A DNA stretch of 64,000 bases. Source: Pseudidiomarina tainanensis. GTDB lineage: Bacteria > Pseudomonadota > Gammaproteobacteria > Enterobacterales > Alteromonadaceae. A program made the position numbers and the translations under genes. The DNA lies in the NCBI RefSeq assembly GCF_004214835.1, contig NZ_PIQJ01000002.1, forward strand, positions 248,001 to 312,000, given 5' to 3'. Shown here one piece after another: positions 1 to 64,000 of the stretch. The notes beneath the pieces are model-generated. The model saw nothing but the letters and a program-made list of their open reading frames with translations, made no database searches and was not told the DNA's origin. How positions within the stretch are numbered: the first letter of the stretch is position 1; each line of letters begins with the position of its first letter.

Positions 1-130
1 TCATCTGATTATCTGTGCCGCTATCGATAATTTGTTGAAAGGCGCAGCTGCCCAAGCGGTGCAGTTGGCCAATCAGTATTTTGATTTTGCGCCAGCACTC
101 GGACTACAACAACGCGGAGGCGTCGTATGA
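1..130 (+). CDS. argC: N-acetyl-gamma-glutamyl-phosphate reductase, C-terminal end (partial)
   Basis: Only about the last 42 codons are present, read in the frame starting at base 2 and ending at the TGA at 128-130. The peptide contains AIDNLLKGAAAQAVQLAN, the C-terminal signature of ArgC, the NADPH-dependent reductase that makes N-acetylglutamate semialdehyde. The stop overlaps the argB start as ATGA, so the two are translationally coupled in an arginine operon whose promoter lies outside the window. The assignment rests on this motif plus the position immediately before argB. Confidence 0.88.
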   Translation, partial: HLIICAAIDNLLKGAAAQAVQLANQYFDFAPALGLQQRGGVV

Positions 131-894
131 CATCGCCTCTCGTTATAAAGCTCGGCGGGCGGGTATTACAAAGCGCCAGCAATTTAGAACGGTTACTGAA
201 GACGGTTCAGCAACTAGCGTTGTTGCGCCCTTTAATTTTAGTGCATGGCGGTGGCGATCAAGTTGAAGCGTTGCTGTTGCAACTTGGCCACACCAGTTTA
301 AAAGTGGATGGCCAGCGGATTACTCCAGCAGTACAGATGCCCATTGTGGCTGGTGTTTTGGCCGGTGACGTGAACACCCAACTGGTCGCGCTTGCCCAAC
401 AACATCAATTGAATGCGGTTGGTTTAACTCTGGCTGCAGGTCACAGTATTGCTTGTGACATTGACGCCAATCGCGGCGCTGTTGGCATTCCAAAACCAAA
501 CAATGCCAAGCTTTTGCAAGTGTTACTCGATCAAAACTTTTTACCGATTTTGAGCTCAATTGGCGCCAGTGACAGCGGTGAGCGTTTAAATGTGAATGCT
601 GACTTAGCCGCTGCTGCCGTTGCTCAATTGATGCATGCAGATTTAATTCTACTCACCGACGTGCCCGGCATTTTGGACAAGAACGGTAATCTCATCGAAA
701 CCATCCTCGCTGACGAAGCGGATGCCCTCATTGCTGACGGCACCGTGCGCGACGGCATGTTGGTCAAACTCAACGCAGCCGTGCAAGCGGCACGTGCCTC
801 GCGACGAAGTATCGCGGTGGCCGGCTGGCAAGACGCCAAAGCGCTTACCCGATTGGCAAGGGGTGAAGCAGCCGGAACCCGCATCCGTCTTTAA
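127..894 (+). CDS. argB: Acetylglutamate kinase
   Basis: This 255-residue protein phosphorylates N-acetylglutamate, the second step of arginine synthesis, in the cytoplasm. It belongs to the amino acid kinase family. The Lys-Leu-Gly-Gly loop is at residues 8-11 and the phosphate-binding HGGG at 40-43. The substrate-binding NVNAD element and the LTDVPG segment follow at about 157 and 176. Length matches the E. coli-type enzyme, which lacks the N-terminal helix of the arginine-inhibited hexameric forms. It overlaps argC by four bases and sits 43 bases before argF. The start is fixed by that overlap and by the kinase motif close to the N-terminus. Confidence 0.95.
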   Translation: MTSPLVIKLGGRVLQSASNLERLLKTVQQLALLRPLILVHGGGDQVEALLLQLGHTSLKVDGQRITPAVQMPIVAGVLAGDVNTQLVALAQQHQLNAVGLTLAAGHSIACDIDANRGAVGIPKPNNAKLLQVLLDQNFLPILSSIGASDSGERLNVNADLAAAAVAQLMHADLILLTDVPGILDKNGNLIETILADEADALIADGTVRDGMLVKLNAAVQAARASRRSIAVAGWQDAKALTRLARGEAAGTRIRL

Positions 895-937
895 TTGCCA
901 CGCAATTTTTGATTTTTAGTTGTAGGTAACAACATCC

Positions 938-1852
938 ATGAATGATTTATTAGAAATGCCGGCATTAAGCCCGCAACAAACCACTGATTTATTGCAGTTG
1001 GCGCAAACCATCAAACAGCGCCCAACGGCTTGGTCAACTTATTTGCAGGGCAAAAGTATTGCACTGTTGTTCGAGAAGCCATCGTTGCGTACGCGCGCTA
1101 GTTTCGCCGCAGGTATTCACCGTTTAGGTGGTCATAGTATTTATCTCGATGCGCAGAATTTAATTGGTGAGCGTGAGCCAGCCACGGATGTCGGTGCCAA
1201 CTTGGCGCTTTGGCATGATGCTATTGTGGCGCGGGTTTACTCGCAAAATACGTTGAATGATCTGGCAATAGCTTCCGATAAGCCGGTTGTGAATGCTCTG
1301 AGTGATACCTGTCACCCATGCCAAGCGCTCGCCGACTTGTTGACCTTGCAAGAACAATTGGGCGACTTAAGCCACGTACACCTTACCTACATTGGTGATG
1401 GCAACAATGTTTGCCAAGCGCTGATGGCCGGTGCTGCGCGCACGGGTATGCATATGCAGGTGGTGACGCCAGAAGGCTATGCGCCCGATGCTGAGTTAAC
1501 TGCGGTAGCCCAGCAACAAGCAGCACAAACCGGTGGTTCCATTACCGTGCTGCACGATTTAACACAACTGCAACCAACCGATGCTATTTATACCGACACT
1601 TGGTTCTCGATGGGGCAAAACCGCGATAACAATGCGGTGATGCATGACTTCGCACCATACCAAGTGAACAGCGATTTGATGAAGCGCCTTGGCGCGAAGT
1701 ATTTTATGCATTGCCTACCAGCGTATCGCGGCCGCGAAGTCACTGCGGAAGTGATTGATAGCCCGCAAAGCTTGGTACTCAAGCAAGCTGAAAACCGTTT
1801 ACACGCGCAAAACGCCATTTTAGTTAAATTATTTGAAGGAGCTCACGCATGA
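938..1852 (+). CDS. argF: Ornithine carbamoyltransferase
   Basis: This 304-residue enzyme makes citrulline from ornithine and carbamoyl phosphate. The carbamoyl-phosphate loop reads SLRTR (49-53), where many family members have STRTR. HPCQ (126-129), the ornithine loop SMG (224-226) and HCLP (258-261) are all present. The SLRTR form also occurs in N-acetylornithine transcarbamylase. However, the SMG loop, the HCLP motif and an ordinary argCB-F-GH operon argue for the ornithine enzyme. The stop overlaps the argG start (ATGA), which indicates translational coupling. Confidence 0.93.
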
Positions 1853-3087
1853 GTAAGTCAGTCAATAAAGTCGTTCTCGCTTACTCGGGTGGCTTGGACA
1901 CATCCGCCATTGTGCCGTGGTTGAAGGAAAATTATGACTGTGAAGTAGTCGCCTTTGTGGCAGACGTCGGTCAGGGTGACGAAGAACTCGAAGGCGTTGA
2001 GGCGAAAGCCATCGCTTCGGGCGCCAGCAGTTGTTACATCGTCGATTTGAAAGATAAATTTGCCGAGCAAGTGATTTATCCGACCTTAAAAACCGGTGCA
2101 ATCTATGAAGGCCAATACTTATTGGGCACCGCATTGGCACGGCCAATTATCGCTGAAGCGCAGGTGGCGATTGCCCGCCAAGTGGGCGCGGATGCTGTGG
2201 CACACGGTTGTACTGGTAAGGGTAACGATCAGGTTCGCTTTGAATCAGCCTTTGCCGCATTAGCGCCGGAATTGAAAGTGATTGCCCCTTGGCGCGAGTG
2301 GACCATGCGTTCACGCCCGCAATTATTGGCTTATCTGGCAGAGCGCAATATTCCATGTAGTGCATCGGCCACTAAAATTTATAGCCGCGACGCCAACCTT
2401 TGGCATATTTCGACCGAAGGTGGCGAGCTGGAAGACCCGTGGAACGAGCCAACTGAACAAGTTTGGACTTGGACGGTCGCGCCTGAACAAGCTCCGGATA
2501 AGCCACAGTATCTGAAGTTGTCATTTCATCAGGGCGAGCTGACGCATATTGACGGGCAGACGTATAACCCAGTGGATGCGATTTTACATTTGAATCAAAT
2601 TGCTGGTGCGCACGGTGTCGGTCGGTTGGACATGGTTGAAAACCGGTTGGTTGGGATGAAATCACGTGGCTGTTACGAAACCCCAGCCGGCGAAGTGTTA
2701 TATGCCGCCCTGCAAGGTTTAGAAAGTCTCGTGTTGGATCGCACCTCGCAAGATTATCGCATTCGCTTAGGGAATGAATTTGCCCAATTAATGTATGACG
2801 GCCGCTGGTTTACGCCGCTTAAAGATGTGATGTTGGCTGCTGCTACCAAAATTGCTGAACCATTGAGCGGTGATATTGTGGTGAAACTCTACAAAGGCCA
2901 AGTCACAGTTACCCAGAAGCGTTCGCCAAATAGTTTGTATTCGAATGCGTTTGCGACTTTTGATGAAGACGAAGTCTATAATCAAAAGCATGCCGAAGGC
3001 TTTATTCGTCTGTATAGCCTAGCAAGCCGTATCCGTGCGTTACATCAGCAAGCTGGCGACGATACTGCTGCGACCAGCAAGGAGTAA
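1849..3087 (+). CDS. argG: Argininosuccinate synthase
   Basis: This 412-residue ATP-dependent ligase joins citrulline and aspartate. The N-type ATP pyrophosphatase P-loop AYSGGLDTS is at residues 11-19. The citrulline/aspartate-binding element [14 protein letters not shown] follows near residue 122. Length and motif order match the bacterial type 1 enzyme. The start overlaps the argF stop, and argH begins three bases after the argG stop, so the three are one transcription unit. A strong Shine-Dalgarno AAGGAG precedes the start inside the argF coding end. Confidence 0.95.
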
Positions 3088-3090
3088 ACC

Positions 3091-4932
3091 ATGAGCTTAT
3101 GGGGTGGACGGTTCAGCGAGCCAAGCGCCGCTGAATTCAAACAATTTAACGACTCATTGCGGTTTGACTATGTGTTGGCGCCGTTTGATCTGCAAGCATC
3201 AAAGGCGTGGGCAAATGCGCTGAAGCAAGCCACGCTGATTACTGCGGAAGAAAACCAGCAGTTACAACAAGCGCTCGACAGTTTAGTGAAACAAATCGCG
3301 AAGCACCCGGAGCTGCCGTTACAAACGAATGCCGAAGATATTCACAGCTGGGTTGAAGCCCAGCTGATTGAACAAATTGGTGCGACGGCTAAAAAGCTAC
3401 ACACCGGTCGCAGTCGCAATGATTTGGTCGCCACCGATCTGCGCTTGTTCTGCAAGCAGTTTGCGCAACATTTAGTCACGGCAAACTTGGCGGCAATTGA
3501 GAACTTATTGCGCTTTGCCGAGACTTATCAGGATGCGATGTTACCGGGTTATACCCACTTACAACGCGCACAACCGATTGTGGCTGGGCATTGGGCAATG
3601 GCGTATGTCAGTATGCTGCAGCGTGATGTCAGTCGATTACGGGAAACTATCCGTCGACTCGATGTGAGCCCTCTGGGCAGTGGTGCCTTGGCGGGTACGA
3701 CTGCCGCGATTGATCGCGAGGCGCTCGCGCATGAGTTGGGCTTCCGCTATGCCTGTGAAAATAGCCTGGATGGCGTATCTGATCGCGACTTCGTTTTAGA
3801 TTTATTAAACGCCGCCAGCACTGGCATGATTCATTTATCGCGGTTAGCAGAAGACGTTATTTTCTACTGCTCGGGTGAGTCGGGTTGCTTTAGCATGAGC
3901 GATAAAATCAGTAGTGGTTCGTCGCTGATGCCACAGAAGAAAAACCCAGATTTATTTGAGCTGTTGCGGGGTAAAACTGGGCGGGTCATGGGTCATCAAC
4001 ATGCTATGCAGATAACCCTAAAAGGTCTGCCATTGGCCTACAACAAAGACATGCAGGAAGATAAAGAAGGCTTATTTGATGCCCTTCATAGTTACTTGCA
4101 ATGTCTGCAGATGTTGGCCTTTGCGATTCCCGAGTTAACAGTGAATAAAGAACATGCCGCGCTGCAAGCTGCGCTCGGCTACAGCAATGCGACTGAGCTT
4201 GCCGATTATTTGGTCAGCAAAGGTGTGCCGTTTCGTGACGCGCATCACCTTACTGGTGAGTTGGTCGTGCTCGCGCAACAACAGGGCGTTGCGCTTGAGC
4301 AGCTCGCGTTGGCTGATTTTCAGCAGGTGTGTGAGCTGGTCGAAGATGACGTGTACGCCACTTTAGATCTCGCATACGGATTGCAACAGCGCAAAGCAAT
4401 GGGCGGCACCGCACCAAGCGCCGTGAAGGTAGCCATTAAGCATGCGCAAGATTGGTTACACGCAGCGGAAGCAGCGAGTAAGCACGTACGCCAAGCGCGT
4501 TTGAGTGATGTCGATAAAATTTGCGAGCTGATTGCCTACTGGGCCGATCAAGGTGAAAACTTACCGCGCGATAAAGCCGATGTTCTGCAAGCGATTCAAA
4601 GTTTTGCAGTGGCAGAAATTGACGATGAAGTGGTTGGCTGTGCCGCGCTGTATGTTTACAGCACTGGTTTAGCTGAAATTCGCAGTCTTGGATTATTCCC
4701 AAGCGCCCAAGGCAAAGGACTTGGCGCAGAGCTGGTCGCCTTTTCATTATGGAAAGCGCGTGAACTCGGCATTACTCGTACGATTGTGCTGACTCGCGTT
4801 CCAGAGTTTTTCGGCAAATTAAATTTCCGTCTAACACTGAAAGAAAAGCTACCGGAGAAAGTGATGAAAGACTGTGAGCTGTGTCCGCGTAAACATAATT
4901 GCGATGAAACGGCGCTAGAATATTTACTGTAA
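3091..4932 (+). CDS. argH: Argininosuccinate lyase fused to an N-acetylglutamate synthase (GNAT) domain, ArgH(A)
   Basis: Residues 1 to about 455 are a complete argininosuccinate lyase. HTGRSRND is at 104-111, and the fumarase/aspartase-superfamily signature SSGSSLMPQKKNP at 274-286. From about residue 465 to 613 a GNAT acetyltransferase is appended; its acetyl-CoA loop SAQGKGLGAEL lies around residue 544. The same ArgH(A) fusion is known from marine gammaproteobacteria such as Moritella, Vibrio and Idiomarina, where the tail is the short-form acetylglutamate synthase. One polypeptide therefore catalyses the first and last steps of arginine synthesis. A terminator follows 20 bases after the stop. 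Confidence 0.94.
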   Translation: MSLWGGRFSEPSAAEFKQFNDSLRFDYVLAPFDLQASKAWANALKQATLITAEENQQLQQALDSLVKQIAKHPELPLQTNAEDIHSWVEAQLIEQIGATAKKLHTGRSRNDLVATDLRLFCKQFAQHLVTANLAAIENLLRFAETYQDAMLPGYTHLQRAQPIVAGHWAMAYVSMLQRDVSRLRETIRRLDVSPLGSGALAGTTAAIDREALAHELGFRYACENSLDGVSDRDFVLDLLNAASTGMIHLSRLAEDVIFYCSGESGCFSMSDKISSGSSLMPQKKNPDLFELLRGKTGRVMGHQHAMQITLKGLPLAYNKDMQEDKEGLFDALHSYLQCLQMLAFAIPELTVNKEHAALQAALGYSNATELADYLVSKGVPFRDAHHLTGELVVLAQQQGVALEQLALADFQQVCELVEDDVYATLDLAYGLQQRKAMGGTAPSAVKVAIKHAQDWLHAAEAASKHVRQARLSDVDKICELIAYWADQGENLPRDKADVLQAIQSFAVAEIDDEVVGCAALYVYSTGLAEIRSLGLFPSAQGKGLGAELVAFSLWKARELGITRTIVLTRVPEFFGKLNFRLTLKEKLPEKVMKDCELCPRKHNCDETALEYLL

Positions 4933-4952
4933 TCGTTCTGGTGTAAACGACG

Positions 4953-4986
4953 AAGCTGCAGACCAAATTGGCTGCAGCTTTTTTAT
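4953..4986 (+). terminator. Rho-independent terminator of the arg operon
   Basis: Perfect arms AAGCTGCAG and CTGCAGCTT enclose a 10-base loop and run into a T tract. It lies between the convergent ends of argH and metJ. An A-rich flank on the other side is weak, so it is mainly a terminator for the plus strand. Confidence 0.85.
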
Positions 4987-4996
4987 TTGCTGAATC

Positions 4997-5323
4997 TTAT
5001 TCAACGTCGTCGCTGATATCTTCGGGAATAGGCAGTCCGCGGCGTTGTAATTCTTCGCGCACCGCTTGTGGAATTTTGTTCGGGTTGTCTTTGCGCAAGT
5101 CATCATCAGTTGGCAGTGGTTGGCCGGTAAACGCATGTAAAAACGCTTCGCACAATAACTCGCTATTCGTTGCGTGACGTAAGTTTTTAACCTGACGACG
5201 GGTGCGCTCGTCGGTGAGCACTTTTAAGACGCGTGTAGGAATTGACACGGTGATTTTTTTCACGTGTTCGCTTTTTTTCCCGTGCTCAACATACGGGTAA
5301 ATATAATCGCCGTCCCATTCCAT
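4997..5323 (-). CDS. metJ: Methionine repressor MetJ
   Basis: This 108-residue ribbon-helix-helix repressor uses S-adenosylmethionine as corepressor. It shows the near-invariant family blocks [16 protein letters not shown] (the DNA-contacting beta strand) and [10 protein letters not shown]. These are followed by [19 protein letters not shown], as in E. coli MetJ. The start chosen (MEWDGDYIY) has GAGGTG six bases upstream. An in-frame start 18 bases earlier would only add residues absent from the family. The gene is divergent from metL with tandem met boxes between them. Confidence 0.96.
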
Positions 5324-5406
5324 ACTGCACCTCGTGTTCAATGTGTGACTAAAAGACCCTGCACAATGTGTTGAATTGTACTGGCGAAATTGGCACAGTC
5401 AACTTT

Positions 5407-5430
5407 ATACGCATAGCTGTCTATACGTCT
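5407..5430. promoter_or_regulatory. Tandem met boxes (MetJ operator) in the metJ-metL intergenic region
   Basis: Three adjacent 8-mers, ATACGCAT, AGCTGTCT and ATACGTCT, match the met-box consensus AGACGTCT at 5, 6 and 7 of 8 positions and keep exact 8-base phasing. MetJ binds cooperatively to two or more tandem boxes. The position between divergent metJ and metL is the expected one. This is inferred from the sequence alone. Confidence 0.75.
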
Positions 5431-5541
5431 TTTTGTGCTAACCTTGCGTAATGACGCTTTATTGGTGCAACACAGCACCGTATAATCGAATTTTTATTTT
5501 CTTTTCTCACAGGCTTTCTTACAGGAGAACGCACACGCATC

Positions 5542-7992
5542 ATGACGGTTGAGGTTCAGGTTACCCCAGAGCAAATACAAGCTGTAGCCGATACGGTTCA
5601 GGTTCATAAGTTTGGTGGCAGCAGCTTAGCTGATGCTTATTGTTACCGTCGTGTGGCGCGTATTGTCACCGAATATGCAGGCGCCAGCGATTTGGTCGTG
5701 GTGTCGGCTGCTGGTGATACAACCAACCGCATTCTCGCCATTATTGATGCCAAGGCAGATGACTTAGGCGTTGCCGAAGTGCTTCTCAAGCAGCTCGAAA
5801 AATACCAGCAGGGCCTGATCACTGAGTTACTCAACGGTGATATTCAAACGCGCGTGTTGGAGCAATCGCAGCATGACTTTAAACGCTGGTGGGCATGGCT
5901 GAACGGCGAAGAAGAAATTAACCGCCGCCCAGAGCTACTCTCTTACGGCGAATTGTGGAGTGCGCGCTTATTGTCTGCGTTGTTACAGCAACAAGGCGTG
6001 ACGTCTGATTATATTGATGCGCGTACATTTTTGGTGGCCGATGATGCTCCTGAGCCGCATATTCGCGTGCCCGTCTCGCGCGCCGGATTATTAAATCGTA
6101 TTGCCCCACATGCTGGCACCCGGTTTATTGTCACTGGCTTTATTTGTGCCGACCCTGACGGTAACTCGCTGATTCTTGGTCGAAACGGCAGTGACTACTC
6201 AGCCACGCTGGTCGGTAGCCTGATCGATTCTAAACAGGTCACGATTTGGAAAGATGTCGCTGGGGTTTACTCAGCTGACCCACGCAAAGTAGAGCGGGTA
6301 GTCAGCTTGCCGATTCTTGATTGGCAGGAGGCTGAAGAGCTCGCCCGTTTGGGTAGCCCGGTGTTGCACCCACGGACTTTCCAACCAGTGAATCGCGAGC
6401 GTATGGTGATCGCGGTACGCTCGAGTTTGAAAGTTGAAAATCAACAAACACGTATTGGCCAGTACGAAGACACGGAGCCGAAAGGCAAAGTATTAACGTC
6501 GCTCACCGATGTGGTGCTGTTCCGTGTGGATTTAAGCGATGCGAAGTTAGTACAGCAATTTGAAGATCTTGATCTTACGCCATTGATTAGCTGGAACGAA
6601 ATTGCACAACACCATGCTTACTATGCCTATCACCAAAACCATTTAGAGTTTTTAGAGCGTTGGTTAGAGCAAGTTGATAAGTCGGATCATGTGGTGCAAA
6701 TGCAAGGTTATTCGATGATTGCACTCGTGGGTAATCGCATTCAAGAAACCGACCAATACAGCACCTTTAAAGCCGAATTAAGTGCTCAGAACTTGCGTCG
6801 CATGGTATTCTCGCCAGACAGCAATGCAGTGATTGCGATTCTTGAACAGAAGCTGGATAACCGTCTGCTTAATCGCTTGCACAGTCAGCTATTTAACTAT
6901 CGTCGTAGCCTCGGCGTGTTGGTGGTTGGTCGCGGCAACATCGGTAGCGCTTGGTTATCGTTATATCGTCGCTTGCGCGAGCGTATTAACGAGCAAATGG
7001 ACGTACGTATTTTGGGTATTTTGAACTCGACCCGCATGTGGCTTGATTACAATGGTTTAGAGCTGGACGACTGGCAAGCGAGTTTCGATAAATTTGCGCG
7101 CCCTTATGAGCTCAGCCAATTGATTCCTGAGCTGCCAAATGCGCCATGTGATGAGCTGGTGATGCTTGATTTGACTGATTCGGTTGAAGTTGCTCAGCTA
7201 TATCCAAGCTTCTTCGCCAACGGTTTGCATATTATCAGTGCCAACAAGCGCGCTGGCGCCTCAGGTGAATCGCAATACAATGAAATTCGCACCATTCAGC
7301 GCGAGTACGAACGTGAATGGTATTACAACACGACTGTGGGTGCTGGGCTACCGCTGAATTATGCACTGAATGACCTGCGCAATTCTGGCGACACCATTCG
7401 CAGTATTTCAGGTATTTTCTCGGGTACTATGAGTTGGCTCTTCGAAAACTTTAATGCTGAGGTGAAATTCAGCGATTTAGTGCGCGAAGCGAAAGCCCGC
7501 GGTTTAAGTGAGCCCGATCCGCGTGAGGATTTAACCTGCCAGGATATCGTGCGCAAATTGCTGATTTTGGCGCGCGAAATTGGTCTTAAACTCGACTGGA
7601 AAGACATCGACGTTGAGAGCTTGCTGCCAGAGCAACTCGAAGAGATTTCGCTGGAAGAGTTTATGCAACGGTTGCCGGAGCTCGATGATGCCATGCATCA
7701 CCTGTATACCGACGCGCAACAAACACAAAAAGTGCCGCGCTTGTTAGCCAGTTTCGCGGTGCAAGATGATGACAGTGTGCGCGCCCGCGTTGGGATTGAA
7801 TATATCCCAGAAGGCGACATGCTAGCGAACTTGATACCGGGTGAGAATATCTTCGTGATTTATACCGACTGGTATCACGAAATGCCGTTAGTGATTAGTG
7901 GTCCTGGTGCAGGTAAAGAAGTGACTGCAGGTGGCGTTCAATCTGACTTGAACCAGTTGCTGAGTCGTCTCAGCAACCGGCATCAAGGTTAA
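5542..7992 (+). CDS. metL: Bifunctional aspartate kinase II / homoserine dehydrogenase II
   Basis: This 816-residue cytoplasmic enzyme catalyses the first and third steps from aspartate to homoserine. The aspartokinase domain opens with KFGGSS (23-28). A regulatory linker separates it from the homoserine dehydrogenase domain. That domain has a dinucleotide-binding loop (VVGRGNIGSAW near residue 460), a SANKR motif and the GIFSGTMSWL substrate segment. Pairing with metJ across met boxes favours MetL over ThrA. The E. coli arrangement metJ-metBL differs: metB is absent here. AGGAGAACG lies upstream of the chosen ATG. Confidence 0.9.
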   Translation: MTVEVQVTPEQIQAVADTVQVHKFGGSSLADAYCYRRVARIVTEYAGASDLVVVSAAGDTTNRILAIIDAKADDLGVAEVLLKQLEKYQQGLITELLNGDIQTRVLEQSQHDFKRWWAWLNGEEEINRRPELLSYGELWSARLLSALLQQQGVTSDYIDARTFLVADDAPEPHIRVPVSRAGLLNRIAPHAGTRFIVTGFICADPDGNSLILGRNGSDYSATLVGSLIDSKQVTIWKDVAGVYSADPRKVERVVSLPILDWQEAEELARLGSPVLHPRTFQPVNRERMVIAVRSSLKVENQQTRIGQYEDTEPKGKVLTSLTDVVLFRVDLSDAKLVQQFEDLDLTPLISWNEIAQHHAYYAYHQNHLEFLERWLEQVDKSDHVVQMQGYSMIALVGNRIQETDQYSTFKAELSAQNLRRMVFSPDSNAVIAILEQKLDNRLLNRLHSQLFNYRRSLGVLVVGRGNIGSAWLSLYRRLRERINEQMDVRILGILNSTRMWLDYNGLELDDWQASFDKFARPYELSQLIPELPNAPCDELVMLDLTDSVEVAQLYPSFFANGLHIISANKRAGASGESQYNEIRTIQREYEREWYYNTTVGAGLPLNYALNDLRNSGDTIRSISGIFSGTMSWLFENFNAEVKFSDLVREAKARGLSEPDPREDLTCQDIVRKLLILAREIGLKLDWKDIDVESLLPEQLEEISLEEFMQRLPELDDAMHHLYTDAQQTQKVPRLLASFAVQDDDSVRARVGIEYIPEGDMLANLIPGENIFVIYTDWYHEMPLVISGPGAGKEVTAGGVQSDLNQLLSRLSNRHQG

Positions 7993-8008
7993 TTCCCTAC
8001 CTTAGCAA

Positions 8009-10468
8009 TTAGAAAATCGAGTCGTCGTCACTAAAGATATCTTTTGACGACGACTTCGAATCGGCATACTCGGTTGGCGCTGTGCCTGGCAAAAAGTACT
8101 CAAACCGCGTGGTGTAATCGTTCTTACGGCTGAGTTTACCGGTGGCCAGATCAATCCGTGCCATCACCAACCCAGGTGGTACTTGGAATGGTTCAATGGT
8201 CGCATCTTCAAGCGCGGTTTCCATGTAATCAATCCACATTGGCAAAGCCGTTTTCGCGCCCGCCTCAGTTCCGGAAATCGGTTGCTCGTTACTATCTAAG
8301 TTTTCATTCATCGTGGTGCTGCCAAGCGCACGTTCTAGGTTATCAAAACCCACCCATGCGGTCGTAACTAAGCCACTCACGAAACCTGAGAACCAGGTAT
8401 CTTTAACATCGTTGGTGGTACCGGTTTTACCGACAATATTGCGGCCAGCTAAATCAACAATCGGTTTTGAACGCTGAATACGCCATGCGGTACCATTCCA
8501 ACCGGTACGATGTTGCCAACTACCGCCACCCCATACTGCGGAGTTCATCGCTTCGGTGATTAAATAAGCATTTTGCTCAGAGATCACTTGCGGTGCTTGC
8601 ACCACGTCGCGTTCTTCCTCGCACAACACACACGCCACCGCAGGACGCGCGCTGTAAACTACTTCGTCGTTATTGTCGACAATGCGCTCGATAAAGTACG
8701 GATTGACTAAGTAGCCACCGTTTGCAAATACCGCATAACCGCGTGCAACTTCTAACGGCGTCATTGACGCTGAACCCAGTGATAATGACTCGTTGCGCGG
8801 CAATTCATCAATAACAAAGCCAAACCGAGTGAGGTATTCAACGGTGGTATCAATCCCCATAGCGCGCATTAAACGCACTGAAACCACGTTCTTCGATTTT
8901 GCTAAACCTTGGCGCACCCGAATTGGTCCTTCATAGACATCGGGCGAGTTACGCGGACGCCAGGCAATGCCACTACCGGGATTCCACTGGTTAATTGGCG
9001 CATCGTTGACCAAGGTTGCCAGCGTAAAGCCATTTTCTAAGGCGGCGGAATAAATGAACGGCTTAATATTTGAACCGGCCTGACGCTTTGCTTGAATGGC
9101 GCGGTTATATTGGCTCACCGCAAAACTGTAACCACCCACTGCTGCGGCAATACTGCCGTCTTGCGGACGCAATGAAATAATTGCACCGCTTGGCTCTGGC
9201 ACTTGCGCTAAACGCAGCCCCTGCTCAGTCGCACGAATGCGAACTAGTTGTCCTGGGGCTAATATGTCGGTTGCCGTTTGCGGTGCCGGACCCTGCCGAT
9301 CAGCATGCATATACGCTCGAGCCCACGCCAACCCAGACCATGGCAATTCGCGCGGTTCACCGCTCGCTGTTAATACCTGCGCAGATTTCTCGGCAACACT
9401 CAGCACCACAGCCGGTACGGTTAATCCAATTGCTTCTTGACTGCGCAAAAACTCACGAATGGCATCAAATTCCCAAGCTTCTTCATCAGGTTGCCACAGT
9501 ATTTGCTCAGCACCACGATAACCGTGACGCTCATCGTAGCCATGTAAATTCAGCTGCACAGCGCGTTGTGCAGCGCGTTGCTGTTTCGCATTCACGGTGG
9601 TGTAGACTTTAAAACCAGAGTTGTAAGCGGCATCTTCACCATAACGCGCCACCATGTCGGCGCGCACCATCTCAGCTAAGTAGGGCGCACTCATGGTTAC
9701 TTCGGCACCATGTAACCGAGTTTCAATGGGTTCTGCTAAGGCATCGCGATATTGGTTTTCGCTGATAAAGTTTTCGGCCAGCATGCGCCCTAACACCGTG
9801 GCACGACGCTCACGTGCTCGCTCTGGATTAGAGATGGGATTCATTGTTGATGGTGCTTTCGGTAAACCCGCAATCATGGCCATTTGTGCCAATGTTAAAT
9901 CCTGCACATCTTTACCATAATAAACCTGCGCTGCAGCACCAACACCGTGCGCGCGATGACCAAAAGTAATTTTATTGAGGTAGAGCTCTAATATTTCGTC
10001 TTTGGTGAGCTCTTTTTCCATGCGCAGTGAAATAAAAGCTTCTTTTATTTTCCGCGTCCAGGTTTGTTCAAAACTCAAATAGAAGTTACGCGCCAGTTGC
10101 TGAGTGATAGTACTACCACCACCTTGAATTTCCCCGGTACTGATTAACAAGGCAAACGCACGAGCAACACCAATTGGGTCGATACCGAAATGATCGTAAA
10201 AACGTTGGTCTTCCGTGGCAAGAAAAGCATTGATAAGTGGCTGGGGAATTTCTTCAAGTTGCAGAGGAATTCGCCGTATTTCACCAAACTGGGCAATCAT
10301 TTCACCGTCTGAGGAATACACCTGCATTGGGGTTTGCAAGCGCACTTCTTTTAACTCGGCCACGCTCGGCAAGTCGTCTTCCCAGTAGAAGTACAAACCA
10401 ACAACGGCAATCGAGCCCAGAATTGCTAGCGCCACTCCGACGCCAAGCACCCACTTAAAAATCTTCAA
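8009..10468 (-). CDS. mrcA: Penicillin-binding protein 1A (class A, bifunctional)
   Basis: This 819-residue inner-membrane peptidoglycan synthase has one N-terminal transmembrane helix (about residues 7-28). Its glycosyltransferase domain of family GT51 has catalytic Glu in ATEDQRF (86). An OB-like PBP1A insert follows near 290-420. The transpeptidase domain carries SNIK (466-469, acyl-enzyme Ser), SKN (525-527) and KTGTT (681-685). All catalytic motifs are intact. It is divergent from pilM, the classical gammaproteobacterial arrangement, and convergent with metL. Confidence 0.95.
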   Translation of the reverse strand: MKIFKWVLGVGVALAILGSIAVVGLYFYWEDDLPSVAELKEVRLQTPMQVYSSDGEMIAQFGEIRRIPLQLEEIPQPLINAFLATEDQRFYDHFGIDPIGVARAFALLISTGEIQGGGSTITQQLARNFYLSFEQTWTRKIKEAFISLRMEKELTKDEILELYLNKITFGHRAHGVGAAAQVYYGKDVQDLTLAQMAMIAGLPKAPSTMNPISNPERARERRATVLGRMLAENFISENQYRDALAEPIETRLHGAEVTMSAPYLAEMVRADMVARYGEDAAYNSGFKVYTTVNAKQQRAAQRAVQLNLHGYDERHGYRGAEQILWQPDEEAWEFDAIREFLRSQEAIGLTVPAVVLSVAEKSAQVLTASGEPRELPWSGLAWARAYMHADRQGPAPQTATDILAPGQLVRIRATEQGLRLAQVPEPSGAIISLRPQDGSIAAAVGGYSFAVSQYNRAIQAKRQAGSNIKPFIYSAALENGFTLATLVNDAPINQWNPGSGIAWRPRNSPDVYEGPIRVRQGLAKSKNVVSVRLMRAMGIDTTVEYLTRFGFVIDELPRNESLSLGSASMTPLEVARGYAVFANGGYLVNPYFIERIVDNNDEVVYSARPAVACVLCEEERDVVQAPQVISEQNAYLITEAMNSAVWGGGSWQHRTGWNGTAWRIQRSKPIVDLAGRNIVGKTGTTNDVKDTWFSGFVSGLVTTAWVGFDNLERALGSTTMNENLDSNEQPISGTEAGAKTALPMWIDYMETALEDATIEPFQVPPGLVMARIDLATGKLSRKNDYTTRFEYFLPGTAPTEYADSKSSSKDIFSDDDSIF

Positions 10469-10570
10469 TGACAGCCCCTTTTTTTCCTTTCGACTATACT
10501 GTTTTACAGGTTGCGCAATTAACGTTCATATTATAGAAAGATAAGGACAGAAACGTAATGTTTATTTAGA

Positions 10571-10592
10571 TTGTGCAAAGAACTTTGCACAA
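10571..10592. promoter_or_regulatory. Perfect inverted repeat upstream of pilM (possible operator)
   Basis: Ten-base arms TTGTGCAAAG and CTTTGCACAA are separated by two bases, in the 213-base gap between mrcA and pilM. No T tract follows, so an operator is more likely than a terminator. A TATAAT at 10643-10648 could be the pilM minus-10 element, which would put the repeat about 55 bases upstream of it. No binding protein is identified. Confidence 0.45.
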
Positions 10593-10681
10593 TGCTTACC
10601 TTTCTGCTTAATATGAGGTTCGGCATAGAACAATTTTAATAATATAATGCCATTAAAACCGGTCCAATTCAGGGGAGCATT

Positions 10682-11749
10682 ATGGGGCTATTTGGTCTGG
10701 GAAAAAAGCCAGGTCTGGGAATTGATATTGCTTCGGATGCAGTTAAGGCAATTGAGCTTGTACCTAGCGGTGATACTTACGACATAACGAACGTTGCTGA
10801 AGTGTCGCTACCGAAGAATTTAATTACCGACGATGAAATTTCCGACATCGAGAAACTTGCCAAGATGATTACGCAGGTGCGTAAGCGTATGGGCAGCACT
10901 CGCGTTGCCGTCGCGGCGGTATCAGGCACCCAAGCAATTTCTAAGCAAGTGCCAATGAGTCTTGATTTAGACGATGAAGCGATTGCAGAAAAAATTGAAA
11001 GTGAAGCTGAAGCACTTATCCCCTTCCCCATCAATGAAGTGCGCTATGATTTTGAAAGTCTCGGTGAGCACCAAACCTTACCCGGGCAACAACGTGTATT
11101 AGTCACTGCAACCCGAACCATTAGTGTCGATAGTCGTGTTCAAGCGCTTGAGGGAGCGGGTTATAAAGTTGCCATCATGGACGTCGACAACCAAGCGATT
11201 GCGCGCGCCTGTGGTCACCTGTTACCGCATATGCACCCGGAAGTCCTTGAGAGCAAACTCCCTTATTTAATTCTCGATATCAGCACGAGCTCGATTCAAA
11301 TTATCGTCGTGCATCAAGGCGAAGTGGCGTTTCACCGGCCACAATCAGGGGGCTTAACCCCTTTACTTAGCGCACTGGATGAAGACGGTAGCATCGACCA
11401 CGGCGAAATTATGGCGAAGTTGCGCTCAGGCGATATCGATGATTTCCCAACGCTCATTATTCAAGATTTCTTAAGTAACTTGTGGAATCAAGTGAGCCGC
11501 AGTGTGCAGATGTACCAGAGCAATGCTGCAGATAAAGGCTTCGCCGCAATTTTGCTGATTAATACCGGCGCGATGTTGCCAATGATTACCGAAGCCCTGA
11601 GTGAGCAGGTGGAATATCCAGTACATGCGTTAAACCCGTTTGAGCACTTTATTTTGCCGAGCAAGTTCTCGCATTTACAAAATCACGGGCCGCGATTCGT
11701 TGAATCGATAGGTCTGGCGCTACGGAGTTTTGCAACATGGCACATGTAA
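10682..11749 (+). CDS. pilM: Type IV pilus inner-membrane platform protein PilM
   Basis: This 355-residue actin-like cytoplasmic ATPase fold helps assemble the type IV pilus alignment complex by binding the N-terminal tail of PilN. The sequence opens with the PilM hallmark LFGLGKKPGLGIDIASDAVK, and the actin-like phosphate loops LDISTSS and GPRFVESIGLALR appear later. AGGGGAG lies upstream of the ATG. It overlaps pilN by 13 bases and starts the five-gene pilMNOPQ operon. Confidence 0.94.
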   Translation: MGLFGLGKKPGLGIDIASDAVKAIELVPSGDTYDITNVAEVSLPKNLITDDEISDIEKLAKMITQVRKRMGSTRVAVAAVSGTQAISKQVPMSLDLDDEAIAEKIESEAEALIPFPINEVRYDFESLGEHQTLPGQQRVLVTATRTISVDSRVQALEGAGYKVAIMDVDNQAIARACGHLLPHMHPEVLESKLPYLILDISTSSIQIIVVHQGEVAFHRPQSGGLTPLLSALDEDGSIDHGEIMAKLRSGDIDDFPTLIIQDFLSNLWNQVSRSVQMYQSNAADKGFAAILLINTGAMLPMITEALSEQVEYPVHALNPFEHFILPSKFSHLQNHGPRFVESIGLALRSFATWHM

Positions 11750-12330
11750 ACCTACTCCCATGGCGCGAAACAGCTCGGCAGCGCGCAAAAACTCGCTTTG
11801 GTATCCATGCTGGCATCGCTGTTGGCATTGCAGCAGTTATTTTTGGCGCCGCTTACATGGTCATTGGTGATTACAAGAGCTACCAGCAACGGCGCAATGG
11901 CTTTTTGCAATCGCAAATTCAAATTCTTGATGCCCAGATAGCCGAAATAAATAGCATCAATAAAAAGAAACAAGAGATTTTAAATCGTATCAAACTGATT
12001 CAATCGCTTCACGAAGATCGCAATACCGCCATCACTATCTTTAACGAGTTAACCGAACGAACGCCAGATGGTGTTTATCTTCATTCGCTTGAAAAACGTG
12101 ACTTGCAGCTAGTTATTAGCGGTCGCAGTATTTCCAATAATCGAGTTTCAGAATTTTTACGTGATTTAAAAGCATCACCGGTATTTGCTGATCCTGAACT
12201 ACGTAACGTGGTTTCGGCGAACTCAAACGCTCGTGGTCGCGCACGCGGTGTCGATGCGAATTCTGATTACGATGCATTTTCATTGGTGGTCACGATTGTG
12301 CCGCCAACTACCACGGAGGCGAAAAAATAA
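11737..12330 (+). CDS. pilN: Type IV pilus alignment protein PilN
   Basis: This 197-residue bitopic inner-membrane protein begins with the conserved cytoplasmic motif HVNLLPWRE (residues 3-11), which docks into PilM. One transmembrane helix (about 24-45), a periplasmic coiled coil and a ferredoxin-like domain follow. It pairs with PilO to span the periplasm towards PilP and PilQ. It overlaps pilM and is one base from pilO. Confidence 0.93.
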   Translation: MAHVNLLPWRETARQRAKTRFGIHAGIAVGIAAVIFGAAYMVIGDYKSYQQRRNGFLQSQIQILDAQIAEINSINKKKQEILNRIKLIQSLHEDRNTAITIFNELTERTPDGVYLHSLEKRDLQLVISGRSISNNRVSEFLRDLKASPVFADPELRNVVSANSNARGRARGVDANSDYDAFSLVVTIVPPTTTEAKK

Positions 12331-12331
12331 C

Positions 12332-12922
12332 ATGAGTATGGATAGCCTACGTGAATTAGATATTAACGAGTTGCCATTTTGGCCGCGACCATTCCGCATG
12401 GCGGTGCTGGTCATCATTGCTATTGCTGTCTTAGGTTTAAGCTACCACTTTATATTGGCCGACGAATGGGCAAGTTATAAACGCGAAGTGGCGAAAGAAG
12501 CGCAACTTAAAGAAGACTATCGTATTAAATATCAAACGGCTGTGAATTTGCCGCTCTATCGGGAGCAACTTGAGCAACTCAATAGCGACCTAGAAACACT
12601 GCTTGCGATGCTGCCAAACGACGACGAAACACCGAAGCTTTTGGATGACATTAGCTTAATTGGCACCAAGAGTGGCTTGCGCTTTGACCGCATCGAATGG
12701 CTCATGCCGCAGCCACGTGAGTTTTATACTGCGCTGCCAATGCGCATTGAATTGAAAGGTGCATACCATCAAATCGGTGACTTTGTCGGTCAGATGTCGA
12801 GCCTTGATCGCATTATTAGTGTGAAAGATTTCAAGATGCAGTTACAAGATGACGAAGGCACACTCAGCTTGTCAGTGAATGCTGAAACCTATCGTCAGCA
12901 AACTTTGAGGACACAACCATGA
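12332..12922 (+). CDS. pilO: Type IV pilus alignment protein PilO
   Basis: This 196-residue protein has a short cytoplasmic N-terminus containing DINELPFWPR, one transmembrane helix (about 27-47), a coiled coil and a C-terminal ferredoxin-like domain. It heterodimerises with PilN. The reading frame stays open far upstream inside pilN, but the ATG at 12332, one base after the pilN stop, fits the family N-terminus. Its TGA overlaps the pilP start. Confidence 0.92.
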   Translation: MSMDSLRELDINELPFWPRPFRMAVLVIIAIAVLGLSYHFILADEWASYKREVAKEAQLKEDYRIKYQTAVNLPLYREQLEQLNSDLETLLAMLPNDDETPKLLDDISLIGTKSGLRFDRIEWLMPQPREFYTALPMRIELKGAYHQIGDFVGQMSSLDRIISVKDFKMQLQDDEGTLSLSVNAETYRQQTLRTQP

Positions 12923-13458
12923 TGAAAAAAATGATTGTGTCGTTAGCTGCATTTGGCTTCTTAGCAGGCTGTGCACCAACGGGTCACCAAGATCTCGAGC
13001 AGTTCACAAGTGAGGTTCAGCAAACTGCGAAACCTGGTATTAGTCCACCGCCTGAGCTTCCTGTGCTTGAACGTATTGTCTACACCGGCGCCGATATTCG
13101 TAATCCGTTTCAGCCGACACCGTTGCGTGATTCTGCTGCGCAAGTATCAGGCCAAAATTGTCCGCAACCAACACTCGGTGCACCTAAGGGTGGTTTAGAG
13201 GGTGTCGCCCTGGATCAGTTGGCTTTGAGCGGCACCATGCGTTCAGGAAATGGTCAGCTCATCGGGCTACTGGTTTCCAACGAAGGTAAATTATTCCGCG
13301 TACAACGTGGTGATTTCATCGGTCTCGACAACGGCCGCATCATCGCCATTACTCCACAACAAATTTCGATTCGTGAATGGTTAGCAACCGGTGACGGCTG
13401 CTGGCAGCAACGCGACGTATCGTTAACCTTGCTGAACTCGCAAAGGAGCTCGAACTAA
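12919..13458 (+). CDS. pilP: Type IV pilus lipoprotein PilP
   Basis: This 179-residue lipoprotein has the signal MKKMIVSLAAFGFLAGC ending in a lipobox (LAGC, Cys at about residue 18). The rest is a proline-rich linker and a C-terminal beta domain containing DIRNPFQP and GDFIGLDNGRI. PilP links the PilN-PilO pair to the secretin PilQ. Two adjacent ATG codons (12919 and 12922) are possible starts, the first overlapping the pilO stop. The pilP stop overlaps the pilQ start. Confidence 0.92.
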   Translation: MMKKMIVSLAAFGFLAGCAPTGHQDLEQFTSEVQQTAKPGISPPPELPVLERIVYTGADIRNPFQPTPLRDSAAQVSGQNCPQPTLGAPKGGLEGVALDQLALSGTMRSGNGQLIGLLVSNEGKLFRVQRGDFIGLDNGRIIAITPQQISIREWLATGDGCWQQRDVSLTLLNSQRSSN

Positions 13459-15641
13459 TGAAGCACTTAATCCGTACCTTATGTCTACTGCTGTTGATGC
13501 CACTTGCGGTATCAGCCAATGAGCTCTTACGGGTTGAGCAGATTGCGTTGAATAAAGATCGCTTCAATCTTGAAGCGCACTTTTCGAAACGTGTCGAGTC
13601 TCCCGTTGTCACTCGCAGCAGCAATCGAAATCTCCATGAATTTTTATTGCTTGGCACCAGCGCCAACATGCCAGATGGCCGCTTAAATCTGCCGGATCAT
13701 CCGTTGCTGGATTACGTTGAAATTGAGCAGCAACGCGAAGATTTAATGTTGCGTGTGTATACCAAACAACCGCTTGAAAACTTAATGAGTCGCTTTGGTG
13801 AAGTGATGGTTTTAGTTTTCGTGGCGCCGAAAGATGGTAGCAAAACCGCTGCGACAAGCGCTAAACCGTCGCCTCAGCCAGCAACGCCGAAACCGGCCCC
13901 AAGCAACAAGCCAGCTGAGCCGAAACCGGCACCAGAAAAAGCGGAGCGGCGTCCGGTCACTGATACCAAGCCAGCTCCAGCTAAACCAGAAGCGGCAACT
14001 CAAACTCCGACAAAACCTGCCGAGCCACAACGCGCAGAAGTCCGTACCGAGAGTAAACAACAACCGAAGAAAACTGCGGTAACCAATATCAATTTCTTCC
14101 GTCTGTCGAATGATGTTGGTCAAGTCAGTATCGCTTTGAACAAAGATAATGTTGAGCACGAAGCGCGCATGCGTGGTAATGATCTCGAACTTATTTTGTA
14201 TGACACTGAGTTACCCGAAGATCTTCTCTATGTCTTAGATGTCAGCCAGTTCGCAACCCCGGTCGCATACGTGGAAACGTTCCGCGACGGTCGTAATAGC
14301 CGCATTAAAATTGCTGGTAAGCGCAAATTTAAACATCAGTTAGAACAAATTGATGGTTACCTGCGCCTGAACCTTGCTGAAGCACCGCAAGTGGATGCAC
14401 AAGAAGCTCAAGCAAAATCGAGTCAGAAGCCGATTTCGTTGAATTTCCAAGATGTTCCTGTGCGTCAACTCCTTCAGATTTTGGCCGACGAGAACAACCT
14501 CAACTTGGTTGCCAGTGAGTCCGTAACGGGTAATATCACTTTGCGTCTTGAAAATGTTCCTTGGGAACGTGCGCTCGAAACTATCTTGCGCGTGAAAGGG
14601 CTGGATAAACGCTACGATGAGAACATTCTGATTGTTGCGCCAGCATCTGAACTCGCCCAACGTGAAGCGGAACAGCTTGAAAGTCAGCAGCGCATGCAAG
14701 AGCTTGCGCCGCTTGAAAGCTCATATATTCAAATCAATTACGCCAAAGCCGATGAGATTGCGCAGATTTTGCGTACCGACAGCTCAGACTTATTATCGAG
14801 TCGCGGTGCAGTAACTGTGGATGAGCGCACTAACACGCTACTCGTGCGTGATACGCCGGAACAAATCGATACCGTTAAAGCGATGGTAAAAGTACTCGAC
14901 GTGCCGGTAAAACAAGTAATCATCGAAGCACGGATGGTGACGGTACGTGACAATATTAGTGATGAACTCGGTATTCGCTGGGGTATCACCGAACCAGCAC
15001 TGGACACCTCAGTGCCACCACCATGGGGTACTGGTACCAATGTGACCGGTGACTTCAACGTGAACCTGCCAATTGCATCACCGGCAGCCACCATTGGTTT
15101 CCAAGTTGCCAAACTAGCTGATGGGCGTTTGTTAGACCTCGAATTGTCGGCACTGGAGCGTGAAAACAAGGGCGAAATCATTGCCAGCCCGCGTATCACT
15201 ACTGCGAACCAAAAAGAAGCCTACATTGAGCAAGGTACCGAAATTCCATACGTGGAAAGCGCCTCTTCGGGTGCCACCTCAGTCCAGTTCAAAAAGGCTG
15301 TTTTAGGGTTAACGGTAACGCCACAAATTACGCCAGATAATCGCGTTATTCTCGACTTAGTGATCACGCAAAATACCCGTGGCGAAACCGTGAGCACGCC
15401 AACTGGCCCTGCAGTATCGATTGATACTCAGGAGATCAGCACGCAGGTATTAGTTGAGAACGGTGAAACCATCGTGTTAGGTGGTATTTACCAACAGCAA
15501 ATCTTAAACGACATTTCAAAAGTGCCGTTGCTGGGTGATATTCCATACGTTGGCGTTTTGTTCCGTACTGATAGCCAAGTTAACGAAAAGCGTGAACTGT
15601 TAATTTTCGTCACACCACGAATTGTAACGAATACGCCGTAA
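13458..15641 (+). CDS. pilQ: Type IV pilus secretin PilQ
   Basis: This 727-residue outer-membrane secretin is the pore through which the pilus passes. It has a cleavable signal peptide (about residues 1-20, ending VSANE), two AMIN domains for peptidoglycan binding, and between them a Pro/Ala/Lys-rich linker (about 125-205). Secretin N0/N1 domains follow (SLNFQDVPVRQLLQILADE). The C-terminal secretin domain carries EIIASPRITTANQKEAYIEQ and VPLLGDIPYVGVLFR. It is the last gene of the pil operon. The linker is low-complexity and should not be read as a separate feature. Confidence 0.95.
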   Translation: MKHLIRTLCLLLLMPLAVSANELLRVEQIALNKDRFNLEAHFSKRVESPVVTRSSNRNLHEFLLLGTSANMPDGRLNLPDHPLLDYVEIEQQREDLMLRVYTKQPLENLMSRFGEVMVLVFVAPKDGSKTAATSAKPSPQPATPKPAPSNKPAEPKPAPEKAERRPVTDTKPAPAKPEAATQTPTKPAEPQRAEVRTESKQQPKKTAVTNINFFRLSNDVGQVSIALNKDNVEHEARMRGNDLELILYDTELPEDLLYVLDVSQFATPVAYVETFRDGRNSRIKIAGKRKFKHQLEQIDGYLRLNLAEAPQVDAQEAQAKSSQKPISLNFQDVPVRQLLQILADENNLNLVASESVTGNITLRLENVPWERALETILRVKGLDKRYDENILIVAPASELAQREAEQLESQQRMQELAPLESSYIQINYAKADEIAQILRTDSSDLLSSRGAVTVDERTNTLLVRDTPEQIDTVKAMVKVLDVPVKQVIIEARMVTVRDNISDELGIRWGITEPALDTSVPPPWGTGTNVTGDFNVNLPIASPAATIGFQVAKLADGRLLDLELSALERENKGEIIASPRITTANQKEAYIEQGTEIPYVESASSGATSVQFKKAVLGLTVTPQITPDNRVILDLVITQNTRGETVSTPTGPAVSIDTQEISTQVLVENGETIVLGGIYQQQILNDISKVPLLGDIPYVGVLFRTDSQVNEKRELLIFVTPRIVTNTP

Positions 15642-15654
15642 ACCTTGCTTATGG

Positions 15655-15737
15655 AGCTGTGACTTGCGATAATCGCGCATCTTTTTGGTTGGGTTAAGGA
15701 AGGTCTTGAGACACTCCGGATTCCGTGAGTCACAGCT
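15655..15737. repeat. Inverted repeat between pilQ and aroK
   Basis: Ten-base perfect arms AGCTGTGACT (15655-15664) and AGTCACAGCT (15728-15737) enclose 63 bases and occupy most of the 124-base pilQ-aroK gap. No T tract follows. It may be a processing or attenuator-like hairpin in the pil-aro transcript, and its role is unknown. Confidence 0.5.
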
Positions 15738-15765
15738 AGTTAAATAAGTGAAGTAACACATCAAT

Positions 15766-16284
15766 ATGGCTGAAAAACGTAACATTTTCTTAGTGGGCCC
15801 TATGGGCGCTGGTAAAAGCACAATCGGGCGACAATTAGCCCGCCAACTTCATCTCGAATTTTTTGATTCTGACACCGAAATCGAACGCCGCACTGGCGCC
15901 GATATTGCTTGGGTGTTCGAGTTAGAAGGCGAAGAAGGTTTTCGCTTACGCGAAGAAAAAGTTATTGAAGAACTGACTGAAAATACCGGTATTGTACTCG
16001 CGACCGGTGGTGGCTCTATCTTGAGCAAAGAAAGCCGCAACCGCTTATCCGCTCGCGGTGTGGTTGTGTATTTACAAACCACTATCGAAAAGCAACTGGC
16101 CCGCACCCAACGTGACAAGCGTCGGCCATTAATTGCCGAAGCGGACAACCCACGCGAAGTGCTCGAGAACCTCGCTGAGTTACGTAATCCACTGTATGAA
16201 GAAATTGCTGATATTGTCGTGCGCACAGACGAACAAAGTACCAAGTTAGTGATTGATCAAATTATTGAAAAAGTTGGTTTATAA
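15766..16284 (+). CDS. aroK: Shikimate kinase I
   Basis: This 172-residue kinase phosphorylates shikimate in chorismate synthesis. The Walker A motif GPMGAGKST is at residues 11-19. The [11 protein letters not shown] shikimate-binding block, GGGSI and the lid region RDKRRPL follow. Length is typical of AroK. It lies downstream of pilQ and 30 bases before aroB, the conserved pil-aroKB order. Confidence 0.96.
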
Positions 16285-16314
16285 ACTACTCGACGATTAA
16301 ATCCGGAGGCGCTC

Positions 16315-17418
16315 ATGCAGAACACCACACAGCAAATCATCGTGGGTTTAGATGAGCGCAGCTATCCGATTGATATTGGCGCTGGCTTGCTCGCACGTAC
16401 GCCATTATTCGAACATCTACCGCAACAAATTTTACTCCTCTCGAATACCGTTGTAGACCCATTGTATGGCGACCAAGTGCGTGCTCAACTACAGCACCAC
16501 ACCGTGGTGACACATCTGATTGAAGACGGTGAGAGCGCTAAAAGTTTTGCCAATTATGCAGCCGTTATGGACACTTTGATTACGCATAATTTTAATCGCG
16601 ACTGCGCGATTATTGCGCTTGGCGGCGGTGTGGTTGGTGATCTTGCTGGATTCGTAGCAGCAACCTATCAACGTGGTGTTGGGTTTTACCAAATCCCGAC
16701 CACTTTATTGGCACAAGTCGACTCATCCGTCGGCGGCAAAACGGCTATCAATCATCCTGGCGGCAAGAACCTCATTGGCGCGTTTTATCAGCCGCAAGCG
16801 GTGTTAATTGACACCCAATGCTTGAGTACACTGAACGACCGTGATTATGCCTGTGGCTTAGCCGAGGTGGTGAAGTACGGTATTATCGCCGACGCTGATT
16901 TTTTTGCTTGGTTAGAAGCGCATCAAAGCGAACTGAACCAGCGCGATGCCGCAGCCCTAACATACGCCATTCAACGCAGTTGCGAAATCAAAGCTGACGT
17001 TGTTGCCGCCGATGAACGTGAGCAATCCGTGCGAGCATTACTCAATCTTGGTCACACCTTTGGACATGCTATTGAAGCGGCACACTACGAGAACTGGAAG
17101 CATGGTGAAGCAGTGGCAGCCGGCACAGTGATTGCCGCCTATTTCATGCATCAACAGAATCGGCTGAGCAGTCACGATTTTACCCGTATCGAAACCCTAT
17201 TAAGACAACTCAACTTACCTGTGCGCGCACCAGAAATGCCATTAGAGCGTTGGCAGACGTTTATGCAACGTGATAAAAAAGTACAAGCGGGCGTCGTTCG
17301 GTTAGTGTTACCTACAGCTATCGGAAAAGCCTGCCTTGAGCCGTGGTCAGACTGGCAAGCTATCGGCAAAGCAATTGCCGCGATGAGCCATTCTGACGCA
17401 CGTAGCCCTTTATTATAA
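16315..17418 (+). CDS. aroB: 3-dehydroquinate synthase
   Basis: This 367-residue NAD- and metal-dependent enzyme cyclises DAHP to 3-dehydroquinate. The NAD-binding GGGVVGDLAGFVA lies near residue 102. The active-site stretch TTLLAQVDSSVGGKT and the metal-ligand region LNLGHTFGHAIE are also present. A good AGGAGG-like site (GGAGG) is upstream of the ATG. In E. coli damX follows aroB; here dam follows directly after seven bases. Confidence 0.96.
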   Translation: MQNTTQQIIVGLDERSYPIDIGAGLLARTPLFEHLPQQILLLSNTVVDPLYGDQVRAQLQHHTVVTHLIEDGESAKSFANYAAVMDTLITHNFNRDCAIIALGGGVVGDLAGFVAATYQRGVGFYQIPTTLLAQVDSSVGGKTAINHPGGKNLIGAFYQPQAVLIDTQCLSTLNDRDYACGLAEVVKYGIIADADFFAWLEAHQSELNQRDAAALTYAIQRSCEIKADVVAADEREQSVRALLNLGHTFGHAIEAAHYENWKHGEAVAAGTVIAAYFMHQQNRLSSHDFTRIETLLRQLNLPVRAPEMPLERWQTFMQRDKKVQAGVVRLVLPTAIGKACLEPWSDWQAIGKAIAAMSHSDARSPLL

Positions 17419-17425
17419 TGAGCCA

Positions 17426-18298
17426 ATGAGCATGACGAAGCAGCGCGCCTTTCTCAAATGGGCAGGCGGTAAATATAATCTGATTGAATCAATTACCGCA
17501 GTGTTACCTGACGGCAATAAGCTCATTGAGCCATTTGTCGGCGCTGGTTCGGTGTTCCTGAATACCGACTACCCAAAGTACTTGCTCAACGATGTGAATC
17601 CCGACTTAATTACGTTGTTTAAGTTTGTGAAACGTCGTCCGAAACGTTTTATTGAAGATGCTCGCAAGCTCTTCAGTGTCGCGAATAATTCACCTGAAGC
17701 CTACTATGCGCTGCGGCAGCAATTTAATAGTAGTAGTGACCCGTACGAGCGTTCATTATTGTTTTTATACCTGAATCGACATGGTTATAACGGACTGTGT
17801 CGCTACAATTTGTCCGGGCAATTTAACGTTCCATTTGGGCAATATCAGCGCCCTTACTTTCCGCAAGCCGAAATTGAGTTTTTTGCCGAAAAGGCGCAGC
17901 ATGCGACGTTCACCTGCATGAGCTTCGAGCAAGTATTTCGCCGCGCACGCAAAGGCGACGTGGTGTATTGCGATCCGCCCTATGCGCCGCTAAGTTTAAC
18001 CGCCAATTTTACCAGTTATGCCTGTGGTGGCTTTGGTATCGATGATCAGACCGAATTAGCACGCCGCGCCGAGCATACGGCAAGAAAGCGCGGGATACCG
18101 GTGGTCATCAGCAATCATGACACTGAATTTACCCGCCTGTTATATAAAAAAGCTGAATTAGAGAGCTTACAGGTAGCGCGGTTTATCAGCCCGAAAGGCG
18201 ATGGCCGCGGCAAGGTAGCTGAACTATTGGCGCTGTATGACAACGAGCGCAATAACGTTGTCACTTTGACCCCTGAACTACGGAAGCGGTTACGATGA
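17426..18298 (+). CDS. dam: DNA adenine methyltransferase (Dam)
   Basis: This 290-residue alpha-class N6-adenine methyltransferase is expected to modify GATC. The AdoMet-binding motif FLKWAGGKYNL starts at residue 9, and the FVGAGSVFLN element follows at about 37. The catalytic DPPY is at 183-186. The homology to E. coli Dam and its position after aroKB argue for a housekeeping enzyme supporting mismatch repair and replication control, not a restriction partner. No restriction gene is adjacent. Two possible starts lie six bases apart (MSM). Its stop overlaps the next gene. Confidence 0.94.
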   Translation: MSMTKQRAFLKWAGGKYNLIESITAVLPDGNKLIEPFVGAGSVFLNTDYPKYLLNDVNPDLITLFKFVKRRPKRFIEDARKLFSVANNSPEAYYALRQQFNSSSDPYERSLLFLYLNRHGYNGLCRYNLSGQFNVPFGQYQRPYFPQAEIEFFAEKAQHATFTCMSFEQVFRRARKGDVVYCDPPYAPLSLTANFTSYACGGFGIDDQTELARRAEHTARKRGIPVVISNHDTEFTRLLYKKAELESLQVARFISPKGDGRGKVAELLALYDNERNNVVTLTPELRKRLR

Positions 18299-18741
18299 AT
18301 TGGCATTTAAAAGCATTTGCTGAGCTCAACACCACCGAGCTGTATGACATCATGCAACGGCGTGAACAAGTGTTTGTGGTTGAACAGACCTGCCCCTACT
18401 TAGATGCCGATGGCAGTGATATTCACGCGCTGCATTTGTGGGCCAATGACGGTCAACAAACCGTTGTAGCTTATACGCGTATTTTCTTGGGTAAAGACGG
18501 CGATGGTTACTCGCGCATTGGCCGCGTGCTCACTGCGCAATCCGTACGTCGCTCAGGCCTTGGCCGTGAACTCATGCAACGCGCTCTCGATGTCTGCCAT
18601 ACCTACACGCCAAACTTATCGATTCGCTTGGCGGCGCAAGTGTATTTGCGCGCGTTCTACGAAAGTTTCGGTTTTGTCGCGATTAGCGATGAGTACTTAG
18701 AAGACGATATTCCCCATATTGATATGGAACGTCAGCCATGA
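18295..18741 (+). CDS. elaA: ElaA-family GNAT acetyltransferase
   Basis: This 148-residue single-domain acetyltransferase shows the ElaA blocks REQVFVVEQTCPYLDADG (about residues 22-39) and the acetyl-CoA loop RRSGLGRELMQRAL (about 83-96). The physiological substrate is not established for the family. It overlaps dam and rsmJ by four bases on each side, so it is translated as part of a dam-elaA-rsmJ run. Confidence 0.85.
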   Translation: MNWHLKAFAELNTTELYDIMQRREQVFVVEQTCPYLDADGSDIHALHLWANDGQQTVVAYTRIFLGKDGDGYSRIGRVLTAQSVRRSGLGRELMQRALDVCHTYTPNLSIRLAAQVYLRAFYESFGFVAISDEYLEDDIPHIDMERQP

Positions 18742-19418
18742 GCGTAGGCTCATCCGACAACGCTTTTGTGCTTGAACAAAGTGCGGACGGGTTACAACTG
18801 CGCTGGCTCGAACAGCCGAAAATGCATCCGTTACGAATTGATTTTTTAACTGGTAAAACTGCTTTTCGGGCAGCCCAAGCGCGAATTAAAGACGAAGCAA
18901 TTGCGCGCGCATGCGGCTTGCACAAAATTAAAAATCCAAGCATCTTAGACTCAACCGCCGGACTAGGTCGTGATGCTCAGGTATTAGCTCAATTAGGCGC
19001 AACCGTGGGCTTAAATGAACGTCATCCGATAGTGAAGCAGTTACTTGCAGATGCCTTAAACCGACTGCATCAAGCCATACCAGAGTGGCGGCATCGACTA
19101 TACTTGGTAGACGTGAGTAGCTTAGATGAGATTGCAGACGACAGCTTTGACGTGGTTTATTTAGACCCGATGTACCCCAAAGGTGATCGCAAAGCCAAAG
19201 CAGCCGTAAAGAAAGACATGCAAATGTTTCAACAATTAGTTGGCGCCGACGAAGACGCCGATGCGTTGTTGCAACCTGCGCTACGAATAGCTCGTCAGCG
19301 AGTGGTGGTGAAGCGACCGCAACACGCTGATTTTCTCGCCGGTGTTTCACCGCATGCCCAAGTGGTCAGCAAGAAACACCGCTTTGATTTATATTTCCCG
19401 GAGCAATATCATGATTAA
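18738..19418 (+). CDS. rsmJ: 16S rRNA m2G1516 methyltransferase RsmJ
   Basis: This 226-residue SAM-dependent methyltransferase of the YhiQ/RsmJ family modifies G1516 of 16S rRNA. The family-specific block HPLRIDFLTGKTAFR is near residue 30. The SAM loop STAGLGRDAQVLA follows at about 74, and the catalytic DPMYP at about 142. The gene overlaps elaA upstream and the peroxiredoxin gene downstream by eight bases. Confidence 0.92.
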   Translation: MSVGSSDNAFVLEQSADGLQLRWLEQPKMHPLRIDFLTGKTAFRAAQARIKDEAIARACGLHKIKNPSILDSTAGLGRDAQVLAQLGATVGLNERHPIVKQLLADALNRLHQAIPEWRHRLYLVDVSSLDEIADDSFDVVYLDPMYPKGDRKAKAAVKKDMQMFQQLVGADEDADALLQPALRIARQRVVVKRPQHADFLAGVSPHAQVVSKKHRFDLYFPEQYHD

Positions 19419-19893
19419 AACCAATGACCGAATTCCTGCAGGCACGTTAACCGCACTTGGCGAAGTGGGTATGCAACAATTCAATCCAGCTGAGTTGTTT
19501 GCCAAAGGCACACACATTTTATTTGCGGTACCCGGCGCATTTACTCCAACCTGCTCGGAAAAGCACTTACCAAGCTTTGTCAAACACGCGAATGATTTGC
19601 GCGCACAAGGCGTACAAACCATCGCTTGTGTTGCGGTAAACGATGCTTTTGTCATGAAAGCTTGGGGTAAAGCCCTGAACGTTGATGACAGCGTGATGCT
19701 ACTGGCTGATGGCGATGCGTCTTATCACCAGCAATTGGGCCTTATCAAAGAAACTGGTAGTTTCGGCGGCACCCGCGCGGAGCGTTATGCGATGGTTATT
19801 ACCGACGGTGTGATCACACATTTGTTCGTTGAAGACGAGAAAACTTACGGCGTGAGTAGCGCTGAACACGTACTCGAAGCACTGCAAGGTTAA
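19411..19893 (+). CDS. Peroxiredoxin, Prx5-type
   Basis: This 160-residue thiol peroxidase has the peroxidatic motif PGAFTPTCS (Cys near residue 49) and the typical FAVPGAFTP/FGGTRAERYAM blocks of the bacterial Prx5/AhpE-like family. I see no fused glutaredoxin domain. It probably reduces peroxides using glutathione or another thiol donor. The start chosen, MIKTNDRIPAG, lies at the rsmJ stop; an upstream in-frame ATG would overlap rsmJ by 77 bases and adds a non-family extension. Confidence 0.9.
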   Translation: MIKTNDRIPAGTLTALGEVGMQQFNPAELFAKGTHILFAVPGAFTPTCSEKHLPSFVKHANDLRAQGVQTIACVAVNDAFVMKAWGKALNVDDSVMLLADGDASYHQQLGLIKETGSFGGTRAERYAMVITDGVITHLFVEDEKTYGVSSAEHVLEALQG

Positions 19894-19897
19894 TGCC

Positions 19898-21088
19898 GTG
19901 TCGCAGTCTGCCGTACATGATGTGATTGTGATTGGGGCCGGTGCTGCTGGCCTGCATTGTGCGGCAACTGCAGCAAAGCGTGGTCGACGGGTTCTGGTGC
20001 TCGATCACGCCAAGCAAGCTGGTAAAAAAATATTAATCTCCGGCGGCGGGCGCTGCAATTTCACCAATATGTACGCTAGCCCCGAAAACTACCTCTCGGA
20101 AAATCCGCACTTTTGTAAATCGGCACTCAGCCGTTATACCCAATGGGATTTTATTGGCTTAGTTAACGATTATGGCATTGCCTACCACGAGAAAACGCTC
20201 GGCCAACTTTTTTGTGACGATAGCGCCAAAGATATCGTCAATATGCTGGTGAAAGAGTGCAGCAAAAATGGCGCACATGTGCAATTACGCACCGAAGTTC
20301 TGAGTGTTGAACACACCGCTGATGGCTATGTGGTGAAAACTTCCCAAGGGCTGCTGCAAGCCGAAAAAATCGTTGTGGCTTGCGGTGGATTATCGATGCC
20401 TAAGCTAGGCGCTACCCCGCTCGGTTATCAACTGGCGGAACAATTTGGTCACCGCGTAGTGCCGGTGCGTGCTGGGCTCGTGCCGTTTACCCTGCATGAT
20501 GCTGATAAACAACGCTATGCTGAACTTTCTGGGCTCAGTGTTGATGTGGTTGCGAGTAATGACCGAGCCAGCTTCAAAGAAGCGATGTTGTTTACTCATC
20601 GCGGAGTGTCCGGCCCATCCATGCTACAAATTTCATCCTACTGGCTACCCGGCGAAAGTATTGCCGTGAATTTATTGCCGCAAGACGATGTATTTACTGC
20701 CCTGAGCGAACTGCGCCAAAGCCGTCCACGCATGAGTTTACGCACCGCTATTCAAGAGTGGTTCCCGAAGCGCTTAGCTTTAACTCTCTGTGAGCAATAT
20801 CAGTGGCCGGATAAAAACCTCGCCGATTGCAATAATGCGCTCCTACAAAGTGTTGCCGATACCCTTCACCAATGGCCCTTGAAGCCAAATGGCACGGAGG
20901 GCTACCGTACTGCTGAGGTCACTCTCGGTGGCGTTGATACCAACGAAGTGAGCTCGAAAACCATGGAGAGCCGCTTACAACCTGGCCTATTTTTCATTGG
21001 TGAAGTGCTCGACGTCACTGGCTGGTTGGGCGGCTATAACTTCCAATGGGCGTGGTCAAGCGGCTGGGTTTGCGGCGAGAGCGTTTAA
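19898..21088 (+). CDS. yhiN: HI0933/YhiN-family FAD-dependent oxidoreductase
   Basis: This 396-residue flavoprotein has an N-terminal FAD-binding loop VIGAGAAGLHCA (about residues 11-22), the family block KKILISGGGRCNFTN (about 43-57), and a C-terminal GEVLDVTGWLGGYNFQWAWSSG. These identify the HI0933-like family (COG2081), whose reaction is not well defined. The start is GTG. It is convergent with dbpA, overlapping it by four bases. Confidence 0.88.
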   Translation: MSQSAVHDVIVIGAGAAGLHCAATAAKRGRRVLVLDHAKQAGKKILISGGGRCNFTNMYASPENYLSENPHFCKSALSRYTQWDFIGLVNDYGIAYHEKTLGQLFCDDSAKDIVNMLVKECSKNGAHVQLRTEVLSVEHTADGYVVKTSQGLLQAEKIVVACGGLSMPKLGATPLGYQLAEQFGHRVVPVRAGLVPFTLHDADKQRYAELSGLSVDVVASNDRASFKEAMLFTHRGVSGPSMLQISSYWLPGESIAVNLLPQDDVFTALSELRQSRPRMSLRTAIQEWFPKRLALTLCEQYQWPDKNLADCNNALLQSVADTLHQWPLKPNGTEGYRTAEVTLGGVDTNEVSSKTMESRLQPGLFFIGEVLDVTGWLGGYNFQWAWSSGWVCGESV

Positions 21089-22494
21089 AGTGCGCGAGCG
21101 CGAAAGCGTTTGCCTTTGATTTTGTCGTTGTTGATCAGGTTCAAAGCGTGCTTTGCGGCACTGCTTGCGACGGTTACAAATGCCCAACTGCTTTGTACCT
21201 TGATCTTGCCGATTTGCTGAACAGTTAATTTGTTGTCACGAGTCAGTGCACCAACGATATCGCCTGGGCGCAATTTATCTTTTTTGCCGCCGCTGAGTTG
21301 CAAGGTCACCCAATCCGATTGCAGTGGTTTACTGCTTGATGGTGCTGTGGGCAGCACTTGCAAACGAATCGGCTCGGCGAAATCATCTTCCAAGAGGCGC
21401 AACTTATAATCATCTTGCGCACCCACAAGCGTTACTGCAAGCCCTTCAGCGCCAGCACGACCGGTACGGCCAATGCGATGCGTGTGAGTGTCGAGATCAT
21501 GGGCGATGTTGACGCTGATCACCATATCCAACTCGGCAATATCGAGCCCACGCGCGGCAACATCGGTTGCCACTAAGACACGTGCGCTACCATGACTAAA
21601 TTGCACCATGGTTTGATCGCGGTCTTTTTGTTCTAAATCGCCATGCAGCGCAAGAGCACTAAACCCTTTCCCGATTAATTTATCGGTAATACGCTGTGCT
21701 TCCGCTTTAGTATTACAAAAAACGATGCAGTTTTGCGGCTGTTGGCTCAGCAGAATTTGCTGAACGGCGTACGCCGAATCGGTGTCATCCAGTTGATAAA
21801 ATACTTGGCTGATTTTTGCGTGCGTTGGGGTTTCAGCAACTTTCAGTAACTGTGCCTGTTTGCTTACTTGCTGGCTCAGTTGCTTGATGCTGTTTGGATA
21901 GGTTGCACTAAACAGCAGGTTCTGACGCGTCGACGGCGTTTTTGCCACAATCGCACGGAGTTCATCCTGAAAACCCATCTCGAGCATTCTATCGGCTTCA
22001 TCAAGCACTAATGTTTGTAACTTGGCAAAGTTCAGTCGATTCTGGTTGAGATGATCAAGAACACGCCCTGGCGTGCCGACTAAAATGTGCGCGCCATGCT
22101 CTAGCGAGGCGATTTGGATGCGGGTTGGAACTCCGCCACACAATGTCAGAACTTTCACGTTCGCCATGTTCTTTGCCAATTTACGAATGGACTCGGCCAC
22201 CTGCTCTGCCAGCTCACGCGTCGGGCACAGCACTAGTGCTTGCGGAGCAAATTCGGTGACGTCTAATTTTGCGAGTATTGCTAAGGCAAAAGTAGCAGTC
22301 TTTCCCGAACCTGTTTGCGCCTGCACCACCACGTCATCGCCGCCTAGCATGAGCGGTAAGCTGCTTGCTTGCACCGGTGTCATTTGTTCGTAGCCGGCTT
22401 CGTTTAAACTTTTAAGCAACGCTTCAGCAAGGCCTACTTCGGCAAAATTTGATGCGGCTGGTAAGGATTTCGACATGGTGGGGTTCTTCTTCAT
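21085..22494 (-). CDS. dbpA: ATP-dependent RNA helicase DbpA
   Basis: This 469-residue DEAD-box helicase acts on 23S rRNA hairpin 92 during large-subunit assembly. The Q motif (MTPVQASSLP), Walker A AQTGSGKT, DEAD in VLDEADRM, SAT and the C-terminal HRIGRTGR are all present. After about residue 395 comes the DbpA RNA-binding domain (LRPGDIVGALT), which gives its rRNA specificity. Two starts are possible (22494 or 22476), and neither has a clear ribosome-binding site. Confidence 0.93.
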   Translation of the reverse strand: MKKNPTMSKSLPAASNFAEVGLAEALLKSLNEAGYEQMTPVQASSLPLMLGGDDVVVQAQTGSGKTATFALAILAKLDVTEFAPQALVLCPTRELAEQVAESIRKLAKNMANVKVLTLCGGVPTRIQIASLEHGAHILVGTPGRVLDHLNQNRLNFAKLQTLVLDEADRMLEMGFQDELRAIVAKTPSTRQNLLFSATYPNSIKQLSQQVSKQAQLLKVAETPTHAKISQVFYQLDDTDSAYAVQQILLSQQPQNCIVFCNTKAEAQRITDKLIGKGFSALALHGDLEQKDRDQTMVQFSHGSARVLVATDVAARGLDIAELDMVISVNIAHDLDTHTHRIGRTGRAGAEGLAVTLVGAQDDYKLRLLEDDFAEPIRLQVLPTAPSSSKPLQSDWVTLQLSGGKKDKLRPGDIVGALTRDNKLTVQQIGKIKVQSSWAFVTVASSAAKHALNLINNDKIKGKRFRARAL

Positions 22495-22539
22495 TGGAAA
22501 GCGAGGCGCAAGTATAACAGAGATGTGGGCTGACCATTG

Positions 22540-23241
22540 CTAGATTTCTTGAATTGCGTCCGCCCATAACTTTGCGGCTTTTGCCGAGGGGTGAAAGCCA
22601 TCTTTCGCCATGTACTCAGGCGCAAACGGCAAATCAAGTTCAAGATATTCACAAGCCGACTGCTGACAATGTACACGCAACGCGTCATCTAAACGACGTG
22701 CTTGTTGGCCTACAAACCAACGCAGCGGTTGCGGTAACGCTGGAAACTTATGCATTGGCGGCAGACCAGTGAAAATAATACGTTTTGCGCCGCGTTGCTC
22801 AGTTAAATACTGAGTTAGCGCTTGGAGATCGTGGCGCCAATTGGTCAGTGAGGTGCGCCGAGTGACATCATTCACTCCAGCAGAAATAAGCACCAAATCA
22901 AATGGTTCGGTTTCCGGTTGTTGCTGCGCCAATTGTAAAATACCGGCACAAGTTAAACTGGATTGCGCCCACAATTGCCAATCAACCGAATAGGTTTGCG
23001 CCGCTCGTGCGACCAGTTGGCCACAAACCGCTTCGTCTTGCGTGTCACAACCAACGCCTGCTGCGGCCGAATCACCGAGAATAAGTAATCGAATATGGTT
23101 ACTTTTGCCACAGATTGAGCTTTTACGAGCCCCCTCTCGCTCACCCGCCGCTTCGGGTAGCCGGAGTGTATTTTTGCGAACTTGGCGCCCCTGCCATATC
23201 AACAAGGGCGCCAACACGATTAACGAAAGTTTCTGTAGCAT
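22540..23241 (-). CDS. SGNH/GDSL-family hydrolase, membrane-anchored
   Basis: The protein of about 233 residues has an N-terminal hydrophobic segment (LSLIVLAPLLIW) and a SGNH hydrolase domain. Block I is LILGDSAAAG with the nucleophilic Ser, block III SAGVND, and block V DGFHPS with Asp and His. It is probably a periplasm-facing esterase or lipase; the substrate is unknown. It begins about ten bases after scsC, which makes it the last gene of the scs operon. A TTG nine bases upstream is an alternative start. Confidence 0.8.
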   Translation of the reverse strand: MLQKLSLIVLAPLLIWQGRQVRKNTLRLPEAAGEREGARKSSICGKSNHIRLLILGDSAAAGVGCDTQDEAVCGQLVARAAQTYSVDWQLWAQSSLTCAGILQLAQQQPETEPFDLVLISAGVNDVTRRTSLTNWRHDLQALTQYLTEQRGAKRIIFTGLPPMHKFPALPQPLRWFVGQQARRLDDALRVHCQQSACEYLELDLPFAPEYMAKDGFHPSAKAAKLWADAIQEI

Positions 23242-23252
23242 AAATCTCAACG

Positions 23253-23996
23253 TTATTGTGCGAGTGTTTGCTGCACAATCTGTTTCAGCTCACTATATTC
23301 AATGTAGCCTGGAATGGTTTGTCCGCCCACCATAATGGCTGGCGTGCCACGCAATTGGAAATCAGCGAAGGCACGATAGTTGCGTTCAATCACCGTCGGT
23401 GTCGCTTTTGGGCTATCTAACTGCGAACGTGTACCGGTTTTACGCGCAATTTGCTCCAACGATTTGCCGGTATGTAAGCCATTCTTTTTATACAGAAGGT
23501 CATGTAATTCGGCAAATTGCTCCGGTTGGTTCTGCCACACATTTAGAGCAAAGTTAGCTGGATTTAAATTGCCGCCTTGCACGCTTTGTTGTCGCAGTGG
23601 CACCAGCACGTTGATCACTTTCACTTGCGGAAATTCTTCCACGAGCTTCTGCAAATGTGGTTCTAAGCGTTTGCAATATGGGCAATCATAGTCGGTAAAA
23701 ACAATCACCGGCACGGTGCCATTTTCGTTACCAAACCATGGGTGTGCATCGTCATTATCAAGCAACCAACTGCCGTGGTCCTGTTGTGCTTGTTCGGCGG
23801 TTTTCTTGCTCGAAATGTATTGTTGCAAGCTATTTAATACACTCGGAATCACTTCCGGATTTTGCTGCAACAATTCATTAATTTGCTCCAGCTGTTGTGC
23901 TTGGTTCGGCGCTTGCTGGGCGCTAGTCGTCGCGCTTATCCCCAACAACACTGTCGCCAACAACAATGAAAACACTGTGCTCAATAGGTACTTCAT
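23253..23996 (-). CDS. scsC: ScsC-like periplasmic thiol oxidoreductase (DsbA/DsbG fold)
   Basis: The 247-residue protein has a signal peptide (about 1-28, ending TTSAQQ), an N-terminal helical region that in ScsC proteins drives oligomerisation, and a thioredoxin-fold domain with active site CPYC in TDYDCPYCKRL. The cis-Pro loop RGTPAIMVGG is also present. ScsC proteins protect against copper by disulfide isomerisation or copper binding and are kept reduced by ScsB. It overlaps scsD by four bases. The start MKYLLSTVF is preferred because it begins the signal peptide. Confidence 0.85.
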   Translation of the reverse strand: MKYLLSTVFSLLLATVLLGISATTSAQQAPNQAQQLEQINELLQQNPEVIPSVLNSLQQYISSKKTAEQAQQDHGSWLLDNDDAHPWFGNENGTVPVIVFTDYDCPYCKRLEPHLQKLVEEFPQVKVINVLVPLRQQSVQGGNLNPANFALNVWQNQPEQFAELHDLLYKKNGLHTGKSLEQIARKTGTRSQLDSPKATPTVIERNYRAFADFQLRGTPAIMVGGQTIPGYIEYSELKQIVQQTLAQ

Positions 23997-24502
23997 AACT
24001 TCTCCAATTTTTGCATCCATTGCGCCCAAGTTAGACGCAACCATAAACCGACTGGCGTAGAAGCACCAGTGGTGTAAGAAACAATTTCGCCATTAGCAAT
24101 GATAACAACCGTCGGGGTCGCATTAATTTGCCAACGACGCGCTAATTCACCCGTGTTGTCATTCACGGTTTCAAATTGATAGTCATGGTGTTGCAAATAG
24201 CTATTTAACCGCGCGTCATTGCCCGAGCGAATGGCCACGCTCAGCACGGCATGATCGTCCGCAAGCCAGTTAATGGACGGTGATACCCAATCACATACTG
24301 GGCACCAGATGGCCCAGAAGTACAGCATCACCGGCTGCTCATAACTACGAGCCAGAACATCGTGTTGCTGTTGCTCAATAGTCACGACACTGAGCGCATC
24401 AATCGGACCTGACGGCAGACCACGACTACGCCAACTGTCCACTGCAAAACTTATCGCAATGAATATGGCGAGATAGATAGCGAGTTGCTTGAGAAATTTC
24501 AT
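23993..24502 (-). CDS. scsD: ScsD-like membrane-tethered thioredoxin
   Basis: The 169-residue protein has an N-terminal membrane anchor (about 5-22) and a periplasmic TlpA/thioredoxin domain. Its active site is CPVC in FWAIWCPVCDWVSP, with the cis-Pro loop INATPTVVII. ScsD belongs to the suppressor of copper sensitivity system. Four-base overlaps with scsB and scsC show tight coupling. Confidence 0.85.
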   Translation of the reverse strand: MKFLKQLAIYLAIFIAISFAVDSWRSRGLPSGPIDALSVVTIEQQQHDVLARSYEQPVMLYFWAIWCPVCDWVSPSINWLADDHAVLSVAIRSGNDARLNSYLQHHDYQFETVNDNTGELARRWQINATPTVVIIANGEIVSYTTGASTPVGLWLRLTWAQWMQKLEKL

Positions 24503-26571
24503 CGGCGTGCCTGCTCAATTGCTTCTAACACAGCGTTATCTGTGAGTATCACTGGCAACGCTATGCCGTTCGGTGCGCCTGGTCCATAAACTTGATTAAA
24601 CGGCACACCATAACGGTTATAGCTACGCAGATAATCCGTGATTTGCTCACTAGGGCGAGTCCAATCGCCTTGCATGAGTAAGACATCGTCGGCGCGTAAC
24701 GCACTAGCAACCGGCTCTTGCAACAACACCCCTATTTTGTTGGCCTTACAGGTTACACACCAATCAGCTGTCACATCCACAAACACCACTTGTCCTTGAG
24801 CGACTGCACGCGCAATTGCATTTGGCTCAAGCGGTTGCCACGCATGCTCTTGTAGCTGCGTTGGCTGACTTGTCCAACTGCTGATGAGCAAACCAAACCC
24901 GCTCAGTAACATAGCGCCTGCGATAGCACCGATGACACCAGCTCGCCCAAAACGACGGTAGGCTAACATCAACGCCAATAACACCAAGGCGGCGACAATG
25001 AATGTAAACGTGGTGGCACTGACATGATTGCCAAGCAAACTAATTAACCATGCGGTGGTGAGTAACAGCAACAACGCAAAAATCCGATTTACCCACTTCA
25101 ACCAAGGCCCCGGTTTCGGTAGTTTCATCGCGACGCTTGGCCATAGTGCAACCGCCAACCACGGCAGGGCCATACCAACACCTAATGCGATAAAAATCAT
25201 CAATAGTTGTAAGTTAGATGCGGCCAGAGCAAAGGCAACGGCTGTGCCGAGAAATGGTGCAGTGCAGGGTGTCGCCAGTAAGGTTGCGAACATACCTTGA
25301 ATGAAATGTCCCAATGTGGATTGATCACCGCGGGTGGCGACCCATTGTTGCATGCCTTGCGGAAGCTGAATTGTCCATAAACCGCTCACTGACAACGCAA
25401 ACAAGCCGATGACGATTGCCATACCACCAATAAAATAAGGGTTCTGGAACTGGATGCCCCAGCCAATCGCGTGACCACCAAGCTTTAATAACATCAACAT
25501 GAAAGCCAGAAGCACAAATGACGTGATGATACCAAGCGCCGAAGCAATAAATTGACGACGAACCTGACTTCGTTCACGCTCGGCAACCATCACCGACTGT
25601 AGCTTTAAGCCCAGTACTGGCAACACGCATGGCATGATATTCAAAATTAGCCCGCCCAGTAACGCCAGCGGAACCATCAACCACCAGCCTGTGGCGGTTG
25701 TTGATGAGCTGACGGTACCGGCATGCGCCGTTGCACTAAGTTCTGCCCGAATTAGCTCATCGGCGATAGTCACCTGTAGCGGCTCACCGGCTAGTTCGGG
25801 CTGTTCCAGCCAATGCGAAATTGCAAACCGCGCGGTCAGCTCATTGCCCTGATGGTGTTGCTCTAATAACTCGATGGTTAGATCCGCATAATCCTCGCGC
25901 AAACTATCCACAAAAATCCGCGGCTGTCGCCATTGCGCGGTATTTTTAACGGTAACCGCTAATTGTTGTTGCGACACCGACCAGACCATGTCAGCGACAC
26001 TGAGCTGCGGGTGATCTCGATGCGGCAGGGCACTTTGCGCCTGCTCGTAAGCAAACATCGCATCCATATCAGCAGTAAGCTCACTTGGCGTGAAGTTTAA
26101 TGCCAAAGGGAAGTCCGAGATCACGCAAATATTAGTACAGCTGGCTAAAGTTAGGAGCCCTTGCAGCGCAACGGGTTGCTGCCAATTTTCCACACTAATT
26201 TGCAATGGAAAGTTGATATCACCTTGATAGCCGACGGTTTCGATTCCTTGCACATCAAAACGCTCAGGTACCGGGAAGCGCCAAGCAATGTCGGTGATAT
26301 TGACGGAGTCGTTCTGCCAAGCCAGCTGCGGTGGCACACCGCCTTCGCCCGGCGTGCGCCAATAGGTTTTCCAATTCTCGGCAAGCCGCACCTGCAACAG
26401 TGCCGCAACTTGACGTTGTTCCGGATCGGTTTTGCCTGGTATTAGCAAGCGCACTTGAACAGGAGGATGTTCTTCGAGTTGAATCCAGTCGGTCGCCACT
26501 TGGGCTTGAGCATTACTACTCAGCAACCATAGCAACAGTGTCGCCAACCAGATTTTTAAATTATTTATCAT
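24499..26571 (-). CDS. scsB: ScsB: transmembrane thiol reductant conductor of the DsbD superfamily
   Basis: The 690-residue protein has a signal peptide (about 1-23), a large periplasmic N-terminal domain with a Cys pair (ASCTNICV), and an eight-helix DsbD-like membrane domain with Cys in MPCVLPVLGLK and ATPCTAPFLG. A C-terminal thioredoxin domain has the active site CVTC (ADWCVTCKAN). ScsB carries electrons from cytoplasmic thioredoxin to ScsC and possibly ScsD. All three cysteine pairs are present. It leads the scsB-scsD-scsC run; the gene order differs from the scsABCD order of enterics. Confidence 0.9.
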   Translation of the reverse strand: MINNLKIWLATLLLWLLSSNAQAQVATDWIQLEEHPPVQVRLLIPGKTDPEQRQVAALLQVRLAENWKTYWRTPGEGGVPPQLAWQNDSVNITDIAWRFPVPERFDVQGIETVGYQGDINFPLQISVENWQQPVALQGLLTLASCTNICVISDFPLALNFTPSELTADMDAMFAYEQAQSALPHRDHPQLSVADMVWSVSQQQLAVTVKNTAQWRQPRIFVDSLREDYADLTIELLEQHHQGNELTARFAISHWLEQPELAGEPLQVTIADELIRAELSATAHAGTVSSSTTATGWWLMVPLALLGGLILNIMPCVLPVLGLKLQSVMVAERERSQVRRQFIASALGIITSFVLLAFMLMLLKLGGHAIGWGIQFQNPYFIGGMAIVIGLFALSVSGLWTIQLPQGMQQWVATRGDQSTLGHFIQGMFATLLATPCTAPFLGTAVAFALAASNLQLLMIFIALGVGMALPWLAVALWPSVAMKLPKPGPWLKWVNRIFALLLLLTTAWLISLLGNHVSATTFTFIVAALVLLALMLAYRRFGRAGVIGAIAGAMLLSGFGLLISSWTSQPTQLQEHAWQPLEPNAIARAVAQGQVVFVDVTADWCVTCKANKIGVLLQEPVASALRADDVLLMQGDWTRPSEQITDYLRSYNRYGVPFNQVYGPGAPNGIALPVILTDNAVLEAIEQARR

Positions 26572-26649
26572 AGAGTTATCTCATGTATTCATGATTATTT
26601 ATCACACATTCAGCAATGTGCAATCACACAGTTTTAAACCATGCCGGTG

Positions 26650-27009
26650 TTACTCATTGAATACACAAAATAGAAGGTGGGGTCGGCGTCGCCGATAACT
26701 GGGCGGCGCCTGCGCAAATCCAACAAATAGCTGACGAATAATAACCAGTAAGGTCACGCCCACAAACAGCGAAACCGCCGCGCCGCCATCTAATATATTG
26801 AGATGCGCCTGTTGCAGTAATTGCGAGGAGCTATCACACTCAGCAACCACCACCGTATCGCCAGCAGCACTGGTTTGGGCGTGATGTTGAGCTTGCGGAC
26901 ACCCTGCAGGGACCCAGCTACTTTGTTGGCCCCAACACAAAAACAGCACGCAAAACACCGCCATTAAGGCGGCATAAGCACGTTTTTTGTCAGCACCAAA
27001 TCTCAACAT
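26650..27009 (-). CDS. Small membrane protein upstream of scsB (possibly ScsA-like)
   Basis: This 119-residue protein has two hydrophobic helices (about 11-27 and 72-94). Between them is a short periplasmic loop containing CPQAQHHAQ and a second Cys, and the C-terminus is Arg-rich and ends HLLFCVFNE. His and Cys in the loop could bind copper, but this is inference. Position 78 bases upstream of scsB suggests an accessory part of the copper-stress operon. I do not recognise a specific family with certainty. Confidence 0.6.
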   Translation of the reverse strand: MLRFGADKKRAYAALMAVFCVLFLCWGQQSSWVPAGCPQAQHHAQTSAAGDTVVVAECDSSSQLLQQAHLNILDGGAAVSLFVGVTLLVIIRQLFVGFAQAPPSYRRRRPHLLFCVFNE

Positions 27010-27020
27010 AACTGTATTTT

Positions 27021-27049
27021 CTAATATCCAATATCTAAGAGCTAATATC
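27021..27049. repeat. Copy of a short dispersed AT-rich repeat
   Basis: CTAATATCCAATATCTAA followed by GCTAATATC lies between the scsA-like gene and the SDR gene. The same words, one copy inverted, occur at 63794-63815 and 63878-63907, about 36 kb away. It looks like a small intergenic repeat family. Confidence 0.6.
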
Positions 27050-27060
27050 GTCTTGGCTTT

Positions 27061-27831
27061 TTAACTGGCGCCCATGCCGCCGTCGACGCGATATTGGCAA
27101 CCCGTAATAAAACTACTGTCATCAGACGCCAAAAACAACACTAAGTTCGCCACGTCCATCGGTTCGCCATAATGCTGCATTGGAATGATTTGTTCAAATT
27201 GGCTTTGCACTTCTTTACCATGGCCAGGGTTCATGGCTTCTTCGATAGCTCGCATCATTCGTGTATGAATGGGCGATGGATGCACCGAGTTAACGCGCAC
27301 GCCAAATGGTCCAGCTTCTAATGCGGCAGACTTGGTCAAACCAACCACGGCATGTTTTGACGCCACATACGGACTCATATTGCCAAAGCCATCGAGACCC
27401 GCGACCGATGACATATTAATAATACTACCAGACTTCGCTTTGAGCATATGCGGCAAAGCGTACTTCATGCCAAGAAATACGCCGCGAGTATTCACTGCCA
27501 TCACGCGATCAAAATGTTCGGTTGCTTGCTCATGCACAGCAGCGGGTCTGCATTCAATGCCGGCGTTATTGACCAAGACATCAATGCGCGAGAAATGCGC
27601 TAGAGTTGCTTGGATAAACTTCTGCACGTCGGATTCATTCGATACATCAGCGGCGACGCTAAACACACGATTGGCATGACCCAGCTCTTTTTCTGCGACA
27701 TCTAGGTCAGACTGCTTTAAGTCGACAAGGCAAACTTTCGCGCCTTCGCGCAAAAATAATGCCGCGGTCGCAAGCCCTATGCCTGCGGCACCGCCGGTAA
27801 TAATGGCTACTTTATCTTCAAGACGGGGCAT
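27061..27831 (-). CDS. Short-chain dehydrogenase/reductase (SDR)
   Basis: This 256-residue classical SDR has the NAD(P)-binding TGGAAGIG (about residues 12-19), NNAG, the catalytic Ser in INMSSVAG, and YVASK with catalytic Tyr and Lys. An acidic residue after strand 2 (CLVDLKQSD) favours NAD over NADP. The insert carrying HTRMMRAIEEAMNPG is somewhat unusual, and I cannot assign a substrate. The ATG at 27831 fits the family start better than one eight codons upstream. Confidence 0.85.
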   Translation of the reverse strand: MPRLEDKVAIITGGAAGIGLATAALFLREGAKVCLVDLKQSDLDVAEKELGHANRVFSVAADVSNESDVQKFIQATLAHFSRIDVLVNNAGIECRPAAVHEQATEHFDRVMAVNTRGVFLGMKYALPHMLKAKSGSIINMSSVAGLDGFGNMSPYVASKHAVVGLTKSAALEAGPFGVRVNSVHPSPIHTRMMRAIEEAMNPGHGKEVQSQFEQIIPMQHYGEPMDVANLVLFLASDDSSFITGCQYRVDGGMGAS

Positions 27832-27928
27832 CGCACACCTCCAGTTTTCTATCAATGTGCGATCAACTATAGATTAAATCTTGGTCAATTTTGTGATCAT
27901 CGTTAAGTTTTTTTACAACCGCAGTGAA

Positions 27929-28486
27929 TCACCAAAACAGAGCAATGATACCGAGAATAATGAACACCGCTGAAGCGATATAGCGAGCCAGATCAAGCGG
28001 GAGCTTCTGCATGAGTTTTCCACCGAGCAGTACAATCGGCACGTTCGCAATCATCATGCCCAAGGTGGTTCCAATTGTAACCGCCATCACACTGGTGTAT
28101 TGCGCGCCAAGGACAATGGTCGCTACCTGTGTTTTGTCGCCAATTTCAGCAATAAAAAACAATATCGTTGTAGCGATAAATGCCCCATATTTACGCACTT
28201 CATTGTGTTCATCGTTGTCTGGCTTATCAGGAATCAGCACCCACAAACCCACGGCAATAAAGCAGGCTGCAACAATATAAGTCGCAATATTTTCAGGCAA
28301 TACACCAACAATCCAACTGCCGAACCAAGCCGATACAAAGTGATTCAAAACGGTTGCCACAAAGATACCCGCAATAATCGACCATTTGTGACGATATCGC
28401 GCGGCTAAAAACAGGCTGAGTAATTGCGTTTTATCGCCGATTTCGGCGAGAGCGACGGTAACCGTCGAAGTGAGAAATGCGTCCAA
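27929..28486 (-). CDS. mneA: GDT1/TMEM165 (UPF0016) family cation transporter, probable Mn exporter
   Basis: The protein of about 185 residues has six predicted transmembrane helices in two repeats, each carrying the family signature EIGDKTQ (near residues 11 and 112). Bacterial members such as MneA of Vibrio cholerae export Mn(II); the name here is by family analogy. The start is a TTG at 28484-28486 with AAGGAG just upstream (MDAFLTSTVTVAL). The frame stays open upstream but without family residues. It is divergent from fnr, and NarL-like sites lie in between. Confidence 0.8.
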   Translation of the reverse strand: MDAFLTSTVTVALAEIGDKTQLLSLFLAARYRHKWSIIAGIFVATVLNHFVSAWFGSWIVGVLPENIATYIVAACFIAVGLWVLIPDKPDNDEHNEVRKYGAFIATTILFFIAEIGDKTQVATIVLGAQYTSVMAVTIGTTLGMMIANVPIVLLGGKLMQKLPLDLARYIASAVFIILGIIALFW

Positions 28487-28555
28487 AATCGGCTCCTTTT
28501 TGGTAGGGGCGCATTTTATCGATATTCCACCACTGACGCAAAAACTCTTTCGATC

Positions 28556-28587
28556 TACCCCTTGAGAGGGATCTCGGGGGTACTCCT
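28556..28587. promoter_or_regulatory. NarL-type heptamer sites upstream of fnr
   Basis: TACCCCT (28556-28562) and AGAGGGA (28565-28571) form an inverted 7-2-7 pair. The first matches TACYYMT exactly; the second differs from AKRRGTA at one position. A third exact heptamer, TACTCCT, is at 28581-28587. All lie 80-115 bases upstream of the fnr ATG. The assignment is by consensus match, supported by narXL in the same region. Confidence 0.5.
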
Positions 28588-28645
28588 TCAGCGCAAGGTT
28601 AATTTGCAACCAGACTGCGTATACTGCATGCATTGATATTTGATT

Positions 28646-28659
28646 TTGATCTGCATCAG
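28646..28659. promoter_or_regulatory. FNR box overlapping the fnr leader
   Basis: TTGATCTGCATCAG matches the FNR consensus TTGAT-N4-ATCAA at 9 of 10 positions. It ends ten bases before the fnr ATG and touches the Shine-Dalgarno AGGA. Downstream placement relative to a TATACT at 28620-28625 would make it a repressor site, as in E. coli fnr autoregulation. Confidence 0.7.
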
Positions 28660-28668
28660 GAAAACGTT

Positions 28669-29373
28669 ATGGCGAATATGACTTCACACATTCATTGTCA
28701 AAATTGCAGCATGGCAGCTCTGTGTTTGCCATATCAGTTAGATCAAGAAGGTATGGCACGCCTCGATACCATTATTCAGCGTCATAAGCCGTTACACAAA
28801 CGCGATGTGTTAGTAAACGCCGGCGCGCCACTGAAGTTTTTATATGCGGTTCGCAGTGGTTCACTAAAATCATACACGATTGATGATAATGGCGTTGAGC
28901 AAATCATCGACTTCCATTTACCCGGCGATTTGATTGGCTTCGACGCGCTTGCTAGAAGCGAACACCGAAGCTATACCCAAGCGCTTGAAACCAGCATGCT
29001 GTGCGAAATTCCCGTGAGCTCGCTCGATGATCTCGCGGAACAAATGCCAGGCTTACGCCGTCAAATGTGGCGCTTAATGAGCGGTGAGATTTTCACCAGC
29101 AAGCAATTGCTCGGAACACTCAATAATCGCTCTGCACAGCAACGTTTAGCGCATTTTTTGGTGACCCTTGCTGATCGCTTTAAAGAGCGAGGCTTATCAA
29201 GCCGTTCATTCCGACTCACCATGACTCGCGCTGACATCGGTAACTATCTGGGATTATCAGTCGAAACCATCAGCCGCATTCTATCTGCACTGCAGTTGGA
29301 GGGCGTGATTGATGTCCAGAACAAACTCGTCAATGTCATTGAGCCAACCCGCTTGCGCGAGCTGGCTCAGTAA
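28669..29373 (+). CDS. fnr: Anaerobic global regulator FNR
   Basis: This 234-residue CRP/FNR-family regulator senses oxygen through a [4Fe-4S] cluster. The cluster cysteines are at 10, 13, 19 (C-x2-C-x5-C) and 112, as in E. coli FNR. The effector-domain block LYAVRSGSLKSYTIDDNGVEQI is followed by the dimer helix and the C-terminal HTH with recognition helix VETISR, which reads TTGAT. The ATG at 28669 has AGGA upstream; a TTG 36 bases earlier would place the FNR box inside the gene and is unlikely. It is positioned to control the whole 28-47 kb cluster. Confidence 0.95.
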   Translation: MANMTSHIHCQNCSMAALCLPYQLDQEGMARLDTIIQRHKPLHKRDVLVNAGAPLKFLYAVRSGSLKSYTIDDNGVEQIIDFHLPGDLIGFDALARSEHRSYTQALETSMLCEIPVSSLDDLAEQMPGLRRQMWRLMSGEIFTSKQLLGTLNNRSAQQRLAHFLVTLADRFKERGLSSRSFRLTMTRADIGNYLGLSVETISRILSALQLEGVIDVQNKLVNVIEPTRLRELAQ

Positions 29374-29383
29374 CTTGCACGGC

Positions 29384-29923
29384 CTATTGGCAACCGCCAC
29401 AACAGTGGCCGTTGCCATGGTGGCCTTTAGTTGCTTCTTCAGCCTGCTTAAACAGCACACTGTTTTCAATCGCTATATGCTGGTGTAAGTCACTCACAAA
29501 TTCGTTAATGCCTTCATACAACATAATCCAACTACCGCAGGCGCCGCGCGGTGCATTGCACTGATTCGTAAGTTCTAAAAGCTGCGCAATCATTTGCTCA
29601 TGTTGATCATGCTCTTCTTCCATAACCGCAATTGGACCTTTTGGATAAATGCCACCAGCCAACATCGGGAATAAAATTTGTTCTTCTTTCATCATGTGAC
29701 TTTCAAGCTCTTGGTACATGGCTTGCAAATGTTCAGCTAAACCCGCTGGGCATTCGTTGTGGTCATTGTGCACGTCTTCGATTTTACGCGCTAAGTTGAT
29801 GAGATCAGGTAACTGCGCACGATGCTTCTCATGAAAGTGTTCAATCATGAATTCAGTGAGTGCTTTTTTCGGCATGGCTTGATAAACGGCAAGAGCTTCA
29901 CTGTGAACGGTTTGGGTAGTCAT
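29384..29923 (-). CDS. ric: Di-iron iron-sulfur-cluster repair protein (RIC/YtfE/DnrN family) without the N-terminal ScdA domain
   Basis: This 179-residue hemerythrin-like protein aligns with the C-terminal two thirds of E. coli YtfE. Di-iron ligand candidates are all present: His31, His52, His76, Glu80, His105, His149 and Glu153, including SHMMKEEQ and IAIEN. The N-terminal ScdA_N domain with its CCGG motif is missing. Instead, the C-terminus ends in HCCGGCQ (173-179). Such proteins repair nitrosylated Fe-S clusters or buffer NO; NorA of Ralstonia eutropha is a comparable short form. Divergent from norR and preceded by a sigma-54 promoter with NorR sites. AGGAG precedes the ATG, and a small hairpin (29947-29960) lies in the leader. 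Confidence 0.9.
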   Translation of the reverse strand: MTTQTVHSEALAVYQAMPKKALTEFMIEHFHEKHRAQLPDLINLARKIEDVHNDHNECPAGLAEHLQAMYQELESHMMKEEQILFPMLAGGIYPKGPIAVMEEEHDQHEQMIAQLLELTNQCNAPRGACGSWIMLYEGINEFVSDLHQHIAIENSVLFKQAEEATKGHHGNGHCCGGCQ

Positions 29924-29989
29924 AACGTCTCCTAGCTAAAATTTTCCGCTGCAAGCAGCGTCATTCATAGTATTTACCCCTTAACTGGT

Positions 29990-30004
29990 GCAATTTTGGT
30001 GCCA
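29990..30004 (-). promoter_or_regulatory. Sigma-54 promoter of the ric gene
   Basis: On the minus strand TGGCACCAAAATTGC matches the sigma-54 consensus TGGCAC-N5-TTGC exactly. It lies about 67 bases upstream of the ric ATG and about 50 bases from the nearest NorR site, the spacing seen at norZ. Confidence 0.85.
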
Positions 30005-30045
30005 AAACTACCCACTTTGATTTATATCGAGTTTTTATCCGCAAT

Positions 30046-30102
30046 GGTAAATTAAACCCAATAAAGTTCGGGTCATTCCGGCCTAAAAGGGTTGTTTTTA
30101 CC
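30046..30102. promoter_or_regulatory. Three NorR sites between ric and norR
   Basis: GGTAAATTAAACC (30046-30058) and GGTTGTTTTTACC (30090-30102) match the NorR core GGT-N7-ACC exactly. GGTCATTCCGGCC (30071-30083) differs in one base of the right arm. Centres are 25 and 19 bases apart. The last site directly abuts the norR ATG, so NorR binding could also affect its own expression. Confidence 0.8.
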
Positions 30103-31659
30103 ATGCATGATGTCTCTTTATTGGAAACGTTAATTGCCGACTTAGTGACCGATTTACCGGCGGTCATTCGGCTCGAAAAAGTTGTCAAAACACTGCGCAC
30201 CCACTTCAACTGTGGCGCTGTGGTGATACTCAAACATGACCAAGATATGTTGCGTCCTATTGCAAGTATCGGGCTCGCCCGCGAAGCGCTAGGTCGGCGA
30301 TTTTTAGTCCCCCAACACCCGCGCCTCGAACGCATTTTAAGTAGTCGTGAAACGGTTCGGTTTGAGCCAGACAGTAGCTTGCCTGATCCGTATGATGGAT
30401 TAATTGAAGACAGCCCAGATGGGCACCTTGCAGTGCACGATTGCATGGGTATTAGCTTATATATTGAAGGTAAATGTTGGGGCGTCCTGACACTGGATGC
30501 GCTTAACCCAGGCACGTTCGATAATAACACCATGCAAGCCTTGCAACGCGCCAGCTTACTGGTAGAAGCGGCCATTCGTATGGGGCTGATTGAGCAAAAT
30601 ATTCGGTCCTTGCGTAACAATCGCCGCGATAGTGAATACTCACTTACCAGCAACAGCAACGATGGCCAAGAAATTATTGGCCGCAGTGCGGCATTGATGA
30701 CCGTGTTACAAGAATTAGAAGTGGTTGCTGGTTCTGATTTACCGGTACTGTTACTGGGTGAAACGGGTGTCGGTAAAGAGCTTTTTGCGCGCCAACTCCA
30801 TCGTTTATCACCACGCAACCACAAGCCGTTGGTTTATGTAAACTGTGCGGCGTTACCAGAAACCTTGGCTGAAAGTGAACTGTTTGGGCATACCCGCGGA
30901 GCCTATTCAGGTGCAACCGGGGAACGTGCCGGACGTTTCGATAGTGCCGATGGTGGTACGATCTTTTTAGACGAAGTCGGTGAGTTACCACTAGCGATTC
31001 AAGCCAAGTTGTTGCGCGTTTTACAAAATGGTGAAATTCAGCGCTTGGGTAGCGATAGTTCACATAAAGTGAATGTTCGAATTGTGGCAGCGACGAATCG
31101 CGATTTGAAACAACAAATCAAGTCTGGCGACTTCCGCGCAGATTTATATCACCGTTTGTCGGTTTATCCGTTGCCGATTCCACCACTGCGTGAACGCCAC
31201 GATGACATCGCCGTGCTGGCGGGACATTTTCTTGAGCTCAACCGCGCTCGCTTGGGTGTTCGGGCATTACGTTTATCACCAGCCGCCGAGCAAGCACTGC
31301 AACGCTATGACTGGCCAGGTAATGTGCGCGAACTGGAGCACACTATCAGCCGCGCCGCCATTAAAGCTTTAAGCTTGGGCGCTCGCCGCGATGATATTGT
31401 CAGTATTGATGCGCAATTACTGGATTTACCCACTGCTGTGGTGCCAGCAGTAGGCGCGCATGAGCTGCCATTACCGAAAACATCAGGCTCATTAGATGCT
31501 GGTGCATTAAACTTGAAAAATGCGGTACAAACGGTGCAACGAGAACTCATTCAACAAGCTCTCGAGCATACTGACTATAAATGGACACAAGCTGCCCGTA
31601 TACTAGACCTTGATCCGAGCAACTTGCATAAGCTTGCCAGCCGCTTGGGGCTTAAATAG
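30103..31659 (+). CDS. norR: NO-responsive sigma-54 activator NorR
   Basis: This 518-residue enhancer-binding protein has an N-terminal GAF domain holding a mononuclear iron that binds NO, a central AAA+ domain and a Fis-type HTH. Ligand candidates matching E. coli NorR are Asp95 and Asp98 (DPYDG), Cys114 (HDCMG) and Asp132. Walker A is GETGVGKE (219-226). The sigma-54 contact loop reads GAYSGA (266-271) where most activators have GAFTGA, a conservative change. The C-terminal helix-turn-helix WTQAARILDLDPSNLHKLA fits NorR. Divergent from ric; its likely targets are ric and norZ. Confidence 0.94.
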   Translation: MHDVSLLETLIADLVTDLPAVIRLEKVVKTLRTHFNCGAVVILKHDQDMLRPIASIGLAREALGRRFLVPQHPRLERILSSRETVRFEPDSSLPDPYDGLIEDSPDGHLAVHDCMGISLYIEGKCWGVLTLDALNPGTFDNNTMQALQRASLLVEAAIRMGLIEQNIRSLRNNRRDSEYSLTSNSNDGQEIIGRSAALMTVLQELEVVAGSDLPVLLLGETGVGKELFARQLHRLSPRNHKPLVYVNCAALPETLAESELFGHTRGAYSGATGERAGRFDSADGGTIFLDEVGELPLAIQAKLLRVLQNGEIQRLGSDSSHKVNVRIVAATNRDLKQQIKSGDFRADLYHRLSVYPLPIPPLRERHDDIAVLAGHFLELNRARLGVRALRLSPAAEQALQRYDWPGNVRELEHTISRAAIKALSLGARRDDIVSIDAQLLDLPTAVVPAVGAHELPLPKTSGSLDAGALNLKNAVQTVQRELIQQALEHTDYKWTQAARILDLDPSNLHKLASRLGLK

Positions 31660-31705
31660 CAACAGTGCTCACATTTGGTTTAAGCAATTACGGATTCGGT
31701 ATTCT

Positions 31706-32101
31706 ATGAAGGTCATTTTGCGCATACTGCTGTGGCGCACGATAGCAATTTTGGCGTTACTGCTTGGGTTAATCGGCTTATTGTTGCCGATTATGCCAAC
31801 GGTACCGTTTTTATTAGTCGCTGCATGGGCGGGTGGTAAAGGCTGGCCGGTACTTGAGCAAAAATTGCTTTCTCACCCCAAATACGGCCCGCAGATAATC
31901 GCTTGGCGTAAGCACGGCGTAGTGAAACGTCAACCCAAAGTGATCGCCTCGGTGATGATGGGCGGTAGCGCCATTATGCTGAGCTTCAGCCCAGCACCGT
32001 TGGCGCTAAAGTTTGCCATCATTGGCATTATGGCGACTATCGCGTTTTGGCTCTGGCTACGTCCTGAATCCGCACCCGCCGATACAATCGATGCCGATTA
32101 A
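31706..32101 (+). CDS. ybaN: YbaN-family (DUF454) inner-membrane protein
   Basis: This 131-residue protein has three or four hydrophobic segments. The family block LLGLIGLLLPIMPTVPFLLVAAW is followed by KLLSHPKYGPQIIAW. DUF454 members have no settled function. The ATG at 31706 is preferred over an in-frame start inside norR because it begins at the family N-terminus. It follows norR by 46 bases, suggesting read-through, and its stop overlaps convergent nnrS. Confidence 0.85.
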   Translation: MKVILRILLWRTIAILALLLGLIGLLLPIMPTVPFLLVAAWAGGKGWPVLEQKLLSHPKYGPQIIAWRKHGVVKRQPKVIASVMMGGSAIMLSFSPAPLALKFAIIGIMATIAFWLWLRPESAPADTIDAD

Positions 32102-33306
32102 CCCGGGCGCCCATCAGGCCGCGGCGTGATAAGAATGGGCAGATACACCACCACATAAATCGTATAGGCAATAATCCACGTTGCCGCCGCAAATACCAAC
32201 CATGACATCGCTAAATCAGGGACCAACCAAGTCAGTACCACACGGGAAAGCGCCGCTGAAATAACCAAGAGGAATGCCAACGACATGATGGCTTTAGGCT
32301 GGAGTGGGCGACCACTATGACCCAAGGATACGCGTGCAATCATGGCCAAAATCATATTGCCCATAGCGCCGGCTGTTAATGCGTGCAAGGCGATCGAGTT
32401 GGTGATGCTGGTGATACCCAACTCACGCAAAGCAAACAATGCAAGGCCAACCGGAATAAACCAATAAGCGACGTGCAAGGACCACAGCAGTGGCACCCGT
32501 AGCGTGATCCAAATGCGCCAGCGCAAACAGCGAATACCTAAGGCAACGGCGCTAATTCCGTATAAAGCTGCCATGACACCATTCGGTAGCTGCGCGCTGA
32601 ACAAAGTAATATTCAGGATAAAAATCAGCCACAAGCTGCCGAGCCCTATACGATCCAGCCACTCAATCGGTTGCGCTTTTTGGGTCATGGTGCCGTTGGC
32701 GGTGAACATCGGCAGTACTCGACCACCCACAATCGCCATCAATAACGTGACCAACCAAACTGCATTTTGACTTCCCAATTGCTGTATATCGAAACGTCCA
32801 CTCACCAAGCCATAGTGCATCAATGCATTACAGAATGTGAGCAAGAACAACACCGGAACAAAGAATAGGTTACGCTGTTGTTTGACTCGAATAAGTGGAA
32901 CCGCCAATAAAATCGCTGCCAACGGTAAAAACAATAAGTCCACCGCGGCAACTAACCAAGTTGGTAACCCCGCGCCAAATAACATGAACAAGCGACCGCT
33001 TAACCACACCACGGTTAAAATACCCAGAGCCCGACCATGGGTCGCGCGTAATCCCGTCCAGTTTTGGACAGCAGTGAGTAGGAAGCCCACAATAATTGCT
33101 GCGACGAAGCCAAAGATCATTTCATGGGCATGCCAAAACATCACTTGCCCGTATACCGGCAACGACACTTGACCACTGAGTACCAGTATCCACAACAACA
33201 TCGCGATGGCACTGAAGCTCGCGCCCAGCAAGAACATGGGACGAAAAGCTTGGCGCAATAACGGCCACATTTTTTGTTCAACCTGTAAATCGGTAATTTG
33301 TAACAT
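32098..33306 (-). CDS. nnrS: NnrS family haem-copper membrane protein
   Basis: This 402-residue protein has about twelve transmembrane helices and the NnrS blocks FRPMFLLGASFSAIAM, FWHAHEMIFGF (His ligand candidates) and HALTAGAMGNMILAMIAR. NnrS proteins hold haem and copper and reduce nitrosative stress in Vibrio cholerae and denitrifiers. It lies 35 bases after ubiV on the same strand, so it probably belongs to a ubiU-ubiV-nnrS operon. Confidence 0.92.
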   Translation of the reverse strand: MLQITDLQVEQKMWPLLRQAFRPMFLLGASFSAIAMLLWILVLSGQVSLPVYGQVMFWHAHEMIFGFVAAIIVGFLLTAVQNWTGLRATHGRALGILTVVWLSGRLFMLFGAGLPTWLVAAVDLLFLPLAAILLAVPLIRVKQQRNLFFVPVLFLLTFCNALMHYGLVSGRFDIQQLGSQNAVWLVTLLMAIVGGRVLPMFTANGTMTQKAQPIEWLDRIGLGSLWLIFILNITLFSAQLPNGVMAALYGISAVALGIRCLRWRIWITLRVPLLWSLHVAYWFIPVGLALFALRELGITSITNSIALHALTAGAMGNMILAMIARVSLGHSGRPLQPKAIMSLAFLLVISAALSRVVLTWLVPDLAMSWLVFAAATWIIAYTIYVVVYLPILITPRPDGRPG

Positions 33307-33341
33307 GAGCTCTCCCTATTTGATCGAGCGTTAAGCGAATA

Positions 33342-34220
33342 TTAATCGAGCTGTTGCACAAGTCCTGCCAGCGCTAACCAATAGCCATTGCTATCATTTT
33401 TATCCAACCGCTGTGGCGCACCACCTGCCACGTTAGCGCGAAATTTCTCGAGCCAGTCAAAAGTTCCAACTAACTGCGGACTTAACCGCACAACATCCAC
33501 CAAGCCATCCATATTCGGGAGTTGGTTGACCAAGTTATAGCGGCTGCCTGATTGCGTTTGAATACCGTTCAGCACAAACACCTGTTGGCCTTCTTGACTG
33601 GTGACCGGACGCCCTTCTGGATAGTTGATGCAAACCAGTTCGCATTGATCTTTGGGGCGGTTTTCGGAGCGCGCGGTAAAACACCGTCCTGACCACGCCA
33701 GCGGCATGTGTCCTAGCGCGAACACTTCCACTTCAAAACAATCGCGGACATCGTGCACCATGGGTTGTTGCAACAGATTTGCCAGCCACTCGCGCGACAA
33801 CTCAACTGGCATCACCCAGCGGTTCATACCTAAGCTCATTAATTTGCGTAATGTATGTTGGTTGTAGCAGTTAATAGCAGCACCTGCAACGAAGGGCACT
33901 TTGTGCTCTTGGAGATAAGGAATGGCGCCAACATCATTCGCTTCGACCAAGAATTCACCGTTATCGCAGTACTTGCGTAGCTCACGTAATTCCGACGGTG
34001 CCTCGAGTAACGTCATGGTTGAAAGGCAAACCTGCTTACCCGCTTCGCGCAACATATGCGCTATTGCCATGTAATCTTCAAACTTCAGCTCGCGTCGTTT
34101 GCTACAAACGGTTTCGCCGAGGTAAACGATATCCACAGACGATTCTGCCGCCTGTTGATAAAAATTATCGACCACTTGTTTGGGCCAAAAATACTGAATT
34201 GCTCCAAGAGAAAATTTCAT
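33342..34220 (-). CDS. ubiV: O2-independent ubiquinone hydroxylation protein UbiV
   Basis: This 292-residue U32-family protein partners UbiU to hydroxylate ubiquinone precursors without oxygen. The start MKFSLGAIQYFWPK matches E. coli UbiV (YhbV); an ATG four codons upstream is less likely. Cysteines for the [4Fe-4S] cluster include one in VCSKRR and those in CFTARSENRPKDQCELVC. It starts two bases after the ubiU stop. Confidence 0.94.
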   Translation of the reverse strand: MKFSLGAIQYFWPKQVVDNFYQQAAESSVDIVYLGETVCSKRRELKFEDYMAIAHMLREAGKQVCLSTMTLLEAPSELRELRKYCDNGEFLVEANDVGAIPYLQEHKVPFVAGAAINCYNQHTLRKLMSLGMNRWVMPVELSREWLANLLQQPMVHDVRDCFEVEVFALGHMPLAWSGRCFTARSENRPKDQCELVCINYPEGRPVTSQEGQQVFVLNGIQTQSGSRYNLVNQLPNMDGLVDVVRLSPQLVGTFDWLEKFRANVAGGAPQRLDKNDSNGYWLALAGLVQQLD

Positions 34221-34222
34221 CG

Positions 34223-35218
34223 TTATTTCCATTTTCGGTGGTAAGCGCCAAGGGTGGTTTGGCTCCCCTCAGATAAACCTGCCAAAACATGATCCCACTG
34301 TTCTTGCACGGTGAACTGCGCTGGATTTGCCATCACGGCATCAATGGCTTGACGCCATACTTGGGTGATTTGAGCAACATACGCTGGGCTACGTTGGCGC
34401 CCCTCGATTTTCAGTGACGCTATGCCTTCTTTGTATAACTCAGGCAGTAGACTGAGCGTGTTCAGACTGGTTGGCTCTTCTAAGGCATGGTAAGTATCGT
34501 CACCAACTTTGAAGCGGCCTTTACATAGCGTTGGATAACCTGCGGTTTCGTTCGGCGCAAAGCGATCAATCAAGATATTATTCAGACGCGACTCTAAGGT
34601 GCCGTCGTCGGCTTCATCCCAACGAACGAATTTAGCGGGTGAGCAAGCACCAGCAGTGTTAGGCGATTCGCCCGTCATGTACGAACTTAAATAACAACGC
34701 CCTTCAGCCATAATGCATAAGCTGCCAAATGCGAAAACTTCAAGCTCGATGTCGGTGGTGCGTGCAATCGCCCGCACTTGATTCATCGACAGCACGCGCG
34801 GCAATACCACTCGGCTGACACCAAACTGTTTATAGAACTCAATCGCCGCCGCGTTGGTTGCCGACGCTTGTACCGACAGATGTAGTTCGACTTTGGGATA
34901 CCGATCGGCGGCATACGCTAATACCGCCATATCAGCGAGGATCAGCACATCGGCGCCAGCTTTAACGGCCATATCCACAGCTCGACGCCAATTTTCAAAA
35001 GTATCCGCATGCGCGAACGTATTAATCGCAACATGAAGCTTCTTACCGTGCTGGTGTACATATCGCGCCGCTTCGGTTAACCCCGCTTGATCAAGGTTTA
35101 ACCCAGCAAAGTGCCGCGCATTGGTTTCGTCTTTGAGGCCGACATACACCGCATCGGCGCCGTGCTCAATCGCCGCTTTTAAAGCTGGCATGCTGCCAGC
35201 CGGACACAGAAGTTCCAT
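34223..35218 (-). CDS. ubiU: O2-independent ubiquinone hydroxylation protein UbiU
   Basis: This 331-residue U32-family [4Fe-4S] protein has the N-terminus MELLCPAGSMPALKAAIEHG and the cluster cysteines in CIMAEGRCYLSSYMTGES...GACS plus a later Cys (TLCKGRF). It forms a complex with UbiV for anaerobic quinone hydroxylation. The chosen ATG at 35218 begins the family sequence; the frame is open upstream without similarity. It is divergent from ubiT, as in E. coli. Confidence 0.94.
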   Translation of the reverse strand: MELLCPAGSMPALKAAIEHGADAVYVGLKDETNARHFAGLNLDQAGLTEAARYVHQHGKKLHVAINTFAHADTFENWRRAVDMAVKAGADVLILADMAVLAYAADRYPKVELHLSVQASATNAAAIEFYKQFGVSRVVLPRVLSMNQVRAIARTTDIELEVFAFGSLCIMAEGRCYLSSYMTGESPNTAGACSPAKFVRWDEADDGTLESRLNNILIDRFAPNETAGYPTLCKGRFKVGDDTYHALEEPTSLNTLSLLPELYKEGIASLKIEGRQRSPAYVAQITQVWRQAIDAVMANPAQFTVQEQWDHVLAGLSEGSQTTLGAYHRKWK

Positions 35219-35305
35219 AATTATTGATCCCGTCGATAAACATGCATTCGTAATGAGTATTATAATCCGATGAATATTTTCCGGGACATTAATGGACGGC
35301 AACTT

Positions 35306-35812
35306 ATGGTTATCCCAAAAGTAGTAGATCACTGGCAGCAGCTAATGAGAGGTTTGAATAGCGCTCTGCACATTGTACCCAAACCCTTGTCAGAACAAGT
35401 GCTTGGGGCAATTTTGAACCACGTATTAAAGCCAGAGTTACAACACCAAAAACTCCAATTTTTAGTGGGTCAATGGGTACAAATTGAAGTTCCTGATCTC
35501 AGCTTAGTATTTTATGTCACCGCCATTGCGAGCCCGCACACCATGCGTCTGAAAGTAACGGTAAAACCGCAACAAGCAGCTGTTACGATGCGCGGAAATA
35601 GCGCCTCGCTGGTATTGCTGATGAGTGGTCAAGTGGACCCTGACACCCTGTTTTTCCGGCGCAAATTACTTATCAAAGGCGACACTGAACTCGGCTTATC
35701 GGTGAAAAATTTACTCGATACAATTGAGCTCGAGGGGCGTCTGCCTAGCACGCTATATCGAGCCACCCAAGAAACCGCTAGCCTGATTTTAGCAAAGCCC
35801 GAATTGCGCTAA
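35306..35812 (+). CDS. ubiT: Anaerobic ubiquinone biosynthesis accessory factor UbiT (SCP2 domain)
   Basis: The protein of about 168 residues has an SCP2-like lipid-binding domain and the UbiT hallmark DPDTLFFRRKLLIKGDTELG, continuing with LSVKNLLDTIELE. UbiT supplies the hydrophobic pocket for quinone intermediates when oxygen is absent. The second in-frame ATG (35306) gives a length like E. coli UbiT. The first (35270) lies at the edge of a TATAAT (35261-35266) and would leave no leader. Divergent from ubiU, upstream of hemN. Confidence 0.88.
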   Translation: MVIPKVVDHWQQLMRGLNSALHIVPKPLSEQVLGAILNHVLKPELQHQKLQFLVGQWVQIEVPDLSLVFYVTAIASPHTMRLKVTVKPQQAAVTMRGNSASLVLLMSGQVDPDTLFFRRKLLIKGDTELGLSVKNLLDTIELEGRLPSTLYRATQETASLILAKPELR

Positions 35813-35837
35813 CTGCCGCGACAATTCGCGGTCCTTA

Positions 35838-35844
35838 TACCCCT
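35838..35844 (+). promoter_or_regulatory. NarL-type heptamer upstream of hemN
   Basis: TACCCCT matches the NarL heptamer TACYYMT exactly and lies 18 bases upstream of the hemN FNR box. A single heptamer is weak evidence on its own. Confidence 0.35.
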
Positions 35845-35861
35845 TCAGATGTATCAAATTT

Positions 35862-35875
35862 TTGATCCGCATCAT
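35862..35875. promoter_or_regulatory. FNR box upstream of hemN
   Basis: TTGATCCGCATCAT matches TTGAT-N4-ATCAA at 9 of 10 positions. It lies about 53 bases before the hemN ATG, compatible with activation of anaerobic haem synthesis. Confidence 0.72.
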
Positions 35876-35928
35876 ATAAACTGCGCTCAGATATTCATCA
35901 GTAAGGGGTTTCCCCACGGGGTGTTCGC

Positions 35929-37308
35929 ATGACTAACCACGCAAACCAAATTGTTTGGAGCCAAGAGCTCATCGACAAATACAATATCAACGGACCACGA
36001 TATACGTCGTATCCAACCGCCTTGGCGCTGCATAATCAGTTCCCGTTGAGCACCATGGAGCGCACGCTTGCTAACGCCCCTGATGAGTTGAGTTTATATA
36101 TTCATTTACCGTTCTGTATAAAGCTTTGCTATTACTGCGGTTGCAACAAAGTCATCACCCGCCACCAGCATAAAGCCGACATTTACTTGGACTACCTAGC
36201 GAAAGAAATGGCGATGTACAGCGCTTTGTTGGGTCACCGTAAGTTTGAGTCGGTACATATGGGCGGCGGTACGCCAACATTCTTAAGCGAAACCCAACTG
36301 TCACGCTTGATGGACTTATTGCATGAGCACTTTCGCTTTACCGACAATGCGGAATGGTCCATTGAGATTGATCCGCGCAGTTGTAGCGACGACAAGCTGC
36401 GGCATTTGCGCCAACTGGGTTTCGACCGCGTGAGTTATGGCGTACAAGATTTTGATACGAAAGTGCAAATTGCCATTAACCGCGTGCAAGACACCGACAT
36501 GATCAAACACCAAGTGGCACTGAGCAAGGAGCTTGGCTTCCGTTCAATTAATCTGGATTTAATCTATGGCCTGCCGTATCAGCGTCCTGAAACCTTCGCG
36601 GCATCGATTGACCAAGTGATTGAACTTAATCCCGACCGCGTGTCACTGTTCAGCTACGCGCATTTGCCATCGCGCTTTGCTGGGCAGCGTAAAATAGACG
36701 AATCAAGTCTGCCAACGGCTCCTATTAAGCTGGAATTACTGCAGTTAGGTATCACCAAATTTACCGCAGCGGGCTATCAGTTCATTGGCATGGACCACTT
36801 TGCTAAAACGGACGATACCCTGGCGCAAGCGCAACAACGTGGCGAATTACAACGTAACTTCCAGGGCTACACCACGTCTGGACAAGATGCCTTGCTGGGT
36901 ATCGGTGCTTCGTCGATTAGCCAAATTGATGGCGTGTTGTGGCAAAACGTGAAAGAGCTACCGTCGTATTACAAGGCAATTGATAACGGCACGTTGCCGA
37001 TTGTGAAAGGATTTGAGTTAAACGCTGATGACCGCTTACGCGCGGCACTGATTTCACAAGTTATTTGCCATTTTGATCTCGACATTGAGGCATTCGCAAA
37101 AGAATGGAAGATCGACGATTTTTGGTCTTACTTCGCCGATGCGAAGCGAAAATTGGCACCATTCGTAGAAGATAGTTTGGTTGAATTAAACGACCAGCGC
37201 TTGACCGTGACCCCATTAGGTCGCTTATGGGTGCGTAGTATCTGTGCCTGTTTTGATGCGTACTTGGATGATGCTGCAACCGCGCCACGTTACTCCAAAG
37301 TGGTGTAA
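35929..37308 (+). CDS. hemN: Oxygen-independent coproporphyrinogen III oxidase
   Basis: This 459-residue radical SAM enzyme performs the oxidative decarboxylation of coproporphyrinogen III without O2. The cluster motif reads CIKLCYYCGC (C-x3-C-x2-C). The family N-terminus GPRYTSYPTAL and the segment VSFGVQD-like SYGVQDFD are also present. Length and the C-terminal HemN domain (FEL..DDRLRAALISQVICH) separate true HemN from HemW. It has its own FNR box, fitting anaerobic expression, and is convergent with nrdD. Confidence 0.95.
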   Translation: MTNHANQIVWSQELIDKYNINGPRYTSYPTALALHNQFPLSTMERTLANAPDELSLYIHLPFCIKLCYYCGCNKVITRHQHKADIYLDYLAKEMAMYSALLGHRKFESVHMGGGTPTFLSETQLSRLMDLLHEHFRFTDNAEWSIEIDPRSCSDDKLRHLRQLGFDRVSYGVQDFDTKVQIAINRVQDTDMIKHQVALSKELGFRSINLDLIYGLPYQRPETFAASIDQVIELNPDRVSLFSYAHLPSRFAGQRKIDESSLPTAPIKLELLQLGITKFTAAGYQFIGMDHFAKTDDTLAQAQQRGELQRNFQGYTTSGQDALLGIGASSISQIDGVLWQNVKELPSYYKAIDNGTLPIVKGFELNADDRLRAALISQVICHFDLDIEAFAKEWKIDDFWSYFADAKRKLAPFVEDSLVELNDQRLTVTPLGRLWVRSICACFDAYLDDAATAPRYSKVV

Positions 37309-37335
37309 CGTAGCGCTTATTTGAGCGTTGATTTA

Positions 37336-37358
37336 AAGCAAGCCTAACTGGCTTGCTT
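37336..37358 (-). terminator. Hairpin terminator at the hemN/nrdD convergent ends
   Basis: Nine-base arms AAGCAAGCC and GGCTTGCTT surround a five-base loop that spans the nrdD stop codon. On the minus strand it is followed by a short TTTAAAT, so it could end nrdD transcription; the plus-strand T tract is poor. Confidence 0.5.
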
Positions 37359-39179
37359 CAGCGCATTTGCGTGCGCACGCGCCCCAGCAATACTGGTGTC
37401 CTGCTGTTTACGGTGATAATGACGCACTTGATGTTCTTTACGACGCCCTTGGCTAAATGAGGATACTCGCTTCAAATAACCGATCACGCGAGTACCGTAA
37501 TCCACATCTTCTGAGCCACATGATGAACACTCACATAACGTCCGTTTGTCGATGTGCTCGCACTCATTACAGATGGTAATTTTGACGTTGATGCAGAAGT
37601 AGTTGCAACCGGTGGTAGCGGCAATATTGAGCATCGATAAATAACCGTCTTCCGTTAGTTTTTCATCGAGGTTCAAGTGTAGCGCAGAGCCACCATCTAA
37701 GAACTCAATCAACTCATTGCCGTGCATCACGAATTTATCCAGTGAATTGGTTTGCTCATCTTCCACCACATAGAAGTAGGAGTTGTAGCAATCACGCGGG
37801 ACAAAGTAGCCATCTTCACGGTCCCACTTCGCATTTTTCACGCCAAGATTCTCAGCTGGGACAAACTCGGTGTTGAACATGTAACCGTATTCTTGCTTCG
37901 CCCGTTTGTTGGCATCGTAAATCACTTTCAAATGACGCTGCACGAATTCAATGTATTCGCGGTTATTACTGGCCACTAAACCTTGTGATTCGGCCGCTTC
38001 GACCATGCCATTGATGCCAATGGTTAAGAACTGTTTGTCCAGCGAGATAAAGCCCGCGTCATATACGGTGAGCAAGCCTGCAGCTTTGTACTCTTCCATG
38101 ATGCGACGGTACGCCACTTGGTATTTATGAATTTTTTCAATTTCGGTATTGAGGTCACGGCCGTCTTGCACTAAGCGGTTCATATTGATGGTAATTACAT
38201 TAATCGAGCCAGTGGCAACGCCGCCTGCCCCCAGGGTATAGCTAAAAGTGTTGTCGGCAATCTCACTGCGCAAACGGCAGCATGAAGCAAGAGAGTCAGC
38301 GTTTGGCGATAAGTAGACAAAGAACGAGTTACCGTCGGCAAGCTCATGTGCAATATGACGGGCAAATTGTTGGTCTTTGCATTGGCCATTGTCAGTTAAC
38401 ATGGCCACGGTCACCACAGGGAACGTCAGAATTGTTTTCTTGCGCTCTTCGTTAAACCAATGCAAGAAGAAGTCTTGCAGTTTGCTGACAGATTCCCAAC
38501 TGCTTTTGCTAAAATCAGGGAACACGAAGTCACCGAACATACTGTCAAAGTAGTGTTGGTCGTACACAGAAATATTCCAGAATACACTTTGATAACCGCG
38601 TGCCGCCGCCGGCTGGTTCAACGCGTAAACCACATGTTGTAGGTGATTTTCGATTTCGTGACGGTGAGTTTCTAGGTAATTATCCCCGTAGTCGCGGCGC
38701 GCAAAATGGTCGAAGTACGCCAAAAATTCAACCGTCGCAACGGCGCCAGCAAACTGTGAACTCACCGCAAAAACGAAATTGACAAAGGTACCGCAGAAGC
38801 TTTCGAGATGCTTCGGAGCTTTTGATTCTCCGCCTAGCTTCGTCAAACCATCGCGTAAAAACGGATACATGGTGACCGACACACAGTACGGCTTCAAACT
38901 GGTTTCGTCATGGACGTAAATTTCGTGATCTTCAATTTGACGAATATATTCTTGGGCGAGATCAGCGCCGAACAACTCACCAATTTTCGAGCTCACTTGT
39001 TTGCGGTTTACTTGCACGAAAAAGTCCTTCATCAATTCCGCTTCAAGGGTCGCAATATTTTTCTGGGTAACGTTCGCATTGGCATCCATTTTTGAACCAT
39101 CCGCAGCATTTTGGGCAGCCAAATACTGCTTGATGAAATCCATTTTCGCGTCAACTTGTTCTGGGTGTAAGCGCAGCAT
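37344..39179 (-). CDS. nrdD: Anaerobic (class III) ribonucleoside-triphosphate reductase, ATP-cone-less
   Basis: This 611-residue glycyl-radical enzyme reduces NTPs to dNTPs without oxygen. The radical Gly is in RVIGY (about 564-568). A C-terminal zinc site is formed by CNEC and CSSC. The N-terminus begins MLRLHPEQVDAKMDFIKQYL and goes straight into the catalytic barrel. The roughly 100-residue ATP-cone of E. coli NrdD (712 residues) is absent. Loss of the cone implies no dATP shut-off through that site. It lies 33 bases downstream of nrdG in one operon. Confidence 0.93.
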   Translation of the reverse strand: MLRLHPEQVDAKMDFIKQYLAAQNAADGSKMDANANVTQKNIATLEAELMKDFFVQVNRKQVSSKIGELFGADLAQEYIRQIEDHEIYVHDETSLKPYCVSVTMYPFLRDGLTKLGGESKAPKHLESFCGTFVNFVFAVSSQFAGAVATVEFLAYFDHFARRDYGDNYLETHRHEIENHLQHVVYALNQPAAARGYQSVFWNISVYDQHYFDSMFGDFVFPDFSKSSWESVSKLQDFFLHWFNEERKKTILTFPVVTVAMLTDNGQCKDQQFARHIAHELADGNSFFVYLSPNADSLASCCRLRSEIADNTFSYTLGAGGVATGSINVITINMNRLVQDGRDLNTEIEKIHKYQVAYRRIMEEYKAAGLLTVYDAGFISLDKQFLTIGINGMVEAAESQGLVASNNREYIEFVQRHLKVIYDANKRAKQEYGYMFNTEFVPAENLGVKNAKWDREDGYFVPRDCYNSYFYVVEDEQTNSLDKFVMHGNELIEFLDGGSALHLNLDEKLTEDGYLSMLNIAATTGCNYFCINVKITICNECEHIDKRTLCECSSCGSEDVDYGTRVIGYLKRVSSFSQGRRKEHQVRHYHRKQQDTSIAGARAHANALKQAS

Positions 39180-39212
39180 TGTTCTTCTCCATGTTTTTAT
39201 TGATGTATCCGG

Positions 39213-39665
39213 TTACGTCGTGATAAACCGGCAATTCAGTAGTTGTTGATTGCGTAAGTCATAAAACTTCTGGTTGGTGGTGGGGCTATCTAAACCACCT
39301 AGCTCAGCAATCCACGGCCCCGTTTTGAGATAGGTCAATTGTTGTTTAAGCGCCAGCGACACATCGTCATAACCGGTGTATAAACAAGTTTTGAGACCGG
39401 CATCTCGGCTTAATTTAAGCAATTCAATCAATGCTTCTGGCTGCCATTCACCGCCGAGAAACAAAACGCAGGTAATCAGGTTGCGATACTGTGCCAAACG
39501 CGCCGCGAAGTAGTCGGTAGTGAGCGTCTCGCCGCTACCAACTGGCCAACTGTCGACGCTGTGGCACCCTTTGCATCCCACTGGACAGCCGGTGATGGTA
39601 TAGGCAAGGGAAACCTCTCCAGGAACCTCCTGAAATACCACCTGTTCAGCACTGTATCGCAACAT
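39213..39665 (-). CDS. nrdG: Anaerobic ribonucleotide reductase activating enzyme
   Basis: This 150-residue radical SAM activase generates the glycyl radical on NrdD. The cluster motif is CPVGCKGC (C-x3-C-x2-C, near residue 27), followed by HSVDSW and the SAM-binding FLGGEW. Unlike in E. coli, nrdG precedes nrdD. Its upstream region holds two NrdR boxes and an exact FNR box. Confidence 0.94.
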   Translation of the reverse strand: MLRYSAEQVVFQEVPGEVSLAYTITGCPVGCKGCHSVDSWPVGSGETLTTDYFAARLAQYRNLITCVLFLGGEWQPEALIELLKLSRDAGLKTCLYTGYDDVSLALKQQLTYLKTGPWIAELGGLDSPTTNQKFYDLRNQQLLNCRFITT

Positions 39666-39669
39666 GAAA

Positions 39670-39716
39670 TACCTATATATTGTGTAAGGTTATTATTAAA
39701 TAACTATATATTGTGT
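39670..39716 (-). promoter_or_regulatory. Two tandem NrdR boxes upstream of nrdG
   Basis: TACCTATATATTGTGT (39670-39685) and TAACTATATATTGTGT (39701-39716) match the palindromic NrdR box ACACTATATATAGTGT at 12 and 13 of 16 positions. Start-to-start spacing is 31 bases, about three helical turns, as is usual for NrdR. They overlap the expected transcription start, a repressor position. Confidence 0.8.
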
Positions 39717-39746
39717 TTCAGCATAGTCTCGGCGCACAATGCTGCT

Positions 39747-39760
39747 TTGATCCAGATCAA
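39747..39760. promoter_or_regulatory. Exact FNR box upstream of nrdG
   Basis: TTGATCCAGATCAA matches the FNR consensus at all ten specified bases. On the minus strand a TATGCT (39720-39725) would place the nrdG start near 39713, putting the box centre about 41 bases upstream, the class II activator position. It is more than 300 bases from norZ. Confidence 0.85.
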
Positions 39761-39775
39761 TAAAAACTACCTCCA

Positions 39776-39811
39776 ATGGGTATACCCCAAACATTCCTTT
39801 AATTTACCTCT
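39776..39811. promoter_or_regulatory. NarL-type heptamers upstream of nrdG and norZ
   Basis: ATGGGTA (39776-39782; complement TACCCAT) and TACCTCT (39805-39811) match the NarL heptamer consensus exactly. TACCTCC at 39768-39774 is one mismatch away. The spacing is not the classical 7-2-7, so binding strength is uncertain. Confidence 0.4.
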
Positions 39812-39856
39812 TTAGCTCAATTTCTAATGGACGAAGGCTTTGCCATTCTATACGCG

Positions 39857-39912
39857 GGTAATTTCTACCGACGCGGTTGAAATGACCGCTGACGAATTGG
39901 GTTGATTTAACC
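39857..39912. promoter_or_regulatory. Three exact NorR enhancer sites upstream of norZ
   Basis: GGTAATTTCTACC (39857-39869), GGTTGAAATGACC (39875-39887) and GGTTGATTTAACC (39900-39912) all match GGT-N7-ACC exactly. Centres are 18 and 25 bases apart. Three sites per promoter is the known arrangement for NorR in E. coli and Ralstonia. The site nearest the promoter is about 50 bases from its minus-24 GG. Confidence 0.88.
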
Positions 39913-39954
39913 CAGTAGATTTGAATAACCGTGCTATTTCAGTGAGATAAAACT

Positions 39955-39970
39955 TGGCACGGGGCTTGCT
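39955..39970 (+). promoter_or_regulatory. Sigma-54 promoter of norZ
   Basis: TGGCACGGGGCTTGCT is a perfect match to TGGCAC-N5-TTGCW. It lies 98 bases upstream of the norZ start and downstream of three NorR sites. Confidence 0.9.
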
Positions 39971-40067
39971 AGACAATCGACGTGTGCGCAACCCATTCGT
40001 AACACAGCGCAAACGTGATTAAAGGGAGAATCAACAATGCAACAACATCAACAGCCGGAGGTGCCAC

Positions 40068-42344
40068 ATGGCCGGTTATAAAAAGTTATGGTGGATACTG
40101 ATTGCCATTTTGGCAATTACCTTTGGTGTCCTCGGTTATTTCGGTAAAGAAGTTTACCGTGTCGCTCCGCCTATTCCGGATCAAGTGGTGACCGAATCGG
40201 GTCAAGTACTGATGACGGAAGAGACGATCCTTGATGGTCAAACTGCTTGGCAGTCGGTCGGTGGTATGCAATTGGGCTCAATTTGGGGTCATGGCGCCTA
40301 TCAAGCACCGGACTGGACAGCTGACTGGTTGCACCGCGAATTGTTAGCCTGGTTAGAAATATCTGCGCAAAACCAATATGGTCAAAGCTATGAAAGCTTA
40401 ACTGCGGCACAACAGAACGCGCTGCAGTTTGAGTTGAAACAAACCTATCGTAACCCACAATACAATGCGGCAACCGATACGCTGACCGTTGATGCGGTGC
40501 GAGCTGAAGCCATTGCACAAACCGCTGAATACTACAGCCGTTTGTTCAGCGATGACTTGTCACTGCGTAGTACCCGTGAAAGCTATGCCATGAAAGAAAA
40601 CACATTACCAAGCGCAGAGCGTCGCGAAGTAATGACTCAGTTTTTCTTCTGGACTGCGTGGGCAGCGGCAACCGAGCGTCCTGATAGTGACGTCACTTAT
40701 ACCAACAACTGGCCACATGAGCCGTTAATTGATAACAAACCAAGTGCAGAAAATATCATTTGGTCTTTGGTTTCAATTATCTTATTGATCGCCGGTGTTG
40801 GTGGCTTGATTTGGGCTTGGGCGTTCTTGCGTGACCATGACGAAGAAGAGCCTGAAGCACCGAAAAAAGATCCAATTAGCTTGGTTAACTTAACACCGTC
40901 ACAAAAAGCACTGGGTAAATACCTGTTCTTGGTCATGGCGCTGTTTATTGTGCAAATTTTCCTCGGTGGTTTCACCGCCCACTATACCGTTGAAGGCCAA
41001 GAGTTCTATGGCATCAACGTATCGCAGTGGTTCCCATACTCACTGGTACGTACCTGGCACATTCAGGCCGCACTATTCTGGATTGCAACTGGCTTTTTGG
41101 CTGCAGGATTGTTCCTTGCTCCGATTATCAACGGTGGCAAAGATCCGAAATACCAAAAACTCGGTGTCGATATCTTGTTCTGGGCATTGGTTGTGGTTGT
41201 CGCCGGTTCATTCATCGGTAACTACTTAGCTATCGCGCAAATCATGCCTGAAAACCTTAACTTCTGGTTGGGTCACCAAGGCTATGAGTACGTCGACTTA
41301 GGCCGTCTCTGGCAGATTGGTAAGTTCACCGGTATCGTGTTCTGGTTAGGTTTAATGTTGCGTGGTGTTGTCGGCGCCTTCAAACAGCCTGGTGACAAAA
41401 ACTTACTGGCGCTATTAACTGCTTCAGTGGTTGCGATTGGCTTGTTCTACGGCGCTGGTTTCTTCTACGGCGAGCGTACTCACATTTCAATCATGGAATA
41501 CTGGCGCTGGTGGATTGTTCACCTGTGGGTAGAAGGCTTCTTCGAAGTATTTGCAACCGCAGCGTTAGCATTCATCTTCCATAGCATGGGCTTAGTGTCA
41601 CGTCGTATGGCTACTGCCGCTTCATTGGCTTCAGCATCATTGTTCATGTTAGGTGGCGTACCAGGTACTTTCCACCACTTGTACTTCTCAGGTACAACAA
41701 CTCCAATTATGGCGGTCGGCGCGACGTTCTCAGCGCTTGAAGTTGTACCATTGGTTGTACTTGGTTACGAAGCTTGGGAAAACTGGAGCTTACAGAAACG
41801 TGCTGATTGGATGCAACGCATTAAGTGGCCTCTGATGTGCTTCGTTGCGGTTGCGTTCTGGAACTTCTTGGGTGCTGGCGTATTGGGCTTCATGATTAAC
41901 CCACCGATTGCGCTGTATTACATCCAAGGCTTGAACACTACGCCAACTCACGCTCACGCAGCATTGTTTGGGGTGTACGGTTTCTTAGCAATTGGCTTCG
42001 TACTACTTATCTTGCGCTACATTCGTCCGAACTTCGCATTCAACGATAAGATCATGAAAACCGCCTTCTGGTGGATGAACATTGGTCTGTGCATGATGCT
42101 GTTCACTAGTTTGTTGCCTATTGGCTTCATCCAGTTCTTTGCATCGGCATCTGAAGGCTTGTGGTACGCACGTAGCGAAGAATTCATGCAACAGCCATTG
42201 CTTGAGAGCTTACGTTGGATTCGTACTGTCGGTGACGTGGTGTTTATCATCGGTGGTCTTGCAGTGGCTTATCAGGTTGTTATTGGCCTGTTCGGCAAAC
42301 AGCAAGAAGCTGAAGAGGACGCAAAACCGGTCACTGTGAAGTAA
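40068..42344 (+). CDS. norZ: Quinol-dependent nitric oxide reductase (qNOR, single subunit)
   Basis: This 758-residue membrane enzyme reduces NO to N2O using quinol. The N-terminal part (about 30-220) is the NorC-like hydrophilic domain without a haem-c motif, which marks qNOR. The C-terminal NorB-like domain has about twelve helices. His ligands lie in TWHIQAALFW, HLWVEGFFEVF (with conserved Glu), GTFHHLYFSG and HAHAALFGVYG. The ATG at 40068 follows GGAGG. The promoter is sigma-54 with three NorR sites, so NO itself should induce it. A strong terminator follows. Confidence 0.95.
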   Translation: MAGYKKLWWILIAILAITFGVLGYFGKEVYRVAPPIPDQVVTESGQVLMTEETILDGQTAWQSVGGMQLGSIWGHGAYQAPDWTADWLHRELLAWLEISAQNQYGQSYESLTAAQQNALQFELKQTYRNPQYNAATDTLTVDAVRAEAIAQTAEYYSRLFSDDLSLRSTRESYAMKENTLPSAERREVMTQFFFWTAWAAATERPDSDVTYTNNWPHEPLIDNKPSAENIIWSLVSIILLIAGVGGLIWAWAFLRDHDEEEPEAPKKDPISLVNLTPSQKALGKYLFLVMALFIVQIFLGGFTAHYTVEGQEFYGINVSQWFPYSLVRTWHIQAALFWIATGFLAAGLFLAPIINGGKDPKYQKLGVDILFWALVVVVAGSFIGNYLAIAQIMPENLNFWLGHQGYEYVDLGRLWQIGKFTGIVFWLGLMLRGVVGAFKQPGDKNLLALLTASVVAIGLFYGAGFFYGERTHISIMEYWRWWIVHLWVEGFFEVFATAALAFIFHSMGLVSRRMATAASLASASLFMLGGVPGTFHHLYFSGTTTPIMAVGATFSALEVVPLVVLGYEAWENWSLQKRADWMQRIKWPLMCFVAVAFWNFLGAGVLGFMINPPIALYYIQGLNTTPTHAHAALFGVYGFLAIGFVLLILRYIRPNFAFNDKIMKTAFWWMNIGLCMMLFTSLLPIGFIQFFASASEGLWYARSEEFMQQPLLESLRWIRTVGDVVFIIGGLAVAYQVVIGLFGKQQEAEEDAKPVTVK

Positions 42345-42360
42345 CAACTTGTGTTGTTGT

Positions 42361-42420
42361 CCGTGGTAATTCCACGGTGATGTTAGCCCGAGGCCTCCCA
42401 ACCGTCTCGGGCTTTTTTTT
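42361..42420 (+). terminator. Rho-independent terminator after norZ
   Basis: Arms AGCCCGAG (42385-42392) and CTCGGGCT (42406-42413) are followed by eight T residues. A smaller hairpin, CCGTGG and CCACGG, directly precedes it (42361-42377). It separates norZ from convergent tpm. Confidence 0.88.
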
Positions 42421-42427
42421 GCCTGCT

Positions 42428-43072
42428 CTAATCGACAGCCTTCGGCGACAAAATATAACCACGCTCAGTGACATTGGCATCGCCGCCTAGTGTAAATCCT
42501 GGTAGCAATGGCAATATTTCAATCGCATAACTCGCCTTATAGCTTGCCATTATTTCGTCGGTAGAAACCGCAAACGGCGGGCCCTTCCAATAACCATCGG
42601 GATATTCAACCATCACTAACAGGCCTTTTGCTGTAGCGGGCAAAATCTCTTGCAGATGGGCCGCGTACTTAGCGCGCATGGTTGGTGGCAAGGCGACCAT
42701 AGCGGCACGATCGTACCATGCCGATATCGCATGCAAATGAGCTTCGGTTAGCTCGAAAAAATCACCTTGATAAATGCACAAGCCCTCCGCCCGATAAGCA
42801 ACCAAAGGGCCTTCTTTTTCGGCTTGGTAGGGTATGTTGTGCTCCGCAAAAAACTCTTTGATCGCCATCTCACTGAGCTCAATACCAATCACCCGATAAC
42901 CTTGCTCAAGTAACCAGTGCATATCCAGCGACTTCCCGCACAACGGGAGAAATACCGTCGTGCCAGGCGTTGCCACTTGGTGGATGTTTGCCGTTAACAA
43001 TGGATGTACATCGTGTCGGTGAAAGCCGATTTCGCGCTTCTGCCACCGCTCATGCCAAAACTCATGTTCCAT
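42428..43072 (-). CDS. tpm: Thiopurine S-methyltransferase family protein
   Basis: The 214-residue SAM-dependent methyltransferase opens with EFWHERWQKREIGFH. Then follow the SAM-binding FLPLCGKSLDMHWLLEQGY and YDRAAMVALP, the pattern of bacterial Tpm. Family members methylate thiopurines and selenium or tellurium oxyanions; the natural substrate here is unknown. The start at 43072 (MEHEFW) is taken over a start two codons upstream by similarity. Divergent from narX across about 80 bases. Confidence 0.9.
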   Translation of the reverse strand: MEHEFWHERWQKREIGFHRHDVHPLLTANIHQVATPGTTVFLPLCGKSLDMHWLLEQGYRVIGIELSEMAIKEFFAEHNIPYQAEKEGPLVAYRAEGLCIYQGDFFELTEAHLHAISAWYDRAAMVALPPTMRAKYAAHLQEILPATAKGLLVMVEYPDGYWKGPPFAVSTDEIMASYKASYAIEILPLLPGFTLGGDANVTERGYILSPKAVD

Positions 43073-43153
43073 GCCCAACTCCGTATTCGCACATTAGTAG
43101 GTTTGGCGTTAAACTATACAGTCGCAAGTGCAAACCGCAACAACGCAGGTGTT

Positions 43154-44959
43154 ATGAATAAGTTCTCTATTGTTACTCGAATTGGTATTGCTTTGAGCGC
43201 CATGGTGGGTTTAACCATCTTAACGCTATTAGCCTCGTATTGGCTGTCTGAAAAAGCCGACCATGATGCGCTAGCGATTAACGTTGCCGGTTCGTTGCGT
43301 TACCAAGCCTATCAGTACAGCTGGCATATTATGCACTCGCCCGAAAAAGCGGAAGCAGTGGCGCAAGCTTTGAGCGAAAGCTGGAATCATAATGTATTTA
43401 ATCGCTTCCAACATGAGCAAAGTGCTCTAACGGACTTATATCGCGCCACGCAGGAAAGCTGGCAAAACTTTCAACAGCGCGTTGACAGCGGCGAGATACC
43501 AGCGAATCGACTTATGACTGAAATTGAGCCGCAAATTGATCAAATCAATGCGTTTGTGACGGCTATTCAGCAAGATGCCGAAACCCGAATTCGTTCGATT
43601 CGCTCTATTCAAGTACTGAGCTTATTCGCCAGTATTGGTCTGGCCTTTGTGATTTTCTATTGGTTACGCACGCGGGTGCGCTACCCACTTGAGGTATTAA
43701 CGCAGGCAGCGCGGCGTATTGGTCAAGGTGATTTCACCGCGCGAGTGAAGCATCCGATGAAAGACGAGCTCGGTGTGCTCGCTGGTACCTTAAATAAAAT
43801 GAATGAAGCCATTGGCTTTATGTATGGCAATCTTGAAAAACGCGTCGACGAACAAACCAAAGCCATTCAAAAATCAAACATACGTCTACAGTTTTTATAT
43901 GACACCGCGCGCATGATTATTGAGCATTCACCTGGCTATCACGATTTTACGGAGATTGTGAACGGCTTGAAGCGCGCATCCGAAGTGGATGATATTGAGC
44001 TCTGTTTGATTACCGAAGCGGGTAATAAGCCATACTTACAAGTTCAACCGATTGGCGCATCGTTTGACCCTTGTGAGGGCGTGGATTGTAGCCAATGCGT
44101 GAATGCTGGTGCCGGCGTTTCAATCCAAGATAATCAACGGATTTATCGCTTTGCTATTGAACGCGAAGATCACAGCTATGGCGTATTAGTTGCCCGTTGT
44201 CCGCTGTCGGAACAACTCAATGATTGGCAGCAACAGTTGATTCAGTCTGTTGCCGACCAACTTGCCGTCGCCTTAAGCTTGAAGCAAGAAGAAGAGCAAG
44301 TGCGCCGTTTAGCGCTCATTCAAGAGCGCACCGTGATTGCGCGCGAGCTACATGACTCGTTGGCGCAAGCTTTGTCCTATTTGAAAATTCAGGTCACGCG
44401 ACTAAACAAAGCCATTGAGAAAGACAACCGCGAAGTGATTGAAGATGTCGCTGAAGAGTTGAAAGAGGGCTTAAATGCGGCATATCGTCAGTTACGCGAG
44501 TTATTAACAACGTTCCGTTTGAAAGTCGACGGTGCTGGTTTACTGCATGCGTTGCAAACCACCATGAAGCAGTTTGGCGAACAGTCGGATATTGCCTTCC
44601 GCTTAGACTACCAGTTAGAGAACACCCCGCTCGTGCCCCACGAGGAAATTCATCTGCTGCAGATTATTCGTGAAGCCTGTCAAAATACCATTCACCATAG
44701 TCAGGGTTCAGATGTGGTGGTGCGGTTATCGCAAGATAATCAGGAAAAAATTCACTTGAGTATTGAAGATAATGGCATTGGTATCCCAGAAAACGCAGAA
44801 AAACTGAACCACTACGGCCTAGCGATTATGCAGGAACGGAGTCGTCACTTAGGTGGAAAAATCTCAATTCAGCGGCGCGAGGTCGGTGGTACTGGTGTGT
44901 ATTTTGAATTTACCCCGCAATATATTTTAGAGCGGCAAAGCGAGCCATATCCGGCATAA
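43154..44959 (+). CDS. narX: Nitrate/nitrite sensor histidine kinase NarX
   Basis: This 601-residue membrane kinase has two transmembrane helices flanking a periplasmic domain. That domain contains a P-box (VAGSLRYQAYQYSW, about 42-55), the nitrate-binding element of NarX/NarQ. A HAMP domain, a cysteine-containing central module (CEGVDCSQC), a HisKA_3 H-box (RTVIARELHDSLAQ) and a HATPase domain (EDNGIGIPENAE) follow. It should phosphorylate NarL. The frame is open back to 43004, but those 50 codons lie inside tpm and resemble no NarX. Convergent with narK, two bases apart. Confidence 0.93.
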   Translation: MNKFSIVTRIGIALSAMVGLTILTLLASYWLSEKADHDALAINVAGSLRYQAYQYSWHIMHSPEKAEAVAQALSESWNHNVFNRFQHEQSALTDLYRATQESWQNFQQRVDSGEIPANRLMTEIEPQIDQINAFVTAIQQDAETRIRSIRSIQVLSLFASIGLAFVIFYWLRTRVRYPLEVLTQAARRIGQGDFTARVKHPMKDELGVLAGTLNKMNEAIGFMYGNLEKRVDEQTKAIQKSNIRLQFLYDTARMIIEHSPGYHDFTEIVNGLKRASEVDDIELCLITEAGNKPYLQVQPIGASFDPCEGVDCSQCVNAGAGVSIQDNQRIYRFAIEREDHSYGVLVARCPLSEQLNDWQQQLIQSVADQLAVALSLKQEEEQVRRLALIQERTVIARELHDSLAQALSYLKIQVTRLNKAIEKDNREVIEDVAEELKEGLNAAYRQLRELLTTFRLKVDGAGLLHALQTTMKQFGEQSDIAFRLDYQLENTPLVPHEEIHLLQIIREACQNTIHHSQGSDVVVRLSQDNQEKIHLSIEDNGIGIPENAEKLNHYGLAIMQERSRHLGGKISIQRREVGGTGVYFEFTPQYILERQSEPYPA

Positions 44960-44961
44960 GT

Positions 44962-46272
44962 TTACGGATTGTAAAACTCACTGTTGTTGCGCAAATACAT
45001 GATGCTAACGAGCACTGCACACAACAGATAGAAAGCCGCGAACACAAACAACGCAATAGCTGGGGTGGCGTGAGTACTGTTGATGTACCAAAGCGCTGGA
45101 ATATATGCGGCTCCTGCGGTTGCCACCGCCGTGAGCCAACGCAATGCCAGTGGCAATTGCTCTAGCGGCAAGACCACACTCACACTACGAAAAATTGCGC
45201 TACTGGCTGCGCCGGTCGCAATAAAAATTATCAAAAATACAAGTAAGTAACCGAGAAACCACTGCTCTGGCATCGCGCTTTGGCTGGCTTGGTAGGTTAT
45301 CGCGCCAGCGACAATACAACTTACCGCCAGCACCAGCGCACACCAGAGCGTGACCTTGGCACCACCAAACAAATCAGCTAGCCAGCCGCCAAAGGGTCGC
45401 GCCAATACACCAAGCAGTGGGCCTATCCAGGCATAAGTTAAAGCACTCGGAGCATAAGTGGCACTGAAGGTTTGCAAGCTCAACGGAAAGGTAATGGTGA
45501 AACCAATAAACGAACCAAATGCCATGACATAAAACAATGTCATCAACCAAGTATGTTTGTTGCGTAAAATAGCCCGGTAATGCGTTCGATTCGTCAGCGT
45601 ACCAAGTGGCGGCGCTTGTTCTACCAATGAATGTCGTGCAACCTGCCAAGTAATAGTGGCGAGTGCAATGGCAGCAATAATCAACCAGCCGATATTCGCT
45701 AAATAAAGCGGCGCACCTGGCGCAATAACGCCTACGATGTCGCCGCTTCCGTGCGCTGTAAACCAAGGTGACGCCCCAAATAAATTGAGACTCGAAAGAA
45801 ACGGTAACGCCGCTTGTGCAATGACGATTCCGACACCGGCGATACCGGCATTGACGGCAAGTGTCCAACCAAGACCCGTTTGGTCAATTTTGTCATTGCG
45901 GGTAAAAGCAATGAACTGCGCGCCGCCAAAACCGCAGGCGGCAGCCAGCCATTGCAACGCGGTATATGAAATTGGTGGATGCATAAGCAACCAAATCATG
46001 GCGATGGCGGGCAGCAATAAGGCGGCGGTGCTCAAGTAAATGAAGCGCGCTTGCATGGCTCGCTCGCCCAGCCAGAAGAAGACAAAATGGCAAACTGTTG
46101 CGCTGAGCCCAGAAATTGCCAGCAAACGATAAAGTTGTGCAAAATCAAATCCAGCATCAACCGTAAATAGCTGTACCACGAGCACACTGAGACTCATCCA
46201 CAACGTCATGCCAACAATCAAATTGATTGCTGTTGGCTTGTCGATTGTCGATGATGTGCGCACTGTATTCAC
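44962..46272 (-). CDS. narK: NarK-family nitrate/nitrite transporter (MFS)
   Basis: This 436-residue protein has about twelve transmembrane helices of the nitrate/nitrite porter family. The second half carries the family motif GSFIGFTITFPL and RPFGGWLADLFGGAKVT. The usual first nitrate signature (GGGNF-x-SSM-N) is only partly kept here as GFGGAQFIAFTRN. The position between narX and narL supports nitrate or nitrite transport, but the divergent signature leaves substrate and direction open. Divergent from narL. Confidence 0.82.
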   Translation of the reverse strand: MNTVRTSSTIDKPTAINLIVGMTLWMSLSVLVVQLFTVDAGFDFAQLYRLLAISGLSATVCHFVFFWLGERAMQARFIYLSTAALLLPAIAMIWLLMHPPISYTALQWLAAACGFGGAQFIAFTRNDKIDQTGLGWTLAVNAGIAGVGIVIAQAALPFLSSLNLFGASPWFTAHGSGDIVGVIAPGAPLYLANIGWLIIAAIALATITWQVARHSLVEQAPPLGTLTNRTHYRAILRNKHTWLMTLFYVMAFGSFIGFTITFPLSLQTFSATYAPSALTYAWIGPLLGVLARPFGGWLADLFGGAKVTLWCALVLAVSCIVAGAITYQASQSAMPEQWFLGYLLVFLIIFIATGAASSAIFRSVSVVLPLEQLPLALRWLTAVATAGAAYIPALWYINSTHATPAIALFVFAAFYLLCAVLVSIMYLRNNSEFYNP

Positions 46273-46377
46273 GGGTAGCTCCTAGTATTTTTCATGCTAT
46301 GAACTATGCGTGATGCAACGCAATACAACAATTCAGCGAGAGTGATAAGTGGGCAACGCAGAAGAGGCAACTGAAAC

Positions 46378-46384
46378 TACCTCT
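46378..46384 (+). promoter_or_regulatory. NarL-type heptamer upstream of narL and narK
   Basis: TACCTCT matches TACYYMT exactly; the inverted neighbour GGGGATA deviates at two positions. It lies about 112 bases before the narL ATG and 106 before narK. Evidence is limited to this match. Confidence 0.35.
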
Positions 46385-46495
46385 AAGGGGATAGTTTGCG
46401 CTAATCTGTACTTTGTGGCACAACATTGTGTAACAATACGTGCTTTAGAATACTGACCAAACGCAATAAAAAGTGACACAAACAAGGAGCTTGTC

Positions 46496-47140
46496 ATGTC
46501 TGACACCCCCGCTAGCATCATGCTTGTGGATGATCATCCACTGCTGCGCAAGGGCTTGAAACAACTCATTTCACTTGAAGATGGCCTTGAGGTTGTGGCT
46601 GAGTGTAGCAACGGCGCAGACGCGTTGGTAAAAGCCGAAGAGTTAGACCCTGATTTGATTATCCTGGATTTAAATATGCAGGGTATGGATGGCTTGGAAA
46701 CGCTTAAGCGCATGCGTGATAACGGCGTGACCTCGCGCATTGTTATGCTCACCGTTTCAGATGCAGATGAAGATGTTGTCACGGCCATTACCAACGGTGC
46801 CGATGGTTATCTCTTGAAAGACATGGATCCAGAGCTCCTGCTCGATCAAATCCAACGCGCCATTGAAGGCAAAATGGTGCTGAGTGAAGCGATTACTGAG
46901 GTACTTGCCACGGCATTGCGCCGTCCATCTGCGCCAACCGCCAGTAAACTGGACGGGTTGACCAACCGTGAACGCGAAATTCTTGAGTTAATCGCTAAGG
47001 GCATGAGTAACAAAGTGATTGCCCGAGAACTCGATATTTCTGATGGCACTGTGAAAGTACACGTGAAGCATTTATTGAAAAAATTAGGCTTACGCTCGCG
47101 TGTTGAAGCAGCGGTGTGGATGGTGAACCAAGACCAGTAA
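46496..47140 (+). CDS. narL: Nitrate/nitrite response regulator NarL
   Basis: This 214-residue regulator has a receiver domain (phospho-acceptor Asp58 in IILDLNMQG, acidic pair near residues 12-13, Lys of LLKDMD) and a LuxR-type HTH (LTNREREILELIAKG ... SDGTVKVHVKHLLKKL). Similarity to NarL plus the neighbouring narX and narK make the assignment firm. AAGGAGC is upstream of the ATG. A terminator follows 35 bases after the stop. Confidence 0.94.
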   Translation: MSDTPASIMLVDDHPLLRKGLKQLISLEDGLEVVAECSNGADALVKAEELDPDLIILDLNMQGMDGLETLKRMRDNGVTSRIVMLTVSDADEDVVTAITNGADGYLLKDMDPELLLDQIQRAIEGKMVLSEAITEVLATALRRPSAPTASKLDGLTNREREILELIAKGMSNKVIARELDISDGTVKVHVKHLLKKLGLRSRVEAAVWMVNQDQ

Positions 47141-47174
47141 GCTTATTGATACACATCAAAACTTTGCCGCATGA

Positions 47175-47204
47175 ATCAGCCCACACTTGTGGGCTGATTT
47201 TGTT
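47175..47204 (+). terminator. Rho-independent terminator after narL
   Basis: Ten-base arms ATCAGCCCAC and GTGGGCTGAT with a four-base loop are followed by TTTGTTT. Confidence 0.85.
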
Positions 47205-47218
47205 TGGGAGGTTTGGTG

Positions 47219-48808
47219 ATGCAACTAGGTAAGCTACTAACGCAGTCCTTGCGCGAATGCGGCGTGAACGAACTGTTTGGCATTCCTGGGGATTTTATTC
47301 TGCCATTGCTGCAGCAATTACAGGACCAACCCGACGCCCTGCCGTTTTATTATTTAACGCATGAGCCAGCTGCAGTCTACGCTGCCGATGCTGCTGCGCG
47401 TTGTGCTAATCGACCGGCCGCCATCGCTCTAACCTACGGTGCCGGTGCACTGAATGGTGTCAATGCCGTGGCACAAGCCTACGAAGAATATGTACCGCTG
47501 ATCATTATCGCCGGCTACCCGAGTGCCAAAGAAATTGCCTCAGGTTTACAAATTCATCACCAAGCGAAAACCATCGATTCACAGCGCACCGTATTTAGTG
47601 AAATAACCTGCGCGCAAGTTCGTCTCGACAATCCAGCGACGGTGGCAGAGCAGCTGCAACATGTCATCCACCAGTGCCAACAACAATCGCGCCCAGTACT
47701 TATTGAAGTGCCACGTGATGCGGTCGATTTTAAAATTGCGCCAGTGAAAGTGAACGCTCACCCCACCCCAAAAGTGATTGATGAAATTGGCTATCAGCAG
47801 TTAGTCCGCGCGCTAAGTACGGCGCGACGTCCAGTCATTTTGAGCGGTGTGAACGTGCGTCGTAGTGGTGCGCAGTTGGCCTTAGAAAGACTGGCAGAGC
47901 AGTTCAATATTCCGCTGGTGACCACGTTGTTGGGGCGCGCCAGCGTGGATCCAGAACATAGTTGCTATGGGGGTGTGTTTTGCGGTGCCAGTAATACCCG
48001 TGCGCACCAACTGCTCGATGATGCTGATTTGATACTTGCAATGGGCGTGATATATACCGACAGTAATTTTAGCGCGCATCAGCGACTCATTCGTTCACAG
48101 CACTTTTACCGAGTTAACTTCCCAGAGCAGCCCTTGAAGTTATTTTGCACACGTCTTGCAAGTGAGCCACTACCCTTATTTGAGCACCGCGATTTAACCC
48201 CAATCAAGCAGCCGGAACCAGACCACTTTGGTGCGGATACCGTCGTTCGTGAAATTCATCAGCAACTGAGCCGCCAGCGAGCAATTGTCCCCATTATCAG
48301 TGATGTCGGTGATTGCTTGTTTGCCTCGTTACAAGCCTCGCCATCCAAGTTTTTGGCACCCGCTTATTATGCGTCGATGGGTTACGCGATTCCGGCGGCT
48401 CTTGGGGTGTATGTTACCAGCCAGCGTCGACCGGTGGTGTTGGTTGGTGATGGCGCTTTCTTAATGACGGGATTGGAGCTTGCGCATAGTTTACGTTATG
48501 GCTGCCGCCCAATTGTCGTGCTATTTAACAATCACAAGTGGGACATGATTGCTACGTTTGCACCAACCCTGAAAGCCACGGCGTTGCAACATTGGCAATT
48601 TCCGCAACTGGCGGAATCCATGGGGATTCACAGCTTACGCGCACACGACCAGCAAAGTTTTGCGGCCGCCTTTGCACAGGCTTGGGCTGACCCTGATCGA
48701 GCGCATTTAATTGATGTGTGGTTGCCGGAAAATAGTCGTACTGCGCGCCTGCAGCAATTTGCGCAAACCTTGACGACGATCAACAAAACCGGTGCTAGCG
48801 AGGTATAA
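47219..48808 (+). CDS. Thiamine-diphosphate 2-keto acid decarboxylase (phenylpyruvate/indolepyruvate decarboxylase type)
   Basis: The enzyme of about 529 residues has three ThDP-enzyme domains. Asp25 (GIPGDF), the cofactor-activating Glu49 (HEPAAV), the HH pair of LQIHHQAKTID and the ThDP motif GDGAFLMTGLEL...FNN are all visible. The segment NNHKWDMIATF replaces the NN-G-Y-x-x-E of pyruvate decarboxylases, losing the active-site Glu; from memory the Azospirillum phenylpyruvate decarboxylase is similar here. Likely products are aryl acetaldehydes. The start has GGGAGG eight bases upstream. It follows narL after a terminator, so it may have its own promoter. Confidence 0.8.
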   Translation: MQLGKLLTQSLRECGVNELFGIPGDFILPLLQQLQDQPDALPFYYLTHEPAAVYAADAAARCANRPAAIALTYGAGALNGVNAVAQAYEEYVPLIIIAGYPSAKEIASGLQIHHQAKTIDSQRTVFSEITCAQVRLDNPATVAEQLQHVIHQCQQQSRPVLIEVPRDAVDFKIAPVKVNAHPTPKVIDEIGYQQLVRALSTARRPVILSGVNVRRSGAQLALERLAEQFNIPLVTTLLGRASVDPEHSCYGGVFCGASNTRAHQLLDDADLILAMGVIYTDSNFSAHQRLIRSQHFYRVNFPEQPLKLFCTRLASEPLPLFEHRDLTPIKQPEPDHFGADTVVREIHQQLSRQRAIVPIISDVGDCLFASLQASPSKFLAPAYYASMGYAIPAALGVYVTSQRRPVVLVGDGAFLMTGLELAHSLRYGCRPIVVLFNNHKWDMIATFAPTLKATALQHWQFPQLAESMGIHSLRAHDQQSFAAAFAQAWADPDRAHLIDVWLPENSRTARLQQFAQTLTTINKTGASEV

Positions 48809-48873
48809 ACTACCCAGCCAAAATTTTAACGTCCGTTTCGACCACAACCGACTGCAGTTTACACAAGGGTGTT

Positions 48874-50217
48874 ATGTCATCACATCAATCTGGACCTGAA
48901 TTATTGAGCCCCGCCGGCAGCCTGAAAGCCATGCGCTTAGCATTTGCGTATGGAGCCGATGCTGTTTATGCCGGCCAACCACGTTATAGCTTGCGCGTGC
49001 GCAACAACGAATTCGATTTACCGCGCTTGGAACAAGGTATTAACGAGGCTCACGCACTCGGCAAAAAGTTTTATGTGGTGGTCAATATTGCGCCGCATAA
49101 TGCGAAGTTAGTTTCGTTTGTGGAAGATATGGCACCGGTTGTGGCATTAAAACCGGACGCTCTGATTGTTTCTGATCCTGGCATTGTCATGTTGCTCCGT
49201 CAGCACCATCCCGAACAGGCACTGCATTTGAGTGTGCAAGCCAACACCGTCAATTGGGCAGCGGTGCAGTTTTGGCAGCAACAAGGTATTGAACGGGTGA
49301 TTTTGTCACGCGAACTCGAAGTTCGCGAAATCGCTGAGATCCGCAAAAAATGTCCAGATATGGAAATTGAAGTGTTTGTGCATGGCGCCTTGTGCATGGC
49401 GTACTCCGGCCGCTGCTTGCTCTCCGGCTATTTTAATAAGCGAGATCCGAATCAAGGCGCTTGTACGAACTCGTGTCGCTGGCCGTATCAGGTACATGAC
49501 GCTGCCGAAGATGCCGTTGGTCAGTTCAATCCAATTGATACACCCGTGTTACTCACCGAACCACAGCGCCCTGGCGAGTACATGCTGATGGACGAAGATT
49601 TGCACGGCACTTACATCATGAATTCCAAAGATTTACGCGGCATTGAACACGTTGAGGCGCTCACCCGCATGGGGGTGCACTCGTTAAAAATTGAAGGGCG
49701 CACGAAATCGCCATATTACGTTGCCCGTACCGCGCAAATTTATCGTCGCGCGATTGATGACGCAGTGGCTGGCAAACCCTTCAACCGAGGCTTGCTAGCA
49801 GAACTCGAAGGTATGGCGAACCGCGGATTTACCGAAGGTTTCTTGCGCCGTCATGTGCCCAGCGACACGCAAAACTACGACACCAGCCATAGCCTTGGCG
49901 AGCAACTCTTGGTTGGTGAAATACTTTCTGCTGAAGGCGCTAACGCTTATGTGGATGTCAAAAATGCTTTCGCTGTTGGCGACACACTCATTCTGATGAA
50001 GCCATCAGGAAATGTGTTCTTTACGCTAGACGCGATGCGCGACGCACAAGATGAACCATTGTCGCGCGCGGCTGGCGCCGGTCGTCAGGTTCATGTGCAA
50101 CTACCGATTGCGCTGACTGATGATGATGCCCAGTTCAGTATGTTGATAAAACTTGGTGAGACGAAAACGCAACAAACCATTCCCGTCGTGGAGGTGACCA
50201 ATGCCTGTAGTCATTGA
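48874..50217 (+). CDS. trhP: tRNA 5-hydroxyuridine modification protein TrhP (YegQ), U32 family
   Basis: This 447-residue U32-family protein catalyses prephenate-dependent hydroxylation of U34 in tRNA. It has the N-terminal ELLSPAGSLKAMRLAFAYGA, the [4Fe-4S] cysteines in CMAYSGRCLLSGYFNKRDPN...ACTNSC and the block SLKIEGRTKSPYYVART. Length matches YegQ and not the longer RlhA. It overlaps the ferredoxin gene by 17 bases. Confidence 0.92.
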   Translation: MSSHQSGPELLSPAGSLKAMRLAFAYGADAVYAGQPRYSLRVRNNEFDLPRLEQGINEAHALGKKFYVVVNIAPHNAKLVSFVEDMAPVVALKPDALIVSDPGIVMLLRQHHPEQALHLSVQANTVNWAAVQFWQQQGIERVILSRELEVREIAEIRKKCPDMEIEVFVHGALCMAYSGRCLLSGYFNKRDPNQGACTNSCRWPYQVHDAAEDAVGQFNPIDTPVLLTEPQRPGEYMLMDEDLHGTYIMNSKDLRGIEHVEALTRMGVHSLKIEGRTKSPYYVARTAQIYRRAIDDAVAGKPFNRGLLAELEGMANRGFTEGFLRRHVPSDTQNYDTSHSLGEQLLVGEILSAEGANAYVDVKNAFAVGDTLILMKPSGNVFFTLDAMRDAQDEPLSRAAGAGRQVHVQLPIALTDDDAQFSMLIKLGETKTQQTIPVVEVTNACSH

Positions 50218-50398
50218 TAGCGATTGTATTAATTGCGATATGTGTGTTCCTGAATGCCCGAATGATGCCATTGCCATGGGCAAAGAACACTATGTTGTGG
50301 ACGTGAATAAATGTACCGAGTGCGTCGGCTTCTACGACGAACCCGCCTGCATTCCAGTGTGTCCGATTGAGTGCATGACGCTCGTTGTCGTAAGTTAA
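50201..50398 (+). CDS. yfhL: YfhL-type 2[4Fe-4S] ferredoxin
   Basis: The 65-residue ferredoxin binds two clusters through C-x2-C-x2-C-x3-CP (CINCDMCVPECP) and a second C-x2-C-x8-C-x3-C motif, the Alvin type with an insert between ligands. It overlaps trhP, so a role as electron donor to TrhP is plausible but inferred from position. Confidence 0.93.
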   Translation: MPVVIDSDCINCDMCVPECPNDAIAMGKEHYVVDVNKCTECVGFYDEPACIPVCPIECMTLVVVS

Positions 50399-50490
50399 TT
50401 ATAATTAACTCACACTATTCTATAAGTAGCTTGAGTTTCCAGAACACTAGACTAGTATTTGATTAACTTATTTAAGTTTAAGGAGTTAAC

Positions 50491-51075
50491 ATGGAAGTCT
50501 CAAATCGGAAACTAGTAATCGGTTGTTTACTGTTTACATTGCTCTTTTCAAGACCAGTATTCGCTGACGAAGCAGATGAAATTGAAGGCATATCTCTCGG
50601 ATGTCAAGTAACATCTGTATTCATTGGCGGAGCATTAGTCAATGCAGGTTTAAGGATGTACAACTTATCTCAAAGTGTTTCCAGCGGCATAGCTGCCGTA
50701 TCTGGTGCATTTGGCCCAAACGTTTTAGATGAAGTCTGCGATGCGACCGCCGAGGAAATGCTCCGATACGCACGGAGTCATGCTCCGATTGATTACGATT
50801 CCTATATAAGCGAAAACTGTAATGGTGATCCTTTTGGATGCACAGACCCGAGTCTTATCGTAAATTCTAACAGCTGTTCTACTTATGTTTTATGCCCGGA
50901 TTCTCCCCTGAACTGTTCGTCCTTTATTGTTTGCATTGACCCGATGCTTGGAGAAAACGGCTTTTCTACTAACGACTTGATCGCCGCGACTAATTATCTA
51001 TCAACTTCTTGGTTACAAGGGTTTTGGCATTCACCAAATTCCGAGGGCGGAAAGCAAGCGTGGGAAATCAACTAA
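50491..51075 (+). CDS. Cysteine-rich exported protein of unknown function
   Basis: The 194-residue product has a clear signal peptide (about 1-25, LLFTLLFSRPVFA before DEADE). The mature part is acidic with about ten cysteines, mostly in the second half (ENCNGDPFGC, NSCSTYVLCPDSPLNC, FIVCID). These suggest a disulfide-rich periplasmic or outer-membrane protein. A short hydrophobic stretch near residues 45-60 could insert in a membrane. AAGGAG precedes the ATG. Base composition is visibly AT-richer than in neighbouring genes. I do not recognise a family. Confidence 0.7.
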   Translation: MEVSNRKLVIGCLLFTLLFSRPVFADEADEIEGISLGCQVTSVFIGGALVNAGLRMYNLSQSVSSGIAAVSGAFGPNVLDEVCDATAEEMLRYARSHAPIDYDSYISENCNGDPFGCTDPSLIVNSNSCSTYVLCPDSPLNCSSFIVCIDPMLGENGFSTNDLIAATNYLSTSWLQGFWHSPNSEGGKQAWEIN

Positions 51076-51100
51076 AACTGTAAGTAAAGGGCAGATTATT

Positions 51101-51442
51101 ATGTTTACTTACTATGAACTTTCAAAGCTATTCGCCTTAGGAGTAATCTTTGGGTATTTCCTTTATCGGAAGATGAGTAGACAAACTCTCAATAAACCAT
51201 GTACATACACTAAGGGAAGTCTTGTTTATTGGCGAACCTTTGGCGAGATACTCCTAGGGGTGACTGTCGGCCTCGGAGCTTTTTCTATAATTTTTCAAGA
51301 GCTGCGAAGCATGACATCCTATCAACCAGTGTCGCTATATCGGCTTCTAGCTGAAGGAATAATATTATCCTTTTTCATTTTTGCGTCAGCAGTTATGCTT
51401 TTTCACATATCGCGAATTTTTAATACGACAAACAAGCGCTGA
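51101..51442 (+). CDS. Small membrane protein of unknown function
   Basis: The 113-residue product has about three hydrophobic helices (about 6-21, 46-66 and 83-104) separated by short charged loops. It starts 26 bases after the cysteine-rich gene and shares its AT-rich composition, so the two probably form one acquired unit. The 3' end overlaps the degenerate gene on the other strand by 23 bases. No family recognised. Confidence 0.6.
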   Translation: MFTYYELSKLFALGVIFGYFLYRKMSRQTLNKPCTYTKGSLVYWRTFGEILLGVTVGLGAFSIIFQELRSMTSYQPVSLYRLLAEGIILSFFIFASAVMLFHISRIFNTTNKR

Positions 51443-51894
51443 GGTGGTTCTGCCAAAATGCGGGAGGTTGCTTCATGGTGCGGCGACCTACGCTGATTTC
51501 GCACATGCACTGATGATTGATGCGCGCACGCGGTAACGGTAGCACAACCACCCCGGTTGCATTGGCATAATCAGTAATGGCTTGAATTAGCGCCTCTTCG
51601 TCGCGATTAATATGCAAATGGAACATGGCCGCCAATTTCACGCATCGGTAACTCCAGCACAATTGCCGCTAGTTCTTCCGTTTTGGCTTGTTTTAAATCG
51701 TTCAGCGTTAACACATCCTCCGCATCACCCAATAACTGGCCTTTGAGCCCCCACAATTGCTGATAGCCATCTTGTTCATGCAGAACAAGATGTGATGTTG
51801 GGTGCAGACCAATTTGCTGTTTCTGGCGGGTGGCGCAAGATTGACCACTGCGCATCGCAGGCAGCTTGTTGATAGGCTTGGCGTAATGAGGTCA
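51420..51894 (-). pseudogene. Remnant of a threonine-aldolase-family (beta-eliminating lyase) gene
   Basis: Three fragments in different frames line up in order. A plausible N-terminus, MTSLRQAYQQAACDAQWS, starts at 51894. A middle block with HPTSHLVLHEQDGYQ and VLELPMREIGGHVP follows in another frame (about 51607-51850). A C-terminal block with MFHLHINRDEEALIQ and CEISVGRRTM runs in a third frame to 51420. The gaps between blocks imply two internal deletions removing well over half of a protein of about 340 residues. The family call is from memory of related sequences. Confidence 0.6.
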
Positions 51895-51985
51895 TGAGAC
51901 TGTCTCTTATTCTTGAAATACTGGGCTATTAAACCGAGTTTCATCGAAAAAAGCTATTACGTTGGTCGTTTTTATTTACTTTGAC

Positions 51986-54220
<2,235 letters not shown>

Positions 54221-54229
54221 TAAACCTTC

Positions 54230-54266
54230 ACATTCACGCTCTGTTCGTTCAACAGAGCGTGAATGT
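54230..54266. terminator. Long perfect hairpin after katG
   Basis: Sixteen-base perfect arms begin ACATTCACGC at 54230 and end GCGTGAATGT at 54266, around a five-base loop. There is no T tract, so it is a strong stem that may end or protect the katG transcript. Confidence 0.6.
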
Positions 54267-54337
54267 AAGTTCGATTGTGCGAAACAGACGAACAGGCTAT
54301 TCTGGGTTCAGTTTGTTGTTAACCCCGAGAGAAGCAT

Positions 54338-55468
54338 GTGTTCATTCATCTGCCGACATTAATTATTACGACGATTATTTTAAATGGTGTACTCGGAACA
54401 ACACTGCTCGCAATTCATCGTGCCATCCCGTCCCAAAAGAGCTTCAAGACATGGGCGCTCGCTTGCTTCTTATTTGCGTTGGCAAACATTTTAACTGCCC
54501 TACGAGGCACTCTTGAGCAACCTTGGCTCACCATTTTTGTGGCCGATCTATTGATCATCAGCGTGCCATTACTCGCATTACATGGCATGCGGCAATACCG
54601 ACAACAAACAGCTATTGCGCCCACGAGTATCATTCTGACGTTAACCGGTAGCGCCGTTGTATTGGTCGTTGCTCAAGCTTTCGCATCGATTGCACAAGCA
54701 ATCACCGCTATCATCTGTGGTTTGATTTACCTATTTGCCGCCAACTATCTTCGCCATATTCGACCTACACCACGTGTCATGCGACACTTATTAATGGGTC
54801 TGTTTGGGGTGCATGGCTTGTTGATGTTAATGATGGCGGGCACATCATTACAGCACATTGATACGCATCAAAATTTATTAACCTCTTTACTCATGGCGCA
54901 CTTAATCATGACGACCATGACAACGTTGCTGTTTCCTGTCCTCGCGTTTTCCCATAATGAACGTCAGCTTCTAAAGATTGCGCATTTAGATGAACTGACG
55001 GAGTTATTTAATCGGCGTGCGTTTTTTGAACAAGGTGCGCTACTTCTCGCACAAAATAAGCAACTGGAAAAACCGTCCTGTATCTTGATGATCGATCTCG
55101 ACCATTTCAAATCGATTAATGACAAGTTTGGTCACGCCGCAGGTGACGCATGCCTGCGCCACGTTGCCGAAATTATCCGAAATCACATGCGTGAACGCGA
55201 TGTCGCCGCACGTATTGGAGGTGAGGAATTTGCCGTGGCACTCGCCGACGTTGACCGACCACAGGCAGAACGAGTAAGCCTACGTTTAGTTGAACGCATC
55301 GCCTCGCAGCCGTTGCATTTCGATGGCTATGATATTGCGCTGACCGTTAGTGTTGGAGGGATTCTTAACCGCAACAGCGCGCGCCCGTTGGATGACTTGC
55401 TCAACGATGCTGACACGGCGCTTTATGCAGCCAAAGCTGGTGGCCGAAACCAATTCAAATTTGCATGA
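54338..55468 (+). CDS. Membrane-bound diguanylate cyclase (GGDEF)
   Basis: The 376-residue protein has about seven N-terminal transmembrane helices (residues 5-205) and a C-terminal GGDEF domain. The active site reads GGEEF, and the inhibitory RxxD site is RERD five residues before it, so the enzyme should make cyclic di-GMP with product feedback. The start is GTG with GAGAGAAG upstream. The sensor region matches no named domain that I recognise. Confidence 0.9.
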   Translation: MFIHLPTLIITTIILNGVLGTTLLAIHRAIPSQKSFKTWALACFLFALANILTALRGTLEQPWLTIFVADLLIISVPLLALHGMRQYRQQTAIAPTSIILTLTGSAVVLVVAQAFASIAQAITAIICGLIYLFAANYLRHIRPTPRVMRHLLMGLFGVHGLLMLMMAGTSLQHIDTHQNLLTSLLMAHLIMTTMTTLLFPVLAFSHNERQLLKIAHLDELTELFNRRAFFEQGALLLAQNKQLEKPSCILMIDLDHFKSINDKFGHAAGDACLRHVAEIIRNHMRERDVAARIGGEEFAVALADVDRPQAERVSLRLVERIASQPLHFDGYDIALTVSVGGILNRNSARPLDDLLNDADTALYAAKAGGRNQFKFA

Positions 55469-55488
55469 GTGATTTGCGCGAATTCCGC

Positions 55489-56325
55489 TTAGCTTTGTTG
55501 TTGGCAAAGCAGCCGTAACCAATCTAATGCCGGTTGCCCCGCTTTTGAGCGCGGATAGGCCAAACCAATCGTGCGCTGTAATGTCACGTCTTGCAAAGGG
55601 CGTAAAACGACATCTTGGCGTTCGTGCAGCACATCAAAGTCCGGAACCAACGCGACTCCAACGCCCGCAGAAACTAAGCCCAGTGCATATTCAATCGTGT
55701 GAATGTCTGCGCGGATATCTGGCTGGATACCATTGCGAATAAGTTCCGGATAAAACTGCGACCAGGCATCGCACGGTGTCCGCTTGATCAAGGCGAGTCC
55801 ATCAAAGTCTTCCAGTTGCAAACTTTGCTTCAGTGCTAACGGGTGGCCTGCTGGCAACGCAATCAAAAAATGGTCGGTCCATATTGGCAAAAACTGTTCG
55901 CCAGCCTTGAGCATTTTGGGCGTGATAATTCGCGCATCCGCTTCATCTTCTGGCTCAACCAAATGTAGTTCTAGCCCTTCAACACCAGCGCTAAATTCTC
56001 GTAGCAATTGACTCATTCGTTCCACGCCCAACGCGCGAATCAAGCCCAACCGGAATTGCACCCGCTTGACACTGTGCCGAAACGACGCCTTAAGCGACTG
56101 CATTTGACTCAGCAGGCGCCCTGCATGGCCATACAAGCGCTCACCATCTTCGGTCGGCGTGACGCCTCGCGATTGTCTGATAAACAGCACGGCGCCCAAC
56201 TCATCTTCGAGTTGCTGCAACGCCGCTGACAAGCTGGGTTGCGCGACATGACAGGCGCGCGCAGCTGCGCTAATACTGCCGTTTTCGTACACTGCGACGA
56301 AGTAATTTAGTTGCCGTAAATCCAT
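55489..56325 (-). CDS. LysR-family transcriptional regulator (GcdR-like position)
   Basis: The 278-residue protein has an N-terminal winged HTH (MDLRQLNYFVAVYENGSISAAARACHVAQPSLSAALQQLE) and a LysR effector domain. It is slightly short for the family. Divergence from gcdH suggests it is the local activator, as the LysR protein GcdR is for gcdH in Pseudomonas, but this is inferred from position. Confidence 0.88.
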   Translation of the reverse strand: MDLRQLNYFVAVYENGSISAAARACHVAQPSLSAALQQLEDELGAVLFIRQSRGVTPTEDGERLYGHAGRLLSQMQSLKASFRHSVKRVQFRLGLIRALGVERMSQLLREFSAGVEGLELHLVEPEDEADARIITPKMLKAGEQFLPIWTDHFLIALPAGHPLALKQSLQLEDFDGLALIKRTPCDAWSQFYPELIRNGIQPDIRADIHTIEYALGLVSAGVGVALVPDFDVLHERQDVVLRPLQDVTLQRTIGLAYPRSKAGQPALDWLRLLCQQQS

Positions 56326-56406
56326 AGGTAAAAGCTATAGCTGGTTTAGTTTTTATATGATTTAACTTTACAACAAACAGGAGTAAAGTGAGAACAAATA
56401 AAAAAG

Positions 56407-56505
56407 CGTTGTTCGTTATTCGTGCGCTTCGCTGTTCGTCCGCTGCGCTATTCGAAGAGTGCGAAGCACGGACGAACAGTGAGTGAAACGAACGTACGAA
56501 CAACG
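56407..56505. repeat. Long imperfect inverted repeat upstream of gcdH
   Basis: Outer arms CGTTGTTCGT (56407-56416) and ACGAACAACG (56496-56505), and inner arms CTGTTCGTCCG (56432-56442) and CGGACGAACAG (56469-56479), fold into one stem of about 100 bases. GCGCTTCG-type words recur inside. It fills much of the 207-base gap between the LysR gene and gcdH, and resembles a small non-coding mobile or REP-like element. Confidence 0.6.
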
Positions 56506-56532
56506 AATCACGTATTTAACAGAGGATTTCTC

Positions 56533-57708
56533 ATGGCTCGTTTTCCTTTTGACTGGCAAGACCCATTCCAATTTTCATCCATGCTGAGCGAAGAAGAACG
56601 CATGATTCGCGATACCGCCCATCAGTACTGCCAAGAAAAGCTGATGACTCGGGTGCTAACGGCAAACCGCGAAGAGCGTTTTGACCGCGAAATCATGAAC
56701 GAACTCGGCGAACTCGGCTTATTGGGCGCGACGTTGCCAGAAAAGTACGGCTGTGCTGAAGTCAACCACGTTTGTTATGGCTTGATTGCGCGTGAAGTTG
56801 AGCGTGTGGATAGCGGCTATCGTAGTGCCATGAGTGTGCAATCGAGCTTAGTGATGCACCCAATTTATGCCTACGGCACCGAAGAGCAACGCATGAAATA
56901 CTTGCCGAAATTGGCAAGCGGTGAGTGGGTTGGTTGCTTTGGTTTGACCGAGCCAGATGCCGGTTCTGACCCTGCTAGTATGCGCACTACGGCGAAAAAA
57001 GTTGACGGCGGCTATGTGCTCAAAGGCAGCAAGATGTGGATCACCAACTCGCCGATTGCCGATGTATTCGTGGTGTGGGCGAAGCTTGATGGTGAAATTC
57101 GCGGCTTCGTGCTGGAAAAAGGTATGAAAGGATTGTCGGCGCCGAAAATCGAAGGCAAATTCTCACTACGCGCGTCGATTACGGGTGAAATTGTGATGGA
57201 TAACGTCGAAGTGCCGGAAGATGCTTTGCTACCGAATGTCAGCGGCCTGAAAGGTCCGTTCGGTTGCTTGAACAAAGCGCGTTACGGTATTGCATGGGGC
57301 GCATTAGGTGCCGCTGAGTTTTGTTGGCATGCGGCGCGTCAATACACGCTTGACCGTCAGCAATTCAACCGTCCACTGGCAGCAACCCAGCTTATTCAGA
57401 AGAAGTTAGCTGATATGCAAACTGAGATTACCATTGGTTTGTTGAGCTGCCTGCAAGCTGGCCGTTTGATGGATTTAGACCAGTTACCACCAGAAACGAT
57501 TTCACTCATTAAGCGCAACTCATGTGGTAAAGCGTTGGATATCGCTCGCGTTGCCCGCGATATGCACGGCGGAAACGGTATCGCTGATGAGTACCATGTG
57601 ATTCGTCACGTAATGAACCTTGAAGCGGTAAATACCTACGAAGGCACGCACGATGTTCACGCGTTAATTTTGGGTCGCGCTCAAACTGGTTTACAAGCAT
57701 TCGGTTAA
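56533..57708 (+). CDS. gcdH: Glutaryl-CoA dehydrogenase
   Basis: This 391-residue acyl-CoA dehydrogenase decarboxylates glutaryl-CoA to crotonyl-CoA in lysine and tryptophan catabolism. GcdH-type features are FDWQDPFQF at the N-terminus, [15 protein letters not shown], and the catalytic Glu in [17 protein letters not shown]. The ATG at 56533 follows AGAGGA and matches the family. The frame stays open upstream through the inverted repeat. It leads the gcdH-E1-acyltransferase run. Confidence 0.92.
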
Positions 57709-57735
57709 ACCCACTCGGTCGCAGGAGGTTTCCCT

Positions 57736-59931
57736 ATGGCTGCAGCAATGCACCCGTGGCTGGTGGAGTTTATCCAGCGTATTGATGACCGTCGCTTACC
57801 CCCGGCGCATGCCGCCGGAGGAGTTTTAAGCGATGCAGACTTATTTGATTTATTCGAGTCGCAACTCGACAGCCGTTTACTGGATTTACAATCACGGTTG
57901 ATGCAAGCGGCTGGGCAAAGCTTTTACACCATTGGTAGTGCCGGCCACGAAGGCAACGCTGCCGTCGCCAAAGCATTACGCGTTACTGACCCAGCATTTT
58001 TGCACTACCGCAGTGGCGCATTCTTTATTCAGCGCGCCAAGCAATCGCCTGGAAGCACACCGTTATACGACATGATGCTCAGCTTTGCGGCCTCGGCCGA
58101 TGAGCCGATTGCCGGCGGTCGCCATAAAGTACTCGGCAGCTTGCATTTAAACGTGCCGCCACAAACCAGCACCATTGCCTCACACGTGCCCAAAGCCATG
58201 GGTACTGCTTTTGCGATTGGCTTATCGAAGCGCTTAAACCATCAAGGCACATGGCCACATGACGCGATTGCGATGTGCAGTTTTGGGGATGCCTCAGCTA
58301 ACCACTCGACTGCACTCGGCGCCATTAACTCGGCCAGCTGGGCAGCGTACCAGCAAATCCCAATGCCGCTGCTGTTGGTGTGTGAAGACAATGGATTGGG
58401 TATTTCCACGCATACACCCAAAGGCTGGATACAGCAGCAACTGAGTCAACGTCCGTCGTTGAAATATTTCTTTGCTGATGGCAGTAACTTAGCCGAAACC
58501 TATTTAGTCGCGCGCGAAGCAGCCGATTATGTGCGACAAAAACGTAAACCTGCGGTCCTGCATTTACGCACCGTACGCTTATTCGGGCATGCCGGTGCTG
58601 ATGCGGAAGTGGCGTATCGAAGCAAACAAGAAATTGCGCTCGACAGCGAACGTGACCCATTGCTACACAGCTGTGTAGCATTGATTAGCCGAGGATTACT
58701 CGATCACCAACAGTTGATTGCTTATGTGCAACAGCAGCAGCAACGTATTGCGCGTATTGCAACACAAGCATCACAGCAGCCGAAGCTAGAAACCGCAGAA
58801 CAAGTAATGGCGTCGATTGTACCGCCGCGGCGCAAAGGTGACTTCCCCGTTCCGGTAAGCGGTGAACAACGCGCTAACTTATTTAAGTGGGACAAGCACA
58901 ATGCTGGGAAACCACAGCATCTGGCAAAACTGATTAACTTAGCCCTGCACGATTTGATGGCGCAACACCAAAACATCGTCATGTGTGGTGAGGATATTGC
59001 CAAGAAAGGCGGCGTGTATCACGTCACGCAGCACTTGATGGAAGCCTTTGGTCCGAATCGGGTACTGAATACGGTACTGGATGAACAGAGTATTCTCGGG
59101 CTAGCGATTGGTATGGCGCAGCAAGGCTTTATCGCGATGCCAGAAATTCAGTTCTTGGCTTATGTGCATAACGCCGAAGACCAAATCCGCGGTGAGGCCG
59201 CAACGCTGTCATTCTTCTCCAATGGTCAGTACACCAACCCGATGGTAATTCGAATTGCCGGGTTGGCGTATCAACGCGGCTTTGGTGGACACTTCCATAA
59301 TGACAATTCGTTTGCGGTATTCCGCGATATTCCGGGCGTGATTTTACTGTGTCCATCGAATGGTCGTGATGGCGCCTTACTGATGCGTCAGGCCGTTGAT
59401 TTAGCCGCACGTGAGCAACGTGTCGTCATCATGCTCGAACCCATTGCGCTCTATATGACCCGAGACTTACATCAAGAAGGTGACGGCGGCTGGTTAAATG
59501 AGTATCCAGACCCGTCGGAACCAACACCAGCATTGGGCGAGCCTTCTATTCACGGTGACGGTGAAGAGCTTGCGATTATCTCTTACGGTAATGGCTATTA
59601 CTTAAGCCGTCAGGCTGCGGCGAAACTGGCCGACCAAGGCCGTAAGGTTCGCGTGCTTGATATTCGCTGCTTAGTTCCGCTCCATGTGGATAAAATCATT
59701 GATGCACTGGCTGGCTGTAAAAAAGTTCTTATTGTGGACGAATGTCGCCGTCGTGGCTCACTGAGCGAGGAGTTATTCACAGCGCTGCATGAAACCAAGC
59801 CGGGTTTGTTCACTGTTTCGCGTCTGAACGCCGAAGATAGTTTTATTCCGTTGGGTAAAGCGGCTTATAGCGTGTTGCCGTCAACCGAACAAATCATTGA
59901 CCAAGCGAACCAATTGTTGGAGGCAAACTAA
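57736..59931 (+). CDS. Fused E1 alpha-beta 2-oxoacid dehydrogenase-like protein
   Basis: The 731-residue ThDP enzyme joins an E1 alpha half (about 1-330: SFGDASANHSTALGA with EDNGLGIS as ThDP motif) to an E1 beta half (about 385-731: CGEDIAKKGGVYHVT, AYQRGFGGHFHNDNS, Glu in DEQSILG). This is the architecture of branched-chain-type oxoacid dehydrogenases in one chain. No E2 or E3 gene is adjacent. AGGAGG precedes the ATG. With gcdH it could feed glutaryl-CoA from 2-oxoadipate, but the substrate is not shown. Confidence 0.85.
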   Translation: MAAAMHPWLVEFIQRIDDRRLPPAHAAGGVLSDADLFDLFESQLDSRLLDLQSRLMQAAGQSFYTIGSAGHEGNAAVAKALRVTDPAFLHYRSGAFFIQRAKQSPGSTPLYDMMLSFAASADEPIAGGRHKVLGSLHLNVPPQTSTIASHVPKAMGTAFAIGLSKRLNHQGTWPHDAIAMCSFGDASANHSTALGAINSASWAAYQQIPMPLLLVCEDNGLGISTHTPKGWIQQQLSQRPSLKYFFADGSNLAETYLVAREAADYVRQKRKPAVLHLRTVRLFGHAGADAEVAYRSKQEIALDSERDPLLHSCVALISRGLLDHQQLIAYVQQQQQRIARIATQASQQPKLETAEQVMASIVPPRRKGDFPVPVSGEQRANLFKWDKHNAGKPQHLAKLINLALHDLMAQHQNIVMCGEDIAKKGGVYHVTQHLMEAFGPNRVLNTVLDEQSILGLAIGMAQQGFIAMPEIQFLAYVHNAEDQIRGEAATLSFFSNGQYTNPMVIRIAGLAYQRGFGGHFHNDNSFAVFRDIPGVILLCPSNGRDGALLMRQAVDLAAREQRVVIMLEPIALYMTRDLHQEGDGGWLNEYPDPSEPTPALGEPSIHGDGEELAIISYGNGYYLSRQAAAKLADQGRKVRVLDIRCLVPLHVDKIIDALAGCKKVLIVDECRRRGSLSEELFTALHETKPGLFTVSRLNAEDSFIPLGKAAYSVLPSTEQIIDQANQLLEAN

Positions 59932-60977
59932 TGGCTCATGAACGCAAAACAGCATTGGTTGTTTGCCCGGGTCGTGGCACTTACAACAAGCCGGAACTTG
60001 GTTCAATTTTGACGAACATCGGCGAAAACAAGCCTGAATTAACTCAATTATTGCATCAGATCGACGACGTTCGCACCCAGTTAGGGCAGCCAACGGTGAC
60101 CGAGCTTGATCAAGCGCCACTATTTAAAACCTCGCTGCATCAGAAACCTGAGAATGCCGCCGCATTAATTTATGCCGGTGGTTACCTTGATTACCTTGCA
60201 ATCGACGACCAGCGCTTCGAAGTTGTTGGTATTACGGGTAACTCCATGGGTTGGTATACCGCCATGGCAAGTGCTGGTTGTTGGGATATCGAAACCAGCG
60301 CACGGTTGGTAACCAGCATGGCGCAGTTAACCGCTGGTGGCGAAGGTGCGCAATTTATCTATCCGATTGTGGATGCTGATTGGCGGCCGCACCAAGGTTA
60401 TATCGATGCCGTCAATGAGCAACTCGCACGCTTCCCCGACGAGTTGAAAATGTCGATTCGCTATGGTGGCTATGCGGTGCTTGCCGGCTCTGAGACGGCC
60501 TGCACCGAGGCGGTTCGAGCGTTACCTCGGGTTGATGATCGGTTCCCGATGATTTTACCCGGTCACGCCGCATTCCATACCCAATTTATGAACGAAGCGT
60601 CGCAGCAAGCCCTTGAATTATGGCCAACCGCGGCATTTCGAGCGCCACAAGTACCACTAATTGATGGTCGTGGTCATATTTGGTCACCGCATGTGGTGGA
60701 TAAAGCCGCTTTACATCAATACACGCTCGGGCATCAAGTCACACAAACCTATGATTTTACCCGTGCAATTCAAACGGCGGTGAAAGAGTTTGCGCCTGAT
60801 CATATTATCTTATTAGGGCCTGGCGCTGGATTAGGTGGTGCCGTTGCCCAAGCGTTAATTGAAATGAACTGGCAAGGGCTGAACAGCAAAGCCGAATTTG
60901 CAGCGCGCCAGCAAGCTGACGCGCCGTATGTGCTGGCTATGGGTTTACCGGAACAGCGTGCTCTGGTGACAGGTTAG
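59931..60977 (+). CDS. FabD-like acyltransferase of unknown substrate
   Basis: The 348-residue protein has a malonyl-CoA:ACP transacylase fold. The nucleophile elbow is GNSMG (about 104-108) where FabD has GHSLG. A His is retained in LPGHAAFHT. The Arg that binds the malonyl carboxylate in FabD (in LVEMRGKFMQ) aligns with Met in LVTSMAQL, arguing against malonyl-CoA. Its ATG overlaps the stop of the E1 fusion, implying joint function. Its 3' end overlaps convergent mscS by 41 bases. Confidence 0.78.
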   Translation: MAHERKTALVVCPGRGTYNKPELGSILTNIGENKPELTQLLHQIDDVRTQLGQPTVTELDQAPLFKTSLHQKPENAAALIYAGGYLDYLAIDDQRFEVVGITGNSMGWYTAMASAGCWDIETSARLVTSMAQLTAGGEGAQFIYPIVDADWRPHQGYIDAVNEQLARFPDELKMSIRYGGYAVLAGSETACTEAVRALPRVDDRFPMILPGHAAFHTQFMNEASQQALELWPTAAFRAPQVPLIDGRGHIWSPHVVDKAALHQYTLGHQVTQTYDFTRAIQTAVKEFAPDHIILLGPGAGLGGAVAQALIEMNWQGLNSKAEFAARQQADAPYVLAMGLPEQRALVTG

Positions 60978-61752
60978 CAAACTTAACTTCGATAGCGCGT
61001 AGGCGAGCTTTGCCGCGCGCTGTTAAGTCCGTCATAAATTGAAACTGTTGACGTGGGTCAATCGGATACGCTTTTAAACGATAATGCGTGCCCCATGGCT
61101 GTTCGCTAATAACGACAGTAATTGGCTGTTTTAATTGCACATAAGGACTAGTTAAGGCCACATCTTCCAACAATTGCTTCACTTGATGCGCGTCGTGATC
61201 GGCCGTTAAGTAAAAGCTCGTTACGCACATCAGACTCGGTCCACCGTTATTGGCATTATGAATCAAGCCAGTCCACAGTTTTAAATGTGGCACAAACACC
61301 ACCGTATCATCGGGTGTAACTAACTCCACCGCCCGCATACCGATATGTTTCACTTCGCCATAGGTGCCATCCACCTCAATCCAATCGCCCGGGCGATAAG
61401 GCAACTCGTAAACGGCAACAATGCCGGCAATTAAGCTGCTGGCGTAGTCTTTCATCGCGAAGCCGATTGCTAGCCCTGCCGCACCTAATATCGCAATCAT
61501 GTTCTGGACCGTGGTTTCAATTACCATCGGCACAATCCAAATCGTCGCCAAAACAAACACAACGACGCGTAAGGTTGGAATCATGGCTAATACAAACAAC
61601 CGTTGTTTGCCATGTAAGTGCTCAGCAAGCCACGGAAATAATTTCTGGCTCAGCCAAATAATGGCAACCGAAACCGCAATCACCAATGCAATTTCGATCA
61701 CCGCATCGCTGGTGACGGTTTTAAACAGACCGATGATTTTTTCTGTTTCCAT
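60937..61752 (-). CDS. MscS-family small-conductance mechanosensitive channel
   Basis: The 271-residue protein has three N-terminal transmembrane helices; the pore helix region reads MIAILGAAGLAIGFAMKDYASSLIAG. The beta domain with YRPGDWIEVDGTYGEVKHIGMRAVEL follows. Length is close to E. coli MscS. It should release solutes on hypo-osmotic shock. It is third in an operon after the unknown gene, 28 bases downstream of it. Confidence 0.9.
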   Translation of the reverse strand: METEKIIGLFKTVTSDAVIEIALVIAVSVAIIWLSQKLFPWLAEHLHGKQRLFVLAMIPTLRVVVFVLATIWIVPMVIETTVQNMIAILGAAGLAIGFAMKDYASSLIAGIVAVYELPYRPGDWIEVDGTYGEVKHIGMRAVELVTPDDTVVFVPHLKLWTGLIHNANNGGPSLMCVTSFYLTADHDAHQVKQLLEDVALTSPYVQLKQPITVVISEQPWGTHYRLKAYPIDPRQQFQFMTDLTARGKARLRAIEVKFANLSPEHAVPVNP

Positions 61753-61780
61753 ACTGTGGTCCTAGTGTTTGCGTCTGTTG

Positions 61781-62764
61781 TTAAAATGCATCGACATAAA
61801 AACCGCGACTTTTAAGAAAATCGCGGACCGCTAAGTAACCATAAACGGTTACTTGCCATTGTTCTTCGTTATAACTAATCAGTCTTGCTTGTTGTAATTG
61901 CAATAACTGCACGTCTAGCTGAGCTGCCGCAATAGTTGGTAAAAGTCGCTGCAGGGCTGCACCGCTCAGGCTTCTGTGTAACAACAGGGAATACAAAACA
62001 AATGCGGTTTCGTCGCCACAGTCAGGTGGCATACTCGGCAAATCGTGATCATCATTTTGTTCGACGGCCCACAGTGCCAGTGCTAAGCCAACATTACCGA
62101 GAGCACGAGCGGCCAAAGCTTTGAGTTTTTTCTCATCAGCTTGAATACCGACTTGTCGCAATAACGCTTCGTTGGCAGCTGCAAAGCAGTAGACATTAGG
62201 AAGATGCACCGGCCATGCGCGTTGCAAAAATGCAAAGCTCCAGCTATCGCAGATCACCAGACCTTGCCCCAACTCGCCACGCATCAGCTTGGGTAACAAC
62301 GTGCGAACAAAGGCCATGCCGTCTGTACGGCGCTGCCAGTAGTTGGCAAGATCATCAATCAGCCACTGCTCGGTTGCTTGGTCTTGCCACCAGGCATCGA
62401 TATCAACGCCACTTAGCTGAGCTTCTGCAGGCGCCGTTAACTTATTCCAATGGTGCCGCTGAGCCCATTCACGGGCAATGGCAGCTGTGCCACTAAATGG
62501 CGGACTAATTAAAAACTTTATGCCAGCGTCACCCTCAGCACGCCATTCGCCAAGCGCATCTTCAAGCGCATCGGCACCAGCTTTTAAATCAAACTCGCGA
62601 TACCCCGGAAAATCCGCTTGCTCTTCATCGTCAGCGGCTTCATCAGATTGCGGGAATAAATTTCGAATGTGCTGGAATAGCTGTTGTACGCGGGTGCTCG
62701 CGGGTGCATCTGGCCGCTCAAATTCGGCCAGACGAATCACCCGCCAGTGATTGTCAGATGACAT
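61781..62764 (-). CDS. Protein of unknown function with a possible degenerate P-loop ATPase fold
   Basis: The 327-residue acidic protein contains LISPPFSGTAAIAREWAQ (about 105), in the place and context of a Walker A loop but lacking the Lys. A CDSWSF strand follows further on, then a helical region and a C-terminal winged-helix-like end (LQQARLISYNEEQWQVTVYGYLAVRDF). I do not recognise the family. It sits between the beta-propeller gene and mscS with gaps of about 29 bases, so all three are probably one operon. Confidence 0.6.
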   Translation of the reverse strand: MSSDNHWRVIRLAEFERPDAPASTRVQQLFQHIRNLFPQSDEAADDEEQADFPGYREFDLKAGADALEDALGEWRAEGDAGIKFLISPPFSGTAAIAREWAQRHHWNKLTAPAEAQLSGVDIDAWWQDQATEQWLIDDLANYWQRRTDGMAFVRTLLPKLMRGELGQGLVICDSWSFAFLQRAWPVHLPNVYCFAAANEALLRQVGIQADEKKLKALAARALGNVGLALALWAVEQNDDHDLPSMPPDCGDETAFVLYSLLLHRSLSGAALQRLLPTIAAAQLDVQLLQLQQARLISYNEEQWQVTVYGYLAVRDFLKSRGFYVDAF

Positions 62765-62793
62765 AAAATCCGTGTCCTTGTATTACTAACGCC

Positions 62794-63771
62794 CTATTCA
62801 TAGTAGGTGATAGTAGCACGCCCGACGGTATTTGCATCAGTACCAAACCAAAGTGCGCGGCTATCTGGATCGTAGACCATGTGGCGAATGGTGCCGCCAC
62901 CACTTTCTACCTCAAATGGTTTGGTGAACGTTTCGCTGACCGAATCAAAACCGACGATACGATTTGGCTGAACACCGGTTTCAGCAGCCCATACATACCC
63001 GCGGTTATCAACCGCCATGGCGTAGGGCATCGCGCGAACGCCGGCTGGCATCGGCCATTCTTTAATTTCATCTGTGGCTGGGTTCCAACGTCCTAAATAG
63101 CCGCCAGCATAATCGACATACCAAAAATGGCCGTGTGCATCGACACCTAAGCGACGCGGACGATTATTATCACGCGGCAGCTGAATCTCTTTAATTTCGT
63201 TGTTGTCATCAAGTGTTACGAGTTTATTCGTGCCAAACAACGTGGCCCATGGTTTACCCTGAAACACCACAAGACCATATGGCCGAGCATTTTTGGTCGG
63301 CACATCCCATAATGTGATGTTGTTGGTTTTGGCATCCATGTGGCCAATTTGATTCGCCCCTTGAGCGCTAAACCAAATATCGCCATTCATATCGAATTCC
63401 ATGGTATGCACGTCGCGACGCCCTTTACCCGGCAACGGATATTGCGTGATTTCGTAGGTATCACGATCAATCTTGCCTATATGTGCACCTTTGTTGCCTG
63501 CATACCAAGCACCGCGATCGTCCACGATAATATTGTGTGGCCCTGCACCTTCCGGCAAATCAATACGTTTCATCTCACCGGTTTGCGGATTTAACACGGC
63601 GGCGTAATCTGAACGTTGGCCGACAAACCAAACTTCATCTTCAGCCGCGACATAAGGGTCGCGCGGCCGTGAATTTTCCCATGGCACCTGCCATTCGGTG
63701 ATTTCGAGTGTGGCATTAGCTGGTTCGGCCGGTGTGCCACTGAGCATCAGTGCTAACGTCATTGATAACAT
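62794..63771 (-). CDS. Virginiamycin-B-lyase-like beta-propeller protein, exported
   Basis: The protein of about 325 residues has a short signal peptide (MLSMTLALMLSGTPAEPA) and about six repeated blades with motifs like GPHNIIVDDRGAWYAG, RRDVHTMEFDMNGDIWFS and MPYAMAVDNRGYVWAAE. This is the streptogramin lyase (Vgb) fold, but the same fold serves many roles, so antibiotic resistance is not implied. The ATG at 63771 has GGAGG seven bases upstream; a GTG four codons earlier is less likely. Confidence 0.8.
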   Translation of the reverse strand: MLSMTLALMLSGTPAEPANATLEITEWQVPWENSRPRDPYVAAEDEVWFVGQRSDYAAVLNPQTGEMKRIDLPEGAGPHNIIVDDRGAWYAGNKGAHIGKIDRDTYEITQYPLPGKGRRDVHTMEFDMNGDIWFSAQGANQIGHMDAKTNNITLWDVPTKNARPYGLVVFQGKPWATLFGTNKLVTLDDNNEIKEIQLPRDNNRPRRLGVDAHGHFWYVDYAGGYLGRWNPATDEIKEWPMPAGVRAMPYAMAVDNRGYVWAAETGVQPNRIVGFDSVSETFTKPFEVESGGGTIRHMVYDPDSRALWFGTDANTVGRATITYYE

Positions 63772-63793
63772 TACAACCTCCACTTCGATATTC

Positions 63794-63907
63794 GCTATTA
63801 GATATTGGATATTAGTAATTACTAAACAGCTTAGCCGAAATTAACGAAGAATTGATCGCATGTGACTCCGTGCCTTTGCTAATATCTAATATCCAATAGC
63901 TAATATC
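63794..63907. repeat. Two inverted copies of the short AT-rich repeat
   Basis: Copy one (63794-63815) read on the minus strand begins CTAATATCCAATATCTAA. Copy two (63878-63907) contains CTAATATCCAATAGC on the plus strand, flanked by TAATATC words. They bracket the gap between the beta-propeller gene and the LysE gene. A third copy is at 27021-27049. Confidence 0.6.
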
Positions 63908-63912
63908 TTTCT

Positions 63913-64000
63913 ATGGCTTTTCTTATGTTTGAGATCTTTATCGCTGTCTTATTCTTTGCTTTCTCAACGACCATAACACCGGGTCCGAACAACGTCATGA
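63913..64000 (+). CDS. LysE/RhtB-family exporter, N-terminal part (cut by window end)
   Basis: The first 29 codons read MAFLMFEIFIAVLFFAFS followed by TTITPGPNNVM. The TPGPN motif after the first helix is the signature of LysE/RhtB amino acid exporters. The rest lies outside the window. Confidence 0.85.
   Translation, partial: MAFLMFEIFIAVLFFAFSTTITPGPNNVM

Follow-up and report, generated by a model that had tools for sequence, protein, structure and literature searches.

NorR-controlled promoters are the closest described counterparts of the locus reported here. NorR detects NO through the iron of its GAF domain, whereupon its AAA+ domain is set free, and in Escherichia coli three enhancer sites scaffold the NorR ring and IHF bends the DNA (PMC2941729, PMC4601167). 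All three E. coli sites have been reported to be essential, and the GT core is described as being among the most conserved NorR positions (PMC1274295). In Ralstonia eutropha (Cupriavidus necator), according to PMC1274295, PMC9268430, and PMC9045102, NorR controls ric (norA) together with norB. In Ralstonia solanacearum, deletion of norR lowered norA, and norB is reported not to be under NorR (PMC9045102), so co-control of ric and an NO reductase is not universal. Predicted NorR sites of dnrN of Pseudomonas stutzeri are already in print, and Rodionov et al. describe NorR motifs that differ between groups. NorR-driven ric plus NO reductase is known already; we add an arrangement in which the genes are split and their arrays lie 10 kb from each other, an erosion of one site that is conserved, and a survey of NorR loci. 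The initial annotation of this DNA had suggested that NO reduction and Fe-S repair look like one NorR regulon in this lineage; such a combination has already been described for norAB of R. eutropha.

We analyzed a window of 64,000 nucleotides of Pseudidiomarina tainanensis (contig NZ_PIQJ01000002.1, positions 248,001 to 312,000), in which the following three genes were identified.

29384-29923, minus strand: ric, encoding a RIC/YtfE/NorA-type di-iron protein of 179 aa with a hemerythrin domain only
30103-31659, plus strand: norR, encoding a protein with GAF, AAA+ sigma-54 activator, and Fis-type HTH domains (Pfam)
40068-42344, plus strand: norZ, encoding a quinol-type NO reductase (qNOR) with a NorB cytochrome c-like domain and COX1

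NorR scored 702.8 bits against NCBIfam NF003451, over the curated cut-off of 476. RIC was below its family cut-offs (192.3 versus 254 bits for NF008221 and 151.3 versus 204.7 bits for TIGR03652); its hemerythrin domain is PF01814, and the six iron-ligand positions are identical to those of YtfE, for which the ligands are named in PMC9268430. A domain search of the RIC of the window did not find the ScdA_N domain with its DfCCgG motif. RIC of Neisseria gonorrhoeae is likewise described as being without this N-terminal domain (PMC9268430), so the protein of the window would be expected to work like a short-type RIC.

ric and norR are divergent, and the 179-base gap between them contains a sigma-54 promoter and three NorR-type inverted repeats. 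These elements, and the corresponding ones upstream of norZ, are as follows.

30004-29990, minus strand: sigma-54 promoter (-24/-12) of ric, TGGCACCAAAATTGC, 0 mismatches to TGGCACN5TTGC
30008-30030, minus strand: conserved block between site 1 and the sigma-54 site of ric, TCGATATAAATCAAAGTGGGTAG, containing half of an IHF-like site (AATCAA) and one FNR-like half site
30046-30058, centre 30052: NorR-type site 1 of ric, GGTAAATTAAACC in plus-strand letters, GGT-N7-ACC, 49 bases from the -24 GG
30071-30083, centre 30077: NorR-type site 2 of ric, GGTCATTCCGGCC in plus-strand letters, eroded, 74 bases from the -24 GG
30090-30102, centre 30096: NorR-type site 3 of ric, GGTTGTTTTTACC in plus-strand letters, GGT-N7-ACC, 93 bases from the -24 GG
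39857-39869, centre 39863: NorR-type site 3 of norZ, 93 bases from the -24 GG
39875-39887, centre 39881: NorR-type site 2 of norZ, intact, 75 bases from the -24 GG
39900-39912, centre 39906: NorR-type site 1 of norZ, 50 bases from the -24 GG
39955-39969, plus strand: sigma-54 promoter of norZ, TGGCACGGGGCTTGC, perfect match

The initial annotation had placed a perfect sigma-54 promoter facing ric, on the opposite strand and ten kilobases off, and this was borne out: the element points at ric (ATG at 29923, minus strand) and lies 9.95 kb from that of norZ, and both are among the 7 zero-mismatch sigma-54 matches genome-wide. The centre-to-centre steps it had given, 25 and 19 for ric and 25 and 18 for norZ, were exact to the base, and the nearest site, placed by it about 50 bases from the -24 GG in both promoters, lies at 49 (ric) and 50 (norZ). 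All three norZ sites have the GT-N7-AC core; that the middle ric site is imperfect is a detail it had not noticed. In R. eutropha, norR-norAB comprises one norAB operon, whereas in the window 10 kb separate ric from norZ, each gene has an array of its own, and the middle ric site is eroded.

Of the 26 genomes compared within the genus, this one among them, 20 had a NorR orthologue, and the same 20 had ric; a weak ric match in G025 (E 6e-5) was excluded from the count, and G001, which has neither gene, is a genome only 77% complete. norZ, searched for in the 28 genomes having a NorR orthologue, was present in 18 of these 20 congeneric genomes and missing from G007 and G015. Loss of the spacing in close relatives was the first outcome that the initial annotation had named as contradicting it, and the outer sites were conserved throughout. 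Upstream of ric, site 1 was 49 bases and site 3 was 92 to 94 bases from the -24 GG in 20/20 promoters; upstream of norZ, the distances were 49 to 51 and 92 to 95 bases, respectively, in 18/18. The sigma-54 element of ric had one mismatch in 17 of the 20 congeneric promoters and two in G015.

The middle site of ric did not follow this pattern of conservation. One of its arms has become GCC, which gives GT-N7-GC on the plus strand and GC-N7-AC read towards ric; the promoter-side ACC arm and the position are kept, and the T of the GT in the other arm is lost. Of the 20 congeneric ric promoters, 18 had a middle site without the GT-N7-AC core; in 15 the site was GC-N7-AC with the promoter-side arm intact. 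The norZ middle site retained its core in 13/18 promoters, and in the remaining five (G003, G004, G006, G012, and G016) the core was absent from both middle sites. Among the 21 ric loci in a survey of named organisms (best 80 of at least 587 NorR relatives), the middle site was missing in only one. Either two and a half sites may suffice at ric, or ric may need more active NorR than norZ does. It is possible, if doubtful, that NorR of this genus fires ric from a two-and-a-half-site enhancer with a higher threshold than norZ, which would break the rule, drawn from E. coli, that three sites are essential. The erosion is the part of these results that could surprise a specialist, and the eroded sites constitute natural variants for asking how many sites the NorR ring needs.

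We compared array geometry across the named survey, in which 78 of the 80 loci had enough upstream DNA (L159 and L217 were left out). When the sigma-54 site was picked solely by the number of sites upstream of it, 59 of the 78 loci had two or more sites, with distances clustering at 47 to 49, 72 to 74, and 91 to 94 bases. In the comparison by target, in which up to 3 mismatches in the sigma-54 site were allowed, ric loci had outer sites at 46 to 49 and 91 to 94 in 21/21 cases and a middle site at 71 to 74 in 20/21, hmp loci had 48 to 51, 73 to 76, and 93 to 96 in 31/39 (four hmp-linked loci of unclear operator class being entered as misses), and both qNOR loci had ric-like geometry. In all six norVW loci, E. 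coli K-12 included, the sites were at 60 to 62, 84 to 86, and 104 to 107. norVW arrays lie about 12 bases farther from the -24 element than ric, hmp, and qNOR arrays, with nearly equal inner steps. The distances differed at the four nnrS-linked loci of this survey, which had one or two sites each. In a second set of 21 NorR loci, an array was found in 19, several of these at 60 to 63 and 85 to 87 with only two sites found and two (L137 and L138) off both registers; none was found at L126 and L135.

The steps of the array thus belong largely to NorR itself, and two offsets from the promoter are common. The E. coli K-12 norR-norVW locus resembles the present one in its divergent norR, three sites of the GT-N7-AC type (the middle one being eroded at ric), and sigma-54 promoter, with steps of 24 and 21, and differs in its GTC...GAC operator, the position of the array (62, 86, and 107 from the GG), and its flavorubredoxin target. 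The norR-hmp loci of Pseudomonas and relatives share the array position (mostly 48, 74, and 93 in the best-80 named survey) and differ in their GTC...GAC operator, a NorR outside the ric/qNOR clade, and their flavohaemoglobin target. The initial annotation had held the likeness of the two arrays to be special to ric and norZ or to this lineage, and here it was not supported: the ranges 46 to 51, 71 to 76, and 91 to 96 apply to 20/21 ric and 31/39 hmp loci of the named survey. Because the same geometry precedes ric, hmp, and qNOR, what we see is a standard NorR enhancer and not a private link between ric and norZ; the geometry marks predicted NorR dependence in general. Outer sites 42 to 46 bases apart, the nearest about 48 or about 61 bases from the -24 element, fit the ric, hmp, and norVW promoters of the named survey, which suggests that spacing may help in recognizing NorR targets across proteobacteria. 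Judged by title, nothing on point was found among the first literature listings for a NorR spacing rule or for NorR with Idiomarina.

Taken from the DNA sequence, the ric and norZ stretches are very probably NorR-dependent sigma-54 enhancer-promoters that drive NO reduction and iron-centre repair together. Weighing against this reading are the eroded middle site of ric, the sigma-54 mismatches among relatives, the extra pattern matches given below, the exemption of norB from NorR in R. solanacearum, and the few NorR loci with no array or one off register. NorR, encoded by the gene adjoining ric, would bind as dimers upstream of the -24 element, at about 49, 74, and 93 bases from it; NO on the GAF-domain iron would free the AAA+ ring, and the freed ring would open sigma-54 RNA polymerase at ric and norZ, such that NO would be reduced while damaged iron centres undergo repair. 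The constant spacing, which recurs in many genera and before various NorR targets, would reflect assembly of the NorR ring on the DNA. Bound NorR probably restrains norR itself, as the last base of ric site 3 directly precedes the norR start codon and occupancy of the site should therefore hinder norR expression. The proposal of one NorR regulon comprising ric and norZ stands as a prediction, with the spacing conserved, norR adjoining ric, and no third array found in this genome by a pattern of a sigma-54 site plus one NorR site. Run on 27 genomes, this pattern recovered 19/20 ric and 17/18 norZ promoters of the genus. It is strict enough to have missed ric in G015 and norZ in G003 and might therefore also miss a third, weaker target. 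The pattern gave 14 extra matches in the 27 genomes, versus 1 for a control pattern. We inspected 10 of the 14, including the single one in this genome (G000:C1:966768-966836), and took them as chance matches because all were within open frames of 243 to 789 aa and none had the 49/74/93 array.

GGT-N7-ACC alone is common, and the sigma-54 scan by itself was unremarkable (14 window matches with at most one mismatch versus 9.5 expected). The complete array pattern, defined as a sigma-54 site plus three GGT-N7-ACC sites, with one mismatch allowed in the former and one in total across the latter, occurred twice in the window (ric and norZ) versus 0 times in 150 first-order Markov windows, and 80 shuffled NorR loci gave 0 arrays under a stricter sigma-54 rule, one that misses many Pseudomonas hmp promoters. 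A chance origin of the arrays, through random resemblance to short motifs, is hardly conceivable, being contradicted by conservation of the outer sites in 20/20 ric and 18/18 norZ promoters. Alternatively, the shared geometry could stem from copying of one promoter from the other as norZ separated from an ancestral operon that it shared with ric. Such a history would suit the outgroup genome G058, in which qNOR begins 11 bases behind ric, the 9 of 21 ric loci of the best-80 named survey with qNOR downstream on the same strand, and the distance of 9.9 to 14.9 kb that norZ keeps from ric in 18/18 congeneric genomes. However, ric/norZ identity outside the motifs was 25 to 41% at the common register in six genomes, not clearly above other registers, and the same geometry is found before targets other than ric and norZ. 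We consider this history unlikely and rejected promoter duplication, as the six genomes gave no clear ric-norZ similarity outside the motifs.

Another possibility, which we rate as very unlikely, is that NsrR or FNR is the main regulator of ric and that the NorR array serves only norR autoregulation. Among the best 30 ric loci of the order (of 65 ric-matching genomes among 295, with RIC of G015 as query), 8 had a NorR array, 11 had, allowing one mismatch, the NsrR-type palindrome of Rodionov et al., 11 had neither, and 0 had both; also, an FNR-like box with one mismatch is located at 30017-30030. In the window, however, no NsrR-type site with fewer than two mismatches was found; the match at 30092-30108, which has two, overlaps the norR start, and we rejected an NsrR site at ric. 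The best NsrR candidate of the genome reached 103 bits versus a cut-off of 182, a score that a divergent NsrR might also give. Moreover, relatives differ in the second half of the FNR-like box, and the sigma-54 promoter, which is conserved in the genus, faces ric. Since 11/30 loci had NsrR-type sites and none had both, NorR arrays are not simply found wherever one looks; within the order, ric seems to have switched from one regulator to another.

Operator type was compared across 83 loci. GGT-N7-ACC operators were present in 27, and all 27 NorRs had SNLHK in the recognition-helix region; Arg replaced that Lys in all 44 readable GTC...GAC loci and in all 11 loci of unclear operator class, one further GTC...GAC locus being without the recognition-helix region. 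In a quick tree, the 27 GGT-N7-ACC NorRs formed one side of a branch with an SH-aLRT of 100, and all 25 loci with a divergent ric or qNOR neighbour belong to this clade. L210 (Shewanella indica), with qNOR upstream on the norR strand, is outside the clade, and no array was found there. These data suggest that operator type goes with a single NorR clade linked to ric and qNOR.

The block at 30008-30030 (TATATAAATCAAAGTRGGTAG) hardly varied among the 20 congeneric ric promoters, and the Rheinheimera-like loci L140 and L141 had a similar one. Its sequence is explained by neither a complete FNR site nor a complete IHF site, and an FNR palindrome was rejected as the reason for it, its second half differing among relatives. 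Scored against the IHF consensus, and with no chance control, 3/20 congeneric ric and 7/18 norZ promoters had a match at 8 of 9 positions, and 29/38 hmp-linked and 5/5 norVW loci of the best-80 named survey had one at 8 or 9 of 9. Perfect TTGATN4ATCAA boxes, which we take to be FNR-type boxes, were found in the window at 39747-39760 (between nrdG and norZ), 47146-47159, and 54858-54871; with at most one mismatch there were 9 matches versus 3 expected. At 28633-35812, three genes resembling ubiV, ubiU, and ubiT lie with fnr, ric, norR, and nnrS in an anaerobic/NO gene cluster.

RIC of the window ends in CCGGCQ. A CCG[GS]CQ tail was present at the C terminus of 20/20 congeneric RICs, 19 of them without an N-terminal DFCCGG, and both features occurred together in the RICs of G015, L140, L141, L228, and L229, relatives of this kind having the look of intermediates; L103 was noted alongside the last four for the tail, and RIC of L230 ends in CCGSCS. 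In the best-80 named survey, RICs from 2 of the 21 ric loci had the tail, and it was absent from the four short RICs of L151, L154, L155, and L160. The simplest reading is that RIC gained the tail and then lost its N-terminal domain, as though the pair of cysteines had moved from one end of the protein to the other.
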